NCBI RefSeq assembly: GCF_900187305.1
Contig: NZ_LT906434.1
Coordinates: forward strand, 2,294,001 to 2,358,000
Direction: 5' to 3'
DNA from: Neisseria zoodegmatis
GTDB taxonomy: Bacteria > Pseudomonadota > Gammaproteobacteria > Burkholderiales > Neisseriaceae
DNA: 64,000 bases
A program made the position numbers and the translations under genes. Position 1 is the first letter of the stretch. Every line of letters begins with the position of its first letter. Shown piece by piece: positions 1 to 64,000 of this stretch. The notes under the pieces were generated by a model, which was given only the letters and a program-made list of their open reading frames with translations, was not told where the DNA came from and ran no database searches.

Positions 1-320
1 AGCGGCTGTCCGGCACGCACATAGCTGCCCTCTTGGAACAACCGCTTTTTAATGATGCCGCCTACTTGGGGCATAATGTCCGCAGAACGGTGCGATTCCA
101 ACCGCCCCGGCAGCTCCGTGGCAATCGTTACCTGCTGAGGCTGCACCGTCACCACGCCCACCACCGGCGGGGGCGCTTCTTTTTGAGCCGCAGCCGCAGG
201 TTTGCCCGCTGCCGCCTTTTCCTCTTTGCCTTTGCCGCCGCATGCCGACAAGGCCAATGCCGTTGCCGCAGCCAAAGCGGCCAGCCGTATTGTTTTTATT
301 TTATAAGTATGATTAACCAT
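1..320 (-). CDS. mtrC: MtrC, periplasmic adaptor of the MtrCDE efflux pump (3' end outside window)
   Basis: Only the first ~106 codons are inside the window. The reading frame starts at the ATG at 320 and runs leftward off the edge with no stop. It opens with a lipoprotein signal (a hydrophobic run ending in ALSACGG, lipid Cys near residue 24). A Lys/Ala-rich linker follows, then the start of the membrane-fusion fold (VGVVTVQPQQVTIATELPGR and the GGIIKKRLFQEGSYV region that precedes the lipoyl half). This matches RND membrane fusion proteins of the AcrA/MtrC type. In Neisseria, MtrC bridges the inner-membrane pump MtrD and the outer-membrane channel MtrE and exports hydrophobic agents, bile salts and antimicrobial peptides. 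It lies divergent from mtrR as in gonococcus, and repression by MtrR is expected. Confidence 0.93.
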   Translation of the reverse strand, partial: MVNHTYKIKTIRLAALAAATALALSACGGKGKEEKAAAGKPAAAAQKEAPPPVVGVVTVQPQQVTIATELPGRLESHRSADIMPQVGGIIKKRLFQEGSYVRAGQP

Positions 321-471
321 TATTATCCTGTCTTTCCGGTATTGAATATGATGTTTTTCATCAAGAAAATCTGTTGCCGAATTCTGCCGTCATCTTTAGA
401 TGGCAACGTGCGGTTACAGTCTTTTTCCGCACAGAAAAAGGCACAATATCAGCATATTAACAACTGGCGAA

Positions 472-500
472 ATTATACATACACTGTTGCATGTTAAAAA
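472..500 (-). promoter_or_regulatory. Putative mtrC promoter
   Basis: On the minus strand a perfect TATAAT lies at 477-472. A poor -35 (TTTTTA, 500-495) sits 17 bp upstream, so activity may depend on extra factors. It is interleaved with the divergent mtrR promoter: the mtrR -35 lies inside this promoter's spacer. Confidence 0.5.
477..494. promoter_or_regulatory. Candidate MtrR operator, imperfect palindrome
   Basis: An 18-bp imperfect dyad begins ACAT and ends ATGT, with 12 of 18 positions symmetric. It sits between the -10 and -35 of mtrC and covers the -35 of mtrR. Its layout resembles TACAT-type operators bound by AcrR/TtgR-class TetR repressors. Binding by MtrR is inferred. Confidence 0.4.
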
Positions 501-515
501 GTTCTTTCTTATAAT
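487..515 (+). promoter_or_regulatory. mtrR promoter
   Basis: TTGCAT (487-492), a 17-bp spacer and a perfect TATAAT (510-515) lie about 40 bp before the mtrR ATG. The divergent, overlapping arrangement with mtrC is like the gonococcal mtr control region. Confidence 0.65.
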
Positions 516-554
516 CACCCAAAAAATTTACAAAAAATAACTTCCTTCACTGCC

Positions 555-1193
555 ATGAGAAAAACCAAAACCGAAGCCTTGAAAACGCGCGAACACCTGA
601 TGCTCGCCGCCTTAGATACTTTCTACGAAAAAGGCGTTTCGCGCGCCTCTCTTAACGAAATCGCCCAAAACGCCGGCGTAACCCGCGGTGCTCTGTATTG
701 GCATTTCAAAAACAAAGAAGACCTTTTCGATGCCCTGTTCCATCGCTTATTCGACGAAGCCCGCTCGCATCTCGAAAAAGACTTAAACAACGACGCCGCC
801 AACATGCGCGAGAGCATGCACACCAGCCTGCTCAATATGTTTCAACGCATGGAAAACGATCCCGTCCACCACAAGTTTTGCAACATCCTTTTTCTTAAGT
901 GCGAACACACCGAGCAAAACCAAACCATCGTGGCCGTTATCCACAAATACCAAAGCATGTGGAACGAGTTGCTCAGCGCCGTGCTGGCACAGTGCATCAA
1001 ACAAAAATCGCTGCCCGAAAACCTCGACATCCAAGCAGCCGTGATTTACTTTAAAGCCGCGATCGACGGCCTGCTGTACCAATGGCTGCTCAACCCGCAA
1101 CGGCTGGATTTACAAACCATCGGCCCGCGTTTTGCCGAAACCATCTTCGGCGCGCTCGAACACTGCACGACTTTGCATCAAACGCCTGCTTAA
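555..1193 (+). CDS. mtrR: MtrR, TetR-family repressor of the mtr efflux operon
   Basis: A 212-residue TetR-family regulator (gonococcal MtrR is 210). Residues ~10-57 form the N-terminal TetR domain; the helix-turn-helix includes SLNEIAQNAGVTRGALYWHF (residues 32-51). The rest is the all-helical ligand-binding and dimer domain, carrying the family-specific stretch NILFLKCEHTEQN. Residue 39 is Asn, whereas gonococcal MtrR has Ala; changes at 39 and 45 affect DNA binding in gonococcus, but Gly45 is conserved here. It represses divergent mtrC through operator sequences in the shared intergenic region. An inverted DUS pair after the stop can act as terminator. Confidence 0.95.
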   Translation: MRKTKTEALKTREHLMLAALDTFYEKGVSRASLNEIAQNAGVTRGALYWHFKNKEDLFDALFHRLFDEARSHLEKDLNNDAANMRESMHTSLLNMFQRMENDPVHHKFCNILFLKCEHTEQNQTIVAVIHKYQSMWNELLSAVLAQCIKQKSLPENLDIQAAVIYFKAAIDGLLYQWLLNPQRLDLQTIGPRFAETIFGALEHCTTLHQTPA

Positions 1194-1238
1194 GCTGAAA
1201 CATACTTTCTCTTAGCACAGAACCAAAGCCATGAAAAA

Positions 1239-1280
1239 AGGCCGTCTGAAAACGCTACACACGCTTTTTCAGACGGCCTT
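1239..1280 (+). terminator. Inverted DUS pair downstream of mtrR
   Basis: AGGCCGTCTGAAAA and its complement are separated by a short loop and followed by TTT. It can fold as a rho-independent terminator for mtrR, or for the converging RDD gene on the other strand. Confidence 0.6.
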
Positions 1281-1303
1281 TAAGTTCTAATCAATGTTGT
1301 CAA

Positions 1304-1723
1304 TTAACGGGTATGCACCACAACCGTACCGGCCATTTTATCGTGCCAACCCTGCTTCTCAATATCCAATGCGACCCAGATATAGCCAAGCATCAATACC
1401 ATTCCTGAAACAATGTAGCCGACATAGCGGATAAACGACTGCCCGAGGCTAATATCTTCGCCCGTTTTCGCATCTACGATTTTCAGGCCGAGCAGCATTT
1501 TTCCCGGCGTGGCAGACCTTTTTACCCAAAAACCAATGGTAAACAGCAACGGAAAAATATAGTTCAAAACAATATCCGCCGTACCCAAAGGTGCTATTGT
1601 TTCAGTGATGAAATATTCTTCGCCGTAAATCAGATACAGCAAAGGCAGAATAATTGCTAATAGAATCAAGGCATCGATCAAGCTGGCTGCCACACGAATC
1701 CAAAATCCGGCGTATTTCATCAT
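1304..1723 (-). CDS. RDD family membrane protein
   Basis: 139 residues with three to four hydrophobic segments (about 10-35, 52-68 and 108-128). It has the RDD signature: an N-terminal Arg followed by Asp in the first membrane helix (FWIRVAASLIDALIL) and a second block (KRSATPGKMLLGLKIVDAKTG). RDD proteins are small inner-membrane proteins of generally unknown function; some are linked to ion transport or stress. It is transcribed alone, converging on mtrR and upstream of the fba terminator. No specific substrate can be assigned. Confidence 0.85.
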   Translation of the reverse strand: MMKYAGFWIRVAASLIDALILLAIILPLLYLIYGEEYFITETIAPLGTADIVLNYIFPLLFTIGFWVKRSATPGKMLLGLKIVDAKTGEDISLGQSFIRYVGYIVSGMVLMLGYIWVALDIEKQGWHDKMAGTVVVHTR

Positions 1724-1776
1724 TGCTTCCTTTCTCTTCTCTCATATCGGCGCATTGCCACTGTTTATTTGTCCAA

Positions 1777-1805
1777 AGGCCGTCTGAAAAGTTTTCAGAC
1801 GGCCT
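1777..1805 (-). terminator. Inverted DUS pair after fba
   Basis: Two DUS in a perfect 14-bp inverted repeat with a 1-nt centre, just 3' of fba on the minus strand. A typical neisserial DUS-type terminator. Confidence 0.6.
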
Positions 1806-1829
1806 CTTTTAGTAAAATATCAGATTGAT

Positions 1830-2894
1830 TTATCTTACAATTTGATTCAATTCGCCTTTGGCATAGCGGGTAGCCATTTTTTCCAGCGATACCGGTTTGA
1901 TTTTAGAAGCCTGACCTTCGCAACCGAACGCCACATAGCGGTCAATACAGATTTGCTTCATAGCTTCTACGGTTTTGGCCAAATATTTGCGCGGGTCGAA
2001 CTCTGCGGGGTTTTCCGCCATAAATTTGCGGATGGCACCGGTGGACGCCAAGCGCAGGTCGGTGTCGATATTCACTTTACGCACGCCGTGCTTGATGCCT
2101 TCTACGATTTCTTCCACCGGCACGCCGTAGGTTTCGCCGATGGCGCCGCCGTGTTCGTTAATGATTTTCAGCCATTCTTGCGGCACAGAGCTGGAGCCGT
2201 GCATCACGATATGGGTGTTGGGCAGGGCTTCGTGGATTTCTTTGATGCGGTCGATACGCAACACATCGCCTGTGGGCGGACGGGTAAATTTGTACGCGCC
2301 GTGGCTGGTGCCGATGGCAATCGCCAATGCGTCCACGCCGGTATCGCGCACGAAACGGGTGGCATCTTCCACGCTGGTGAGCATTTGGTCGTGGGTCAGT
2401 TTGCCGACTGCGCCCACGCCGTCTTCTTCGCCGGCTTCACCGGTTTCCAAGTTGCCCAATACGCCGATTTCGCCTTCTACGGAAACGCCGCAGGCATGGG
2501 AGAACTCAACTACTTTACGGGTTACTTCCACATTGTATTCATAGGTGGACGGAGTTTTGCCGTCTTCCAGCAGCGAGCCGTCCATCATCACAGACGAAAA
2601 ACCGAGCTGGATGGAGCGTTGGCACACGTCGGGCGATGCGCCGTGGTCTTGGTGCATCACCACGGGGATATGGGGAAATTCTTCCACGGCGGCCAAAATC
2701 AGATGGCGTAAAAAAGGTGCGCCTGCATATTTGCGCGCACCTGCGCTGGCCTGAACGATGACAGGCGCGTTAACTTGGTCGGCGGCTTCCATAATGGCGC
2801 GCATTTGTTCGAGATTGTTCACGTTGAAAGCGGGCAAGCCGTAGCTGTTTTCTGCGGCGTGGTCGAGCAGTTGGCGCATGGATACAAGTGCCAT
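1830..2894 (-). CDS. fba: Class II fructose-1,6-bisphosphate aldolase
   Basis: 354 residues, full length for the long class II (Calvin-type) aldolases. It cleaves fructose 1,6-bisphosphate to DHAP and glyceraldehyde 3-phosphate, and works in the reverse direction during gluconeogenesis. Visible motifs are the zinc-binding [10 protein letters not shown] (residues ~80), the Glu-rich segment around [11 protein letters not shown] (~138-148), GTSHGAYKF with a metal-ligand His, and [10 protein letters not shown] with another. The ATG has a GGAGGATTC-type ribosome site. It is monocistronic, bounded by a DUS terminator. Confidence 0.97.
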
Positions 2895-3083
2895 ATAGAA
2901 TCCTCCGGGTTGAAAAAGTAAATGAATGACTAAAGCGTAATTATACCAGCTTCACTATTGATAAAACTACACGCGGCAACATAAATAAACGTGCGCTTCG
3001 CGCAGCCGGCAAGCAGGCATCGCGCCGGCTTCGGCAATTCGGCTACAATATCCGCCTGTTTAATAGCCAGCAATGGAGCGAGT

Positions 3084-3512
3084 ATGCCCCGCATCAGCGT
3101 CCCCCGCCCTGCAAAAGCAGTGTTCCGCACCTCGGTTACGGTACAGATCGGCGACATCAATTACGGCAACCACCTCGCCAACGATGCGGTGCTGCGTATC
3201 TGCCACGAATGCCGCATCCGTTGGCTGGCGCAACACGGTTTTACCGAACTCGATGCGGGCGGTGCCGGGCTGATTATGGCCGACGCCGCCGTGCAGTATC
3301 TGGCGCAGGCACATCACCGCGATATGCTGGACGTTATCATGGATGTGACCGATATAACCCGCAGTGGGTTCACTTTGCTCTACGACATCCGCCGCGCCGA
3401 CGACCAACGCGCCATCGCCGCGGTGCAAACGGGCATGGTGTGTTTCGATTACGGCACGCAAAAAATAAGCCGCCTGCCGGAAAGCCTGCGGGCGGTGTGT
3501 GAGGCCGTCTGA
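3084..3512 (+). CDS. Hot-dog fold acyl-CoA thioesterase
   Basis: 142 residues from the ATG at 3084, which has GGAG 6 nt upstream. The open frame extends to 2991, but that extension lacks a ribosome site and does not look like the family. The core GDINYGNHLANDAVLRICHECRIRWL is the 4-hydroxybenzoyl-CoA thioesterase/YbgC-like active-site helix with the Asp/Asn-Gly-His arrangement. Such enzymes hydrolyse short or medium acyl-CoA; the physiological substrate is unknown. It stands alone between fba and metR and ends in an inverted DUS pair. Confidence 0.82.
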   Translation: MPRISVPRPAKAVFRTSVTVQIGDINYGNHLANDAVLRICHECRIRWLAQHGFTELDAGGAGLIMADAAVQYLAQAHHRDMLDVIMDVTDITRSGFTLLYDIRRADDQRAIAAVQTGMVCFDYGTQKISRLPESLRAVCEAV

Positions 3513-3530
3513 AAAATTTTCAGACGGCCT
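3501..3530 (+). terminator. Inverted DUS pair after thioesterase
   Basis: A DUS and its complement form a perfect stem overlapping the stop codon of the thioesterase. It can also serve the converging metR. Confidence 0.6.
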
Positions 3531-3582
3531 ATTCATTCAATCAATATATAAACCTTTAGGCGTGCCAAACCGCTACACGCCG

Positions 3583-4509
3583 CTACATCCCCAGCACACT
3601 CAATCCGGGCAAATCGGCGAAGCTGCGGTCGCGCACGATTTGGCAGAAGTTTTCCAAATACGTTTTGCCCGTATCTTCCGCCCGCATGGCGGCGTAAAGC
3701 TCGCTTTGCAGGCCGTCTGAAGTAATCTGGCGGGAAATCACATAACCTTTTTCCAAATACGGCATCACTGTCCAATACGGCAGCGCGGCAATACCGCGGC
3801 GGCTGGCGACCAATTGGATAATGGCGATGGTCAGCTCGCTGTGGCGGCGCGCCGGATTAACGCCTTTGGGCAGCAGGATTTTGCGCAACAAATCCAGCAT
3901 ATCGTCGGGCACGGGATAAGTAATCAGCGTTTCATCGGCAAAATCTTCCGCTTCCCACACCGCTTTGGCAGCAAGCGGATGGTCTTTCGCACAAATACCG
4001 ACCATGCCGTAAGCAAATAAAGGCTGGTATGCAATGCCCTGCTGCGGCGCCGCTTCCGAAACAATCGCCAAGTCGGCACGGTGTTGCAGCAGCAGCCCGA
4101 CCGGATCGGCCTGAAATCCCGACACGATATCCAGCTCCACCTGCGGCCACAACGGGCGGAACTCGCCCATCGCCGGCATCAGCCAATCGAAACAGGTATG
4201 GCATTCCACCGCCAGCCGTAGTTCACCCGCCTCGCCTTCGATAATCTGCGCCATATCGCGCTCGGCCGCCGCCACTTGCGGCAGCAGATCATGCGCCAAT
4301 TGCAGCAGCCGCTCGCCCGCCGGTGTAAAACGCAACGGCGCGGATTTGCGTTCAAACAAAGGCGTATCGTAATAATTTTCCAATGCGCGGATTTGATGCG
4401 ACAAAGCAGATTGCGTGAGGAACACGCGCTTGGCGGCCAACGATACGCTGCCCGTTTCTTCAAGCGCCAGCAAGGTTTTCAGATGGCGCAGTTCGATGAT
4501 GGAATCCAT
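3583..4509 (-). CDS. metR: MetR-like LysR-family regulator of methionine genes
   Basis: 308 residues from the ATG at 4509. A longer frame reaches 4605 but encodes a DUS (the residues VRPSEN) and is not conserved in type. Residues 1-60 are the LysR winged HTH (VSLAAKRVFLTQSALSHQIRAL); residues ~90-300 are the periplasmic-binding-like effector domain. The stretches LRLAVECHTCFDWLMPAMGEF and LITYPVP closely resemble MetR of enterobacteria, where homocysteine is the co-inducer for metE and related genes. No met gene lies next to it. No clear Shine-Dalgarno precedes the ATG, because a DUS sits directly upstream. Confidence 0.85.
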   Translation of the reverse strand: MDSIIELRHLKTLLALEETGSVSLAAKRVFLTQSALSHQIRALENYYDTPLFERKSAPLRFTPAGERLLQLAHDLLPQVAAAERDMAQIIEGEAGELRLAVECHTCFDWLMPAMGEFRPLWPQVELDIVSGFQADPVGLLLQHRADLAIVSEAAPQQGIAYQPLFAYGMVGICAKDHPLAAKAVWEAEDFADETLITYPVPDDMLDLLRKILLPKGVNPARRHSELTIAIIQLVASRRGIAALPYWTVMPYLEKGYVISRQITSDGLQSELYAAMRAEDTGKTYLENFCQIVRDRSFADLPGLSVLGM

Positions 4510-4669
4510 GTTTTCAGACGGCCTGACAGATAATTGCTTCAAGACGCGCATATTAAAATAATTCATATTGAAGCGCAAATTGATGAATACAGCACCGCAC
4601 CCCAAGTCCCGTTAGTCAGCCCGCTTTACGCTACAATAACAGTTTTACACTTAGGCCGTCTGAAACCCC

Positions 4670-4987
4670 ATGCTCGCCGCCGAACAGCTCGCCCTCTTCT
4701 CCCTCCCCGCGCCCGAATCCGCCGGCAGCTGGAGCGTTTACCTCATTCTCTGCGACAACCAATCGCTCTACTGCGGCATCAGCAACCGCCCCGAAGCACG
4801 CTTCGCCGCCCATCTCTCCGGCAAAGGCGCGCGCTACACCCGCATCCGCAAACCCCTATCCATGCGGCTGGTGTATCACGAGCTTTCCCGCGAACACGCC
4901 CTGCGCGCAGAAATCCGCATCAAGCAGCTCACAGCGGCACAAAAGCAGCAGCTCTGGCAGCTGCTTCCCAATTTTCAGACGGCCTGA
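4670..4987 (+). CDS. GIY-YIG domain protein (UPF0213/YhbQ type)
   Basis: 105 residues. A single GIY-YIG fold covers ~20-90: the first motif reads VYLILCDNQSLYCGIS, the conserved Arg lies in RFAAHLSGKGARYTR, and the late motif contains EHALRAEIRIKQL. These stand-alone proteins resemble the UvrC nuclease module; E. coli YhbQ is a related protein. The last codons and stop lie within a DUS (FQTA then TGA). Only ~50 bp separate it from ubiG, so the two may be cotranscribed. Confidence 0.85.
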   Translation: MLAAEQLALFSLPAPESAGSWSVYLILCDNQSLYCGISNRPEARFAAHLSGKGARYTRIRKPLSMRLVYHELSREHALRAEIRIKQLTAAQKQQLWQLLPNFQTA

Positions 4988-5038
4988 GTTTGGTATAAAA
5001 TCCCCCCAACTTCCAACCTATATATAAAGAAGAGAACG

Positions 5039-5755
5039 ATGACTGCCGAAACACCACACAACGTCGATCACAGCGAAATCGACAAATTCAGCCAGCTTGC
5101 CGACAAATGGTGGGATAAAACAGGCGAATTCAAACCCCTGCACGACATCAATCCTCTTCGCTTAGGCTACATCGACCTGCACGGCAACATCGCCGGCAAA
5201 ACCGTGCTCGACGTTGGCTGCGGCGGCGGCATTCTCACCGAAAGCATGGCCAAACTCGGCGCAGCCCATGTAACCGGCATCGACATGGCCGAAAAATCGC
5301 TGCAAGTGGCCGAACGCCATGCCGCCGAACAAAACGTAACCAATATCGCCTACCGCTGCGTGCGCGTAGAAGACCTCGCCGCCGAACGCCCGCACAGCTT
5401 CGACGTGGTTACCTGCATGGAAATGATGGAACACGTTCCCGACCCCGCCGCCATCGTCAAAGCCTGCGCACAACTGGTCAAACCCGACGGCGTGGTGTTT
5501 TTCTCCACCATCAACCGCAACCGCAAATCCTATCTGCACGCCATCATCGGTGCCGAATACATCCTAAACCTCGTACCGCGCGGCACGCACGATTGGGACA
5601 AATTCATCACCCCCGCCGAACTCGCCCGCATGTGCCGCAACGCAGGTTTGGACTTAATCGACAGCAAAGGTATGGGCTACAACCTGCTCACCAAAGTTTA
5701 CTCGCTCAACAACGACACCGGCGTCAACTACATGATCGCCTGCAAACCGGCCTGA
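5039..5755 (+). CDS. ubiG: UbiG, ubiquinone biosynthesis O-methyltransferase
   Basis: 238 residues. UbiG methylates the two hydroxyl groups formed during ubiquinone synthesis using S-adenosylmethionine. The sequence shows the N-terminal [12 protein letters not shown] segment, the SAM-binding [12 protein letters not shown] (residues ~56-67), the acidic motif [11 protein letters not shown], and [13 protein letters not shown], all typical of UbiG. An AAGAGA ribosome site precedes the ATG, and a TATAAA at 4994 may be its own -10. Ubiquinone feeds the respiratory chain that ends, in part, at the cbb3 oxidase encoded in this window. Confidence 0.95.
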
Positions 5756-5904
5756 TACTGCCGTCAATCTTCAAATGCGGGCGTATCAACACAAAGCACC
5801 GCCCGCTTAACTTTCCCCTTATCGTTTTCAGACGGCCTCAAGCCTCTCGAACATAAAAAACAGGCCACTTACACAAGCGGCCTGTTTGGTTTCGGTCTAA
5901 CCCG

Positions 5905-6150
5905 TTACTTCTTAATCACACGGGTGTAAATCGCCAAAATAATCACGGCAAAAATGGTAGAAGCGATCCAACCCGCAGGCTCGCCCACTTGATACCAACC
6001 GGCTTGCTGACCGACAAAACCCGCCAACAGCGAACCGCCGATACCCAGCAGCGTGGTCATGATGAAGCCCAAATTGTCTTTACCGGGATGCAGAAACTTC
6101 GCCAGCACGCCCACAATAAAGCCCACAATAATCGTTACAATCCAACCCAT
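5905..6150 (-). CDS. GlsB/YeaQ/YmgE family small membrane protein
   Basis: 81 residues from the ATG at 6150, preceded by GAGGAAA. The frame is open to 6384 but the upstream part is not membrane-like and has no ribosome site. Three hydrophobic helices are rich in Gly, with the family features GWIVTIIVGFIVG, LGFIMTTLLGIGGSLLAGFVG and a C-terminal helix. The family is annotated transglycosylase-associated protein, but its function is not known; several members are stress-induced. Confidence 0.85.
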   Translation of the reverse strand: MGWIVTIIVGFIVGVLAKFLHPGKDNLGFIMTTLLGIGGSLLAGFVGQQAGWYQVGEPAGWIASTIFAVIILAIYTRVIKK

Positions 6151-6457
6151 AACATTTCCTCTCGTATTTATTCGGTTACATTTATCAAAACGATGCCTGC
6201 GCAATCCGAAATGTCGAATCTTATTCCGACTGCAAACATCATTACGCCGGCCATCATACACAGCCGCACCGCCCGCACCGCCCACTCTTGCATTTCTTTT
6301 CAAAAAAATAAGAAACTTTGGACTCCGGCCGCCGATTCGATACCTGTTTACAACAAAACCGCCGTTTTCAGTACATCGCAGCAACCGTGCGTTGAATAAC
6401 TTGAGGCCGTCTGAATATCTTTTCAGACTGCCTCAAGCCACTTTCCACATCACTACA
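6151..6457. other. Intergenic region 6151-6457
   Basis: Holds the upstream region of the small membrane protein and, at 6403-6433, an imperfect inverted DUS pair (one arm is CAGACTGCCT) that probably terminates rluC. No convincing gene was found. Confidence 0.5.
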
Positions 6458-7444
6458 TCATTCCGCTTTCTGCTGATGCGCCAACACCGTAACCAACTGC
6501 GCCAACTCTTGCGGCAACGGAGCAACCAGTTTCAGCGGTTCTCCCGTCAGCGGGTGCTGCAAGTGCAACTCCGCCGCGTGCAGAAACATCCGTTTCAAAC
6601 CCAGCTTCTGCAAGCGTTTATTGGCCTGATAATCGCCGTAGCGTTCGTCGCCCGCAATCGGACATTGCTGCGACTGCATGTGCACGCGGATTTGATGAGT
6701 GCGGCCGGTTTTTAAGGTGGCCTCTACAAAAGTCAGATCGGAAAGGCCGACCTGATGCAGCAGGCCGCCTGAAAAGCGTTTCAGCACGCGCAGCACCGTG
6801 TGCGCATGCTGGCCGTTTTCACTCACGCGCACCATCTTTTCGCCTTGCGCACCCGTGTATTTGAACAGCGGCAGTTTCACATTCAGCTTATCCTGCGCCA
6901 GCCTGCCCACACCCAACGCCAGATAAACTTTTTTCGGGTGGTCGTTGCGGATGGCTTCATGCAGCTTCACCAGCGCGCTGCGTTTCTTGGCCACCATCAA
7001 CAGCCCGCTGGTATCTTTGTCTAGCCGGTGCACCAACTCGAGATAACGTGCTTCGGGGCGGGCGCGGCGCAATTGCTCGATCACGCCGAAACTCACGCCG
7101 CTGCCGCCGTGCACCGCCACGCCGCTGGGCTTGTTTACCACCAGCATCGCATCGTCTTCGTAAACGATTTCAAAATCGCGCGCGGGCACGGGCATGTTTT
7201 CAGACGGCCTCTGCTTTTCGGCAATACGCACCGGCGGAATACGCACGACATCGCCCGCCTCGATGCGGTCGGTCGGCTTGCAGCGTTTTTTGTTCAAACG
7301 CACCTCGCCCGCACGGATGATGCGCTGGATATGGCTTTTGGGTACGCCTTTTAAAATTTTGATTAAAAAATTATCCAGCCGCTGCCCCGCATCTTCGTCG
7401 GAAATGCTGATATGGTTAACCAAGTCTTTGCTAATTGTCGGCAT
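6458..7444 (-). CDS. rluC: RluC, 23S rRNA pseudouridine synthase
   Basis: 328 residues. An N-terminal S4 RNA-binding domain (~15-75, GQRLDNFLIKILKGVPKSHIQ...RAGEVRLNKKRCKP) is followed by the RluA-family catalytic domain with motif II HRLDKDTSGLLMVAKK, where the Asp is the catalytic nucleophile, and the RTHQIRVHMQ motif. RluC converts uridines 955, 2504 and 2580 of 23S rRNA (E. coli numbering) to pseudouridine. It diverges from rne, the same arrangement as in E. coli. A DUS inside codes for RPSEN near residue 80. Confidence 0.93.
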   Translation of the reverse strand: MPTISKDLVNHISISDEDAGQRLDNFLIKILKGVPKSHIQRIIRAGEVRLNKKRCKPTDRIEAGDVVRIPPVRIAEKQRPSENMPVPARDFEIVYEDDAMLVVNKPSGVAVHGGSGVSFGVIEQLRRARPEARYLELVHRLDKDTSGLLMVAKKRSALVKLHEAIRNDHPKKVYLALGVGRLAQDKLNVKLPLFKYTGAQGEKMVRVSENGQHAHTVLRVLKRFSGGLLHQVGLSDLTFVEATLKTGRTHQIRVHMQSQQCPIAGDERYGDYQANKRLQKLGLKRMFLHAAELHLQHPLTGEPLKLVAPLPQELAQLVTVLAHQQKAE

Positions 7445-8029
7445 TTTCTCTATAATCCGCTTACGTTTTCAGGCGTTGCCGCCCGAATAATCAGGCCGTC
7501 TGAAAACTTATTGTAAACCGGAATTTTATACTAAAAAGCACGCCACAAAGCATTTCCTTTACCTGCCGCCAAGCCGGGCAGGTAAAGACGTAATTAAGTT
7601 TAACCTTTTCCGGCAGGCCTTCCGACCCGGCATAAGACGCACCCGAACAAACATGTGCGCAGCCCTCGGCAGTACAACCGCCGGACAGTAATGAAGAAGA
7701 CGGCTCAGATTTTTCGTGTTTCGCGCAGCATAGAAACCAAAGCGGAACCACAGGCATTGCCGATACGCTGTTTACACCCTTCCGCCGCCGCTTGCCGGTG
7801 CAGATACATGCGGATGCAATCAGAAATACCGCCGGTACACTTTACACAATAAACGGCACAAATCCTGTAAACACAAGCGGTTATCTAGAAGCGATGGCCA
7901 TTGCTCTTTATACACTCCTTCTCGTTCGGATAACGCCCCACACGCCGTTTCAGACGGCCTGAACATTGGCGGCTTATAAGCGTTGAAAACTGATTACACG
8001 CCTCGTGGGTGCTCGAAAACGAGGTAGTC
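7445..8029. other. Long rluC-rne intergenic region with rne leader
   Basis: 585 bp between divergent rluC and rne, similar in size and arrangement to E. coli, where the rne mRNA has a long structured 5' UTR used for autoregulation. It holds a perfect 10-bp inverted repeat (TTTACCTGCC, 7558-7567, with 7577-7586), two single DUS (near 7494 and 7950) and a hairpin over the rne ribosome site. Small open frames on both strands lack good starts and are not called as genes. Confidence 0.6.
8001..8024 (+). promoter_or_regulatory. Hairpin sequestering the rne Shine-Dalgarno
   Basis: CCTCGT (8001-8006) pairs with ACGAGG (8019-8024). The second arm contains GAGG, the ribosome-binding site of rne. An alternative smaller hairpin (CTCG-AAAA-CGAG, 8012-8023) covers part of it. 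Translational feedback by RNase E is inferred by analogy with the E. coli rne leader. Confidence 0.5.
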
Positions 8030-10918
8030 ATGAAACGTATGCTATTTAATGCCACGCAAGCCGAAGAGCTGCGCGTGGCGATTGTTGATGGACAGACCCT
8101 TTTGGATCTGGACATCGAAACGCTGGGCAAAGAACAGCGTAAAGGCAATATCTACAAGGGTATCATCACCCGCATCGAACCGTCGCTGGAAGCGTGCTTC
8201 GTCGATTACGGCACCGACCGCCACGGTTTCCTCCCCTTCAAAGAAGTTTCCCGTTCCTATTTCCAAGATTATGAAGGCGGTCGCGCCCGCATCCAAGACG
8301 TGCTGAAAGAAGGCATGGAAGTGATCGTGCAAGTCGAAAAAGACGAGCGCGGCAACAAAGGCGCGGCCCTCACCACCTTTATCAGCTTGGCCGGCCGTTA
8401 TCTCGTGCTGATGCCGAACAACCCCCGCGGCGGCGGCGTATCGCGCCGTATCGAAGGCGAAGAGCGCCAAGAACTGAAAGCGGCTATGGCCGAATTGGAC
8501 GTACCGCGCGGCATGAGCCTGATCGCACGCACCGCCGGCATCGGCCGCAGCGTGGAAGAGCTGCAATGGGACTTCAACTACCTGCAACAACTGTGGCAGG
8601 CCATCGAAGAAGCCGGCAAAGCGCACAACGAACCTTACCTGCTGTTTATGGAAAGCTCGCTGCTTATCCGCGCCATCCGCGACTACTTCCGCCCCGACAT
8701 CGGCGAAATTCTGGTCGACAACCAAGAAGTGTACGACCAAATTTCCGAATTTATGTCGTATGTGATGCCCAATAACGTAGGCCGTCTGAAACTTTATAAA
8801 GACCACACCCCGCTGTTTTCGCGCTTCCAAATCGAACACCAAATCGAAAGCGCATTCTCACGCAGCGTCAGCCTGCCCTCCGGCGGCGCGATTGTGATCG
8901 ACCACACCGAAGCGCTGGTTTCCATCGACGTTAACTCCGCCCGCGCCACCCGCGGGGCCGACATCGAAGACACCGCCTTCAAAACCAATATGGAAGCCGC
9001 CGAAGAAGTCGCCCGCCAAATGCGTTTGCGCGACTTGGGCGGCTTGGTGGTAATCGACTTCATCGACATGGAAAACGCCAAGCATCAGCGCGACGTAGAA
9101 AACGTCTTGCGCGATGCCCTCAAAAAAGACCGCGCCCGCGTGCAAATGGGCAAATTGAGCCGCTTCGGCCTGCTCGAGCTTTCCCGCCAACGCCTGAAAC
9201 CCGCATTGGGCGAAAGCAGCCATATCGCCTGCCCACGCTGCGCCGGCACCGGCGTCATCCGCAGCATCGAATCCACCGCCCTGCACGTGTTGCGCATCAT
9301 TCAGGAAGAAGCCATGAAAGACAACACCGGCGAAGTGCACGCACAAGTGCCGGTTGATGTGGCCACGTTCCTGCTCAACGAAAAACGCGCCGAGCTTTTC
9401 GGCATGGAAGAGCGTTTGGACGTATCCGTTTTCCTGATTCCCAACATCCACCTCGAAAACCCGCACTACGAAATTACCCGCGTGCGTACCGATGATGTGG
9501 ACGACAACGCCGAGCCGAGCTACAAGCGCGTAGCCGCACCGGAAGAAGACGAAAACGCCAAACCTTTCGGTGGCGAAAAAGCCAAAGCCGCCCGCCCCGA
9601 ACCGGCGGTAAAAGGCGTGAAACACACCCAACCCGCGCCGATTGTTGTCGAAACTCCGCCCTCTTCTTCATGGTGGTCAGGCTTCAAATCATGGCTGGGC
9701 AAAGTGTTCAGCGGCGACAAGAAAGAACCCGAAAAAGCGCCCGAAGCCGAGAAATCGGAAAAGCGCAACGGCAACCGTTCCGGCAACCGCCGCCCGTCTA
9801 ACCGCCGCCAACATCCGCGCCGCAACCAGCAGCTGAAACGCCAAGACGAAAGCGTTAAAGAAGAAGCTCCGGTTATCGAAGCGGAAACCAAAGAAAGCGC
9901 GAAAGAAAGCACCCGCGAGCCGCGCGGCAACCGTCGCGGTCAAAACGACAACCGCGAACGCAACCGTCAAAGCCAAGCCGCTTCGGAAAGCCGTCAAAAC
10001 GAAAGCGAAACCAAACCGGCCGCAAAAGAAAACGGCAACAACGAGCAACGCCAAGACAACCGCCGCCGCAACCGTGCTGAAAAGCCTGCAACTCCGGCCG
10101 TAAACGCGCTTGCAGCCACTGCTGACAATGCACCGGAAACCGTTGCGGTTGCCACTGCCGAACCCGTGCGCACCGAAAAAGCAGACGGCAAAGAAAGGGA
10201 AAGCCGTTCTTCCCGCCAAGAGCGCGGCCGCAACCGTGACCGCGACCAACGCGACCGCCGCAACAGCAGCAAAAAACGCAACATCCCGTCTGCCGCCAAA
10301 ATCGAGCAATATTTAAGCATTGCCGAAGCTGCCGACAAAGTTCGCTTTGCCGTTGCGCATGTATTCGGAGAAGCCGAAGAAACGCCGCTGGCCGTTGCTG
10401 TGTCCGCGCCGTTGGCAGAAACCAATGCAGCCGTTGCCGCCGAAGCAGACAACCGTCCGCTGGTGGTAGTGGTGCCTGAAATCGAAACCGATACTGCCGA
10501 AGCCGCACCTGCGCCTGCGCTGTTTGCCGTCGAAAGCGCTGCCCCCGCCGCAGCCGTAGAAGCTGTTACCGCGTCCGAACAAAGCATCATTGAAACGGCC
10601 GTAGCCAATGCGGAAGAAGCATTAAGCAAAGTCATCGGCATCACGCATATCGAAGAAACGCCTGAAGCTGAATCTGGCGCAGCCGTTCCAGCCGCTGAGT
10701 CTTTGGCAAAACCCGCTGAAACCGCCGCAGCAAGCGTTTCAGACGGCCTCGACTTAGGCGGTTTGGTGTTGGTACAAACCCGCGCCGATGCTTTGGAAGC
10801 CGCCGCCGAATGGTCGCAGCCGGAAACCGCAATCGGCCTGAGACGCGCCGACATGCCCAAGGCAGTAGAAACTTCTGTCAGCGATACTCCGCTGGTGCAA
10901 GTGGAAACCCAAAAGTAA
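8030..10918 (+). CDS. rne: Ribonuclease E
   Basis: 962 residues from the ATG at 8030 (GAGGT 5 nt upstream); an ATG seven codons earlier has no ribosome site. RNase E is the essential single-strand endonuclease of mRNA decay and rRNA/tRNA processing and the scaffold of the degradosome. It shows MKRMLFNATQAEELR, the S1 domain (~35-120), the 5' sensor/RNase H region, the DNase-I-like catalytic domain with VSIDVNSARAT and VVIDFIDM (metal-binding Asp residues), and the Zn-link CPRC. Residues ~500-960 are low-complexity: Arg/Asn-rich RNA-binding tracts (RNGNRSGNRRPSNRR) then a Glu/Ala/Pro-rich tail, poorly conserved as in other RNase Es. RraA, a protein inhibitor of RNase E, is encoded at 44 kb. 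Confidence 0.96.
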   Translation: MKRMLFNATQAEELRVAIVDGQTLLDLDIETLGKEQRKGNIYKGIITRIEPSLEACFVDYGTDRHGFLPFKEVSRSYFQDYEGGRARIQDVLKEGMEVIVQVEKDERGNKGAALTTFISLAGRYLVLMPNNPRGGGVSRRIEGEERQELKAAMAELDVPRGMSLIARTAGIGRSVEELQWDFNYLQQLWQAIEEAGKAHNEPYLLFMESSLLIRAIRDYFRPDIGEILVDNQEVYDQISEFMSYVMPNNVGRLKLYKDHTPLFSRFQIEHQIESAFSRSVSLPSGGAIVIDHTEALVSIDVNSARATRGADIEDTAFKTNMEAAEEVARQMRLRDLGGLVVIDFIDMENAKHQRDVENVLRDALKKDRARVQMGKLSRFGLLELSRQRLKPALGESSHIACPRCAGTGVIRSIESTALHVLRIIQEEAMKDNTGEVHAQVPVDVATFLLNEKRAELFGMEERLDVSVFLIPNIHLENPHYEITRVRTDDVDDNAEPSYKRVAAPEEDENAKPFGGEKAKAARPEPAVKGVKHTQPAPIVVETPPSSSWWSGFKSWLGKVFSGDKKEPEKAPEAEKSEKRNGNRSGNRRPSNRRQHPRRNQQLKRQDESVKEEAPVIEAETKESAKESTREPRGNRRGQNDNRERNRQSQAASESRQNESETKPAAKENGNNEQRQDNRRRNRAEKPATPAVNALAATADNAPETVAVATAEPVRTEKADGKERESRSSRQERGRNRDRDQRDRRNSSKKRNIPSAAKIEQYLSIAEAADKVRFAVAHVFGEAEETPLAVAVSAPLAETNAAVAAEADNRPLVVVVPEIETDTAEAAPAPALFAVESAAPAAAVEAVTASEQSIIETAVANAEEALSKVIGITHIEETPEAESGAAVPAAESLAKPAETAAASVSDGLDLGGLVLVQTRADALEAAAEWSQPETAIGLRRADMPKAVETSVSDTPLVQVETQK

Positions 10919-10936
10919 CAGGCATTCTTGTCCTAT

Positions 10937-10967
10937 CCAGCCCGACTGCCAGCGCGGTCGGGCTTTT
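10937..10967 (+). terminator. Rho-independent terminator of rne
   Basis: AGCCCGAC and GTCGGGCT stems followed by TTTAT, directly after the rne stop. A second, DUS-based inverted repeat follows at 10987-11017. Confidence 0.75.
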
Positions 10968-10986
10968 ATCATCCGGCAATAAACGT

Positions 10987-11017
10987 GAGGCCGTCTGAAA
11001 ATATTTCAGACGGCCTC
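10987..11017. terminator. Inverted DUS pair downstream of rne
   Basis: GAGGCCGTCTGAAA and its complement form a near-perfect stem. It is probably a back-up terminator as well as an uptake site. Confidence 0.5.
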
Positions 11018-11198
11018 TCTTCATCAAATTGCATTTTTGCCTGCCGTTTACATTCGGCACATTTCGGCTATGTCAAAGAATCTTTTATAAAATTTGCTTT
11101 TCCGCTTTGTCTTTCAGTATGATAAGCGCAGCTGCAAACGCAGGATTTTGCGCTGTTTTCCACTTCCGGGCTACCGTTTATCTTAAAGAGGAATGGCC

Positions 11199-12002
11199 AT
11201 GAAAAAATATCAAAAATGGTTGGGTTTAACCCTGATTGCGCTGCTGTCGGCGTGCGCGGGGCAACAAGCGCCCGTCGAATCTCCGCTTTCGTCTTCTACC
11301 CAATCTATCGACACTGCACCTCAAGCTGCCGCGCAGAGCATGAACGTGTCCAAACTGTCGTACGAAAGTGCGGCGACAAACCGTTCCGTGCGATCGTCCG
11401 AACGCTTGGGCACGCAATGGGGCGATGAAGTCAGCTCGTATGTTACCCAAGTGGATTTACGCCGCACCAGCGAAACCCCGATTGCGGAAACCGCCGTCCG
11501 CTATGCCGATAAGCATTACAGAGGCCGCGGCATCAATGAAATCTCACTCGCGGCAGGAAAAATCGGCTTCTTCGTTGAAAGCGACAGCCGCCGACGCCTG
11601 CCCATCTTTCGCACCGAAGGACAATACTTCCTGCAAGGAAAAGCCGGCCAAGCCTACCGTTTGGTGTACCGCAACCATACCGACAAAACGTATGAAATCG
11701 TGGCTTCGGTTGACGGCATCGACGTGATCAGCGGCAAAGCGGCCAGCCGTTATCATGCCGGCTATGTGTTGAAACCCAAAGGCACTTTGGTGATTGAAGG
11801 CTTCCGCAAGAGTGATTCGGCAGTGGCTTCATTTATTTTCAGTAAGCCTGCGGACGCTTACGCCGCCAACACGCCCGCCGGTTCGATTGCCAACACCGGC
11901 ATCATCGGCACGGTGGTTTACGAGCTGTACGACCCCAACCGCCGCATCGGAGAGCCACAACCCTTCCCTGCCGACAACGGCTATGCTCCGCCGCCGCGTT
12001 GA
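11199..12002 (+). CDS. Putative outer-membrane lipoprotein, unknown function
   Basis: 267 residues from the ATG at 11199. The ATG six bases earlier would leave no space after the AAAGAGGA ribosome site. The N-terminus is a lipoprotein signal (MKKYQKWLGLTLIALLSAC, lipid Cys ~19), followed by a Ser/Gln-rich linker to ~60. A globular domain (~75-230) has alternating strands and no family motif I recognise. The C-terminus is Pro-rich (EPQPFPADNGYAPPPR). It stands alone, with an inverted repeat after the stop as likely terminator. Confidence 0.8.
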   Translation: MKKYQKWLGLTLIALLSACAGQQAPVESPLSSSTQSIDTAPQAAAQSMNVSKLSYESAATNRSVRSSERLGTQWGDEVSSYVTQVDLRRTSETPIAETAVRYADKHYRGRGINEISLAAGKIGFFVESDSRRRLPIFRTEGQYFLQGKAGQAYRLVYRNHTDKTYEIVASVDGIDVISGKAASRYHAGYVLKPKGTLVIEGFRKSDSAVASFIFSKPADAYAANTPAGSIANTGIIGTVVYELYDPNRRIGEPQPFPADNGYAPPPR

Positions 12003-12011
12003 TGTTTTCAG

Positions 12012-12037
12012 ACGGCCATTGTTTAGGCAATGGCCGT
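12012..12037 (+). terminator. Hairpin after the lipoprotein gene
   Basis: ACGGCCATTG and CAATGGCCGT (10-bp perfect stem, 6-nt loop) begin 10 bp after the stop, the first arm overlapping a DUS. There is no strong T-run, so terminator activity is uncertain. Confidence 0.45.
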
Positions 12038-12137
12038 TATGCCTGCGCCAAGCAGCATCGGCAGCTTAACGGTATAATCCTGCACATCCATAAAATGCCC
12101 ACCGCCGTCTGCACACCTCACCCAATAAGGAATTGCC

Positions 12138-12389
12138 ATGAACACCGTACAGCACCTCCCAGAGCAGCAAACCTTTATCTTATTGAAAGACAATGAAGAA
12201 GCAGGCCATCTGAAATACGATGTTTCAGACGGCCTGTGGAACATCACCCATACCGTCGTCAATCCCGCCTTCCGCGGGCAAGGCTTGGCCCGCATTTTGG
12301 TGGACGCCGCCATCGCCGAAGCCGAAAAACGCAACATCCCCCTGAAGGCCGATTGCGATTACGCCGCAGCGGTGTTGGCCAAACGCTAG
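12138..12389 (+). CDS. Small GNAT-like N-acetyltransferase (NATD1/YidJ type)
   Basis: 83 residues, the length of the minimal GNAT family (Acetyltransf_CG). The acetyl-CoA pyrophosphate loop is VVNPAFRGQGLARILVDAAIAEAEKR (~41-66), followed by DCDYAAAVL. An AAGGA ribosome site precedes the ATG. The middle of the gene carries a DUS reading as DVSDGLW. The substrate is unknown. rbsK follows after 52 bp, so cotranscription is possible but a functional link is not evident. Confidence 0.82.
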   Translation: MNTVQHLPEQQTFILLKDNEEAGHLKYDVSDGLWNITHTVVNPAFRGQGLARILVDAAIAEAEKRNIPLKADCDYAAAVLAKR

Positions 12390-12441
12390 GCTTGAGGCCG
12401 TCTGAAACTCCGCCCGCTTCACATACAAGGAAACCCGACAC

Positions 12442-13344
12442 ATGCAAACCCCTAAAATCACCGTTATCGGCAGCATCAATATTGACTTGGTTACCGGCTC
12501 CCCGCGCTTTCCCCAACCCGGCGAAACGCTGTTGGGCACATCGTTCGACCGCTTCATGGGCGGCAAAGGCGCCAACCAAGCCGTAGCCGCCGCCCGCTTG
12601 GGGACGGAAGTGTGCATGATTGGTGCCGTAGGCGACGACGGTTTCGGCCGCGAAGCGCTCGCCCATCTCCAAGCGGAAGGTATCAATACAGACCGCATCA
12701 AAACCCTGCCCGACCAACCTACGGGCATGGCCAACATTACCGTGGCCGAAGGCGACAACCACATCATCGTGGTTTCCGGTGCCAATTTCGGCATCACACC
12801 CGCCGACATTGAAGCCTGCGAAGCGCGTATTGCCGAATCAGACGTCATCCTCAGCCAACTGGAAATCCCGATGGATTGCGTGCTTGCCGCCGCCAAACTC
12901 GCCCGCAAACACAACAAACCTTTTGTGCTCAATCCCGCCCCTGCGCAAAAACTGCCCGCAGAGTTGCTGGGATTAGTTACCCTGCTGACACCAAACGCAT
13001 ACGAATTGGCCATCAGCTTAGGGCTTCCCGAAAACACGCCGGTGGAAGAATTAATCAAGCAGGCAGGCGTGCCCGTATTGATGACGAGAGGCAGCGAAGG
13101 CGTTCTCTATAACGATGAAAACGGCAACCTGCACACCCAACCCAGCTTTAAAGTAACGCCCGTCGATACCACCGGAGCCGGCGACACATTCAACGGCGCA
13201 TTTGCCGTCTTCCGCCACTTGGGCATGAAAGAAGCCACCCGCAAAGCCAATGCCGCCGCAGCTTTGTCGGTAACCAAAGCCGGAGCGCAAAGCGGCATGC
13301 CCACCGCGGCCGAGTTGGAAGCCTTCTTAGCCAAACAAGCGTAA
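12442..13344 (+). CDS. rbsK: Ribokinase
   Basis: 300 residues, PfkB family. It phosphorylates ribose to ribose 5-phosphate with ATP. The N-terminal sugar-site signature GGKGANQAVAAARLG (~36-50) and the C-terminal PfkB signature DTTGAGDTFNGAF (~236-248, with the catalytic Asp) are complete. No ribose transporter or RbsR lies beside it, so it may serve nucleoside-derived ribose. An inverted DUS pair follows. Confidence 0.9.
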   Translation: MQTPKITVIGSINIDLVTGSPRFPQPGETLLGTSFDRFMGGKGANQAVAAARLGTEVCMIGAVGDDGFGREALAHLQAEGINTDRIKTLPDQPTGMANITVAEGDNHIIVVSGANFGITPADIEACEARIAESDVILSQLEIPMDCVLAAAKLARKHNKPFVLNPAPAQKLPAELLGLVTLLTPNAYELAISLGLPENTPVEELIKQAGVPVLMTRGSEGVLYNDENGNLHTQPSFKVTPVDTTGAGDTFNGAFAVFRHLGMKEATRKANAAAALSVTKAGAQSGMPTAAELEAFLAKQA

Positions 13345-13400
13345 GCGGATTTCGCAAGTTTGCTGCATATACAGCGACTTATGCTTTAAATACAAAAACA

Positions 13401-13430
13401 GAGGCCGTCTGAAATTTCAGACGGCCTCTT
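13401..13430. terminator. Inverted DUS pair between rbsK and leuA
   Basis: Perfect stem GAGGCCGTCTGAAA with its complement and no loop to speak of. It lies between the converging ends of rbsK and leuA and can terminate both. Confidence 0.6.
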
Positions 13431-13444
13431 GGTTAAACGACGGC

Positions 13445-15235
13445 TTAAATATCGCCTTGAGCCTTCATTTTTTCCGCACCGAATTCCAAACGGCTCAATG
13501 CAGACAGATAAGCTTTGGCAGTAGCCACCAATACATCGGTATCCGCGCCTTGTCCGTTCACAATGCGGTTGCCGCGAGCCAAGCGCACGGCGGTTTCGCC
13601 TTGACTTTCAGTGCCTTCCGTTACCGCGTTCACAGAGTAAAGCAGCAAAGTCGCACCGCTTTTCACCACGCTCTCAATGGCTTTGAAAATCGCATCCACA
13701 GGGCCAGAGCCTGTTGCCGAGGCTTTATGCTCAACGCCGTTCACAGTAAAGACCACTTCCGCAGTAGGCTGCTCGCCCGTTTCCGTCGTGATTTTTTGCG
13801 AAACCAGCTTATAGTTGTCTTGTGACAAATTCACCATTTCGTCAGACACTAAAGCGTGCAGGTCTTCATCGAAAATCTCGCGCTTCTTGTCGGCCAGTTC
13901 TTTAAAGCGCGCGAACGCAGCATTCAAGGCCTCTTCACTGCCCAACTCAATACCCAGATCAGAAAGCTTGGTTTTAAAAGCATTGCGGCCGGAGAGTTTG
14001 CCCAAAGTCAAACGGTTGGTCGCCCAGCCCACCGACTCCGCCGACATAATCTCGTAAGTTTCACGATGCTTCAGCACGCCGTCTTGGTGGATGCCCGATT
14101 CATGGGCAAACGCATTCGCACCCACCACAGCTTTGTTGGGCTGCACCGGATAGCCGGTTACCGTAGAAACCAGCTTCGACGCCGGAACAATCTGCGTCGT
14201 ATCAATGCCCGTTTCCAGCCCGAACACATCATGGCGCACTTTCAACGCCATCACGATTTCTTCAATCGACGCATTACCCGCGCGCTCGCCCAAGCCGTTA
14301 ACTGTACATTCGACCTGACGCGCACCGCCGCGCAACGCTGCCAAAGAGTTGGCCACCGCCAAACCTAAATCGTTGTGACAGTGGGCCGACCATACCACTT
14401 TGTCGCTGTTCGGCGTTTTGGCAATCAGTTCACGGAAAAAAGCCTCTGTGCGGTGCGGAATCGAATAGCCGACAGTGTCGGGAATATTGATGGTCGTCGC
14501 ACCGGCTTCAATCACCGCACCACAGATTTCCGCCAAGAAATCAACTTCGGAGCGTAAAGCGTCTTCGCAAGAAAACTCCACATCATCGGTATATTCTTTT
14601 GCAATTTTGACCGCTTTCACAGCCGCTTCAACCACTTGCTTGGGCTTCATTTTCAGCTTGTGTTCCATATGGATGGGGCTGGTGGCAATGAAAGTGTGAA
14701 TACGGCGGTTCGGCGCGGGTTTCACAGCCTCGCCGGCGGCACGGATATCGCGTTCAACCGCACGGGCAAGCGAACAAACCGTGGCTCGGGTCAAGTTTTT
14801 GGCAATTTCATTGACCGCTTCAAAATCGCCCGGGCTGGCTGCGGCAAACCCCGCTTCAATCACGTCCACGCCGAGTTTTTCAAGCTGGCGGGCAATACGG
14901 ATTTTTTCCTCTTTTGTCATGGCCGCGCCTGGCGACTGCTCACCGTCTCGCAGCGTGGTATCAAAAATAATAACGCGGTTGTTATCCTGTGGCATGGCTT
15001 GCTTCTCCAATGAAGTTTGTTGTTTTAAAAAGGCATTTAAATCCAAAGGGCGCCCCTGCGATTCAGCCAAAGCCGTCAGCTTCTGCAACTGAGCCAACGG
15101 AAGCGAACCACGGATGCGCCATTTATAAATAGCCGCGGTACTCGCCGCATTTTCAGGGTCGTGCTCTTTCAGTGCTTCGGCCAACGCATTCACACCGCCG
15201 AAGTAAGCGATTAAACGATCAATGTCTAATTGCAT
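13445..15235 (-). CDS. leuA: 2-isopropylmalate synthase with N-terminal HTH-like extension
   Basis: The open frame is 596 residues. Residues 81-596 are a complete Leu[17 protein letters not shown] (catalytic Arg/Asp), the HCHNDLG metal site and the C-terminal leucine-sensing regulatory domain after ~470. It condenses acetyl-CoA with 2-oxoisovalerate, the first step of leucine synthesis. Residues 1-80 are foreign to LeuA and look like a short Cro/YdaS-like helix-turn-helix ([28 protein letters not shown]). Meningococcal LeuA, from memory, is ~517 residues and begins at the equivalent of Met81. That internal ATG (14995) has a good GGAGAA site, so both a fused and a classical product, or two coupled products, are possible. 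The frame has no stop between the parts. Confidence 0.9.
14996..15235 (-). other. HTH-like segment fused in frame upstream of leuA
   Basis: Eighty codons from the ATG at 15235 (weak AAGG ribosome site) read without a stop into leuA. The sequence [20 protein letters not shown] and the [20 protein letters not shown] stretch have the spacing of a Cro/CI-like or YdaS-like DNA-binding domain. It could be a small regulator gene whose stop was lost, or a true regulatory domain of LeuA. Confidence 0.55.
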
Positions 15236-15281
15236 AATAAACCTTGTCTAATCATGATTTTTCAGTGTAAGGATGGTGCAG

Positions 15282-15287
15282 ATTATA
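15282..15287 (-). promoter_or_regulatory. Putative -10 of the leuA transcript
   Basis: A perfect TATAAT on the minus strand 47-52 bp upstream of the ATG at 15235. The -35 region is weak, and the surrounding DNA is AT-rich. Its position upstream of 15235 implies that the HTH-like segment is transcribed with leuA. Confidence 0.5.
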
Positions 15288-15447
15288 CACAAATAAGACA
15301 AAATGGAAATAAATTATTTAAACAAATCTGAAAAACCATCATTTCTTGAAATGATTTATACATTTTGTCTAAATTAATTAATGATGTTTCCGACTGATCA
15401 AAAAACATAGCAGACCGAGATATGAATGCACACTAGCCAACAAAAGG

Positions 15448-15484
15448 CTTGAGGCCGTCTGAAATATTTTCAGACGGCCTCAAG
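15448..15484. terminator. Inverted DUS pair 3' of the DSF synthase homologue
   Basis: CTTGAGGCCGTCTGAAA with its complement forms a perfect long stem just after the minus-strand gene at 15502-16344. Confidence 0.6.
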
Positions 15485-15501
15485 TCTTATTGAAAGCACC
15501 A

Positions 15502-16344
15502 TCATTGCCTTGGCACCGCATTCATAAACCTACTGGCCTGCCGATGCACCAGATGCGACATCACCTGCAAATCACGTTCCGTCAATTTAAGTGCTGCATC
15601 CACCCAAATCGTCGTAATATCCATCAGCTCTTTATAAGACACAGGGTTGCAATAATCTTTCACCTTGCGCATGGCCCGATAGCTGTTCGGCGTTTTTTCC
15701 GCCCGCTCGATATAGCGGATCACCTCATCGCGGCCGCACCCGTTTTCCGCCAAAATATCCACCACACCCATCTCAAACATCTGTTCGGCGGTATAAATTT
15801 TGCCGCTCATAATGATTTGCTCAGCCGTTCCCGACCCCACTTTGCGCGACAGCATCGAATAAGCCCCCATGCCTGGAAAAAGGTTAAACATCACTTCCGG
15901 TAAGCCCATGCGGGCACCTTTTTCCGCCACCAATACATTCCCGGCCAAAGCGCCTTCAAAGCCGCCCCCTAAAGCATCTCCCTGAACCAAATTAATGGTG
16001 GTCAGCTCACATTCCAAATGTGTCATCACTGCATAAAGCACATCAATACAATCCGTCGCATAGCCCATCAAGGTATCGCGATTACCTTCTCTGATGGCTT
16101 GGGAAAAAAGCTGCAAATCTCCTCCGAGGTTATAAACGCCGGCAAGAGAAGAAGTCCCTATAATGTATCGGTATTTTTCTCCATCGCTTTGTTTCATCTC
16201 TGCACGCACATCATCAAAATAAGCCAACAAACTCTTTAATAATGTTCGCGTAAAACACGGCAAAGGCTCCGCAGCCATTCTCACCCAACTTGCTTTATAT
16301 GCCTCATCATATGTTACATACATATGTTGATAATGATTACTCAC
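15502..16344 (-). CDS. RpfF-type crotonase, putative DSF-family signal synthase
   Basis: 280 residues, crotonase fold. It resembles RpfF of Xanthomonas rather than ordinary enoyl-CoA hydratases: NLGGDLQLF (72-80), LVQGDALGGGFEGAL (119-133) and MGLPEVMFNLFPGMGAYS (146-163). The two Glu residues known to be catalytic in RpfF (141 and 161 there) are present as Glu130 and Glu150 with the same 20-residue spacing, and the C-terminal ITTIWVDAALKL segment also matches. RpfF makes cis-2-unsaturated fatty acid signals from acyl-ACP. The start is GTG with a GGAGAGGG site; an in-frame ATG lies seven codons on. No rpfC or rpfG sensor gene is adjacent, so the signal role is inferred. Confidence 0.82.
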   Translation of the reverse strand: MSNHYQHMYVTYDEAYKASWVRMAAEPLPCFTRTLLKSLLAYFDDVRAEMKQSDGEKYRYIIGTSSLAGVYNLGGDLQLFSQAIREGNRDTLMGYATDCIDVLYAVMTHLECELTTINLVQGDALGGGFEGALAGNVLVAEKGARMGLPEVMFNLFPGMGAYSMLSRKVGSGTAEQIIMSGKIYTAEQMFEMGVVDILAENGCGRDEVIRYIERAEKTPNSYRAMRKVKDYCNPVSYKELMDITTIWVDAALKLTERDLQVMSHLVHRQASRFMNAVPRQ

Positions 16345-16454
16345 TTAAACCCTCTCCGCTCAATGTAAACCATTAACCATACAAGAGACTTATCCTTTAT
16401 TAAAAGTTCCCAAAATAATTCCCAATCAGCATAAAACTATAAAAACGCAATAAA

Positions 16455-16479
16455 AAAAGGAAACCGAAGTTTCCTTTTT
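16455..16479 (-). terminator. Rho-independent terminator of the thrS-infC-rpmI-rplT operon
   Basis: AAAAAGGAAAC and GTTTCCTTTTT stems with a 3-nt loop, followed on the minus strand by a T-run, 30 bp after the rplT stop. Confidence 0.8.
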
Positions 16480-16508
16480 AAAAAACTCTAACAAGTAGTA
16501 AGCTTGTA

Positions 16509-16865
16509 TTAAGCCAAAGCTGCTTTTGCTTTTTCTACCAAACCGGCAAACGCCGCTTTGTCAAATACAGCCAAGTCAGCCAATACTTTGCGGTCAATCT
16601 CAATAGCAGCACGTTTCAGACCGTTCATGAATTTGCTGTAAGACAAACCATTTTCACGGGCACCTGCGTTAATACGCACGATCCACAATTGACGGAATTG
16701 ACGTTTACGTTGACGACGGTCACGGTAAGCGTATTGACCGGCTTTCATTACAGCCTGTTTGGCAACACGATAGACGTTTTTACGACGACCGCGATAACCT
16801 TTGGCTAAGGCTATTACTTTTTTGTGACGGGCACGAGCGGTAACACCGCGTTTTACGCGTGGCAT
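16509..16865 (-). CDS. rplT: Ribosomal protein L20
   Basis: 118 residues, full length. It binds 23S rRNA early in 50S assembly. The N-terminal basic tail [20 protein letters not shown] and [17 protein letters not shown] are diagnostic. It follows rpmI after 12 bp at the end of the thrS-infC-rpmI-rplT operon. L20 represses its own operon by binding a leader in several bacteria; the 151-bp infC-rpmI gap could host such a site, but I could not draw a convincing pseudoknot. Confidence 0.98.
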
Positions 16866-16877
16866 ATTTCAAACTCC

Positions 16878-17075
16878 TTAAGCGTAGGGTAACATTTTAG
16901 CAACAGAAGCCAAATCGCGTTCGTTTACCATAGAGGTACCACGCAATTGACGTTTGTTTTTAGTGGTTTTTTTGGTCAAGATGTGACGTTTGAACGCATG
17001 AGCGCGCTTCACACCGCCATTACCCAGTACTTTAAAGCGTTTTTTAGCGCCCGACTTGGTTTTCATTTTAGGCAT
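16878..17075 (-). CDS. rpmI: Ribosomal protein L35
   Basis: 65 residues, full length, highly basic, with [20 protein letters not shown] and the C-terminal [15 protein letters not shown]. It lies directly upstream of rplT, as in most bacteria. A GGAG site precedes the ATG (GATATGGAGTTAG). Confidence 0.98.
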
Positions 17076-17226
17076 GGGATAACTAACTCCATATCATTTT
17101 ATTAGATAAGGCATAAGGGGTTTTAAAGCTGAGTTTAAAAACTTGAAACCCTGATACCACGGTTTTTGCCGTAAATAAAACAGGCTTACTTCGCACGGCA
17201 TCGAAAGCAAGCTGCAAATTATAGCT

Positions 17227-17748
17227 TTATTTCTTTTTCGGCGCAATCATCATAACCATTTGACGGCCTTCCATTTTGGGAAACTGTTCAACAGTCCCTA
17301 CTTCCGCCAATTCTTCTTTTACCCGTTCGAGTAATTGGGCACCTAATTGCTGATGCGCCATCTCGCGACCACGGAAGCGCAAGGTAACTTTTACCTTATC
17401 GCCATCCGCCAAGAAGCGGTTAATATTGCGCATTTTGATTTGGTAATCGCCTTCATCCGTACCCGGACGGAATTTGATTTCTTTAATTTGTACCTGCTTT
17501 TGGTTTTTCTTGGCTTCGTCGCGTTTTTTAGCCTGTTGGTATTTATATTTACCAAAGTCCATGAGTTTACAAACAGGCGGTTTGGCCGTTGGTGAAATTT
17601 CTACCAAATCCACATCCTGCTCTTCTGCCATAGCCAAAGCTTCTTTTACAGAAACCACGCCAAGCTGTTCGCCTGTGCCACTGATTAAACGCACTTCTTT
17701 AGCGGTAATTTCGCCGTTGATTCGTGCTTCGCGTTCTTGTGCGATGAT
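17227..17748 (-). CDS. infC: Translation initiation factor IF-3 with AUC start codon
   Basis: 173 residues. Reading the frame upstream of the first NTG codon (GTG at 17694) adds [17 protein letters not shown], the conserved IF-3 N-terminus, so the true start is upstream. The only candidate start is ATC: two ATC codons at 17748-17746 and 17745-17743 follow an AGGAG at 17757-17753. Rare AUU/AUC starts are the hallmark of infC autoregulation, because IF-3 rejects non-canonical start codons, including its own. The first ATC fits the MIAQ N-terminus known for neisserial IF-3. Both IF-3 domains and the linker ([11 protein letters not shown]) are complete. Confidence 0.95.
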
Positions 17749-17919
17749 ACTTCTCCTATTAAGGTTAATTCAGAAATGCACTTATTCATACATATACAGT
17801 GCATGACGATTTTAAAAATTTCCTGATTTCAGACGGCCTTTCTTAAGCCTTCTTACATTCAAACTCAACTTATAAGCTCTTCAATTCTAACTATACATTA
17901 CCAAAGAGCATAGCAAACT

Positions 17920-19824
17920 TTAAAAATCTGCTTTCAATTCTTCTTGAAGACGTGCAATAAACTCTTCAACTCCCATGCTGCCTAAATCTTCAGCCTTACG
18001 GCGCACGGCCACTTTGCCGTCTTCTTTTTCTTTTTCGCCTACCACAATTTGATAGGGGTAACGGTATTGGCTGTTATCGCGAATTTTGTAGCCGATTTTT
18101 TCATTACGCAAATCCAATTCAGCACGGAGACCAGCTTTACGCAATTTTTCCACGACTTCCCGACAGTAACCGGCTTGTTTCTCGGTAATGTTCATAACCA
18201 CCATTTGCACCGGAGCTAGCCAAAGCGGGAAAGATCCGGCATGGTTTTCAATCAAAATGCCGATAAATCGCTCCATTGAGCCGAGAATCGCACGATGCAG
18301 CATAACCGGTCTTGCGCGACCGTTATCTTCTGTTACATATTCCGCGCCTAAACGCTCCGGCAGTACAAAATCCAGCTGGATAGTACCGCATTGCCATGAT
18401 CGGCCGATCGCATCTTTGATATGGTATTCCACTTTAGGGCCATAGAATGCGCCTTCGCCTGGCAGCTCTTCCCATTCTATATTGCAAGCCGTCAAAGCAT
18501 CACGCAAACCTTGCTCTGCTTTATCCCAAGTTTCGTCCGAGCCGGCACGTTTCTCAGGTCTTAAAGAAAGTTTCACGCTCACATTATCAAAACCGAATTG
18601 CTTATAAATTTTCATAACCAATTCGTTAAATGCTTTGGCTTCTTGCGTAATTTGCTCTTCCGTACAGAAAATGTGTGCATCATCTTGAACAAAGCCGCGC
18701 ACCCGCATCAGACCATGCAAAGCGCCGGAAGGTTCATTGCGGTGACAAGAACCAAATTCAGCCAACCGCATAGGCAAATCGCGATAAGAGCGCAAACCAT
18801 GGTTAAAAATCTGCACATGACCGGGACAATTCATTGGTTTTACAGCATATTCACGTTTTTCCGATGCTGTTAAAAACATATTGTCTTTGTAATTATCCCA
18901 ATGACCGGATTTCTCCCAGAAGGATTTATCCATAATCTGCGGGGTTTTCACTTCTCGATAACCAGCCGCCTCCAGCTCATTGCGCATATGCTGTTCGATA
19001 ATTTGCCAAAGCGTCCAACCGCGTGGATGCCAAAAAACCATTCCCGGCGCTTCATCTTGAAGATGGAAAAGATCAAGCTGTTTACCCAATTTACGGTGAT
19101 CACGCTTCTCAGCCTCTTCCATGCGGTTAATATAGGCTTTTAAATCTTCTTTACTTGCCCAAGCCGTACCGTAAATACGTTGCAGCATTTCATTGTTGCT
19201 GTCACCTCGCCAATAAGCTCCGGCCAACTTGGTCAATTTGAAATTTTTCAGAAAACGGGTATTCGGCACGTGAGGGCCACGGCACATATCTACATATTCT
19301 TGATGATGATACAAGCCCATCGCATCTACTTCGGGCATATCGTCAATCAAACGTAATTTGTATTCTTCTCCGCGCTCTTCGAATGTTCGAATCGTTTCTG
19401 CGCGAGGTGTCATCACTTTAATCACGTCATAATCTTGAGCAATCAGCTCTTTCATGCGTGCTTCTATTTTGGCGACATCTTCCGGCGTGAACGGTTTATC
19501 GGTAGCAATATCGTAATAAAAGCCGTCTTCAATTACCGGCCCGATAACCATTTTAGCATCGGGATAAAGCTGTTTAACTGCATGCCCAACCAAATGTGCA
19601 CAGGAGTGGCGGATAATTTCCACACCCTCTTCGTCTTTTGGCGTGATAATCTGCAACTGCGCATCTGCATTGATTTTGTCTGACGCATCCACTAACACGC
19701 CATTTACTTTGCCTGCTACCGTGGCTTTCGCCAAACCCGCACCTATTGATGCAGCCACATCAGCCACGCTTACGGGTTGTTCAAACTGGCGGACTGAACC
19801 GTCAGGCAAAGTAATATTGATCAT
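17920..19824 (-). CDS. thrS: Threonyl-tRNA synthetase
   Basis: 634 residues from the ATG at 19824 (GGAGC 7 nt upstream); an upstream in-frame codon at 19848 lacks a ribosome site. The order is TGS domain ([14 protein letters not shown]), editing domain with [11 protein letters not shown] and the YDIATDKPF region, class II core (motif 2 [20 protein letters not shown], motif 3 [13 protein letters not shown], and zinc-site residues in [12 protein letters not shown]), then the anticodon-binding domain. It is the first gene of the thrS-infC-rpmI-rplT operon. Confidence 0.98.
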
Positions 19825-19877
19825 CAAGTGCTCCAAAACCGATAACAAGCCTTTTCAGACGGCCTGATAAAATAATG

Positions 19878-19904
19878 AACAACAAACGATACAAGTTTGT
19901 TGTT
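19878..19904 (-). terminator. Probable terminator of tRNA-Val
   Basis: A perfect 10-bp inverted repeat (AACAACAAAC, 7-nt loop, GTTTGTTGTT) directly after the 3' end of tRNA-Val, followed on the minus strand by CATTATTTTAT. Confidence 0.65.
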
Positions 19905-19911
19905 ATGAAAC

Positions 19912-19988
19912 TGGTAGGCTCGATTGGATTCGAACCAACGACCCCCACCATGTCAAGGTGGTGCTCTAACCAACTGAGCTACGTGCCT
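19912..19988 (-). tRNA. tRNA-Val(GAC)
   Basis: 77 nt with encoded CCA. The anticodon loop TTGACAT gives GAC, which reads GUC/GUU valine codons. D arm (GCTC..GAGC), anticodon stem CCACC/GGTGG and T arm (GTTGG TTCGAAT CCAAT) all pair. The body matches E. coli tRNA-Val(GAC) closely. In the acceptor stem (AGGCACG against CGAGCCT), position 5 pairs A with A at 68, a mismatch that is unusual for an elongator tRNA. Confidence 0.97.
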
Positions 19989-20200
19989 ATATATAAAGGT
20001 GTAAATTATATTGTTGTTTGCATGCTTTTACAAGTTTGGGCATAGGGTGGATTTCTCCTTGCAAAAGCGATGTTGTATATAGCTTCTTCACCTTTACAAA
20101 CAAGCTGTCCAATGCAAGTAAAGGCAAGATCTCCACTCCTACTCTTTCATATTTATAATGCCGTATAACTACGAGGCCTGCCGCAAACTACCCCTTAAGT

Positions 20201-20206
20201 TATAAT
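20201..20206 (+). promoter_or_regulatory. Putative grxB -10
   Basis: A perfect TATAAT 36 bp upstream of the grxB ATG; no convincing -35 at 17 bp. Confidence 0.4.
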
Positions 20207-20241
20207 GTGCACACGATTATCTATATCTATAAAGGAATAAA

Positions 20242-20892
20242 ATGATGAAACTCTACATTTACGACCACTGCCCTTACTGCGTCCGTGCACGCATGATCTT
20301 AGGCTTGCGAAAAATAGATGTCGAACAAGTAATATTACAAAATGATGATGAAGCAACGCCGATCAGCATGATCGGTGCCAAGCAAGTTCCTATTTTGCAA
20401 AAAGAAGATGGTTCATATATGGGCGAAAGTTTAAACATTGTCCGCTATTTAGACGAATTATCCGGTCAAGGCCGTCTGAAAGAAGAAATCAGACCGGAAA
20501 TACAAATATGGCTCGACAAAGTTAATACATACTCTTCCAAACTAATCCAACCCCGAGATGTTTTGATTGACTTGCCGGAATTCTCCACACAAAGTGCTAT
20601 TAATTATTTCGTTCACAAGAAAGAAAAAAATATCGGCAGCTTCAAAACCAACCTAGAAAAGACGGATGAATATTTACAGGTGCTTCACGCAGATTTGGAT
20701 GAATTAGCCAACCTGATTAAATCAGACAATGCTTTGAACGGGGAACTCGGAATGGAAGATATCCATGTATTTCCCATATTACGGAATCTTACGATTGTCA
20801 AAAATATAGCCTTTCCCGAAAAGGTAGAAGCCTATATAAACAATATGAGTCAGCTGACCAATATCGACTTATATACTAATAGGGCCGTTTGA
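20242..20892 (+). CDS. grxB: Glutaredoxin 2 (GrxB)
   Basis: 216 residues, the GST-like type-2 glutaredoxin. The active site CPYC is at residues 10-13 (YDHCPYCVRARM) in a thioredoxin-fold N-terminal domain; AKQVPIL carries the cis-Pro. The all-helical C-terminal domain is complete. It reduces protein and low-molecular-weight disulfides using glutathione. AAAGGA lies before the ATG pair at 20242/20245. It converges on ccoP and shares a bidirectional terminator with it. Confidence 0.93.
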   Translation: MMKLYIYDHCPYCVRARMILGLRKIDVEQVILQNDDEATPISMIGAKQVPILQKEDGSYMGESLNIVRYLDELSGQGRLKEEIRPEIQIWLDKVNTYSSKLIQPRDVLIDLPEFSTQSAINYFVHKKEKNIGSFKTNLEKTDEYLQVLHADLDELANLIKSDNALNGELGMEDIHVFPILRNLTIVKNIAFPEKVEAYINNMSQLTNIDLYTNRAV

Positions 20893-20930
20893 AAAAGTTT
20901 TATCAACTTTAAAGGTACCATCAAAAATTA

Positions 20931-20961
20931 AAAAGCCACCCTTCTGGAAAGGGTGGCTTTT
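20931..20961. terminator. Bidirectional terminator between grxB and ccoP
   Basis: AAAAGCCACCC and GGGTGGCTTTT with a short loop, A-rich before and T-rich after. It works in either direction between the converging genes. Confidence 0.85.
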
Positions 20962-20976
20962 ATCCAAATGCAGAAA

Positions 20977-22335
20977 TTAATTTTCTACTTTTACTTCTAC
21001 ACGGCGGCCTGCGGCATCATTCCCTTGGGCAGCTGTCGTATTTTCAGGTTTACGCAACTCAATATTTTTTGCATCAATACCTTGTTTAGTCAAAAAAGCT
21101 TCTACGGCTTGAGCGCGTTTTTTAGAAAGTTCAGCATTCGCTGCAGCATTACCAGTGCTATCGGTATATCCGCTGATAACCAGCTTCTTACCTTCTTTAC
21201 CTGCCTTGATTAAATCAGGCAAGATCTTATCTGCATTGTCGGCAACATCGCTCTTGCCGGTAGCAAAATAAAATATAGCAACGGCTTGGCCTGCTTGAGT
21301 ATCATAAACTACATCGGCTTTATCTTCAGCAGGAACCACTTGAGCTGCGGCTGGAGTTGAAGCTTCTGATGCCTTGGTATCGGCTTTCTTCTGCGGAGCA
21401 GCTTTACCGTCTTTGTTGGATAATCCCCAAACATAAGCAGTCATAATATGAAGCTTATCTTTATCCAAGAAATTATCCCACGCAGGCATTTGGTTGTGGC
21501 GGCCATTTGTAATGGTTTCGATAATGGCTTTTTGAGTTCCACCCCACAACCATACATCATCGGTCAGATTAGGACCTAGCCCCTGTACACCCTGCCCCTT
21601 ATCACCGTGGCAAGTGAAACAGTTAGCCGGGCCGCCGTGGAACAAAGCTTTACCACGCTCAGCACGTGTTTCATCGTATTTATCTGCGGTCTTAGCTGAC
21701 AAAGACATAACGTAGTTTGCAACGTCTTTAACCCGCTCCTCACCCAAGGTCGGCCCCCAAGCAGCCATGATACCTACGCGGCCTTTTTTAATGGTTTCCT
21801 GAATCTGAGCAGGTTCTCCGCCCCACAACCAATCATGGTCTGTTAGATTCGGGAAACCTTTAGAACCTTTGGCGTCAGAACCGTGGCACTGAATACAGTA
21901 AGTATCAAAAAGGTTTTTACCGATACTGCGCGCTTGAGGATCTTTTGCAACTTCTTCGACGGGCATTTTGGCAAATTTAGCATACAGCTTGCCATATTGT
22001 TCATCGGCTTTTTTAACTTCTTTTTCATACTGGTTTGTACTCGTCCAATTCAAGTAACCTTTATAGTCACCCAAACCGGGGTACAGGAATAAATATACCG
22101 CACCAAAAACCCATGTGCCCACATAAAGCCAAAACCACCAGCGCGGCAAAGGGTTATTATACTCCTCGATGCCGTCCCATGAGTGCCCCATGGTTTTCAC
22201 ATCTTCTCCTTTCGGAGGAGCTTTCACTTTATTTTGAGATAAAAGCAGCCAAGCCAAACCGATAAAGCTGAGTAAAACGATAACGGCAATATAAATATTC
22301 CAGAAATTACTGGTAAATTGTGAAGTTGTGTTCAT
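20977..22335 (-). CDS. ccoP: cbb3 oxidase dihaem subunit CcoP fused to an OmpA-like domain
   Basis: 452 residues from the ATG at 22335 (GGAG 7 nt upstream). An N-terminal membrane helix (12-33), the FixP/CcoP N-terminal region with a second helix (66-86), and two cytochrome c domains with CxxCH at 147-151 and 239-243. After a Lys/Ala/Pro linker (~310-345) comes an OmpA/MotB-like peptidoglycan-binding domain (~352-452): IFYFATGKSDV, VISGYTDSTGNAAANAELSKKRA and a terminal GRRVEVKVEN. The Asp and Arg that bind diaminopimelate in OmpA domains are present (Asp392, Arg407). Gonococcal CcoP has a third haem domain at this place; here it is absent. The protein delivers electrons to CcoO/CcoN, and the extra domain could anchor the oxidase to the cell wall. 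Confidence 0.95.
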   Translation of the reverse strand: MNTTSQFTSNFWNIYIAVIVLLSFIGLAWLLLSQNKVKAPPKGEDVKTMGHSWDGIEEYNNPLPRWWFWLYVGTWVFGAVYLFLYPGLGDYKGYLNWTSTNQYEKEVKKADEQYGKLYAKFAKMPVEEVAKDPQARSIGKNLFDTYCIQCHGSDAKGSKGFPNLTDHDWLWGGEPAQIQETIKKGRVGIMAAWGPTLGEERVKDVANYVMSLSAKTADKYDETRAERGKALFHGGPANCFTCHGDKGQGVQGLGPNLTDDVWLWGGTQKAIIETITNGRHNQMPAWDNFLDKDKLHIMTAYVWGLSNKDGKAAPQKKADTKASEASTPAAAQVVPAEDKADVVYDTQAGQAVAIFYFATGKSDVADNADKILPDLIKAGKEGKKLVISGYTDSTGNAAANAELSKKRAQAVEAFLTKQGIDAKNIELRKPENTTAAQGNDAAGRRVEVKVEN

Positions 22336-22365
22336 TATTTGCTCCGTTGTCACGGGGTAACCGGG

Positions 22366-22533
22366 TTAATGCCCGCTTTTATCATTATCGGGGGTATCGT
22401 CATCTTGCATGATGCTGTTGGCAGCATCGTCGTAATTACGTTTATTGCGTTTGCTCAGCACTATGTAAAGAACCAAAACAAAACTAATAAATACCCAAAC
22501 GGTAAACAGCGAGCGAACCCAGTTGATGTCCAT
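22366..22533 (-). CDS. ccoQ: CcoQ/FixQ, small subunit of cbb3 oxidase
   Basis: A 55-residue gene, short enough to be missed easily. It begins MDINWVRSLFTVWVFISF, has one membrane helix (~9-25), then SKRNKR and an acidic tail ending DKSGH. This is the typical CcoQ: one helix with a charged C-terminus that stabilises the oxidase complex. It starts 5 bp after the ccoO stop and ends 30 bp before the ccoP start. The ATG is preceded by AAGG. Confidence 0.93.
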   Translation of the reverse strand: MDINWVRSLFTVWVFISFVLVLYIVLSKRNKRNYDDAANSIMQDDDTPDNDKSGH

Positions 22534-22537
22534 GATG

Positions 22538-23149
<612 letters not shown>

Positions 23150-23175
23150 TTTGGTAGCCTGTCTTTCTTGTATTA

Positions 23176-24612
23176 TTAGTGGTGTTGTGCTTGTGAAACG
23201 GCAGGAATTTCAGCATCAACCGGTTTGCCGCCGATAACGGTACGGTAAACGTTGTATGCCATAATCAGCATGCCGCTGAGATACAGTACGCCACCGGCAA
23301 AGCGGATCATGTAGAAAGGCATACTGCGTTTTACAGACTCAACAAAAGAATAGGTCAATGTGCCGTCATCATTCAACGCACCCCACATCAAGCCTTGCAT
23401 CACGCCTGAAATCCACATAGAGGAGATATACAAAACAACACCGATGGTCGCAATCCAGAAGTGCGCTTCGATCAATTTGATGCTGTGCATTTCTTTGCGG
23501 CCGAACAAACGGGGGATCAAATAATAAATCGCACCGATGGTAACAAAACCTACCCAACCCAAGGCACCTGAGTGTACGTGACCAACAGTCCAGTCGGTAT
23601 AGTGGCTCAAGGCGTTAACGGTTTTGATAGACATCATCGGACCTTCAAAGGTAGACATACCGTAGAAGGACAGAGAAACAACCAAAAACTTCAAGATAGG
23701 ATCGGTGCGCAGTTTATGCCATGCACCTGAAAGCGTCATAATACCGTTGATCATACCGCCCCAAGAAGGTGCAAAAAGAATCAACGACAGAACCATACCC
23801 AAAGACTGTGTCCAGTCAGGCAATGCAGTGTAGTGCAGATGGTGAGGGCCTGCCCACATATAGGTAAAAATCAAGGCCCAGAAGTGAACTACTGACAAAC
23901 GGTAAGAATAAACCGGACGACCTGCTTGTTTAGGCACAAAGTAATACATCATACCCAAGAAGGCAGCAGTCAAGAAAAAGCCCACCGCATTGTGTCCGTA
24001 CCACCATTGAACCATGGCATCAATCGCACCGGAATAAACCGGATAAGATTTCATCATGCCTGAAGGAATGCTGATGTTGTTCACGATGTGCAGCAGTGCC
24101 ACGGCCAAAATAAACGCACCGTAGAACCAGTTGGCAACGTAAATATGCTTGATTTTACGTGTGGCGATGGTACCGAAGAACACAACGGCATAGGCAACCC
24201 ATACCAATGCAATCAGGATATCAATCGGCCATTCCAACTCTGCATACTCTTTACCTTGGGTATAACCCAAAGGCAAGGTGATTGCTGCGAGCACAATAAC
24301 CAGCTGCCAGCCCCAAAACGTAAAGGCAGGCAGAAATTTGCCGCCGAACAAACGCACGTTACATGTACGTTGAACAACGTAATAAGACGTAGCGAACAAG
24401 CCGCAGCCGCCGAAAGCGAAAATCACGGCATTGGTATGCAGAGGACGGATACGGCCGAAGTGGAACCACGAGCCGACATCAGAGAGGTTAAGCACAGGAG
24501 CAAACAATTGGGCGGCTGCGATAACGCCGACCAACATACCCACAATGCCCCAAACTACAGTCATGATGGCAAATTGGCGCACCACCTTGTAGTTATAAGT
24601 TTGCGTTTCCAT
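23176..24612 (-). CDS. ccoN: cbb3 cytochrome c oxidase catalytic subunit CcoN
   Basis: 478 residues from the ATG at 24612, chosen because GGAGA sits 5 nt upstream; an ATG four codons earlier overlaps that site. About twelve membrane helices. Haem-copper ligands are visible: [12 protein letters not shown] and [13 protein letters not shown] (CuB histidines) and [14 protein letters not shown] (haem b and b3 histidines). It reduces O2 to water with high affinity, the main terminal oxidase of neisserial respiration. First gene of ccoNOQP. Confidence 0.98.
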
Positions 24613-24935
24613 AAGGGTCTCCATTAAACATGGCAGTTAACACTTATCGGTTTGCTCCGGCTTGCTTAAACACACCAAAGATACACCCGATTTTTCTTAA
24701 TTTAACACCGCTCGGTATTTATTGAGCATACTTCACGGCAATTTAACTTGCACATTTTAAATCAAAACCTGTACGACACCAAGTTTAATCGGTAGAAAAG
24801 CCGATTTCTCAGTATAAATGCAGGTTGCTTTCCATCATATTTTGTTAGATTATAGATTCCCTAAATTGTCTTTCTTGATTCAGGTCAAATACTTTCCAAT
24901 CAAAAATACAAAACTTAACAATCAAAGGCAGGCGC
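24613..24935. other. Divergent control region ccoN / M61 protease
   Basis: 323 bp, AT-rich, with no coding potential that I accept. It contains an FNR-type box with a leftward TATAAT (described separately). Confidence 0.6.
24849..24888 (-). promoter_or_regulatory. Putative FNR-dependent promoter towards ccoNOQP
   Basis: TTGAT-TCAG-GTCAA (24875-24888) matches the FNR consensus TTGATNNNNATCAA at 9 of 10 positions. On the minus strand a perfect TATAAT lies at 24854-24849, 20 bp beyond the box, close to class II FNR geometry. It would give a ~230-nt leader for ccoN. Rightward, no good -10 was seen towards the gene at 24936, although the box is only ~48 bp from that ATG. Confidence 0.5.
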
Positions 24936-26690
24936 ATGCTCCGATATACTATCCGCCCGAAAACCTTGTCACACGAGTGGCAGGTTTTCTTGAGCTTCGA
25001 GCACAAAAATAACAATCCTTTACAAATCAATCTTCCAAACTGGGTACCGGGCAGTTATCTCATTCGGGATTTCTCCCGTCATATTGTCAGCATAGAAGCA
25101 TCTTGCGACGGGCAACCCCGCAGCCTGACGCAATTATCGAAAAACTGCTGGCAAACCGAATCCATGAGTGGAAAGTGGGAAATCCGCTACACCGTATATG
25201 GATTCGATTTATCTGTACGCGGTTCGTTCCTTAATCAAGAGCGCGGTTTTTTTGACGGCGCGTGTTTATTGCTGAACGTATCGGGTTTAGAGCATCTGCC
25301 GCACCAAATCACATTCCAAGACTTGCCAAACTCTTGGGAAATAGCCACCACTTTGCCTCAAATCCGCAAAGGTGTTTTTCAGACGGCCTCTTATGCCGAA
25401 CTGATTGACCACCCCGTAGAGCTTGGCCGCTTTGAAACTTTGGCATTTGAAGCCGGCGGCATTCCGCACCGCATTGTTTTGAGCGGCGTTTACCGCGATT
25501 TCGACCGCGCAAGATTAACCGGCGATATACAAAAAATTTGTTCCGCCCAGCTGAATATGTTCCCCTACCCTGCCCCGTTTGAAGAGTATCTGTTTCTACT
25601 TCATGTAGGCGACGACCTCTACGGCGGATTGGAACACATCAGCAGCACGGCTCTGCTTGCAGACAGAAACAGCCTGCCGCCCTGCAATATGGTTGAACCC
25701 AACGAACAATATATCCAACTGCTGGGGCTGTTCAGCCACGAATACTTCCACGCATGGAACGTGAAATCCATCAAACCCGAAACCTTCGTACCTTACGACC
25801 TCAATCAAGAAAGCTACACCGAGCAACTGTGGGCATTTGAAGGCATTACCTCTTACTACGACGATTTGTTTTTGGTGCGCAGCGGCGTGATTACGCCGGA
25901 AGCCTATCTGAAACTGCTGGCCGCAAACATCACACGCGTGCAGCAAAACAGAGGCCGTCTGAAACAAACACTGGCTCAATCCAGCTTTACGGCGTGGAAT
26001 AAATTTTACAAACAAGACGAAAACAGCCCCAACGCTATCGTCAGCTATTACCAAAAAGGCGCTTTGGCGGCCTTGTGTCTGGACTTACTAATCCGCCAAA
26101 AAAGCGGCGATCAAAAAAGCCTCGACAGTGTGATGCAGCACCTGTATCGCCAATGGCGTGAAAACGGCCGCGGCATTGCCGAACAACAATGGCAAGAGCT
26201 TTGCCAAGAAATCACCGGCCTTGATTTGCAGGCATTTTTTCAGACGGCCTTATACTCAACCCGCGATCTACCACTTGAAGCCTGCTTAAAATACGGTGGC
26301 ATATCATTAAATTGGCGCGCTGCTCCGCGCGATCACGGCGGCGGCCTGCTGAGCGATGCACCCCAAGCAAACAGCTTACCCGCCACCGACTTAGGCGCCC
26401 GTTTCAAACAAACTTCAGACGGCATCACGCTTACCCATGTTTTAAACGGCGGCAGCGCGGAGCAAGCGGGATTGTGCCCGCAAGACAAAATCATCGCGCT
26501 CAACGGCTTTGCCTGCACCGCCTTTGAAAAACAATGGCCGCAATTCCAAGCCGGCGAACAAGTCCGCGTGCATTACTTCCGACAAGGCGTGTTGCGCGAA
26601 ACGCTTTTAACCGTACAGGCCATCGAAGCGGATACCGCGTTTCTACACACCGCCGACCCTGTTTTGCTCGACCGCTGGCTGAAACATTAA
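24936..26690 (+). CDS. M61 family metallopeptidase with C-terminal PDZ domain
   Basis: 584 residues. A β-rich N-terminal domain (NLPNWVPGSYLIRDFSRHIV) is followed by the thermolysin-like catalytic domain with HEYFHAWNVK (zinc His residues, catalytic Glu) and a downstream Glu in LWAFEGITSYYDDL. A PDZ-like domain lies at ~480-560 (LTHVLNGGSAEQAGLCPQDKIIALNG). M61 enzymes are glycyl or acidic-preferring aminopeptidases. No signal peptide is visible, so it is probably cytoplasmic. Several DUS are translated here (VFQTASYAE, FFQTALYS, GRLKQTLA). The phosphatase-like gene follows after 61 bp. Confidence 0.9.
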   Translation: MLRYTIRPKTLSHEWQVFLSFEHKNNNPLQINLPNWVPGSYLIRDFSRHIVSIEASCDGQPRSLTQLSKNCWQTESMSGKWEIRYTVYGFDLSVRGSFLNQERGFFDGACLLLNVSGLEHLPHQITFQDLPNSWEIATTLPQIRKGVFQTASYAELIDHPVELGRFETLAFEAGGIPHRIVLSGVYRDFDRARLTGDIQKICSAQLNMFPYPAPFEEYLFLLHVGDDLYGGLEHISSTALLADRNSLPPCNMVEPNEQYIQLLGLFSHEYFHAWNVKSIKPETFVPYDLNQESYTEQLWAFEGITSYYDDLFLVRSGVITPEAYLKLLAANITRVQQNRGRLKQTLAQSSFTAWNKFYKQDENSPNAIVSYYQKGALAALCLDLLIRQKSGDQKSLDSVMQHLYRQWRENGRGIAEQQWQELCQEITGLDLQAFFQTALYSTRDLPLEACLKYGGISLNWRAAPRDHGGGLLSDAPQANSLPATDLGARFKQTSDGITLTHVLNGGSAEQAGLCPQDKIIALNGFACTAFEKQWPQFQAGEQVRVHYFRQGVLRETLLTVQAIEADTAFLHTADPVLLDRWLKH

Positions 26691-26751
26691 CTCTCTGTTT
26701 TCAGACGGCCTCCAACCAAAGCTCAAGATTTCTATATAGAAAGGATTCATC

Positions 26752-27183
26752 ATGGCGATCAAACAACTTGCAAACCAACTGTATGTTTCCCCTCAGTTGA
26801 CTCAAGCAGACATACAGGAAGCCGCGACACTCGGCATTAAAAGCATTGTGTGCAACCGCCCCGACGGAGAAGAGGAAAGCCAACCCGGCTTTGAACAAAT
26901 CAAACAATGGTGCGACGAAGCAGGTATCAAACATGTTGTGCATCAGCCTGTTGTCGCCCCCGCCATCAACCGCCAAGATGCAGACCGCTTTCAAGCATTG
27001 ATCGCCGATGCCGAGCAACCCGTATTGGCCTTCTGCCGCACCGGCACACGCAGCTGCCTGCTGTGGGCTTATCATCAAGTAGCGAACGGCCTGCCGGTTG
27101 CCGAAGCCATTTCAGCAGCCAAAGAGGCCGGTATTGATTTAACGGCTTTTGAAGCGCGTTTGCAGGAAAACGCCACCGGTTAA
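26752..27183 (+). CDS. TIGR01244/BLH-like phosphatase (DUF442)
   Basis: 143 residues. Dual-specificity-phosphatase-like fold with the CX5R loop CRTGTRS (~93-99). N-terminal LYVSPQLTQADIQEAATLGIKSIVCNRPDGEE is typical of the beta-lactamase-hydrolase-like phosphatase family, which in other bacteria is fused to a sulfur dioxygenase-like domain. Here the phosphatase part stands alone. The substrate is unknown; a link to sulfide handling is only by family. Confidence 0.85.
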   Translation: MAIKQLANQLYVSPQLTQADIQEAATLGIKSIVCNRPDGEEESQPGFEQIKQWCDEAGIKHVVHQPVVAPAINRQDADRFQALIADAEQPVLAFCRTGTRSCLLWAYHQVANGLPVAEAISAAKEAGIDLTAFEARLQENATG

Positions 27184-27195
27184 ATTGAAGTTGAT

Positions 27196-27233
27196 AAAAA
27201 ACGCGGAACCTTCAATCAGGTTCCGCGTTTTTT
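27196..27233 (+). terminator. Rho-independent terminator
   Basis: AAAAAACGCGGAACC and GGTTCCGCGTTTTTT with a short loop, after the phosphatase gene. A strong bidirectional-looking hairpin. Confidence 0.88.
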
Positions 27234-27375
27234 AGTTAACTACTGTTCAGATATCTGCTTTATCTTTATCCCCAACAATCTCTTCAACACGATTATTGAG
27301 AAAACTTTTATCCAAATTTGATGCAATATTTTTCAGACGGCCTCAAGGTATTTCTCCCTTCAGGCCGTCTGAACA

Positions 27376-28947
27376 TTATCCGAATACGGTGCGTAAAACC
27401 AAGAAACACACCACAGACAATACGGCCGCTGCCGGTAAAGTAATCACCCAAGCCAAACCAATGGGTTTCATCAATGCCCAGTTGGCGTTGCGGTTTACCA
27501 AACCGATACCCAAAACCGCGCCAACCAAGATATGCGTGCTCGACACCGGCAAGCCCATCAGAGAAGCCAACATCACCACCGATGCCGCTGCCAATTCAGC
27601 AGCAAAACCGGAAGAAGGATGCATTTCCGCCAAGCTGGTACCTACGGTTTGAATCACTTCTTTACCGATAAACCACAGGCCGACGATCAAAGCAATACCA
27701 AAAGTCAGCATGGCCACGGGCGGAACGGGAGCTTGTGCACCGACATCACCGGTACGCAATACATCCATAATGGCGGCAAACGGGCCGATGGCGTTGGCAA
27801 TATCGTTGGCACCATGGCTGAAGGCAAAACCGGCAGCGGTAAACACCTGCATCCAACTAAAGATCAGGAAAGTAGATTTCGCCAAGTCTTTGCGTTTGAG
27901 CGTTTTGGCATAGATAAAGGTTGCCATCCAAATCGCCGCACCAATCATGAAGATGGTCAGGAAACTACCCACATTGCTCATGCCCAATTCCAGATTTTTC
28001 AAGCCTTTGAAAATAAGCATGGCCGCAATCATCATCCCGCCTAACGAGGCAATAATCGGCACCCATGAATGCAGGGCTTTGTAGGCATCGATGCTGTTTT
28101 TGCGGTTATCGATTTCATACAGGCCTTTGTAGTATGAAGACTCAAGCTCGTTCGGATCTAAATCAGACTCGCCGTAAATCTGCGCATCACGCGCCATAGC
28201 GGTGGCGCATTCAATTTTTGCAGCTTCGTCCAAGCCTTCGAAATACAAACGGTGTTGAGTTTTATAAGCTTTTTTCTCTTGCTTGATGGATTTCAGATTT
28301 TCTTCGGCTTCGGTGTTGTAATCCAAAACGTGTTTTTTAATTTGGGAAAACAAAACGTATGAAACCAAGCCGCCAAGCACAGGGGAAAGCACCCACGAAA
28401 TCGCAATTTCGGCGATATTGTCCCATTGAACCAGCGCAAACGAACTCGCTCCGCCGCTGCTTACCACGCCCAAACACAATGCGCTGCCGACAATACCGCC
28501 GATGATGGCGTGGGTTGTGGATACCGGCAGGCCTTTTTTCGTAGCAAACAGCAGCCACAAAGCGGCAGCCAACAGAGCCGACATCATAATGTACACAAAC
28601 TGCATCGGCTCCAAATTCATCTGATTCAGATCGATAATGCCTTTGCGGATGGTATCGGTAACCTGTCCGCCGGCAATCACCGCCCCGCTCACTTCAAAAA
28701 TCGCGGCAATAATCAACGCTTGGGGAATCGTCAACGTACCTGCACCCACGCTGGTGCCGAACGAGTTCGCCACATCGTTACCGCCGATGTTGAACGCCAT
28801 AAACACACCAAAAAAAGTGGCCAACAGAAACAGCATGGTATGGTTTTGGTTGGTATAGCCCAAACCCCAGAAAATAAAATAGCCGACCATGCCCAACAGC
28901 AAGGCGGCAAATGCAAGGTTGATTTTCTGTATAGATGGTGAGTTCAT
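27376..28947 (-). CDS. pit: PiT family inorganic phosphate transporter
   Basis: 523 residues from the ATG at 28947 (distant GAGG); upstream codons to 29025 are in frame but unlike the family. Ten or so membrane helices. The duplicated PiT signatures are clear: [21 protein letters not shown] and [17 protein letters not shown], and the second halves [13 protein letters not shown] and [14 protein letters not shown] hydrophilic loop (~225-310) divides the halves. It imports phosphate, driven by protons or sodium. No PhoU-like partner is adjacent. Confidence 0.93.
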
Positions 28948-29172
28948 GAAATGGTGAACCTCGTTGTTTACATTAAAAATGAACGGGATAATAACCGCTG
29001 TAAATAACTTTCGCCTGCGTACCACACGGACACGCCCGCAACATTTTTTACACTACTATTATAAAGATATTGCCGCATGCCGTCATGCAAATACTTTATT
29101 GGAATTTCTATCGGCCTCATTATCTATTTAACAAAATAACGCTACAATAAGATTTTTTCAGACGGCCTCATC

Positions 29173-30276
29173 ATGGATTCCCAACTTTATATCGGTTTGA
29201 TGTCCGGCACCAGCATGGACGGTGTCGATGCCGTGCTGGTACGCATGAACGGCAACCGCTGGCTGGCAGCCGAAGCCCATGCGTTCACGCCTTATCCCGG
29301 CCGTCTGAAACAAGATTTGCTGGCGCTGCAAAATACCGGCTTTAACGAGCTGCATAACAGCATGATGCTGGCACAAGAATTAAGCCGGCTATATGCCGAA
29401 ACCGTGCACAAACTGCTGGACTCATGCCGTCTGAACCCCAAACAGATTACCGCAATCGGCTGCCACGGCCAAACCGTGCGCCACGCTCCCGAATCGGGAT
29501 ACAGCATACAACTGGCCAACCTGCCCCTTCTGGCCGAACTGACCGACATCATGACCATCGGCGACTTCCGCAGCCGCGACATCGCTGCAGGCGGGCAAGG
29601 CGCTCCGTTGGTTCCCGCCTTTCATCAGGCCTTATTTCAAAGCGATACCGAAACCCGCGTTGTGTTAAACATCGGCGGCATTGCCAACATCAGCGTGCTC
29701 CCGCCGCACCAACCCGCCTTCGGATTCGACACCGGCCCCGGCAATATGCTGATGGACGCTTGGGTTCAGCATATATGGCAGCAGCCGTATGATGAAAACG
29801 GCAGCAAAGCTGCTCAAGGCCAAGTGCTGTCGTCGCTTTTAGAAGAATTACTCGACCATCCCTACTTTTCGCAACCTTATCCCAAAAGCACAGGGCGCGA
29901 ACTGTTTTCCCTGCCGTGGCTGCTGCCGCGTCTTTCAGACGGCCTCAACCCTCACGACGTATTGAAAACCCTGCTCGAATACACATCGCAAAGCATTTTC
30001 GATGCCGTTGCCTATGCCGCTCCTCAAGCAAGCCATATTTTTGTGTGCGGCGGCGGCATACAAAACTCAGCCTTAATGGCCAGCCTTGAGCAACGCTTCT
30101 CCAACACCCCAATCAATCTTCACAGCAGCCATGCCTTGAATTTACACCCTCAATGGATGGAAGCTGCCGCATTCGGCTGGCTCGCCGCCTGCTGGGTCAA
30201 CCGCGTTCCCAGCAACCCTTACCACGCCACGGGAGCGGGCAAGCCCTGTATTTTGGGTGCGGGTTATTATCCTTAA
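29173..30276 (+). CDS. anmK: Anhydro-N-acetylmuramic acid kinase
   Basis: 367 residues. AnmK opens and phosphorylates 1,6-anhydro-MurNAc released in murein turnover, feeding peptidoglycan recycling. It has the N-terminal ATP-site GLMSGTSMDGVDAVLVRM, GCHGQTVRHAP, TIGDFRSRDIAAGGQGAPLVP and FDTGPGNMLMDAW. A DUS overlaps the region just upstream of the ATG, and two more are translated (GRLKQD and RLSDGLNPHD). No murQ is adjacent. Confidence 0.96.
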   Translation: MDSQLYIGLMSGTSMDGVDAVLVRMNGNRWLAAEAHAFTPYPGRLKQDLLALQNTGFNELHNSMMLAQELSRLYAETVHKLLDSCRLNPKQITAIGCHGQTVRHAPESGYSIQLANLPLLAELTDIMTIGDFRSRDIAAGGQGAPLVPAFHQALFQSDTETRVVLNIGGIANISVLPPHQPAFGFDTGPGNMLMDAWVQHIWQQPYDENGSKAAQGQVLSSLLEELLDHPYFSQPYPKSTGRELFSLPWLLPRLSDGLNPHDVLKTLLEYTSQSIFDAVAYAAPQASHIFVCGGGIQNSALMASLEQRFSNTPINLHSSHALNLHPQWMEAAAFGWLAACWVNRVPSNPYHATGAGKPCILGAGYYP

Positions 30277-30288
30277 CACGCAGGCTTT

Positions 30289-30906
30289 TCAATCCAAACT
30301 TGAGGCCGTCTGAAAAGGCGGCACGACCAAGCCCAATGTTTTCAGCAATTCCACCGTTTCAAACACAGGCAGCCCCATCACGCCGGTAAAGCTGCCGGAA
30401 AGATTTTGTACAAACATTCCGCCCAGCCCCTGAATACCATAGGCACCTGCTTTGTCCATCGGTTCCCCGCTGGCAATGTAAGCGCGGATTTCTTCATCTT
30501 CCAAAGGCTTAAACACCACATCGCTCTGCTGCATCAGCGCATGGGTTTTGCCTTGCCAATAAACGCACACAGCCGTCAGCACCTGATGCGTCGTGCCGGA
30601 CAAACTCTTCAACATTGCAAAAGCATCCTCAGCCGATTCGGGCTTGCCCAAAATATGATTGTGCAAAGCCACCGTCGTATCAGCACTCAAAAGCGGATAT
30701 TCGGGCGCAAACGGATATTGCCCCTGCCAATGGGCAACGGCCGCAGCGTTTTTTTCAAAAGCCATACGCGCCACATAAGCCGCCGCCGACTCATGCAAAT
30801 ACGGCGTTTCATCAATTTCAGCGGGCAAACGGGCAATGCGGTAGCCTAAGTTTTCCAAAATTTCGCGACGGCGCGGGCTTCCCGAAGCCAGATAAAGCGT
30901 ATTCAT
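30289..30906 (-). CDS. maf: Maf family nucleotide pyrophosphatase
   Basis: 205 residues from the ATG at 30906 with AGGGGA upstream. The ATG overlaps the stop of the upstream SDR gene (ATGA), so the two are translationally coupled. Motifs: LYLASGSPRRREILENLG at the N-terminus, SADTTVALHNHILGKP (metal/base site) and GAYGIQGLGG. Maf proteins hydrolyse modified or canonical NTPs (m7GTP, dTTP, UTP depending on subfamily). The C-terminus ends in a DUS translated as PFQTASSLD. Confidence 0.92.
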   Translation of the reverse strand: MNTLYLASGSPRRREILENLGYRIARLPAEIDETPYLHESAAAYVARMAFEKNAAAVAHWQGQYPFAPEYPLLSADTTVALHNHILGKPESAEDAFAMLKSLSGTTHQVLTAVCVYWQGKTHALMQQSDVVFKPLEDEEIRAYIASGEPMDKAGAYGIQGLGGMFVQNLSGSFTGVMGLPVFETVELLKTLGLVVPPFQTASSLD

Positions 30907-31745
30907 TTCCCCTGCCCTTCTACCGCCCCGCGTTGCAAACGGTCCAGCAATCTTGTCGGCAACAAACGTTTCAAATACCAAAACAACACCGTAGGGAAAG
31001 TCACCAAATAGCGTGCTTTGGGATTAGGGGCAGTCAACGCCTTCACGCAAATCGCCGCACAGTCCGCCGACGACATCGTAAAAGGCGCGGCATTACCTTC
31101 TTTTTCAAGGCGGTTTAACTGATAGCGGTAGTTTTCAGCATGCACGCTAGCGGCAATATCAATGTGTTCATGCAGTTTCTTCAAAGCATTTTGGCGGAAC
31201 TTAGTGGCAATCGGCCCCGGCTCAACCAAGCTGATAAAAATACCGCTGCCGTGCGTTTCATGGCGCAAGGTATCGCACATGCCTTCCAAGGCGAATTTCG
31301 TACTGTTGTAAGCCCCGCGCCACGGCATGGCGGCAAAGCCCAAAATACTGCTGTTCACCAAAATCCGCCCATGCCCCTGACGGCGGAATACCTTCATCGC
31401 CAGCGTAATGCACTCCCAAGCGCCAAATACATTGGTTTCAAACTGTTCCCGCAACGCTTCACGCGGCACGTCCTCCACCGCCCCCACCTGCCCGTAACCG
31501 GCATTGCAAAACAGCGCATCCAAAGTGCCGCCCGTTTGCTGCATCACCGTATCAAAAGCCGAACGGATGCTTGCACTATCGGCCACATCAAGTTGAAGCG
31601 CATCCGCCAGCCCTTCGGCGCGCAACCGCTCCACATCATGAAGGCTTCGGCAAGACGCAAACACCCTCCAGCCGGCTTGATGCAGTTGTTTGGCCGTATC
31701 GTAGCCGATGCCGCTGGAACACCCCGTTATCAAAATCGTTTTCAT
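30903..31745 (-). CDS. Short-chain dehydrogenase/reductase
   Basis: 280 residues from the ATG at 31745 (AAGAGA upstream). Classical SDR: NAD(P) site TGCSSGIGYDTAK, CNAGYGQVGAVED, catalytic Ser in VNSSILGFAAMP and YxxxK in YNSTKFALEG. The C-terminus (residues ~245-275) has a hydrophobic/basic segment (FWYLKRLLPTRLLDRLQR), seen in SDRs that act on lipids or retinol-like substrates. The substrate is unknown. It precedes and overlaps maf by 4 bp. Confidence 0.88.
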   Translation of the reverse strand: MKTILITGCSSGIGYDTAKQLHQAGWRVFASCRSLHDVERLRAEGLADALQLDVADSASIRSAFDTVMQQTGGTLDALFCNAGYGQVGAVEDVPREALREQFETNVFGAWECITLAMKVFRRQGHGRILVNSSILGFAAMPWRGAYNSTKFALEGMCDTLRHETHGSGIFISLVEPGPIATKFRQNALKKLHEHIDIAASVHAENYRYQLNRLEKEGNAAPFTMSSADCAAICVKALTAPNPKARYLVTFPTVLFWYLKRLLPTRLLDRLQRGAVEGQGK

Positions 31746-31955
31746 TAATTTTCTCTTATCAATCCATGTTGAACATTCCAAACCTGCGCCAGTATATCGC
31801 AATGTTTCAAAATAAAAAGGCGGCTTCCTCATTACGGATATATCCAAGCCAATGTATCGGTACACAATCATGCCACATTTTCACACGGTTTAATCTTGCA
31901 TTATTCTTGCTTCTATCCTCAACCGTATCTATACAAAACCTTCATCCGCATACAA

Positions 31956-31991
31956 TGAGGCCGTCTGAAAATCTCTTTTCAGACGGCCTCA
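31956..31991. terminator. Inverted DUS pair
   Basis: TGAGGCCGTCTGAAAA with its complement (4-nt loop) lies ~20 bp after the stop of the minus-strand gene at 32012 and upstream of the SDR gene. Confidence 0.6.
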
Positions 31992-32011
31992 TCAAAACCG
32001 ATACTACAAAA

Positions 32012-32458
32012 TTACAAACGTTGCACCCTTTGTTTCAGGACGGCGATTTTCTCTTTCAAATGAGTTACACGAGCATGCCACAACATCAATCCCGCAGACA
32101 CAATTAAATATATAGTCAACACAATACCGCCGGTTTGGTAATCACCAAAATCTTTCAACGACACCACGTTACCCGCTCCCGCAATCAGGGAAATGTTCGG
32201 TGCGATGAGAATGGCAAAAATCACACCACACACAACCAAGCAGGCAACCAGCAACAACATTCCCACACGGAAACGCCAGTTTTTAAAACGCGCCAGCACC
32301 AAGCCTATTCCAAACAGTACCGCTCCGACCACAGAAAACACCAGCAATGCCGACCATTTATCTACCACCGTCTGCGTCGAAATAAACGACGTCAAACCAA
32401 ACATATAAAAACAAAATAATGCACCAGAGTAAAATATCACACTTAAAAAACTACGCAT
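32012..32458 (-). CDS. Four-helix membrane protein, unknown
   Basis: 148 residues with four hydrophobic segments (about 7-25, 38-58, 66-88 and 108-127), then a basic amphipathic tail (THLKEKIAVLKQRVQRL) that may form a short coiled coil. No family is recognised. It overlaps the 3' end of the preceding membrane-protein gene by 8 bp and is probably coupled to it. Confidence 0.65.
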   Translation of the reverse strand: MRSFLSVIFYSGALFCFYMFGLTSFISTQTVVDKWSALLVFSVVGAVLFGIGLVLARFKNWRFRVGMLLLVACLVVCGVIFAILIAPNISLIAGAGNVVSLKDFGDYQTGGIVLTIYLIVSAGLMLWHARVTHLKEKIAVLKQRVQRL

Positions 32459-32840
32459 TACCTATCCCACCGGAAGTTTGAAAATAAAAATGTGTTCGGG
32501 AGCGGAATAAAAAATAAACGATACAGATAAACAATACCGAGCCGTAAAGCAACATCGGCTGCTCGGGAGACACCGTCAAATTAAACACTATTCCTGCCAC
32601 ACCGCACAATACATATAACCACCGCCCCCAATTCAAAGCCTGAAGCATGGCCACGCCTACCACGATATTAATAACAGCCCCCCAACCGTCGGCAACATTG
32701 ATCCCAACCAACAAAGGCATATGGCGAATCACTTCCTGCACATCAGGATGACTGCGGCTTACCGTCATAACCAAAACTGACAATAGCGACATAATAATCA
32801 AAAAATAGGCAAAAACCGTTACAAACATCGGCCGTTTCAT
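32451..32840 (-). CDS. Small membrane protein, unknown
   Basis: 129 residues from the ATG at 32840 (the frame is open to 32876). Four hydrophobic segments. A loop with TVSRSHPDVQEVIRHMP lies between the first two, and NWGRWLYVLCGVAGIVFNL is typical of small uncharacterised neisserial membrane proteins. No clear Shine-Dalgarno. It forms a two-gene unit with the overlapping downstream gene. Confidence 0.6.
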   Translation of the reverse strand: MKRPMFVTVFAYFLIIMSLLSVLVMTVSRSHPDVQEVIRHMPLLVGINVADGWGAVINIVVGVAMLQALNWGRWLYVLCGVAGIVFNLTVSPEQPMLLYGSVLFICIVYFLFRSRTHFYFQTSGGIGNA

Positions 32841-33427
32841 AATTGAACTTATCCAAATCAATACATAATTTAACAAATGTCATTATGCCAAATAAATCAC
32901 ATGCGTGACTATATTTATGATAAACGGTTAAATTAACAGACCGAAATTCACTTTACCTATATTCGAGCAATATTTTTCAGACGGCCTCGCATAGCCGGCA
33001 AAAAATCTAAAATTATAAATTATTTTATATAAAACAATATATTATATTCAGGATTAACTGTCTTATAGAATTTATAGTTTCAAATCGAAACACGGAAAAC
33101 ACTTTTTACACTAAAAATGGCGCTTTCCATTCTTGCAACAAATTTGCAACACGCATTGTGCTAACAATGAGATTTACAGAAAATTTTACCGTCTAAAATC
33201 GAAACAAAATTTACTTAAATTTAACATAAATATACTAAATCAAAGATTTTACGATTCAAAAAAACAGGAAATTTTGGCTATTTTTACAAACCCATCATTT
33301 TGGTCAAGCCCTGCCATACAGATGGGCAAGGAAACAGCTTAACGGTACAAATCTTGATAGCCGCCATCTCGCGCGACATCCACACACTCAGCTAAAATAC
33401 CAAAATTGCCATCCTTACCAACTGCCA
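32841..33427. other. AT-rich intergenic region
   Basis: 587 bp, strongly AT-rich from ~33000 to 33300, with one DUS near 32976. A 69-codon open frame (33133-33342) is Asn/Lys/Ile-rich with no ribosome site and is not accepted. No RNA gene or repeat was recognised; it may hold the yqaA promoter or a small RNA. Confidence 0.4.
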
Positions 33428-33838
33428 ATGGAATTATTCTGGCCTTATCTTGCCCTCGCCTCTTCCTCGTTCACATCAGCCACCATCCTACCCGGCACCT
33501 CAGAGGCCGCTTTTATTTTATTTGTTACCAACCATCCCTCAGCACAAATAGAAGCACTCTTCATCGCCGGTCTATTTAACGGTTTAGGCAGCGTTGTCTC
33601 TTATTTTATGGGGCGATACATACCGCTCCGTAAAAGGCCGTCTGAAAAAATATCCAATCTACTTCAACACTACGGCATTTGGAGCCTACTCTTTGCATGG
33701 CTGCCCATATTAGGAGACGGACTGCCGATTGCTGCCGGCTGGTTAAGACTGAATGCTTGGAAATGCAGCACAATTTTAATTACCGGCAAATTCATACGCT
33801 ACGCCATGTTACTGGCAGGATTGAAATTTTGGATGTAA
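33428..33838 (+). CDS. yqaA: YqaA family DedA-like membrane protein
   Basis: 136 residues, SNARE-associated/DedA superfamily, YqaA subgroup. N-terminal FLGAF-like region (SSSFTSATILPGTSEAAFI), NGLGSVVSYFMGRYIP, and WLPILGDGLPIAAGWLR, the conserved re-entrant loop of the family. DedA proteins act in membrane lipid scrambling or proton-coupled transport; YqaA itself has no firm role. A DUS is translated as KRPSEKIS. Confidence 0.85.
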   Translation: MELFWPYLALASSSFTSATILPGTSEAAFILFVTNHPSAQIEALFIAGLFNGLGSVVSYFMGRYIPLRKRPSEKISNLLQHYGIWSLLFAWLPILGDGLPIAAGWLRLNAWKCSTILITGKFIRYAMLLAGLKFWM

Positions 33839-34059
33839 ATCCATACATCTTCTAAAACCGATATCAGCACATTTCAAAAGGTCATACCTTAAGTCTCTTC
33901 ATATCTAACTAAACTCATAATATCCCATTAATAGAAATCAACAATTTATCTTACTGTTAGGTAAAACCAATCTTAATCTAACAATACCCATCTTCAGGTT
34001 TTCTCTAGCAGGAAAATACCGTAAGATGCCGTCTGAAAACACATTGTCAGGATACCTAC

Positions 34060-35073
34060 ATGCCACGCTTCCTTCCCGAGCCCACCAAACCCCATTCTCA
34101 CCAACAAAAAACCGCCGTACTGCTACTCAACCTAGGAACGCCCGAAGCACCAACCGCCGAAGCTGTCCGCCCATATTTACGCGACTTTCTCTCAGATAAA
34201 CGCGTGGTAGAACTCCCCGGACTGCTTTGGCAGCCGATATTGCGCGGGTTGGTACTGACACTGCGCCCCCAAAAAAGCGCTCACGGTTATCAAAAAGCAT
34301 GGCTGCCTGAAGGTTCCCCATTGGCCGTTTATACCCAAAAACAAGCAGAATTGTTGGCCGAAAACCTACCTAATGTTATCGTGCGCCACGCCATGACCTA
34401 CGGCTCACCGAGCGCAACTCAAGTTTTAAGCGAATTAAAAGCACAAGGCGTAACCCAAGTGTTGGCCATTCCCCTTTATCCGCAATACGCCGCCTCAAGC
34501 ACAGGCGCCGCACTGGATAAAATATTTGAAGTGTTGCTTAAACAGAGAAATCAAATAAGCCTCCGCACCGTTTCCCGCTTTTATGACAACGCACACTATA
34601 TCGATGCCATGAAACAGCAAGTAGAAGCCTTTTGGTCACATCATGGCCGCGGAGAAAAGCTGATGCTAAGTTTTCACGGTATTCCGCAAAAAAACCATGA
34701 TCAAGGCGATCCCTATCTCCACGAATGCCATCAAACCGCCGAATTATTAGCCGACGCCTTGTCACTTACAAAAAGTGATTACATCGTGTCCTTTCAAAGC
34801 CAATTCGGCAAAGCAAAGTGGATAGGCCCAAGCACGCAAAACCTATTTGACGAACTCCCAAAACAAGGCATAACCAAACTAGACGTTTTCTGCCCCGGCT
34901 TTGTCAGCGACTGCTTAGAAACCATGGAGGAAATCGCCATCGCAGGTAGAGAGCAGTTTCACGCAGCCGGCGGCCAGCAATATCAATACATACCTTGTTT
35001 GAACACCCACCCTGCATGGATTAACGCTTTAACCAATATAGCCAAACAAAATATTCAAGGTTGGAACCATTAA
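34060..35073 (+). CDS. hemH: Ferrochelatase
   Basis: 337 residues. It inserts Fe2+ into protoporphyrin IX, the last step of haem synthesis. N-terminal VLLLNLGTPEAPTAEAVRPYL, the iron-binding His in LSFHGIPQKN, and the conserved Glu region PGFVSDCLETMEEI are all present. AGGA precedes the ATG. A DUS lies at 34026. It supplies haem to the cbb3 oxidase, in parallel with haem imported by HpuAB. erpA follows after 146 bp. Confidence 0.96.
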   Translation: MPRFLPEPTKPHSHQQKTAVLLLNLGTPEAPTAEAVRPYLRDFLSDKRVVELPGLLWQPILRGLVLTLRPQKSAHGYQKAWLPEGSPLAVYTQKQAELLAENLPNVIVRHAMTYGSPSATQVLSELKAQGVTQVLAIPLYPQYAASSTGAALDKIFEVLLKQRNQISLRTVSRFYDNAHYIDAMKQQVEAFWSHHGRGEKLMLSFHGIPQKNHDQGDPYLHECHQTAELLADALSLTKSDYIVSFQSQFGKAKWIGPSTQNLFDELPKQGITKLDVFCPGFVSDCLETMEEIAIAGREQFHAAGGQQYQYIPCLNTHPAWINALTNIAKQNIQGWNH

Positions 35074-35219
35074 ACCGTTTTCAGACGGCCAGAATAACAT
35101 CTTGCTGTTTTCAAAGACCCCTATTGAATTTATACTAAACAGCCTAAATTTAGATGAGTAATACAGCTCGCTCGAGCAACGAAACACACCATCACAAGCA
35201 TTTGTAAAGGAATAGAATC

Positions 35220-35558
35220 ATGTCAGAAGAAACCCCGATTATCTTCACAGAAAGCTGCTGTGCAAAAGTAGCCGATTTGATCGCAGAAGAAAACAATCCC
35301 GATTTAAAACTACGTGTCTTCGTTAATGGAGGTGGCTGCTCAGGCTTTCAATACGGCTTCACTTTCGACGAAATCAAAAATGATGACGACTTTGAAATTG
35401 AAAAAAACGGCCTGACTTTCTTAGTCGATCCGATGAGCTATCAATACTTGGTAGGCGCAGAAATCGACTATACTGAAAGCTTGCAAGGCTCACAATTCGT
35501 CATCCGTAATCCCAATGCCACCACGACCTGTGGCTGTGGCTCTTCTTTTTCAGTCTAA
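35220..35558 (+). CDS. erpA: ErpA, A-type iron-sulfur carrier
   Basis: 112 residues. HesB/IscA fold with the three conserved cysteines: one in [13 protein letters not shown] (~39-51) and two in [11 protein letters not shown] at the C-terminus. The [17 protein letters not shown] start fits ErpA. It delivers Fe-S clusters to target enzymes. AAAGGA lies before the ATG. A GC-rich hairpin (CAGGCGACC with GGCCGCCTG, ~35587-35612) follows. Confidence 0.93.
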
Positions 35559-35941
35559 ACAGCTACTAAAATTGAGACAAAATAACAGGCGACCTGGTAA
35601 AAAAGGCCGCCTGCTATTTATAAAGCAGCGAGAAAGAGCATTCTGACGAAAAACTGCCTACAAACTTCCTAGCTCGCCTTTCAAGCTGTCTGCAAATAAA
35701 AAATTTACATCTTGATAAAGACATAATTTATAATTATGCGACCCTTTTAAAAAATTCAAAAATCATAAAATTTTAATTTTTTTTAGTTTAATACCCGTTT
35801 GTATGTAAGCTATCGTAAATTTTTACCGCTTAGATACATTTAACTGACAAAAATCAGTTAATAGCATACCCTTATTCTCCGATATTTAAGAATCGGGTTT
35901 AACCAAAGAAATTGCCTTTGGTAATTTTGCGACTACACAAC
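35559..35941. other. erpA to zinc-ribbon gene intergenic region
   Basis: 383 bp. After the erpA hairpin (~35587-35612) comes a very AT-rich stretch (35690-35840) likely to contain the promoter of the next gene. No gene was seen. Confidence 0.45.
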
Positions 35942-35989
35942 ATGAACAACAAATCCGAAATTCCACAGCAAGACTTTACGGAAGAATAA
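35942..35989 (+). CDS. Possible 15-codon leader ORF
   Basis: ATG AAC AAC AAA ... GAA TAA encodes MNNKSEIPQQDFTEE. Its stop overlaps the next start (TAATG). The geometry allows translational coupling, but no ribosome site precedes this ATG, so it is a weak call. Confidence 0.25.
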   Translation: MNNKSEIPQQDFTEE

Positions 35990-36657
35990 TGCAGAATCAA
36001 AAATTGTATGATGTCTACGTGTCTTATCCTCCCGGCGTAGACAAAGAAAGAATCAATGCTTGCCTTCTCGATAATTTACCCGAGAATGAGGCCAATGACT
36101 TAATTCAAGCATTGGCCGAACGGCCTCAAGCTATCATTGCTGAAAACTGCACCAAAGACGAGCGTGAAAATGCACAGCATTATTTCAGCTATCTAGGCTT
36201 AGATGTGATTATCCGTCATTCACTCGAATTATTGCCGGATGAAAATGAGGATGAAGAAGAAGTAAAAAAAATCGTCGATCAATGCCCAGTTTGCCGAACC
36301 ATAATAGAAAATCCGGAAGATACCCCCGAATGCCCGACCTGTCGCTTACACTTCTCTTCTGCAACCGAAGCAGTAATACAGCGTAAACGAATAGAATGGG
36401 AAGAAAAAGTAGCTTTCCAACATAAAAAACAACAGGAAATCGCTTTAAAACTCCACCTTGAACAGCAAGCAGAAGAGAAACGCTTGCGTAAACAAATTAG
36501 AGCGGAGCTGGAAGAAAAACTTGAACGGGAACTCGGCCGACCAAGCTGGAAATCTTTTTTAAAAGGACGTAAAGCTTTATTGTTAGTTGTATTTATTTTG
36601 CTTATCGGACTTATTTTAATTGGCGCCGGCTACTTTCTTGCACGCTTTATGAAATAA
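35989..36657 (+). CDS. Zinc-ribbon, coiled-coil, tail-anchored membrane protein
   Basis: 222 residues, no family recognised. Residues 1-80 form an α/β domain (VYVSYPPGVDKERINACLL). An acidic run (LLPDENEDEEEVKK) is followed by a four-Cys zinc ribbon (CPVC at ~99 and CPTC at ~114). A long charged helix (~128-185, rich in Glu/Lys/Gln) is probably coiled coil, and one C-terminal membrane helix (~198-218) ends the protein. It is presumably an inner-membrane protein with a cytoplasmic body. GGAAGA lies just before the ATG. Confidence 0.75.
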   Translation: MQNQKLYDVYVSYPPGVDKERINACLLDNLPENEANDLIQALAERPQAIIAENCTKDERENAQHYFSYLGLDVIIRHSLELLPDENEDEEEVKKIVDQCPVCRTIIENPEDTPECPTCRLHFSSATEAVIQRKRIEWEEKVAFQHKKQQEIALKLHLEQQAEEKRLRKQIRAELEEKLERELGRPSWKSFLKGRKALLLVVFILLIGLILIGAGYFLARFMK

Positions 36658-36672
36658 ATTACGAAATCAAAC

Positions 36673-36722
36673 AAAAAAGCTCTAAACTTCAATAGAATCA
36701 ATCTATTAGTTTAGAGCTTTTT
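36673..36722 (+). terminator. Terminator of the zinc-ribbon gene
   Basis: AAAAAGCTCTAAACT and AGTTTAGAGCTTTTT arms with an inner loop, followed by T-rich DNA. Confidence 0.82.
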
Positions 36723-36950
36723 ATATACTGAAAATTAGTTATGCCGCACATAAATTTTGTTTCGCTATGGAGTTACCCGCCTTAGATCGAAGAGATCGAC
36801 TTTATAAGCCACTGAATTGATTAATCTTACACGCTTTCTCGACCACTTTTACTTGTTTGCGACCATATCACAAATAAACTCATCCGCCTTATCCCATACA
36901 ATGTACAAACAAATAGATATGAGATAGATTATGAGTTCTAAAAACAAAAA

Positions 36951-36980
36951 GCTGAATCCTAATAACCCAAGGATTCAGCC
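36951..36980 (-). terminator. Terminator of fimV/tspA
   Basis: GCTGAATCCT and AGGATTCAGC with a 9-nt loop; on the minus strand it is followed by TTTTTGTTTTT, about 50 bp after the fimV stop. Confidence 0.82.
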
Positions 36981-37027
36981 TTTCATGTCGTTTGTAAAAC
37001 TATTGCATATTGAATAAACAGATAAGT

Positions 37028-39413
37028 TTACTTGTCTAACTCTGCAAGCATATTTTTTGTTTTTTCCAAGATGCTTCCGCTTGCCTCTTCAAGTAACTCT
37101 TGAAGCGTTTCTTTTGCTGCGTCTGGATCGCCGATCTCCACATACATTTGAGCCAGCTCATACTTAGCTTCAAGCGGAGCAGTCATGCCTACTGATTCGG
37201 AGATAAAGCCGGTTTCAGCATGCTCACTGTCACCTTCAACCTCTATGCTTTCCCATTCAATAGTTTCGCCACTATCGGAAACACTAACATCAACAGGGCT
37301 TCCAAGCTCTTCATCTTGGAAAGCGATATTGTTGTCAGACTCCGGGGCTACCCATTCTTGGTTAATTTCACTTTCTACAGCTTGTTCTACAAAGAAAGAG
37401 GAGTCTTGTGTTTCTGTTTGATCAATATTCTCAACTACTTCTTCCGACTCAACGGTAATGGCTTCTGCTTCAACTACGGCAGAGGAATCAATTGAAGACG
37501 TATCTTCTACCGATTTTTGTAACTCTTCAGAAGCAGATGAATCAAACTCAAGCGGTTCAAACTCTACTGCCTTAATTTCATCAGCAGTTTCCTCTGCTGA
37601 AACAAAAGAAGATGTTTCAAATGCAGAAACTTCTTGAACAGCTTGCTTCTCTTCCTGTGAATCAGCTTCTAATTGAATGCTTTCTACATCTACATCAAAA
37701 TCATTACGCTCGTTTTGATGTTCATCCACAGAAATATCGGCTACATCTGCAACATCAGAGATTTCGGCAGTGTCAGCCACAGGAGAGAATTCAACTGCAA
37801 CATGCTGATATTCGTTTTCAGGATCCGGCTCATATACACTTTCGGTAGACTCGATAGTGTCCCAATTGGCGTTTTGGCGCTTTTGAGTTTCCTCATCTTG
37901 AGTAAGGGCACCGGATACGATACCGTTTTGAGCACGATCAATTGAACCTAAATCTAAGCTGAAATTATTTTCAGGTTTGTCTGCCGGAATGGTTTCGGTT
38001 TCAGTAAAGAAAATTTCATCATCAAAATCATCTTCAACATCCAAACCTTCTTCCGTAGCTTTAGCTTGAGTAGCAGTTCCTGCAGCAATTGTTGCTCCTG
38101 CAGCAACGCCAGAACGCGTAAAAGAAGAATCTGCTGTTTTGCTTGAAGATACGGAGCTCACGCCCGATTTAGCATGAAGATCTTGAGCTTGAAGTTTGCT
38201 TTCTTCCGTAGCTTCTTTCAAGACAAAGTGATCGTTTTCATCAGCTTTTTCAACGTGGACTTTTTTCTTGGAGGCCGCTTTCGCAATCAACCATAAAGCA
38301 ATCGCACCTAAACCGGCAAACAGCAGCCAACGCCACCAACCGCTGCTTTCACCTTCTTGCGTTGCAGGTGCCTGTACTGAAGAAGCAGTTGTTTCAGGTT
38401 TATCAGTTACTTCAGATTTAGCAACTTCTTTCTGGCTGACGGCTGCTGAAGCTTGTTCATCTTTTGCAGCAGTTACTACAGGCTCAGACGAAGCTGAAGT
38501 CCCTACACCTGCAGTTTCAGGTGTTTTTTCAGTAACTACAGGCTTTTCAGCAACTACGTCGGGCTGAGAAGCTTGGGCAGGTTGCTGAGTTTCAACAGAA
38601 GTCGTTTCTGCCGGCTTAACTGCTGCTGCACCACCTTGCTTAAGAATATCTTTAAGCGCTGATGCAGAAGGAATACTTAATGTGCTGCCAGCAATAACGA
38701 TATCGGGATTATTGTCCGGGAAGACTTTGGGGTTTGCCAAAACTAAAGCATTAATAGTTTCGTTCAAAGTCAAACCTTGAGGACGAATTCTCTCAGCAAT
38801 GAAAGTCAGTGTTTCGCCATGACGAACTTTGTAGTCGCCTTCAAGAGGAATTTGAGACTTCTGCTCGACAGGGGCTACATCGCGGCTTTTTTCGACTTTT
38901 GCATGAGCGGCAGATTTTTTATTTTCTTTTTTCGCTCTTGTCTGCTCTTGGGTCTGCTTAGCATTAGGTTTGACGTGGGTAGAACGCTGTGACGCAGAAG
39001 GTTGGCGCACCGCCTGTTCTACGGAAGCAGATTTGGTTTCGCTTTGAGCTTCTGATCCGCTGCCGGCAGCGTAATCCGCCGGATCGATAATCGCGGTATA
39101 TTGACGAGATTGGGAACCGACGCCAACTTGGAAAACCAAAACAGGGTCGTTTATCGGGGTATTTCGAGCGGATATTGATAACGGCTTTGTCGCCTGATTT
39201 TCTAACGCTCGTACGCAAATTGCTGTCTGAAAGTGATGCATTGCCGCCATTGAGCAGAACTTTGGCTTCTTCCCCTGTAACCGTTACCGTGCCAGAGAAC
39301 GGCTCGCCCAAGTTGGATTGAACATTCAAGCCACCTAAGCCGCCAACGGCAGATAATGACGTTGTTAAGGCCAAAGAAGCAGCAATCAGTTTGATTCTAT
39401 GATTGTTTTTCAA
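37028..39413 (-). pseudogene. fimV: FimV/TspA homologue interrupted by a 1-bp frameshift
   Basis: Two overlapping frames together make one protein. The N-terminal part starts at TTG 39413 (AGGGGAT upstream) or further up. It has a signal peptide, then GGLGGLNVQSNLGEPFSG and VTVTGEEAKVLLNGG, and runs to GDKAVINIRS. The remainder, in another frame, starts with NTPINDPVLVFQVG and goes to 37028. Removing one A from AAA at ~39162-39164 (TTT on +) joins them. The long part has LysM (YKVRHGETLTFIAERIRP), a Pro/Ala/Glu-rich linker, a membrane helix (RWLLFAGLGAIALWLIAKAA), a very acidic cytoplasmic region and a C-terminal TPR-like FimV domain. It matches meningococcal TspA, including SGALTQDEETQKR. 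FimV/TspA supports type IV pilus function and adhesion. The break may be real or a sequencing error. Confidence 0.85.
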
Positions 39414-39706
39414 ATTATTATCCCCTGTTCGAGTTGGCAGCCTTACTGCCTGATTGTATATAATCAGCATGATATATGCTGACTGCCTACTCTGCCAAGT
39501 AATTTGCTAATTTATGTAAACGATAAGCTGGCAATTGCAACTTTATAACCACTCTTTAATTTACTTTAAAGTAAATTCGACAATCGGCCTTTTTTTCAGA
39601 CGGCCTGAAGTGCCTTGTTAGCATTGACATAAGTAATGCAAAAGAGTTCATCTACCTGTATGATTGTGAAATTCTGATGATTTGATTTACTTTACTCAGC
39701 ATAAAA

Positions 39707-40240
39707 ATGAAGATTTTAAGCGATTTTATTGCGATTATTCTGTTTTTTATTATTTACACCACAACCAAGAATATTATTTGGGCTACGGCCGTCGCCTTGA
39801 TAGTCGGCATTATTCAGGCTGCTTTAACATGGATGAAGCATAAAAAGCTTGATACGATGCAGAAAGTGAACTTGGGATTAATCGTTGTTTTTGGCGGAGC
39901 CACTATTTTATTGCGCGATGCCCGTTTCATTATGTGGAAACCTACGTTGCTGTTTTGGTTTGGCGCGCTGGCTTTAGGCATCAGCCAAATCATGAATAAA
40001 AACGGCTTGAAAGCAATGATGGGCAAGGAATTGAAACTGGACGACAGCATCTGGAACAAATTAACTACCGCTTGGGTAGTATTCTTGATTTTTATGGGTG
40101 TAGCCAATCTTATCGTTGCTTACAACTTTTCCGAACAGCAATGGGTCAACTATAAACTGTTCGGCACGCTTGGCTTTATGATCGTTTTTGCATTGGCGCA
40201 AGGTATGTACTTGAGCAAGCATTTACCTAAAGAGGGTTGA
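39707..40240 (+). CDS. yciB: YciB/IspZ inner membrane protein (septation protein A)
   Basis: 177 residues with five or six membrane helices. KILSDFIAIILFFIIYTTT, FGGATILLRDARFIMWKPT and a C-terminal MYLSKHLPKE are the family's conserved blocks. In E. coli YciB links to envelope integrity and cell elongation/division. It heads the cluster yciB-yciI-bolA-PPIase-PPIase, an arrangement I recall from other Neisseria. Confidence 0.93.
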   Translation: MKILSDFIAIILFFIIYTTTKNIIWATAVALIVGIIQAALTWMKHKKLDTMQKVNLGLIVVFGGATILLRDARFIMWKPTLLFWFGALALGISQIMNKNGLKAMMGKELKLDDSIWNKLTTAWVVFLIFMGVANLIVAYNFSEQQWVNYKLFGTLGFMIVFALAQGMYLSKHLPKEG

Positions 40241-40244
40241 TAAT

Positions 40245-40535
40245 ATGGAATATTTTATGTTGTTGGCGACTGATGCCGAAGGCGCTCACGAAGCCCGTTT
40301 GGAAGCGCGCCCTGCGCATTTGAAGCGTTTGGAAGCACTTCAATCCGAAGGCAGACTGCTCACCGCCGGGCCGAATCCGCTGCCTGACAATCCCGATCAA
40401 GTTTCCGGCAGTTTGATTATCGCCCAATTTGCTTCACTGGACGACGCCCAAACTTGGGCGGAGCAAGATCCCTACGTTGATGCGGGCGTTTACGAAGAAA
40501 TTTTGATCAAGCCTTTTAAAGCGGTGTTTAAATAA
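40245..40535 (+). CDS. yciI: YciI family protein
   Basis: 96 residues, dimeric α/β-barrel (ferredoxin-like). It has the conserved His (RPAHLKRLEALQSEGRLLTAGP) and the Asp of the family in the DDAQTWAEQDPY segment. Function unknown; a muconolactone isomerase-like fold. It starts 4 bp after yciB and its stop overlaps the bolA start (TAATG), so translation is coupled. Confidence 0.9.
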   Translation: MEYFMLLATDAEGAHEARLEARPAHLKRLEALQSEGRLLTAGPNPLPDNPDQVSGSLIIAQFASLDDAQTWAEQDPYVDAGVYEEILIKPFKAVFK

Positions 40536-40807
40536 TGCCTACGATACAGGAAACGATTGAAGGCCGTCTGAAAATCTTGCAGCCGCAGGTGTTTGAGTTT
40601 CACGACGAGAGCCATCTTCACGCAGGGCACGCGGGAAACCGTGGCGGCGGGCATTACGCCGTATTGCTGGTCAGCGAAGTATTTGACGGGGTGAGCCGTT
40701 TAAACCGGCAACGCATGGTTAAAGATTTGCTTCAGGATCTTTTTTCAGACGGCCTGATACATGCTTTGAGTGTAAAAGCCGTTACCCCTGAAGAGTATTT
40801 CCATTAA
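40535..40807 (+). CDS. bolA: BolA family protein
   Basis: 90 residues, KH-like BolA fold. ESHLHAGHAGNRGGGHYAVLLVS contains the conserved His residues, and FDGVSRLNRQRMVKDLL is the family motif. BolA proteins partner with monothiol glutaredoxins in iron sensing and Fe-S trafficking, and some regulate morphology genes. Two DUS are translated (EGRLKILQ and LFSDGLIHALS), one at each end of the gene. Confidence 0.92.
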   Translation: MPTIQETIEGRLKILQPQVFEFHDESHLHAGHAGNRGGGHYAVLLVSEVFDGVSRLNRQRMVKDLLQDLFSDGLIHALSVKAVTPEEYFH

Positions 40808-40855
40808 GCTCGTCCCATTACCTAAATTTTTATTTGAGAAAAGCAGAGAATCGAT

Positions 40856-41731
40856 ATGAAAAAATCTTATTTTGCTTCAGCACTGATGTTGGCTTTGATT
40901 TCCGGAAGCCTGTGGGCGCAAACCATCGTAACCGTTAACGGCAGCAAAATCGACAGCAAAGAAATCGATGCGCAAGTTAAGATGCTGCAAAGCCAAAATC
41001 CCCAAATTCCCGACACTCCTGCTTTGCGCCGTGATTTGACCGAGCGCCGCGTAACCGCCATCCTCATTGCTCAAGAAGCAAAACGCTTAAAGCTCGACCA
41101 ATCCGCCGAGTACAAAAAAGTGATCGGGCAGGCACGCGCCGATGCTAAACAGCAAGGCGCCGATAAAAAACCGGGTTTCCAAGAGCAATGGGCTGCTTTT
41201 GAAAACGACATGCTCAACCAAGCCTATTTCGTTTATCTGCTGAGAAACAACCCCATCAGCGAAAACGATTTGAAAACGGCTTACAGCGAATTCAGCAAAT
41301 TTTATCAAGGCAGCCACGAAGTACAGCTGGGCGAAATCTTGACCAACAATGCCACAGACGCCCAAAAAGCCATTGCCGATTTGAAAGCCAAAAAAGATTT
41401 CAAAGCCGTAGCCTCTCAATACACGGTTGATCCAGTCGAAAAAGCCAACAGCGGTTTGAACGCAGGTTACGTCAACCTCAAAGACTTGGAGCAAGGCGCA
41501 CCTCAAGTGTATGCAGCCGTTAAAAACCTGAACAAAGGCGGATATACAGCCACACCGCTGCAAGACGGCAACGGCATGTTTGGCGTGTTTTACATCAACG
41601 ACAAGCGCGCGGCTTCTATCCCCACATATGAAACCGCCAAAAACGGCATTGCCCAAGAGCTTCAAGCCGCACGTATCGACAGCGCAATCGAAGCCCTTTA
41701 CCGCAAAGCCAATATCCAAACAGCCAAATAA
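40856..41731 (+). CDS. Periplasmic parvulin-type peptidyl-prolyl isomerase
   Basis: 291 residues. Sec signal peptide (MKKSYFASALMLALISGSLWAQ). A SurA/PrsA-like N-terminal chaperone helix bundle (~25-140) is followed by a parvulin domain (~150-250, HEVQLGEILTN through GGYTATPLQDGNGMFGVFYI). It resembles Peb4/CBF2-type outer-membrane protein chaperones. It should help fold exported proteins, including outer-membrane receptors. The paralogue follows after 22 bp. Confidence 0.88.
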   Translation: MKKSYFASALMLALISGSLWAQTIVTVNGSKIDSKEIDAQVKMLQSQNPQIPDTPALRRDLTERRVTAILIAQEAKRLKLDQSAEYKKVIGQARADAKQQGADKKPGFQEQWAAFENDMLNQAYFVYLLRNNPISENDLKTAYSEFSKFYQGSHEVQLGEILTNNATDAQKAIADLKAKKDFKAVASQYTVDPVEKANSGLNAGYVNLKDLEQGAPQVYAAVKNLNKGGYTATPLQDGNGMFGVFYINDKRAASIPTYETAKNGIAQELQAARIDSAIEALYRKANIQTAK

Positions 41732-41753
41732 CTTTGAAAAAGCTTAAATAACA

Positions 41754-42521
41754 ATGATGAAACAAAAAAATCTCGTATTCTTGGCCGCCTCTGTTTTGGC
41801 AGCCGGAATCGCTATCGGGAAAGCACCGGAAATCGAACGCAGCCGCATCGACACGGCGGTTGCCGAAGAATTGGAAAGAGCGTCTTTCAGCCATCAAGGA
41901 CAGCTGCCCGATGCCGACAAACTGCGTAAAAGCGTTACCCTTCAACTGCAAACGGTTGAAATTTTGAAAAACGAAGCATTGAAATTAGGCTTGGACAAAA
42001 ATCCGGAAGTTCAAGCCCGTTTCAAAAATGCCGAGGCGCAATTTTATGCCACGCAATATGCTTTGCATCTTGAGCAGGAAACCAAAGTGGATGAAGCGGA
42101 AATACGCGCCGCTTACGACCGCCAAACCCGCGCGGTAAAAATCCAGCAGGTCAACTTTGCCAGCCCGGAAGAAGTGCTTCAAGCACAACAGCTGCTGTTG
42201 AAAGGCTTGTCTTTCGACCAATTGATGCAACGCTATCCCAGCCCCGATCAAGTTAGCGGTTTTATTTCTCCCGATCATCTGCCGCCCGAATTGGCTAAAG
42301 TGATCAGTCAGATGTCGCGCGGCCAAGTAACCCGCGAACCTGTGCAGCTCAACGGCAGATTCTATCTGTTTAAGCTGGCGGCGTCGGAGCGCAATCCCGA
42401 TGCGCCTCCTTTCGAGCAAGTTAAAGATATTCTGATCCGTCAGGCCAAGCAGTACAAAATGCAGCAACAGATCGACGAGCTGCTGCAAAAGCACGGCATG
42501 CCGAAACTGGGCAATCTATAA
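41754..42521 (+). CDS. Second SurA/parvulin-like periplasmic chaperone
   Basis: 255 residues. A hydrophobic N-terminus (KNLVFLAASVLAAGIAIG) is a signal or anchor sequence without an obvious cleavage motif. The N-terminal helical domain is followed by a degenerate parvulin-like region (VKIQQVNFASPEEVLQAQQLLL, QLNGRFYLFKLAASERN). The catalytic isomerase residues are less clear than in the upstream gene, so it may act only as a chaperone. Probably duplicated from its neighbour and cotranscribed. Confidence 0.75.
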   Translation: MMKQKNLVFLAASVLAAGIAIGKAPEIERSRIDTAVAEELERASFSHQGQLPDADKLRKSVTLQLQTVEILKNEALKLGLDKNPEVQARFKNAEAQFYATQYALHLEQETKVDEAEIRAAYDRQTRAVKIQQVNFASPEEVLQAQQLLLKGLSFDQLMQRYPSPDQVSGFISPDHLPPELAKVISQMSRGQVTREPVQLNGRFYLFKLAASERNPDAPPFEQVKDILIRQAKQYKMQQQIDELLQKHGMPKLGNL

Positions 42522-42564
42522 CTTTGACTGCTTGCTTGTAAAACAAATATCGCAATAAAACTTT

Positions 42565-42598
42565 GAGGCCGTCTGAAAAGTTATTTTCAGACGGCCTC
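42565..42598. terminator. Inverted DUS pair after the PPIase pair
   Basis: GAGGCCGTCTGAAAA with complement and a 4-nt loop, 44 bp after the stop. Confidence 0.6.
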
Positions 42599-42697
42599 TA
42601 GTTTTGATTGGCTTTCTACTCGGCGGCATAGCTACACCACCAAACGGCTTAACTGCAAAATCTCCCCCAAACGTGGAGCAATAAACAAAACACCGCC

Positions 42698-43405
42698 CTA
42701 CGCTTCCGCTTCAAATTTTCTCAACAACCTCGCCTGACATTGCCCCAGATGGCGTCTCATCATCTTACAAGCTCTGGCTTTTTTGCCTTCCACCAGCAAA
42801 TCGAGGATTTCGCGGTGTTCGCAGTAAGTGTGGCGCAAACGGTCTTTCGGTGCGTCGAACACGGCGATAATCAAAGACGAACGGGCGCACAACGTATTCA
42901 CAATTTCCAGCAGCACATCATTATTCAGCAGACGCGCCAGCTCGACATGGAAAGCGTTGGACAAACGGTTCCAGCTTACCCTGTCGCCGCGGTTGAAAGC
43001 CGCTTCTTCCTGATCAATCAAATCGTAAAGAGGCTTGGCTTTTTCTGCTAAATTTTCTTCTTCCAAAAGCATATTGATGATGGTTTCTTCCAAAGCAATA
43101 CGCATTTTGAACACATCTTGCGTTTCTTTTGCATCGGGCACATGCACGAATGCGCCGCGGTTGGGCAGCAGGTCAACGATTTTATCGTGCGCCAACAATG
43201 AAAGCGCACTGCGCACTGTGCTGCGTGAGCAGGTCATTTGACGGCATAAATCGGATTCGGTCAGCTTGTTGCCCGGGCGCAGGTTGTGGTCGGTGATGCC
43301 GTCTAAAATGCGGGAATACACGCGGAAAAGCTCGGCATCGTGCCGCTCTTCCAGCAAAGACGAGGTTGCGGGTGCTTGCGGAAAATTGTTTTCGTTATCT
43401 GTCAT
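42698..43405 (-). CDS. gdhR: GdhR-like GntR-family (FCD) regulator
   Basis: 235 residues. N-terminal winged HTH of GntR type (~28-95: LRPGNKLTESDLCRQMTCSRSTVRSALSLL...LLPNRGAFV). The FCD all-helical ligand domain follows (~105-225), with metal/ligand His residues in AFHVELARLL and HTYCEHREILDLL. Length and sequence character fit neisserial GdhR, which controls glutamate dehydrogenase and, in gonococcus, lactate permease genes. Those targets are not nearby, so the symbol is provisional. Confidence 0.75.
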   Translation of the reverse strand: MTDNENNFPQAPATSSLLEERHDAELFRVYSRILDGITDHNLRPGNKLTESDLCRQMTCSRSTVRSALSLLAHDKIVDLLPNRGAFVHVPDAKETQDVFKMRIALEETIINMLLEEENLAEKAKPLYDLIDQEEAAFNRGDRVSWNRLSNAFHVELARLLNNDVLLEIVNTLCARSSLIIAVFDAPKDRLRHTYCEHREILDLLVEGKKARACKMMRRHLGQCQARLLRKFEAEA

Positions 43406-43557
43406 ACCGGTTCTCCTGCCTGATCAGGCAGTTGGAAGTATTCGAGTAGTTATCGCAAATATACTTAACTGGCTACGGTGTTGCTGCCTTGTATCAAAAT
43501 TAAGTGGATTGACTATATTGCCGGCCGTTTGAACCATTCTGAATCGTAGGCAAGTCA

Positions 43558-43590
43558 AGGCCGTCTGAAAACCTTGTTTTCAGACGGCAT
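43558..43590. terminator. Inverted DUS pair after osmC
   Basis: AGGCCGTCTGAAAA and TTTTCAGACGGC with a short loop, beside the osmC stop on the minus strand. Confidence 0.55.
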
Positions 43591-43598
43591 GTTTTGAT

Positions 43599-44018
43599 TT
43601 AAGCCGTTTCAACAATCTCGAAGCTGTGCGTCACTTTGGCCGCTTTGCCCAGCATGATTGAAGCGGAACAATATTTTTCGGCAGACATCTGCACGGCTTT
43701 TTCAATCGCACTTTCTTTGAGGTTGCGGCCCAGCACTTCAAAATGGATGTGGATTTCGGTAAACACGCGCGGCGTATCGTCGGCACGCTTGGCGGTAACG
43801 GTTGCCCGGCAATCCACTATGTCCTGACGCTGCTTTTCGGCAATCATCACCACATCAATGCTAGAACAGCCCGCCACGCCCAGCAGCAGCATTTCCATCG
43901 GGCTGGGGCCGCGCTTGGCCTGCCCTTCCTGCGCCGAACCTTCCATGACCACGCTGTGGCCGGCTTCGGTTGTGCCGACAAAACACATGCCGTCTATCCA
44001 TTTTGACGTTACTTTCAT
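43599..44018 (-). CDS. OsmC/YhfA-type protein
   Basis: 139 residues, OsmC fold. The peroxidatic Cys is in MEMLLLGVAGCSSIDVVMI (Cys ~52). The second conserved Cys is in AEKYCSASIMLGK (~117). These proteins reduce organic hydroperoxides; the length and KWIDGMCFVG start are closer to the YhfA subgroup. GAGGAATAA precedes the ATG. It follows rraA after 5 bp, so the two form an operon. Confidence 0.87.
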   Translation of the reverse strand: MKVTSKWIDGMCFVGTTEAGHSVVMEGSAQEGQAKRGPSPMEMLLLGVAGCSSIDVVMIAEKQRQDIVDCRATVTAKRADDTPRVFTEIHIHFEVLGRNLKESAIEKAVQMSAEKYCSASIMLGKAAKVTHSFEIVETA

Positions 44019-44023
44019 ATCGT

Positions 44024-44518
44024 TTATTCCTCGTGAAGCGGTTGTTCAGACACCAAGATGCCGTCTGAATCGCTGTATAAATAATGTCCCGGGGTAAATG
44101 TTACGCCGCCGAAAGTGACCGGCACATCCACTTCGCCCGCGCCGTCTTTCGCACTCTTGCGCGGGTTGGTGCCCAAGGCTTTCACGCCGAACTGCATGGC
44201 GTTGATAGCTTCGTTGTCGCGGATGGGGCCGAAAATCACCGCACCGGCCCAGCCGTTGGCTGCGCCCGCACCGGCAATCATGTCGCCCATCAATGCGCTG
44301 TATAAATCGCCGCCGCCGTCCACCACCAGCACTTCTCCGTCGGAATGCGTGTTCATCAGTTTTTTAACCAAGCCGTTGTCGCGGCTGCATTTCACCGTGC
44401 GGATTCTGCCGCAGAAACGGGCATGGCGCCCGAAATGACGGAACTGGACTTCGCAGGAAGGGGTGTCCGGTGCGATGTCGATTAAATCGGCGGTTGCAAA
44501 ATCATTTTTTCCGCTCAT
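44024..44518 (-). CDS. rraA: RraA, regulator of ribonuclease E activity
   Basis: 164 residues from the ATG at 44518 (GGAGA upstream). Motifs: ATADLIDIAPDT, VVDGGGDLYSALMGDMIA and GAVIFGPIRDNEAI, plus VFTFGGV-like VPVTFGGVTFTPGHYLYSDSDG. In E. coli RraA binds RNase E and inhibits it; related proteins act as 4-hydroxy-4-methyl-2-oxoglutarate aldolases. With rne in the same window, the regulator role is plausible but unproven here. Confidence 0.9.
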   Translation of the reverse strand: MSGKNDFATADLIDIAPDTPSCEVQFRHFGRHARFCGRIRTVKCSRDNGLVKKLMNTHSDGEVLVVDGGGDLYSALMGDMIAGAGAANGWAGAVIFGPIRDNEAINAMQFGVKALGTNPRKSAKDGAGEVDVPVTFGGVTFTPGHYLYSDSDGILVSEQPLHEE

Positions 44519-44583
44519 GGTTTTCTCCTTTGCTTGTATTGTGTGCGGTTCGCTTTTCCGCTTGAGGCAGCCCGAAAACACCG

Positions 44584-44633
44584 CAGGCCGTCTGAAAAGC
44601 ATTATAAAGTATTTTTGCCTTTCAGACGGCCTG
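44584..44633. terminator. Inverted DUS pair between hldD and rraA
   Basis: Two DUS face each other across a 23-nt AT-rich spacer, 20 bp after the hldD stop on the minus strand. Confidence 0.5.
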
Positions 44634-44650
44634 CCGTGGGCTTGCGTGGC

Positions 44651-45652
44651 TTAAAGGTTTTCCATCATCCAATGCACATAGCGGCTTACACCTTCGTCCA
44701 CATCTAAAAACGCTTCTTCGTAACCGGCTTCGCGCAAACGCGAAATATCGGCCTCGGTAAAGCTCTGGTATTTGCCCTTGAGCGAATCGGGGAACGGAAT
44801 GTAGCGGATCAGCTCTTCTTTAACCAATTCCTGAAGGCTCATCGCGGGCTTGCCCTCGGCTACACGGCAGGCGTTGACGGTTGCGGCGGCCAAATCGTTA
44901 AACGGCTGGCTGCGGCCGGTGCCCAAGTTGAAAATGCCTGATTTTTCAGGGTTGTCGAAAAAGAACAGGTTCACTTTCACCACATCTTCCACACTCACGA
45001 AATCGCGGGTTTGCTCGCCGTTGCCGTAACCTTCGTTTTCGCCGAACAAATTCACATAGCCCTGCTCGCGGTATTGGTTGAAATGATGGAACGCCACCGA
45101 AGCCATGCGGCCTTTGTGCTGTTCGCGCGGGCCGTACACATTGAAATAACGGAAACCGGCCACTTGCGCGGTCAAACCCTCTTCCATGCGGCGGCGCACC
45201 ACTTGGTCGAACAGGAATTTGGAATAGCCGTACACATTGAGCGGTTTTTCCAATTCGCGCTCTTCGCGGAAAATCTCGCCTTTGCCGTACACTGCCGCGC
45301 TGGAGGCGTATAAAAACGGAATACGCTCGTCTTGGCACCAATCGAGCAGATCGAGGCTGTATTGGTAGTTGTTGTCCATCATATACAGGCCGTTGTGTTC
45401 CATGGTGTCGGAACACGCGCCGTCGTGGAACACGGCTTCGATATCGTCAAACGGCAGCAGATGCTCGCGCACTTGGCGGATGAACTCGTGTTTGTCGAGA
45501 TAATGGGCGATTTCGCACTCGGCCAGATTTTTGAATTTCTCGCCGCGGGTCAGGTTGTCGACGGCAATGATGTCGGTTATACCGCGCTCGTTCAGGGCTT
45601 TAACGATGTTGCTGCCGATAAAACCGGCAGCACCGGTTACGATGATGGTCAT
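44651..45652 (-). CDS. hldD: ADP-L-glycero-D-manno-heptose 6-epimerase
   Basis: 333 residues (also called rfaD/gmhD). It converts the D,D- to the L,D-heptose nucleotide for the lipooligosaccharide core. Rossmann motif [20 protein letters not shown], catalytic YxxxK in [14 protein letters not shown], and the [18 protein letters not shown] stretch are complete. GGAAAG precedes the ATG. The kinase hldA lies 1.1 kb upstream on the same strand. Confidence 0.97.
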
Positions 45653-45806
45653 AATCTTTCCTTTGATTTCCTACTCATAATGTTATTTGGCCGCGGTCAA
45701 CGGCAACCGCCGGAACAAAAAAGGTTTCATCGCATCACACGGTCAGTCCTGAAACCCGTCTGTCCGCACCCCTGCACAACGGATCACAAACAGACTTTCT
45801 GTTATT

Positions 45807-46550
45807 TTACCGCTCCGCTTCCGGCGCGGCACTTACTGTGGGAGGCAGCGCACTTTGTTCCTGCGCTTGATTAACGGAATAAATAATTTTCAACAACGCC
45901 AACGCGCTGATAATAGTCAAAACATTGTAAAGCAGGCCGACATAGCCGCTTGAGAGATAAGAAGACAAGGCCGTCTTAAACGCTTCTTCAGTTTGCGCCG
46001 CCTCCATGGCTTCCCAAGCCCGATCACCCACTCTAGTCGTCAAACGGCCAAGTATATTACCGACAACCCACGAACCCCACCAAACATACAGCATGGTTTG
46101 ATGTGCGGGCTTGCCTGCTGCGCGCATACTGCCGTTCCAAATTTGCGTCACACCGCGCAAGGGCATGAAAAGATTCATAATCGGCACGAAAAACCAACCC
46201 ACCGACCATCCCGGAGTCATTTCCACTTCCGTTGCACCCAAAGCACGGGCATTCTTATTGGCCTGCATGATCCATTTGGCCGTCAGCACCGCCGTAACCA
46301 CAAATACCAAAACTGCGGTAAGGTACAAATAAAAAACCATATTCTGGGACGACAATACTGCTTCATAAGCAGACGATTCGATGCCTTCCTCTGTAATGGA
46401 TGCAGCTGCCTGTTTAATCGTATTCAGCGCATACATCTCGCCGAAGCCGGACAACACATTCAATACAATATAAATGATGAACGTAATCAATAACCAACGT
46501 GTCCGCTTATCTTGGTTTTGATAAGTATATACGGCAGATTCCTGCTTCAC
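45807..46550 (-). CDS. DUF4328 membrane protein
   Basis: 247 residues from the GTG at 46550, chosen for its AGGAGA site 8 nt upstream; a longer TTG-started frame reaches 46589. About five or six membrane helices. The DUF4328 signature is visible as MQANKNARALGA..EMTPGWSVGWFFVPIMNLFMPLRGVTQIW. Function unknown. It sits between hldA and hldD, but there is no evidence for a role in LOS synthesis. Confidence 0.82.
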   Translation of the reverse strand: MKQESAVYTYQNQDKRTRWLLITFIIYIVLNVLSGFGEMYALNTIKQAAASITEEGIESSAYEAVLSSQNMVFYLYLTAVLVFVVTAVLTAKWIMQANKNARALGATEVEMTPGWSVGWFFVPIMNLFMPLRGVTQIWNGSMRAAGKPAHQTMLYVWWGSWVVGNILGRLTTRVGDRAWEAMEAAQTEEAFKTALSSYLSSGYVGLLYNVLTIISALALLKIIYSVNQAQEQSALPPTVSAAPEAER

Positions 46551-46739
46551 GATAATTTCTCCTGACGGTTTTTCAAAACGCTCTTTCAAAGCCCGCTATC
46601 CTGCGTAAATAAGCAAGCAGTTGGAGAGCAGGAAAAAGCCTTCTCTCCCGAAATGGCGTTTCATACCTATTTTAATTGCAGCGTATGTATAGACTATATT
46701 TTTCAGACGGCCTCATTACTGCGACCGTGTAACACCACC

Positions 46740-46780
46740 GAGGCCGTCTGAAAGTGGCCTGAACGGTTTCAGACGGCCTG
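46740..46780 (-). terminator. Inverted DUS pair overlapping the hldA 3' end
   Basis: GAGGCCGTCTGAAA and TTTCAGACGGCCTG. One arm contributes the last codons of hldA (EQQAV). Confidence 0.5.
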
Positions 46781-47740
46781 TTGTTCTTTCAAAGCCGCGC
46801 TCAGTTCTTCAAACGAACACACCGCCGTACCCAGTTTCGCCACCACCACACCGGCGGCGGTATTGGCAATGTGCATGGCTTCGGGCAGGCTGAAATCGGC
46901 AGCCATGCCCAAGCCCATGCTGGCGATTACGGTGTCGCCTGCTCCGGATACATCGTACACTTCTTGGGCGCGGGTGGGCTGGTGGTCGATTTGGCTGCTG
47001 CGAAAGAGCGTCATGCCTTCTTCGCTGCGGGTCAGCAGCAGGGCTTGCAATTCCAAATTACGGCGCAGGTTTTGGGCTTTTTCGGTCAATTCCGCTTCAT
47101 TGCGCCAACTGCCCACCACTTCTTTCAGTTCGGCGCGGTTGGGCGTGAGCAAGGTGGCGCCGGCGTATTTTTCGTAATCGTCGCCTTTCGGGTCGATCAA
47201 TACGGGCTTGCCTGCCAAGCGCGCCCATTCGATCATGGAAGCAACGTGCAGCAGGCCGCCTTTGCCGTAGTCGGACAGCACCACGACATCGTATTCCGGC
47301 AGCAAGGCGCGGTATTGCTCTTTGACCGAATCGAGAATCTCGCGGTGCGGCATTTCTTCAAAATCGAGGCGGATAAGCTGCTGGTTGCGGGCAACAACGC
47401 GCAGTTTGACGGTGGTGGAAATTTCTTTGTCGCGCATCAGATACGAAGCCACGCCGTCTTGCTTCATCAATTTTTCCAGCGCATCAGCGGCTTCGTCTTT
47501 ACCGGTAACCGACAGCAGCGCCGCTTTGCCGCCCAACGAGGCGATGTTGCGGGCAACGTTGGCGGCACCACCCGCGCGTTGGTCGGTTTTAGAAATTTTG
47601 GCAATCGGCACGGGGGCTTCTGGGGAAATGCGGGCAACGTCGCCGAACCAATAGCGGTCGAGCATCACGTCGCCCACCACTAAAACTCGTGCGCCGCTCA
47701 AACGGGATTGCAATTGTTGTATATCGGTGTTGAGTACCAT
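46769..47740 (-). CDS. hldA: D-glycero-β-D-manno-heptose-7-phosphate kinase
   Basis: 323 residues from the ATG at 47740; an ATG four codons upstream is also possible. PfkB family: DVMLDRYWFGDVARISPEAPVP, GGAANVARNIASLGG, LLTPNRAELKEVVG and the catalytic DVSGAGDTVIA. It corresponds to the kinase half of E. coli HldE; the adenylyltransferase half is absent, as expected for Neisseria where it is a separate gene. It makes heptose 1,7-bisphosphate for LOS core synthesis. Confidence 0.93.
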   Translation of the reverse strand: MVLNTDIQQLQSRLSGARVLVVGDVMLDRYWFGDVARISPEAPVPIAKISKTDQRAGGAANVARNIASLGGKAALLSVTGKDEAADALEKLMKQDGVASYLMRDKEISTTVKLRVVARNQQLIRLDFEEMPHREILDSVKEQYRALLPEYDVVVLSDYGKGGLLHVASMIEWARLAGKPVLIDPKGDDYEKYAGATLLTPNRAELKEVVGSWRNEAELTEKAQNLRRNLELQALLLTRSEEGMTLFRSSQIDHQPTRAQEVYDVSGAGDTVIASMGLGMAADFSLPEAMHIANTAAGVVVAKLGTAVCSFEELSAALKEQQAV

Positions 47741-47763
47741 AGGAATATCCATTGTTAGCTACA

Positions 47764-47803
47764 TTTTCAGACGGCCTCTTTATACTACAAGAGGCCGTCT
47801 GAA
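47764..47803. terminator. Inverted (outward-facing) DUS pair between pyrF and hldA
   Basis: TTTTCAGACGGCCTC and GAGGCCGTCTGAA around a short AT-rich loop. It sits just after the pyrF stop on the minus strand. Confidence 0.5.
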
Positions 47804-47808
47804 CATAT

Positions 47809-48549
47809 TTAAATCGAAATCTGATTGGCTGCCGCATTCACTTCGCGCAACACGGCCACGGGGTCGGCTGCCTGCGTAATCGGCCGCCCCATCACCAAGT
47901 AAGTGGAACCCGCCGCCAACGCTTGCGCGGGGGTCATGATACGGCGTTGGTCGTCGCCGTTGCCGGCGGTATCCAAGCGGATGCCGGGTGTAACCAGCAC
48001 AAATTCTCCGCCCAATTCGCGGCGCAGCGGTGCGGCTTCGCGGGCGGAACACACCACGCCGTCCAAACCGGAACTTTGCGCCAGTTTCGCCCAACGCAAC
48101 ACCAATTCTTCTACCGGTTGATTTAGGCCGATTTCGGCAAGGTCGCTCTGCTCCATACTGGTCAGCACGGTAACGCCGATCAGCAGCGGTTTTTGCGCAT
48201 GGTTGGCCACGGCTTCGGCGGCGGCTTCCATCATGCGGCGGCCGCCCGAAGCGTGCATGTCCACCATCCACACGCCCATATCGGCCGCTACTTTGCAGGC
48301 GTGGGCTACAGTGTTGGGAATGTCGTGGTATTTCAAATCGAGAAACAGTTTGAAGCCTTGGTTGATCAGGCTTTCGGCCAAACTGCGACCAGTGGCGGTA
48401 AACAGTTCTTTGCCGATTTTCAGACGGCATAGGGAGGGATCGAGACGGCGCACAAAGGCAAGCGTGTCGTGTTCGTTGGCGAAATCTAAAGCCACAATCA
48501 CAGGCGTGCGGGCGGTTTCGGTTTGGAAGTCGGCGATTAATGGGTTCAT
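47809..48549 (-). CDS. pyrF: Orotidine 5'-phosphate decarboxylase
   Basis: 246 residues from the ATG at 48549; the frame extends to 48699 through DUS and repeat DNA that is not protein-like. [19 protein letters not shown] holds the first catalytic Asp, and [17 protein letters not shown] is the DxKxxD active-site signature. TPGIRLD and [15 protein letters not shown] form the phosphate site. It makes UMP from OMP. Confidence 0.96.
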
Positions 48550-48570
48550 AACGGGTTCCGTCGGGTGGGT

Positions 48571-48630
48571 TTGGCGAAGCTCGCCAAGTTCGCTTTGGCT
48601 AAACTCGCACAGCTTGCTTTCAGACGGCCT
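48571..48630. repeat. Degenerate tandem ~25-bp unit ending in a DUS
   Basis: GGCGAAGCTCGCCAAGTTCGC followed by a diverged copy (GGCTAAACTCGCACAGCTTGC) that runs into TTTCAGACGGCC. A third copy, with one mismatch over 24 bp and also followed by a DUS, lies inside the mnmC-like gene at 50026-50060. The first unit contains a 7-bp hairpin (TTGGCGA-AGC-TCGCCAA). Confidence 0.6.
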
Positions 48631-48782
48631 GCGGCTCGTGATGCAACAGCTTTGCACGACTCGCCGCCATAGGCCGTCTGAAATCATAAAATCGCACAAA
48701 TTTTAGCAGCTTTCCAACCTGTTTGTCCGCCGTTTGCTCGTGATAAACTGGCCACCCGCACTATTTTCAGACGGCCTCATTT

Positions 48783-50456
48783 ATGAACTGCCTTGCTTGG
48801 AACGCCCCGCCACCGCTTGCCGCACTTGCAGACACTGTCCGCCGCCATGCCAAACCGCTGTATTTGATCGTATGCCTGCCCGACCGCCGCATCCCCGAAT
48901 TCAGGCCGTCTGAACAACCATGCGCGGAAGAAACTGCGCTGCGACAAGCCATAGCAGGCAAGCTCGGCTGCATTCAGTTTAACGGAGCCAACGTGTTGGA
49001 GAACATTTTGCCCGGCGTGCATCTATGGCTGATGCCGTCTGAAAACGCCGCGCGGCTGGGCGAACATTTTCCGCAGCCCGTGCAATGGCAGACCGAAGCC
49101 GTGCCGCAACTGCCGCCGCAAACGGTCAAACCGTGGTTCAGGCCGTCTGAACACCGCGCCGCACCCAGCCGTGCCGTTATCGTCGGCTCAGGCATTGCCG
49201 GTGCAGCCACCGCCCGCGCACTGGCGGAACACGGCCTGCCCGTTACCGTGCTGGAAGCCGCCGAACCCGCCAACGCCGCGTCGGGCAACCGCCAAGGGCT
49301 GCTGTATGCCAAGATTTCGCCGCACAACACCGAGCAAACCGAACTGCTGCTGTGCGGCTACGGCTACACCCGCCGCCTGCTCGAAACCCTGCTGCCGAAC
49401 CGCGAAAGCTGGGGCGGCGACGGCGTGCTCCACCTCAACCACGATACCGAAGAAACCCGCCGCAATCAGGCTTTGGGCGCACACAAGCACCACACCCACC
49501 TTTACCGCCCCGTCGATGCCGACGAAGCCGCGCAGCTTGCCGGCATCGAAACCGCACAAAGCGGCCTGTATTGGCCGCAAGGCGTGTGGCTGAACCCGCC
49601 CGCGCTCGTCCGCGCCCTGCTCGACCATCCGCTGATCGAACTGCACACCCGCACGCCCGTGCTTGCCGCCGAACACGACGGCAACGAATGGCAAGTCCGC
49701 ACGCCTGAACGCACTTTCAGCGGCAGCCATTTGATTTACTGCACCGGCGCACACAGCCCGCAAGCCGCCGACCCCAACGTCTCCGCCCTGCCTTACCGCT
49801 TGGTGCGCGGACAAACCGACCTTGCCGCCGCCGTGCCGTATTCCGAACAACTGCGCTGCGCCCTTTCCGGCGCCAGCTACATCAGCCCCGCATGGCAAGG
49901 CTTGCATTGCTACGGCGCAACCTTCGTCCAGCACGACACCGGCACCGACTGGCGCGAAAGCGACCGCCAAACCAACCGTGCCAACCTGCACGGGTTAAAC
50001 GCACAACTGGCCGCGCAACTGCTTAGGCGAAGCTCACCAAGTTCGCTTTCAGACGGCCTTGACGGTTCTCATCAACACCAAAGGCCGTCTGAAACCCGTT
50101 CAGACGGCCTCACCCTGCAAGGCCACGCCGCCCTGCGCTGCGACAGCCCCGACCACCTGCCCATCGTCGGCGCACTCGGCAACATCGCCGCCATGCAAAA
50201 CGTGTACGCCAAACTCGCCCTCGACAAAAACTACCGCCTCAACGCCCCCTGCCCCTACCTGCCGAACGCCTACATCAACACCGCCCACGGCAGCCGCGGG
50301 CTAGCCACCGCCCCGATTTGCGCCGCCGCCGTCGCCGCCGACATCCTCGGCCTGCCCAACCCGCTGTCGCCAAGAATCCGCCACGCCCTCGCCCCCAACC
50401 GCACCGTTATCCGTGCCATCGTGCGGCAGCAGCCGTTGTTGGGAAAGGCCGTCTGA
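48783..50456 (+). CDS. mnmC: MnmC FAD-dependent oxidase-domain protein
   Basis: 557 residues. The FAD site AVIVGSGIAGAATARALAEHG (~135-155), AASGNRQGLLYAKIS, and the C-terminal PDHLPIVGALG and TAHGSRGLATAPI match the oxidoreductase domain of MnmC, which removes the carboxymethyl group of cmnm5s2U34 in tRNA. The usual N-terminal methyltransferase domain is not recognisable; ~125 residues of unclear origin stand there. The gene encodes about six DUS (FRPSEQ, MPSENA, FRPSEH, SLSDGLD, QRPSET, RSDGL), the last three in one 25-residue loop. A DUS lies just before the ATG. Confidence 0.82.
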   Translation: MNCLAWNAPPPLAALADTVRRHAKPLYLIVCLPDRRIPEFRPSEQPCAEETALRQAIAGKLGCIQFNGANVLENILPGVHLWLMPSENAARLGEHFPQPVQWQTEAVPQLPPQTVKPWFRPSEHRAAPSRAVIVGSGIAGAATARALAEHGLPVTVLEAAEPANAASGNRQGLLYAKISPHNTEQTELLLCGYGYTRRLLETLLPNRESWGGDGVLHLNHDTEETRRNQALGAHKHHTHLYRPVDADEAAQLAGIETAQSGLYWPQGVWLNPPALVRALLDHPLIELHTRTPVLAAEHDGNEWQVRTPERTFSGSHLIYCTGAHSPQAADPNVSALPYRLVRGQTDLAAAVPYSEQLRCALSGASYISPAWQGLHCYGATFVQHDTGTDWRESDRQTNRANLHGLNAQLAAQLLRRSSPSSLSDGLDGSHQHQRPSETRSDGLTLQGHAALRCDSPDHLPIVGALGNIAAMQNVYAKLALDKNYRLNAPCPYLPNAYINTAHGSRGLATAPICAAAVAADILGLPNPLSPRIRHALAPNRTVIRAIVRQQPLLGKAV

Positions 50457-50482
50457 AATGGTTTAGGCTTTCAGACGGCCTC
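50448..50482 (+). terminator. Inverted DUS pair at the mnmC stop
   Basis: AGGCCGTCTGAAA (containing the stop codon) and TTTCAGACGGCCT with a ~9-nt loop. Confidence 0.55.
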
Positions 50483-50521
50483 AATAACATCGCCCGCCCC
50501 AAACCTTACCGACCTTCTCCC

Positions 50522-50685
50522 GTAGGGGCGGATTGCATATCCGCCCGTTGCCGCCACACCTGCCGCCGCAATACTTCCTAACTTCCCCGACGTTTTCACG
50601 ATAAAAAACACAAACGCCAAATGCCGACGACTTTCCCGCACATAACCTCAATGCACACGCGGGCGGATATGTAATCCGCCCCTAC
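50522..50685. mobile_element. 164-bp MITE-like element with 26-bp terminal inverted repeats
   Basis: The left end GTAGGGGCGGATTGCATATC... (50522-50547) and the complement of the right end (50660-50685) agree at 25 of 26 positions. Each TIR is itself nearly palindromic (GGGGCGGAT..ATCCGCCC). The ~112-bp interior has no open frame. A related solo palindrome is at 58276-58304. It may be a non-autonomous transposable or REP-like element; no transposase is in the window. Confidence 0.6.
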
Positions 50686-50725
50686 AAACCGCCATGAAAC
50701 AAAATGACCTTGCTACCAAAACCGA

Positions 50726-50755
50726 GAGGCCGTCTGAAAAAATTCAGACGGCCTC
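50726..50755 (-). terminator. Inverted DUS pair after the DUF2157-like gene
   Basis: GAGGCCGTCTGAA and TTCAGACGGCCTC with a 4-nt centre, 12 bp after the stop of the minus-strand gene. Confidence 0.6.
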
Positions 50756-50767
50756 CCGTTATCCCTG

Positions 50768-51811
50768 CTATTGAAATTTACGCTGTAAAAAACGGCGCAC
50801 CGCTTGCGGCATCTTGTTTTGCAGCTTTTGCGTATAAACCGCGTCGTTCTTCTGCCACCACACGCCGATGCACACAATCAGCAAACCGATCAGCGTGAGC
50901 GAAATCGGAAACAGCCAACTGTCTTTAAAAATCTTATCGGCCAGATGCCAGCAATAACCGAACATCCCCAGCGCGCCGAACACGGCAAACACGCGGCGGC
51001 GGATCAGCACGCCGGTAAACACCATGCCCACGTTCAACAAGAAATAAATAAACTTGTTCCACTCGCTGTCGGACTCCATAAAGCTCAGGCCGACCCAAAA
51101 CGTGATCACGCCGAAGAGATACAGCCAAAACGGATAATCGCGCCCGCTTTGGTTGCGGAAATCCACCCAAAACGCCAGCAGAATCATTGCCGCGCCAAAC
51201 AAAGCCGAAACCTGCTGCTTGAGCGTCCAATCGTACACCCCGTTATGGCCGTAGAAAATCCAATCGGCAATGTCCATCGACATATACCACAGCGTAACGG
51301 CCACCGGCATCACCAAAAACGGATAGCGGTAACGCCACAGCATCACGGCAGCGGCGGCCAGCGTGGCCAGCTCCATCATCAGCCAGCGCCAGTCGATCCA
51401 ATGATGGTAATCGCGGTAAACCATTGTATCGTCGGGCCAAAAACCCAAAGCCTGCTGCAAGCCGTACACCGCCAGCGGCACCAGCACCACCACAAAAGTA
51501 GCGCAAATGCCCGCCGGAATGTGCAGGCTGCGTTTGCGGAAATATTCGGTGAGCGCTATGCCTGCTATGCCGTAAAGCAGACACAGCACCACAATCGCCG
51601 TACCGCCGAAGGCTTCCCAACCCAAATTCATAAACAGCGACATCGCGCCGATGGCCAACAGCCCGCCGAGATAATACAAAACATGGGTAAAACCGAATTG
51701 CGGCACATGGCTGTTTTGCTGCTGCCACAACGCCCACAAAGCATCGGCCTGCTGCGGGTTGATAATGCGCTGTTCAACTGCCTGTTGTAAGTGGTGTTTG
51801 CGGATATCCAT
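50768..51811 (-). CDS. DUF2157-like multi-pass membrane protein
   Basis: 347 residues, GGGAGC before the ATG. A soluble N-terminus (~1-40) with RIINPQQADALWALWQQQ, typical of the DUF2157 N-terminal region, is followed by about ten membrane helices (first: VLYYLGGLLAIGAMSLFMNLGW). Function unknown. A short basic C-terminal tail (RRFLQRKFQ). It stands alone. Confidence 0.7.
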   Translation of the reverse strand: MDIRKHHLQQAVEQRIINPQQADALWALWQQQNSHVPQFGFTHVLYYLGGLLAIGAMSLFMNLGWEAFGGTAIVVLCLLYGIAGIALTEYFRKRSLHIPAGICATFVVVLVPLAVYGLQQALGFWPDDTMVYRDYHHWIDWRWLMMELATLAAAAVMLWRYRYPFLVMPVAVTLWYMSMDIADWIFYGHNGVYDWTLKQQVSALFGAAMILLAFWVDFRNQSGRDYPFWLYLFGVITFWVGLSFMESDSEWNKFIYFLLNVGMVFTGVLIRRRVFAVFGALGMFGYCWHLADKIFKDSWLFPISLTLIGLLIVCIGVWWQKNDAVYTQKLQNKMPQAVRRFLQRKFQ

Positions 51812-52013
51812 TCAAGATGCTCCCGATTCGCAAAGCAAACCCGCCCTGCCTTAATCTATTCGACCCGATGGGCAGCACATCGGCAAACCGTTCTGAAATC
51901 ATGCGCTTGTTTATACCTTGCGATTCAACTTAAACGGTTTTGCCCAAGCCCGAACCATCTTATTCATTTTATAGTAAAACCTTTTTATCTCATTAGATTG
52001 GCATCAAACCTTC

Positions 52014-53573
52014 TTAAAACGCTTTTTCTATCTCCACAAACAAACGGTTGTTTTTGCGCTCCGCCCATTTATGCGTGCTGCGGACACGGCTTTGTTCCCA
52101 AGTCAGGCGGGGCATGAATTTGGCTATCGACAGCTTGGGGTGCGCTGCCGAAATGCTGTATAAAGTTTCCTTGTTGCGTTGCTGCTGCCATTGGAAGTCG
52201 GCATTCAGCGCACTGCCGCGATAACGGCGGTCGGTGTAAGCAGCTCTCAGTTGCGTGTTCAAGCCGCCCCATTTCGGCCACGTTGCCAACCAGCCGCCGC
52301 TCACACCGCGGCGGTTGTTGCCTGCATTGTTAGTTCGCCCGCCGATTAAGTCATTGCTCGGGCGGAAAGTGCCGCCGCTTAAGCCTGCATAAACCGTTTG
52401 CGTCGGCGTTAAGCGATAAGCCGCCGAACCGAAAAGGCTGTAATGTTTGCCGTCGTTGCGCTCCGCACGTTCCGGCTCGCGGTAGTGCTGGCGGTAAGCC
52501 TCGCCCGACACATGCGCCTGCAAGCGGGGGGTAATCTGCCGGCTTAAGGCCGTCTGAAAACCCGCAGCATGAGCGAGCATATCCATATTGAACGTTTGCT
52601 CTTTCTGCGTTTTGCGCTGCCATTCGTCGCTGCCCGCAAGCTGCCATTGGTAAAACGGCAGAATATTGAATGTGGTGCGCGCGCTTTGATATTGCCAGCC
52701 CAGATAAGCACGCCCAAACGCATTGTCGTATTGGGATTTTTTGTCGAAATAATAGCTGACGCCGCTCAAATTGCTGCGAAACAGCACATTATGATGGCCT
52801 TTAACCGGCGTGTTTTTTTCTACCGAAAGCCGGTAATTCAAGCCCGTTGCACTTTCGGCCTGTTGTTTGACGCAACCCAGCGGCGAACAGTAAGGCGGAG
52901 CGGCATCGTTCACATTGTTATCGCGCGTAACGCTAACACCGCCGTTGAAATGCCATTTGTTCGCCTCTTTGCTTTGCTTGCGGTACACCGCGATATTTTC
53001 CAGCACGCCCTCCGGCAGCTGCGGCGTGGCGGCGGCTTCGGCGAACAGCCTGTCGGCCTCTTTCCACTGCCTGTCTTCCCATAAAATCGCCGCCGTATCC
53101 AGCGTAATGCGCGTATCTTCGGGGTGTGCGTCATGCAGCTTGGTGTAAACCGCCGTTGCCTTCGGATAATCGCCTTTGTAACGCGCAATCATCCCCTCCG
53201 CCCGCGCCAGCAAAACGGCATCGGCTTGAGGGTGTTTTCTATACGCAGCAGTGAGCGATTCCAACAAATACGGATCGCCGCTGTTGATCGCCCTCAGCAT
53301 CAAGTTGTGCAGCAATTCGGGCTGCTTCATTAAATCTTCATTGGTAACGGGCTTGATTGCTTCTTTTTCTGTTTGTTTTGGTAAAGCATGTTCGGAAGGT
53401 GTGGCGATTTGTTCCAGCCACACATTTTCCTGCATCCGCACGGCCGGCTGCTCCTGCTTGAGGCCGTCTGAAGCCCTATACGGCAAAGCATCTGCTTGAG
53501 AATAAGGGGGAAAAGCAGCAGATATGGAGAAAAATAAAAGGGGCGGGAAAGATAATTTTTTGAAACTGTTCAT
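52014..53573 (-). CDS. slam: Slam, surface lipoprotein assembly modulator (DUF560)
   Basis: 519 residues. A signal peptide (LLFFSISAAFPPYSQA) is followed by an N-terminal helical TPR-like domain (~75-200: LLARAEGMIARYKGDYPKA, DTAAILWEDRQWKEADRLF). A C-terminal β-barrel (~215-519) has alternating strands, many aromatic residues and a final Phe (LFVEIEKAF). This is the Slam architecture. Slams move lipoproteins such as TbpB, LbpB and HpuA to the cell surface. Its divergent neighbour is hpuA, whose product is the likely client (Slam2-type pairing). A weak start context and AT-rich upstream DNA are shared with hpuA. Confidence 0.9.
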   Translation of the reverse strand: MNSFKKLSFPPLLFFSISAAFPPYSQADALPYRASDGLKQEQPAVRMQENVWLEQIATPSEHALPKQTEKEAIKPVTNEDLMKQPELLHNLMLRAINSGDPYLLESLTAAYRKHPQADAVLLARAEGMIARYKGDYPKATAVYTKLHDAHPEDTRITLDTAAILWEDRQWKEADRLFAEAAATPQLPEGVLENIAVYRKQSKEANKWHFNGGVSVTRDNNVNDAAPPYCSPLGCVKQQAESATGLNYRLSVEKNTPVKGHHNVLFRSNLSGVSYYFDKKSQYDNAFGRAYLGWQYQSARTTFNILPFYQWQLAGSDEWQRKTQKEQTFNMDMLAHAAGFQTALSRQITPRLQAHVSGEAYRQHYREPERAERNDGKHYSLFGSAAYRLTPTQTVYAGLSGGTFRPSNDLIGGRTNNAGNNRRGVSGGWLATWPKWGGLNTQLRAAYTDRRYRGSALNADFQWQQQRNKETLYSISAAHPKLSIAKFMPRLTWEQSRVRSTHKWAERKNNRLFVEIEKAF

Positions 53574-53656
53574 CGGTATTGTGTAAAAAGATCATAAAAA
53601 ATGTTTGTAACAAATATTATTTTCAGAGTATATTTCATATAAAAATAAAAACAAAT

Positions 53657-53675
53657 ATTATTTACATTCATTATT
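53657..53675. promoter_or_regulatory. Candidate Fur box between slam and hpuA
   Basis: ATTATTTACATTCATTATT matches the 19-bp Fur consensus at 12 positions. The whole 53574-53775 gap is AT-rich. Iron repression of slam and hpuAB is expected from other Neisseria; the exact site is a guess. Confidence 0.35.
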
Positions 53676-53775
53676 TTAGTAAAAATAATTCTGTTTATTT
53701 TAAATGATGAAACTCTTTAATTAAATGAACGGCATATCTGCCGGATTCAAAACATCCAATCAACGGAGGTAATCC

Positions 53776-54807
53776 ATGAATAACCGGTCTTTCAGACGGC
53801 CTTATATCAGTTTGGTTCTGCCCTTTGTCTTAGCGGCGTGCGCAGGCGGCGGAGGCGTAAACGAACCTGAAGTATTTGTAGAACGCCCTACTCTTCAGCC
53901 TTTTGATGCCGGTGCTGCCAATGTGAAAAAGCACGCAGATACCGATAATTACTTTACTGTCAGCACCAATGGCGGAGCGGTAGAAAAATATACTGTGACC
54001 ACAAAGGAAAAATCGAGTTGGAGTGATAGCTACTACGACGTTAACAAAGATGTAACTGTATATAAAACGCCCGACGGCAAATACTATCAGTTTGGTAATT
54101 TCAACACGCCAATCGTGCCTGATTACTCTTCTCCGAGTAAGCAGTTCTTGACCTCCCACGAAATGCAAGCAACCGAAGACGGCGGCAAAATCTTTGCCTG
54201 CTGCGACAGTTACCATACCGACCGCCCTGCTATTGATATGCGCGGTACTATGTATTACGGCGCATGGATTTCTCCCAAAGGCGAAGCCAGCCTGTTTGCA
54301 GGCGGTTCTTTAGCCGATGCTGCCTACATGCAAGGCGGTTCTGAAGCCAAAGGAGCAAAAGGTAAAGCAACTTATGATGTTTGGGGCATTCGCGTCAAAG
54401 ACGGTAAAGTGGTCAGCTCTTCTTACACACCGAAAAATCCCCACAATGCCGATGCCCCAACAGTGATTTCCCAACTTACGGTGAATTTCAATACCGGCAA
54501 ATTAGGCGGAGAAATCATTGGCAACAAAGATTTCGGTAGCTCCGTAATCATGAAAGATGTCAATGTAAACGGCAACAAATTCAGCGGAACTGCCACCTCC
54601 GGCGAGGCGACAGGCCAAGTGGAAGGTGCATTCTTCGGCGCTCACAGAAAGTCTTATTATTCTGGGGGCATCTCCGAATACGGCGGAAAATCTATAGGCG
54701 GCACAGTTAAATTTGATGGCAACAAAGCACTGGATACCGCTTTTGGCGGCACACGCACAGCTATCGATACCGAAACCAAGAGTACCGACTTAACTCCGCT
54801 CAAGTAA
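53776..54807 (+). CDS. hpuA: HpuA, surface lipoprotein of the haemoglobin-haptoglobin receptor
   Basis: 343 residues, with GGAGGT before the ATG. Lipoprotein signal with LAACAGGGG (lipid Cys ~23); a DUS is translated inside the signal peptide (NRSFRRPYIS). A poly-Gly/Glu anchor leads to a β-rich body. The C-terminal region (~230-320: GKLGGEIIGNKDF, GNKFSGTATSGEATGQVEGAFFG) is the TbpB-like/GNA1870-like barrel typical of Slam clients. HpuA binds haemoglobin at the surface and works with HpuB. No phase-variable homopolymer was seen, unlike the poly-G reported in pathogenic species. Confidence 0.88.
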   Translation: MNNRSFRRPYISLVLPFVLAACAGGGGVNEPEVFVERPTLQPFDAGAANVKKHADTDNYFTVSTNGGAVEKYTVTTKEKSSWSDSYYDVNKDVTVYKTPDGKYYQFGNFNTPIVPDYSSPSKQFLTSHEMQATEDGGKIFACCDSYHTDRPAIDMRGTMYYGAWISPKGEASLFAGGSLADAAYMQGGSEAKGAKGKATYDVWGIRVKDGKVVSSSYTPKNPHNADAPTVISQLTVNFNTGKLGGEIIGNKDFGSSVIMKDVNVNGNKFSGTATSGEATGQVEGAFFGAHRKSYYSGGISEYGGKSIGGTVKFDGNKALDTAFGGTRTAIDTETKSTDLTPLK

Positions 54808-54902
54808 CCATTGAACAAATTGATCGACACAATCTCGTTTTTCAGGCCATTCTAAAAAATCTGAGGCCGTCTGAAAAAACGACTGTTTACAGAAGGTAAA
54901 AC

Positions 54903-57344
54903 ATGAACAACCCATTCAAACTCACCTTGATGGCTTTATTGGTAGTTAATGCCTTTCCTGCTTATGCGGAAGACGCACCAAAGGAAGAAGTCAATCTTGA
55001 AACAGTTGAAGTAAAAGGCAAACGACCAACCTCCAAATTGGGGGAAACAAAAACCCGTCGCACCCAATTGGATGAAAACCTTGTTCAAGACGTGCGCGAT
55101 TTAGTACGCTACGACCCCGCCGTTTCTGTAGTAGAAGGCGGCCGTGGCAGCACCAATGGTTTCGTTATCCGTGGCGTGGATAAAGACCGCGTAGCCATTA
55201 ATGTGGACGGTATGGCTCAAGCGGAAAGCCGTTCGTCAGAGGGCTTCCAAGAGTTGTTTGGTGCTTATGGCAACTTCAACGCCAACCGAAATGCTTCGGA
55301 GCTGGAAAACGTTTCAGAAGTGAGCATCCGCAAAGGTGCAGATTCGTTGACTTCCGGCAGCGGCGCTTTAGGCGGTGCGGTAGATTACAAAACCAAATCT
55401 CCGGCTGATGTGGTTCATGCCGACAAACCCTTATATGTCGGTGTTAAAGGCGGCTATACCGGTCGTAACAGCGAATACATGGGCAGCACCGATTTGGCAG
55501 CCTATTTCAAAGGCTTTGATGCACGTTTTGTTTATACCCGCCGCCACGGCCATGAACTGAAAAACAACAGTAAAGGTGAAGACTTTACCCAATACAACAA
55601 AAAAGATGGCGTTTATAATCCGTTGAGCAACAACCTCAGCAACTTCGGTTCTTACGGTAAATTCCGCTCCAAACCCGACCCCCAGTCTTACTCTTCTAAA
55701 AGCACCCTGTTTAAACTGGGCTACCATTTCAACGATTACAACTATCTGAGCGGCATCTATGAAGATTACCGCCTTGATAGAAAAACCGACGAACTTTCCA
55801 ACTTATGGGCTGCCGACTGGAAAGGTGAAATCGGGTACGACATTCGCAAAAGAAATGATATTACCTACCTGAAACGCCGGGGTTTGCAATACGAAAACCA
55901 GCTTCAGTCAGGGCCGTGGGACAAACTCACACTGAATTACGATAAGCAGAAAATCCAAATGAGTACGCTTACTTGGGATGTACCCACAGACATCACCACA
56001 AACGGCATAAACTCAAACCTTTATTATGTTTTCCGCCGTCTGTCACAAGATTCCAAACAACTGCGAGCCAAAGCCGAGAAAAGCATTGAGTTTGACAAAT
56101 TAAACTGGAATATGACTTATGGCGCCGGCACCAACACCACGGAAAACGCCAACGACAATTACAGCGTTTTTGTGAGGGCTTTTGCACCTAGTTTTGAATC
56201 CAGCCGACGCTCCAGCGATGAATTCTTGCTGGAAGCACAGAGCAAAAAACACCATCTTTTCTGGAACAACAGCTTCAATTTTGGTGAAAAATACCGCTTA
56301 GGCGCGGGCGTGCGTTATGACTGGATACGCAATAAAACGCTGCCTAACAACCAATTCATTGCTGCCATGAAGCAAAAAGGATTGGATGATGCCAAAGCTA
56401 AATTCGGCTCCGCCAGCTACGTTTTGAACTTCGATTGGAAATTTGCACCGGGCTGGACGCTGTTGAGCAAGTATTCAACCGGCTTCCGCGCTCCGACTAC
56501 CGATGAAATGTGGTTTACTTTCCCGCATCCGGATATGACCGTACTGGCCAATAAAGACTTGAAAGCCGAAAAAGCCCATAACTACGAATTGGGCGTCAGC
56601 AATCAAGGCAAATGGGGCAATGTGTTGCTGTCGGGCTTCCACACCCGATACAAAGATTTCATCGACTTCGCATACTTGGGTTTGCGCAACACTGAATTCT
56701 GGAACGTTAACGAACAAAAATGGCAACCCCGCCCCTATACCGCTCCAACTTGGCAAAACGTCAACCGTGACAGTGCCACTGTAAACGGTATAGAGCTGAG
56801 CGGTAATTGGAAACTTAACAGCATCGGCTTGCCTGAAGGCATGTTTGCCAGCTGGACAGCCAGCTACATCAAAGGTAAAGCCAAACAAGAAGACGGCAGC
56901 AAAACGCCTATCAATGCACTGGCACCGTTTGGCGCAGTTGTCGGCATCGGCTACATGCAACCCGAAGACCGCTGGAGCCTGAAAACCAATTTCAGCTACA
57001 CGGCGCGTAAAAAAGCGGAAGACACCATTCACAACAATGATGATCTGAAAAATCCGTGGCCTTACACCAAGCACAGCAACAACTACTTCTTAGTAGATTT
57101 GGTAGGTCATTACCGCTTCGGCAAACATGTAACCTTGCGTGGCGGTGTATTTAATCTGTTTAACAAACGCTACTACACTTGGGACAGCTTACGCAGCATT
57201 CGTGAATTCGGCACAGTAAACCGTGTCGATAACTGTAACGGCAGCGACGGCACGCCCCAACACGCCAGTTGTGCCCACCAAGGGATTCAGCGTTTTACCG
57301 CTCCGAAACGCAGCTACGGCTTGACATTAGAAGCTAAATTCTGA
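54903..57344 (+). CDS. hpuB: HpuB, TonB-dependent haemoglobin receptor
   Basis: 813 residues. Signal peptide (LMALLVVNAFPAYAED), TonB-box-like region (VNLETVEVKGKR), plug domain (~45-165: RYDPAVSVVEGGRGSTNGF, VAINVDGMAQAESRSS, SIRKGADSLTSGSGALGGAV) and a 22-strand barrel ending in LTLEAKF. FRAPTTDEMWFTFPHPD is the FRAP-type motif of haemoglobin/transferrin receptors. HpuB strips haem from haemoglobin and imports it with TonB energy. GAAGGT before the ATG; a DUS lies between hpuA and hpuB. Confidence 0.95.
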   Translation: MNNPFKLTLMALLVVNAFPAYAEDAPKEEVNLETVEVKGKRPTSKLGETKTRRTQLDENLVQDVRDLVRYDPAVSVVEGGRGSTNGFVIRGVDKDRVAINVDGMAQAESRSSEGFQELFGAYGNFNANRNASELENVSEVSIRKGADSLTSGSGALGGAVDYKTKSPADVVHADKPLYVGVKGGYTGRNSEYMGSTDLAAYFKGFDARFVYTRRHGHELKNNSKGEDFTQYNKKDGVYNPLSNNLSNFGSYGKFRSKPDPQSYSSKSTLFKLGYHFNDYNYLSGIYEDYRLDRKTDELSNLWAADWKGEIGYDIRKRNDITYLKRRGLQYENQLQSGPWDKLTLNYDKQKIQMSTLTWDVPTDITTNGINSNLYYVFRRLSQDSKQLRAKAEKSIEFDKLNWNMTYGAGTNTTENANDNYSVFVRAFAPSFESSRRSSDEFLLEAQSKKHHLFWNNSFNFGEKYRLGAGVRYDWIRNKTLPNNQFIAAMKQKGLDDAKAKFGSASYVLNFDWKFAPGWTLLSKYSTGFRAPTTDEMWFTFPHPDMTVLANKDLKAEKAHNYELGVSNQGKWGNVLLSGFHTRYKDFIDFAYLGLRNTEFWNVNEQKWQPRPYTAPTWQNVNRDSATVNGIELSGNWKLNSIGLPEGMFASWTASYIKGKAKQEDGSKTPINALAPFGAVVGIGYMQPEDRWSLKTNFSYTARKKAEDTIHNNDDLKNPWPYTKHSNNYFLVDLVGHYRFGKHVTLRGGVFNLFNKRYYTWDSLRSIREFGTVNRVDNCNGSDGTPQHASCAHQGIQRFTAPKRSYGLTLEAKF

Positions 57345-57357
57345 TTGGATAATCTTT

Positions 57358-57388
57358 TTTCAGACGGCTCAAATGAAGCCGTCTGAAA
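57358..57388 (+). terminator. Inverted DUS-type hairpin after hpuB
   Basis: TTTCAGACGGCT and AGCCGTCTGAAA form a perfect 12-bp stem with a 7-nt loop, between hpuB and hemO. Partial read-through to hemO is possible. Confidence 0.6.
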
Positions 57389-57419
57389 TTGGATTCGAAT
57401 AATGAAAAAGGAAAACAAC

Positions 57420-58025
57420 ATGACAAACGAAGCTCAAACTTTTGCCCAACGTCTGAAAGAAGAAAACCGCACCACCCACGACAGCGTCGATAATTTGGTG
57501 ATGTCGGTACAACCTTTTGCCAACAACGAAAATTACTCGAAATTTTTGAAGCTGCAATCGGTGTTCCACAAAATCGTCGACGGCATTTACAAAGACGAGA
57601 AGCTCAACCGGTCTATTCCGCAACTGGCCGACATGGCCCGTTATGATGCCGTGTTGCAGGATTTGGAAGATTTGAACAGCGAGCCTTACCAATTCTCCGG
57701 CGATCTGCCTAAGCCTGAAGGCAACAAGGCCATCGGTTGGCTTTATTGCGCCGAAGGTTCCAACTTGGGAGCGGCATTTTTGTTTAAAGATGCGCAGAAG
57801 CTGAGCTTCAATGCGGAAAACGGTGCGCGCCACTTGGCTCCGCATCCAGACGGCCGCGGCCAACACTGGCGTGAGTTTGTGGTGTATCTCAACAATTTGG
57901 GCTTGGACAAATCCGCCCAAGACGAGGCGATTCAGGGTGCAAAAGAAGCGTTTGCTTTTTATAAAGTGATTCTGCGCGAAATCTTCGGCCTGCCCGAAGG
58001 TGCGGAAGCACCTGCTCAAGTGTAA
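57420..58025 (+). CDS. hemO: Haem oxygenase HemO
   Basis: 201 residues from the ATG at 57420 (AAGGA 7 nt upstream); an ATG six codons earlier is the alternative. All-helical haem oxygenase. The axial His is in KEENRTTHDSVDNL, and the distal helix Gly-rich region is CAEGSNLGAAFLF. It degrades imported haem to biliverdin, CO and Fe2+, freeing iron. Placement right after hpuAB fits a dedicated haem utilisation unit; in other Neisseria hemO is usually next to hmbR. Confidence 0.93.
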   Translation: MTNEAQTFAQRLKEENRTTHDSVDNLVMSVQPFANNENYSKFLKLQSVFHKIVDGIYKDEKLNRSIPQLADMARYDAVLQDLEDLNSEPYQFSGDLPKPEGNKAIGWLYCAEGSNLGAAFLFKDAQKLSFNAENGARHLAPHPDGRGQHWREFVVYLNNLGLDKSAQDEAIQGAKEAFAFYKVILREIFGLPEGAEAPAQV

Positions 58026-58033
58026 CCAAGGCC

Positions 58034-58176
58034 GAGATCTTTGCAAAACTCCCAAATGTGGATGCAGTTCAAGGCGTAGCAGCACAGCGAGTGCAGACAT
58101 ATCATATAGATAGGCAAACGAGCGAGCAGCGCACAACGCAGAAATGCGCCGCAGATGGGGGTTTTGCAAAGGTCTC
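58034..58176. mobile_element. MITE-like element, copy 1 (GAGAYCTTTGCAAAA termini)
   Basis: A 143-bp unit starting GAGATCTTTGCAAAAC and ending GTTTTGCAAAGGTCTC, so the ends are terminal inverted repeats. The interior (TTCAAGGCGTAGCAGCACAG onward) is shared almost base for base with 62935-63081. The termini resemble those I recall for IS1106/IS5-type elements of Neisseria. No transposase is inside. Confidence 0.75.
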
Positions 58177-58203
58177 AGGCTGAAAGAGCGGTTTAAAAAC
58201 CTC

Positions 58204-58235
58204 GAGGCCGTCTGAAACGATTTTCAGACGGCCTC
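58204..58235. terminator. Inverted DUS pair
   Basis: GAGGCCGTCTGAAA with its complement and a short loop, between hemO and the DUF1853 gene. It may terminate either. Confidence 0.5.
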
Positions 58236-58275
58236 AAGGTTTTTAGTCAATCAACTTAAGTTGAGTAACAAAATC

Positions 58276-58304
58276 GTAGGGGCGGATGGCATATCCGCCC
58301 CTAC
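58276..58304. repeat. 29-bp palindrome related to the 50.5-kb element ends
   Basis: GTAGGGGCGGATGGCATATC... reads nearly identically on both strands and matches the TIRs at 50522 and 50660. A solo copy, possibly an excision relic or a REP-like unit. Confidence 0.6.
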
Positions 58305-58442
58305 AACATTGCAGAGAACAATTTTACTGGTTATATCAAGCCACTTCATTAGAAGCCGTGCCGTTATACTTGATCAAGCCAGAGTACAACGTTTTTGTAT
58401 TAAATTTAAGCAGATTAACTATACATACCTGCACATACCTGC

Positions 58443-59315
58443 TCAATCTTCGCGCTGCACTTTCATGATACGTCGGACTTCGTGCCAAAATCCGTCCGGC
58501 CGCTGCTCAAGCACGGCGAGTATGCCGCTGCGGATTTTGCGGGTTTCTGTTTCGTTGAATGTTCCTTCGGCACACACTCTGGCGGGGGCAAGCAGACCCA
58601 AACGCGGAAGCAGGAAATGGCGGCGCGTAAGGCCGTCTGAAAAGTCGTATTCCGCCCAATCTTCAAGATAAAGGCCGTGCCAGCCGTAGGGGTTTAACGG
58701 GGCTTCGTCTGCCGCCTGCGGTTGGGATGAGAAGCCGTTGCCGCGCACAATCGAAACGCTGCGTAGTTCTTGGGGATTGAGCTTCAGGCCGTTCAATACT
58801 TTCCGCCCTTCTTCACTCTCCAGCAGGCGCAGCTGCTGCGACAGTTTGGCGGCTTTGTGCATCAGCGTGTCTTGATTATCCAATCCGACCATTTTAGACG
58901 GCCTTCCCGAACGGCAGCCGTAAAATTTGCAGGTCAATTCGATGTGGTAGGGTTTGCCGTTGAGCGTGGCGATAAAATCGGCGGCTCCGCTTGTTTGCCC
59001 CGCGGCATTTTTAACGGTTAGGTTTTGCCCGAGCAAAGAGGCATGGGGTGCGGTTTCAAGCCAGAATGCCAGCAGGTGTTCGGCATAAAATCCGAGGCGG
59101 CCGGCAAATGGTTTTTTATGGTACAAAGCTTCGTGGAGCTGCGTGGGATAATCGTTGAGATCAAGCAGATAGCGGAATCCCGTTTCGCCAAGCAGCTCGC
59201 TTACGGGCAGCTCGCAACCGCTCAACCACAAGGGGGGTGCGGTAAGAACGGCGGCCAAATCGCGCACATGCGGGTCGGTGAGCCGCCACCAAAGGGCATC
59301 GAGTGCATAATTCAT
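58443..59315 (-). CDS. DUF1853 family protein
   Basis: 290 residues. DUF1853 proteins are uncharacterised. Features seen: LGFYAEHLLAFWLET, the core GAADFIATLNGKPYHIELTCKFYG (an Asp, then Glu-x-x-x-Lys, which recalls a PD-(D/E)xK nuclease active site), and a C-terminal RHFLLPRLGLLAPA segment. The nuclease idea is inference only. Two DUS-like stretches are translated (YDFSDGLTRR, RPSKMVG). It is alone on the minus strand. Confidence 0.82.
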   Translation of the reverse strand: MNYALDALWWRLTDPHVRDLAAVLTAPPLWLSGCELPVSELLGETGFRYLLDLNDYPTQLHEALYHKKPFAGRLGFYAEHLLAFWLETAPHASLLGQNLTVKNAAGQTSGAADFIATLNGKPYHIELTCKFYGCRSGRPSKMVGLDNQDTLMHKAAKLSQQLRLLESEEGRKVLNGLKLNPQELRSVSIVRGNGFSSQPQAADEAPLNPYGWHGLYLEDWAEYDFSDGLTRRHFLLPRLGLLAPARVCAEGTFNETETRKIRSGILAVLEQRPDGFWHEVRRIMKVQRED

Positions 59316-59435
59316 AGTGTGTGTTTTGATGTATGAGTCTGCAAAAGATTATGCAGGCCGTCTGAAAAAGTTATGTTGCAATGTGCGGCACCTGCCAAGC
59401 AGTCAACCGCAGGTTATCGTTTGAACGCGCGGTGA

Positions 59436-61226
59436 TTAAACAGGCTGTGTGCGTTCTTCCAGCCATGATTTGGCCGCACCTTCCACCAGCGGCAACAGTT
59501 TTTCGCGCACTTGGGCGTGATAGCCGTTGACCCATTTGATTTCGTTTGCCGACATCATGGCAATGTCCATCAGGCGGGTGTCTATCGGGCAGAGGGTAAC
59601 GGTTTCGAAGCATAAGAATTTGCCGAACGCGGTTTCTTCAGGCTGTGCAACGGGGCGGTTGATCACCAGATTTTCAATGCGAATGCCCCACTTGCCGGGG
59701 CGGTACAAACCCGGTTCGTTCGAAGTAAACATGCCTGCTTTCATGGCGTGGTTGGGATTGGTAGCGGCGTGATAGGAAATCACTTGCGGCCCTTCGTGCA
59801 CATTCAGAAAGTAGCCGACGCCGTGGCCGGTGCCGTGGCCGTAGTCGCATTGGGCTTTCCACATGGGTGCGCGGCAGACGGCATCGAGCATCGGCGCGGC
59901 AATGTTTTCGGGAAACACGGCTTCGGCCAGCGCGATATGGGCTTTCAACACCAGCGTAAAGTCGCGTTTTTGCTCGGCGCTTGGCATGCCGATGGGAATC
60001 ACGCGGGTAATGTCGGTGGTGCCGTTTTCATACTGGCCGCCCGAATCAATCAGCAGCAGGCCGTTGCCTTCAATCAGGCTGTACGCTTCGGGCGTGGCGC
60101 TGTAATGCGGCAACGCACCGTTGGCGTTGTAACCGGCAATGGTGCCGAAGCTGTGCGAAATGAAGTGCGGACGGCGGCTGCGGTGCGCCAGCAGCATGGT
60201 GTCGATATCCAGCTCGGACACGGTTTCGCCGTCGGCCAGTTTTTGTTCCAACTCGGCAAAAAACCCGCACAACGCCGCGCCGTCCTGCCGCATAGCTTCG
60301 CGAATGTGGGCAATGTCGGCATCTGACTTGATGGATTTAAACAAAGTGCTCGGGTTGATGCTTTCCAGCAGTTTCACGTTATCGGGCAGCTTCTGCAGGG
60401 TACTCACGGCGGTTTTGGCCGGATCAATCAACAGCGCGCCTGAAACGGCGGCCAAGGCATCGGCGGCGGTGTGATAATCGGCGGTGCTGATGCCTGCTGT
60501 TTTCAAGCATTGGGCAGACTCTTCGCTCAAGCCGTTTTGATTCACAAACAGCGTGGCGGTGTCCGCGCCGATCAACAGATAAGACAGAAACACGGGGTTA
60601 TAAGACACATCGCTGCCGCGCAGATTGGTCAGCCACGCGATATCGTCGAGCGAAGAAATCAGGTGGTAATCCGCACCTTTTTCTTTCACGGCCGCCCGCA
60701 CGCGTGCCAGTTTTTGTGCGGCGGTTTCGCTCACAAATTCGGCCTTGTGCGGATAAATCTCGCTCGAAGGCAACGCTGGGCGGCCTGCCCACAAACCGCC
60801 CAGCAAATCGCTTTGATGGTTCAGGCGGATATTTTTTGATGCAAAGGCCGTCTGAAGCTGGCGTTGCGCGGCCAGCGACAACATATCGGCCGCCACGCCT
60901 ACTTGCGCATTCTCCGGCAGGGTTTCCGCCAAATCTTCAACATGCGTTTTACCGAAACCGAGTTTTTTCAATTCGATGCCGCTGCCCGCAAGCTGCTTTT
61001 CCGCCTGCTCCCAATAACGGCTGTCGGCCCACAAATCGGCGCTGTCGGCCTTAACCACCAACGTGCCCACCGAGCCGGTAAAACCCGAAACATACACCCT
61101 GCCCTGCCAATGTTCGGGCAAGTATTCCGAAAGGTGCGGATCGGCCGAAGGGATAATCCAAGCGTCGAATCCGTGTTCGCGCATACTGTCGCGCAGCGCG
61201 GCCAAACGTTGTGAAGGAGTATTCAT
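59436..61226 (-). CDS. pepP: Xaa-Pro aminopeptidase (M24B, three-domain type)
   Basis: 596 residues, the length of eukaryote-like aminopeptidase P1. Two creatinase-like N-terminal domains (~1-300; FDAWIIPSADPHLSEYLPEHW and WLTNLRGSDVSYNPVFLSY) are followed by the pita-bread catalytic domain. Metal ligands: Asp in LLIDSGGQYENGTTDITR, His in GYFLNVHEGPQ, Glu in FTSNEPGLY and GIRIENL; GHGTGHGVG is also typical. It removes the N-terminal residue from X-Pro peptides. AAGGA precedes the ATG. The POT peptide transporter is 24 bp upstream in the same operon. Confidence 0.93.
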   Translation of the reverse strand: MNTPSQRLAALRDSMREHGFDAWIIPSADPHLSEYLPEHWQGRVYVSGFTGSVGTLVVKADSADLWADSRYWEQAEKQLAGSGIELKKLGFGKTHVEDLAETLPENAQVGVAADMLSLAAQRQLQTAFASKNIRLNHQSDLLGGLWAGRPALPSSEIYPHKAEFVSETAAQKLARVRAAVKEKGADYHLISSLDDIAWLTNLRGSDVSYNPVFLSYLLIGADTATLFVNQNGLSEESAQCLKTAGISTADYHTAADALAAVSGALLIDPAKTAVSTLQKLPDNVKLLESINPSTLFKSIKSDADIAHIREAMRQDGAALCGFFAELEQKLADGETVSELDIDTMLLAHRSRRPHFISHSFGTIAGYNANGALPHYSATPEAYSLIEGNGLLLIDSGGQYENGTTDITRVIPIGMPSAEQKRDFTLVLKAHIALAEAVFPENIAAPMLDAVCRAPMWKAQCDYGHGTGHGVGYFLNVHEGPQVISYHAATNPNHAMKAGMFTSNEPGLYRPGKWGIRIENLVINRPVAQPEETAFGKFLCFETVTLCPIDTRLMDIAMMSANEIKWVNGYHAQVREKLLPLVEGAAKSWLEERTQPV

Positions 61227-61250
61227 GATAGGTTTTCCTTATGCAAAAAC

Positions 61251-62702
61251 TTAATCCACGCCTTTGAGCAGGCGGTTCAACACCGGCACGAGCGCGAGCA
61301 GCACCACGCCCGTTATCAAACCCGTCGTACCGATCAAGCGATAAAAACCTGCGGCGTTTTCAGCAATAAAATATTGTTTAAATATCAGGCCGCCCAAAGT
61401 AAATCCGAGCGACAAGCCCAAAAAGTTCAATGCGACCATTTGCGTTTTAAAGTGTGACGGCGCAATTTTGGTGGCAAACGACAGCGAAATCGGCGACAGC
61501 AGCAATTCGGCAATGGTAATACCCAACACCACCAGCGCAAACACCATCAAAGGCATCACCGCGCCCGAAGCAATAAACGGCACGAAACACCAATACGAAG
61601 CGCCGAGCACAATCACCGCCAACGCGAATTTCAACGGCGTTTTGGGCTGCTTTTCACCCATTTTCGTCCACATCGCCGCCATCAAGCCCGAAAACACCAC
61701 CACCCAAAAACTTTGCAGCGAATCTTTCCACGACACGGGAATCGTAAAGCTGCCGACCGAGCGGTTGATGGTTTCGTCAAAATACACCGTTACCGAAGTA
61801 AACACTTGGAACCACAGCGCCCAAAAAATGCAGATAACCAAAAACAGAGGCACATAAGCCGTGATGTAGCGTTTGTTTTGCGCCTCCACCGACGGGCTGA
61901 GCAGCAAACGCGCAAAATACACCACCGTAGCCGCGATGACCGTAGCCAGCAGCACCTTAGAAAAATTGTCCAGATTCAGCCAACCCAGCGCCACCGATAC
62001 CGCAATCGCTCCGGCAAACACCGCCGCCGCCAAACCCGCCGTCTTGCCCTGCCCCTGCGGCAAAGGAAAAGGTGCGGGCGTATGCGGCAAAAACTTTCTG
62101 CCGCGCGCGTATTGCCACAAACCGAAAGCCATACCCACCGCCGCCGCACCGAAGCCGTAGTGGAAGCCGATGTTGTTTTGCAGCAGGCCGGTAATCAGCG
62201 GGCCTAAAAAACCGCCGATATTGATCGAAATATAAAAAATCGAGAATCCGGCATCACGCAGCGGGCGCAGTTCTTCACTTTCATAGAGAGAACCGACCAT
62301 CGAACTGGCCGACGCTTTCACACCGCCGCTGCCCAATGCAATCATCACCAAGCCGCACAGCAAACCGGCAAAGCCCGGAATCACCGCCAAAGCGATATGG
62401 CCGCCCATCACCAAAATGCCCGAATAAAACAGCGTTCTTTCCGCGCCCCACAAGCGGTCGGCCAGCCAGCCACCCAAAATCGTCGACAGATACACGCTGC
62501 CGCCATACGCGCCGACAATGCCGCCGGCCACCGATTTATCCATACCCAAGCCGCCTTGAGTGGTTTGGTAATACAGATAAATCAGCAGGATGCCCTGCAT
62601 TCCGTAAAACGAAAACCGCTCCCACAGTTCGATATGGAACAAGGTCGAAAGCTGCCACGGGTGGCCGAAGAATTTTTTATCTGCTGCAACCTGTTTTTTC
62701 AT
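61251..62702 (-). CDS. POT/PTR family proton-dependent oligopeptide transporter
   Basis: 483 residues, about 12-14 membrane helices. The POT signature ExxER is in FHIELWERFSFYGMQG; SVYLSTILGGWLADRLWG and GSGGVKASASSMVG follow; FSIFYISINIGGFLGPL is PTR2 signature 2. It imports di- and tripeptides with protons. GGAGA before the ATG. It is followed after 24 bp by the Xaa-Pro aminopeptidase, a reasonable partnership for using Pro-containing peptides. Confidence 0.93.
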   Translation of the reverse strand: MKKQVAADKKFFGHPWQLSTLFHIELWERFSFYGMQGILLIYLYYQTTQGGLGMDKSVAGGIVGAYGGSVYLSTILGGWLADRLWGAERTLFYSGILVMGGHIALAVIPGFAGLLCGLVMIALGSGGVKASASSMVGSLYESEELRPLRDAGFSIFYISINIGGFLGPLITGLLQNNIGFHYGFGAAAVGMAFGLWQYARGRKFLPHTPAPFPLPQGQGKTAGLAAAVFAGAIAVSVALGWLNLDNFSKVLLATVIAATVVYFARLLLSPSVEAQNKRYITAYVPLFLVICIFWALWFQVFTSVTVYFDETINRSVGSFTIPVSWKDSLQSFWVVVFSGLMAAMWTKMGEKQPKTPLKFALAVIVLGASYWCFVPFIASGAVMPLMVFALVVLGITIAELLLSPISLSFATKIAPSHFKTQMVALNFLGLSLGFTLGGLIFKQYFIAENAAGFYRLIGTTGLITGVVLLALVPVLNRLLKGVD

Positions 62703-62903
62703 GATTTTCTCCTCTCAAAACCATCATGCACGGCATATTCTTGGCAGAAACCGTTGGATACGGATATTTTTCTTTTTATATCATGCCCCCGTTTTAACAC
62801 TTTCACCCACGGCCTGCAATACACAGCAGGCTGCGAACCGCCGTGCAGCAGCCCCAACCGTTTGCTTTTTAAATGTCCGCTTCAACGTGTGGATATATTT
62901 AAA

Positions 62904-62934
62904 GAGGCCGTCTGAAAATATTTTCAGACGGCCT
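62904..62934. terminator. Inverted DUS pair abutting the MITE-like element
   Basis: AGGCCGTCTGAAAA and TTTTCAGACGGCCT form a perfect stem whose right edge touches the element. Confidence 0.5.
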
Positions 62935-63081
62935 GAGACCTTTGCAAAACCCTCAGATGCGGATTCAGTTCAAGGCGTAGCAGCACAGCGAGTGCAGACA
63001 TATCATATGTTAGATAGACAAACGAGCGAGCAGCGCGCAACGCAGAAATGCGCCGCAGATGGGGGGTTTTGCAAAGGTCTC
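62935..63081. mobile_element. MITE-like element, copy 2
   Basis: 147 bp, GAGACCTTTGCAAAACC to its complement at the far end. It matches copy 1 at 58034 along its length, with a 4-bp insertion (TGTT near 63008) and scattered substitutions. Same orientation as copy 1. Confidence 0.75.
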
Positions 63082-63139
63082 GGCCTTTCAGCTTAAATCT
63101 AACCCAAAGAGCTATTTATTTTCCGCAACACCAAACACA

Positions 63140-63823
63140 TCACCGTATTACCTTCAAGCCGCCACTTGCTTTAATGCCGAGCAAGGCCGCCGGATATACC
63201 GTTACCGCGCCCACTGCATCGGCAGCCACCGCCGCCGGTGTCAGCAACACTTTGCCGATGGTGCGCGCCACACCGCCGCGCGGGCGGCGCTCCAGCTTGA
63301 ACAACTCCACCGGCACTGCTTCCTCGAAGCGGTAATCCACGGCAACCTGCTTCGGGCTGCGGTAAAGATAACCTTGCACCACAAAACAACGCTCATACTC
63401 GCCCCCTTTGCGCTGATAAAACTCCAGCGCTTCCAGCTTGTCTTTCGCCGCTGCATCCGCCGGATACCGAAGGCAAAAATCGCTGCTGAATTCGTTGTCG
63501 TCCAAACCTCGCACCATCACGCGCAGGGCGGAAATTTCTTTGCCGTCGCTGTCAAACGTGTGAAAACGCGCAGGCAGGCCGGCGTTAAGCACCGCACGCA
63601 AATCTTCAGCTTTCGTGCCGGGAACCACATACCAGTATTGCTCGCCCATCATCGCCAAATCGCCCGGACTCAACTGCCCGCGCGCCGTCTCGTTCGCCAC
63701 GCCGAAAGCATGAATGCGGTCCGTGCCTACCGCCTGCTGAACCGCCTTGCTGTCATCGCCCCACAGCATGGCCGTGCAACCCGACAACCACAACGCCAAC
63801 CCTATTAACAACACTCGTTTCAT
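63140..63823 (-). CDS. Putative lipoprotein, unknown function
   Basis: 227 residues from the ATG at 63823 (GGAG 7 nt upstream). A lipoprotein signal (VLLIGLALWLSGC, lipid Cys ~16) leads to a body with GVANETARGQLSPGDLAMMGEQYWYVV and a C-terminal hydrophobic stretch (LLTPAAVAADAVGAVTVYPAALLGI) near residues 190-217. I do not recognise the family. The hydrophobic C-terminus is unusual for a lipoprotein and may be membrane-associated. Confidence 0.75.
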   Translation of the reverse strand: MKRVLLIGLALWLSGCTAMLWGDDSKAVQQAVGTDRIHAFGVANETARGQLSPGDLAMMGEQYWYVVPGTKAEDLRAVLNAGLPARFHTFDSDGKEISALRVMVRGLDDNEFSSDFCLRYPADAAAKDKLEALEFYQRKGGEYERCFVVQGYLYRSPKQVAVDYRFEEAVPVELFKLERRPRGGVARTIGKVLLTPAAVAADAVGAVTVYPAALLGIKASGGLKVIR

Positions 63824-63940
63824 ATCTCTACTCCGATTGCAAAACATTTTGTAAACAGTGCTTCCCTACCGCCTTGCCCATGCACATCAGCAGCACAGCA
63901 AAGGCACGGATAAACCTACCTAATAATAAACATTGATATT

Positions 63941-63972
63941 GAGGCCGTCTGAACACTTTTCAGACGGCCTCA
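63941..63972. terminator. Inverted DUS pair near the right edge
   Basis: GAGGCCGTCTGAA and TTCAGACGGCCTC, probably belonging to a gene beyond the window. Confidence 0.45.
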
Positions 63973-64000
63973 ACGATTAATCTTTCAAATTGCGTTTCAC

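Follow-up and report, generated by a model that had tools for sequence, protein, structure and literature searches.

The cbb3 oxidase subunit CcoP of Neisseria zoodegmatis is a genuine CcoP with an OmpA-like C-terminus, and this C-terminal domain probably tethers the oxidase non-covalently to peptidoglycan, so that the enzyme would be held in a restricted position under the wall. If this is true, the respiratory chain would be coupled directly, at the molecular level, to the cell wall through a terminal oxidase that carries its own peptidoglycan-binding domain. The fusion is widespread in the family: among 83 Neisseriaceae genomes surveyed for CcoP C-termini, 66 carry ccoP, and the encoded protein ends in an OmpA domain in 38, in a third haem domain in 18, in neither in nine, and in one genome (G028) it was unclassified. 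The CcoP C-terminus thus behaves as a modular end that is occupied by OmpA of two flavours, by a c5-type haem domain, or by nothing. No description of OmpA on CcoP was found in the open-access literature, judged mainly by titles and the starts of abstracts, and as far as that literature shows the arrangement is undescribed; in the available part of PMC8552683, ompA denotes a promoter.

In the window (the whole stretch of 64,000 nucleotides analysed), ccoP lies at 20977..22335, as an earlier note on this DNA had placed it; the strand, absent from that note, is minus. The plus strand of the interval contains stops in frame 1, and translation of the minus strand from the ATG at 22335 to the stop at 20977 gives a 452-aa cbb3 oxidase subunit III with the layout FixP_N, cytochrome c, cytochrome c, linker, and OmpA-like domain. 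Contiguous with it on the minus strand, in the order N-O-Q-P, are ccoN (23176..24624, 482 aa; PF00115, 397.3 bits, named from its operon position), ccoO (22538..23149, 203 aa; TIGR00781, 328.3 bits), and ccoQ (22366..22533, 55 aa from the translation, named by position and size only). A terminator-like inverted repeat with a T run (20930..20961, no strand assigned), which was read from the sequence and not scored by the terminator scan, directly follows the ccoP stop, so that the operon appears to finish with the OmpA-coding part of ccoP. An FNR-box-like sequence with one mismatch to the consensus was seen at window positions 24875-24888, 251 bases upstream of ccoN; it is a weak candidate, since the window contains many near-matches, more than its shuffled versions do (57 against an expected 34).

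The protein matches TIGR00782 with 369.8 bits against a curated cut-off of 179.95. Its FixP_N domain (residues 46-92, 22060..22200, minus strand; PF14715, 79.5 bits) is followed by two cytochrome c domains with the haem c sites CIQCH (residues 147-151, 21883..21897, minus strand) and CFTCH (residues 239-243, 21607..21621, minus strand), and then, as the earlier note had described, by a linker, rich in Ala, Pro, and Ser (about residues 308-342, 21310..21414, minus strand). The CxxCH count is two, and a c5-like C-terminal domain with a third CxxCH is absent from this CcoP. The structure model has pLDDT below 50 at residues 317-336, inside the linker, and a pTM of 0.51, which means that the relative placement of the domains is not fixed by the model.

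The OmpA-like domain comprises residues 343-452 (20980..21309, minus strand). The TDSTG, LSKKRA, and GRRVEV motifs are present as first noticed, the CcoP end reading GRRVEVKVEN, and the match to PF00691 spans residues 356-439 counted from the ATG (362-445 in the 458-aa frame that was searched), with an E value of 2.5e-14 and 53.9 bits against a cut-off of 27.2. The predicted fold matches solved C-terminal OmpA and Pal domains in both Foldseek and VIA-align. The Asp and Arg expected to contact diaminopimelate are conserved and correspond to Asp392 (21160..21162, minus strand) and Arg407 (21115..21117, minus strand), putative equivalents of AbOmpA Asp271 and Arg286 by motif and 15-residue spacing rather than by residue-level superposition. 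Asp392, Asn400, and Arg407 are invariant in all 62 aligned OmpA-bearing CcoPs, the query included, and in the 38 OmpA-type CcoPs of the genome set; the 62 were drawn from 107 OmpA-bearing proteins among 120 listed homologues, 13 homologues without PF00691 being excluded by design. According to the available text of PMC5974059, AbOmpA Asp271 and Arg286 bind diaminopimelate and both are conserved in PA0833, which binds peptidoglycan in vitro according to a section heading of that paper. Conservation of this Asp and Arg extends to the two families of OmpA paralogues in these genomes; invariance at these positions is thus shared across the family and does not single out CcoP. The OmpA part is under purifying selection: dN/dS is 0.03-0.11 in the OmpA part (defined in 10 of 13 pairs) and 0.01-0.16 in the core (12 of 13 pairs), rough values because dS exceeds 1 in several pairs, and dN is higher in the OmpA part than in the core in 11 of 13 pairs.

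An OmpA domain of the peptidoglycan-binding type that retains the ligand Asp and Arg is most naturally read as a tether of the MotB or Pal kind. The N-terminal membrane part of CcoP would join the oxidase core, and its two c-haems would accept electrons in the way usual for CcoP. The Ala/Pro/Ser-rich segment would serve as a flexible leash carrying the OmpA domain, in which Asp392 and Arg407 most likely grip diaminopimelate in the peptide stem; the tethered oxidase would then be restricted beneath the wall, like MotB and Pal, and wall binding would limit its diffusion or orient its haem domains, with possible effects on respiration, on oxidase location, supercomplexes, and electron flow. The alternation of OmpA and haem at one site suggests, as a hypothesis, that it is important where the tail of CcoP lies. 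The nine ccoP genomes with neither domain and the 18 with haem instead count against a tether. They bear also on a different role, in which the domain would bind peptidoglycan for the sake of envelope architecture, the oxidase being an anchor in the inner membrane that keeps the wall close by while electron flow is unaffected. We regard this as unlikely: the domain can be exchanged, several lineages that retain the oxidase lack it, and many OmpA-CcoP genomes encode other proteins with related OmpA domains, as an envelope role would allow, but two clades have an electron-transfer domain at this very site, which hints at a respiratory importance of the position. Somewhat less probable again is a domain that has kept the OmpA fold but whose ligand is another protein, such as a lipoprotein of the outer membrane or a c-type cytochrome, instead of peptidoglycan. 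OmpA-like domains do also bind proteins, and the structural matches include the Pal-TolB and YfiB-YfiR complexes; however, a protein-only function would not require the invariant ligand Asp and Arg.

Compared with known systems, the membrane part, FixP_N, and the two c-haem domains (query residues 9-313) align with the di-haem CcoPs of the P. stutzeri type (3mk7) and of P. aeruginosa (8snh), whereas the N. zoodegmatis protein is about 145 residues longer than the solved Pseudomonas CcoPs (304-312 aa) owing to the linker and the OmpA domain. The tri-haem CcoP of N. gonorrhoeae and relatives, as far as the available text of PMC2924362 describes it, shares the core and the C-terminal attachment region but ends in a c5-derived haem domain where the N. 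zoodegmatis protein ends in OmpA. The Ala/Ser/Pro-rich linkers of the two forms are similar, with medians of 59 residues for OmpA-CcoP (34 of 38 OmpA rows covered) and 58 for tri-haem CcoP. Predicted fold, ligand Asp and Arg, and motif spacing are as in OmpA/Pal/MotB-type domains (3td4, 1oap, 6jfw, and MotB entries), and among the OmpA-domain matches listed none is, like CcoP, a respiratory oxidase subunit. An extra C-terminal domain is likewise found in the engineered bc1-cbb3 supercomplexes (6xkx), in which CcoP is joined to cytochrome cy according to the chain name; that addition is a cytochrome, while the OmpA addition has no haem site.

The history of the CcoP end was examined on a rooted core tree of 66 family rows and 14 outgroup rows, whose bootstrap had not settled. 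The haem-type CcoPs occupy two clades within an OmpA grade, one of three rows with N. elongata and one of fifteen rows with gonococcal and human oral species; the latter sits in a starred clade in which all other classified rows are OmpA-type. OmpA is also carried by the rumen, Stenoxybacter, and G054 lineages, which branch below the haem clades. Given this nesting in an OmpA-bearing grade, the simplest history is that haem followed OmpA and replaced it, probably on two occasions; the minimum is a single replacement, with conversion afterwards. Forcing the haem rows together on the core tree costs 32.8 log-likelihood units, with a borderline p-AU of 0.053, and a single clade of CcoP third haem domains among c5 domains is rejected on the haem-domain tree (p-AU 2e-7, G028 fragment excluded). 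The third haem domain of N. elongata CcoP is closest to the c5 of the same genome (91%), and in G012 the haem domain is 100% identical between c5 and CcoP; conversion between these two genes could therefore account for this rejection of one origin.

The available part of Aspholm et al. 2010 (PMC2924362) reports tri-haem CcoP in all Neisseria species with data at the time and proposes a single fusion of c5 with a di-haem ccoP; OmpA is unmentioned (0 hits) in that part of its main text. The present data amend both the single c5 fusion and the universality of tri-haem CcoP, which fails as a Neisseria norm for many of the species surveyed: the tri-haem form is not universal in the genus, probably arose more than once, and on the simplest reading displaced a domain of the wall-binding type. 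The polarity assumed in the earlier note, with a tri-haem ancestor whose third haem domain gave way to OmpA, is most likely reversed and is itself very improbable; the 2010 report speaks for it, but the rooted core tree nests both haem clades in OmpA-bearing lineages, the lineages branching below them carry OmpA, parsimony disfavours a tri-haem ancestor, and the N. elongata-type and gonococcus-type third haem domains are not one clade among c5 domains, a pattern that gene conversion could mimic. A frameshift or an assembly join is the remaining explanation, one for which no evidence was found and which the earlier note had named, together with lack of a significant OmpA match, as fatal to its reading. 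It can be dismissed, since 38 of the 66 ccoP-bearing genomes and 107 of 120 listed homologues have the fusion. The reading frame runs unbroken from the core through the OmpA part in 37 of those 38 genomes; in G001, counted as OmpA-type, the pieces lie at the ends of two contigs and were placed in different trees.

Carriers of OmpA-CcoP include N. dentiae, N. weixii, N. wadsworthii, N. iguanae, N. canis, N. animalis, N. arctica, N. leonii, Bergeriella denitrificans, Stenoxybacter acetivorans, and Alysiella crassa. Outside Neisseriaceae, no listed match reaches the OmpA part, none running past query residue 350, in order-wide (399) and class-wide (369) genome samples, for which best matches only were listed and at least 12 of the 399 genomes belong to Neisseriaceae. 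The nine rows with neither domain need seven changes on the core tree, and G010 has a decayed OmpA relic downstream of ccoP (57% identity, E 8e-11), which together indicate that the OmpA domain is dispensable; no relic was found within 700 bases in the other eight genomes. These natural swaps and losses at one site of CcoP provide a ready strain set for the effects of oxidase anchoring. In the unclassified G028, which is placed within the gonococcal clade, the ccoP frame is broken in the core (L163). ccoP was not found in 17 of the 83 genomes, namely 14 of group g10, two of g6, and G007; the g10 genomes (G067-G080) represent one Neisseriaceae genus, and none of the 14 yielded a ccoP.

In the OmpA-domain tree, a branch with 100/100 support splits the CcoP OmpA parts into two flavours. 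The first groups eight CcoPs (six rumen-type rows, Stenoxybacter, and G054) with 31 small membrane-anchored OmpA proteins, and the second groups 30 CcoPs, including that of N. zoodegmatis, with 19 DUF937-OmpA proteins. A single CcoP-OmpA clade is rejected by this tree (p-AU 0.008), which has 110 columns and no firm root and does not separate two fusions from one fusion followed by conversion or donation. The N. zoodegmatis genome encodes one paralogue of each kind outside the window, with 63% (DUF937 type) and 49% (small-protein type) identity to the CcoP domain. The DUF937 protein (L117:2619-3959, plus strand; 57.9 bits), to whose C-terminal OmpA the 63% refers, is a possible donor or recipient of the CcoP domain. 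The other (L118:1803-2465, minus strand) is a protein of 220 aa with an N-terminal hydrophobic segment, an Ala/Val-rich linker, and an OmpA domain; no match to it was found in four genomes of the gonococcal clade (G013, G017, G031, and G048).

The earlier note had linked the missing third haem to electron supply of the nitrite reductase AniA, and this link needs rewriting: N. zoodegmatis AniA/NirK (L002 / L295, outside the window) bears its own C-terminal c-haem site in a 512-aa frame, unlike the 404-aa AniA of N. gonorrhoeae G023, and the genome also encodes a c5-like dihaem cytochrome (the c5 label for L005/L206 rests on a match to the published description and not on a family call). In the 46 genomes with AniA above the family cut-off, a haem-bearing AniA occurs with OmpA-CcoP in 17 of 24 (six lack the haem, and the G051 frame is interrupted), in two of the three genomes with neither domain, in none of one unclassified, and with tri-haem CcoP in 0 of 18, or 0 of the 17 readable (the G040 AniA end is unreadable); the exclusion comprises only two independent contrasts, which give a sign test no power. 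All 19 haem-bearing AniAs fall on one side of a branch of the AniA tree, in which G038 has a very long branch and may be mis-extracted, so the correlation may reflect one event followed by descent or transfer. A doubtful but conceivable extension is that the CcoP end is a switchable module setting the wiring of the oxidase to the periplasm, with OmpA giving a wall-anchored oxidase and the c5 haem an outlet to haem-less AniA. If so, a wall-anchored oxidase need not feed a c-haem-bearing AniA through a CcoP haem, and haem on CcoP and haem on AniA would be mutually exclusive. In G036 (L213) and G010 (L215), the c5-like cytochrome has an extra third haem domain in frames of 415 and 402 aa, respectively, and thus c5 itself also gains domains.
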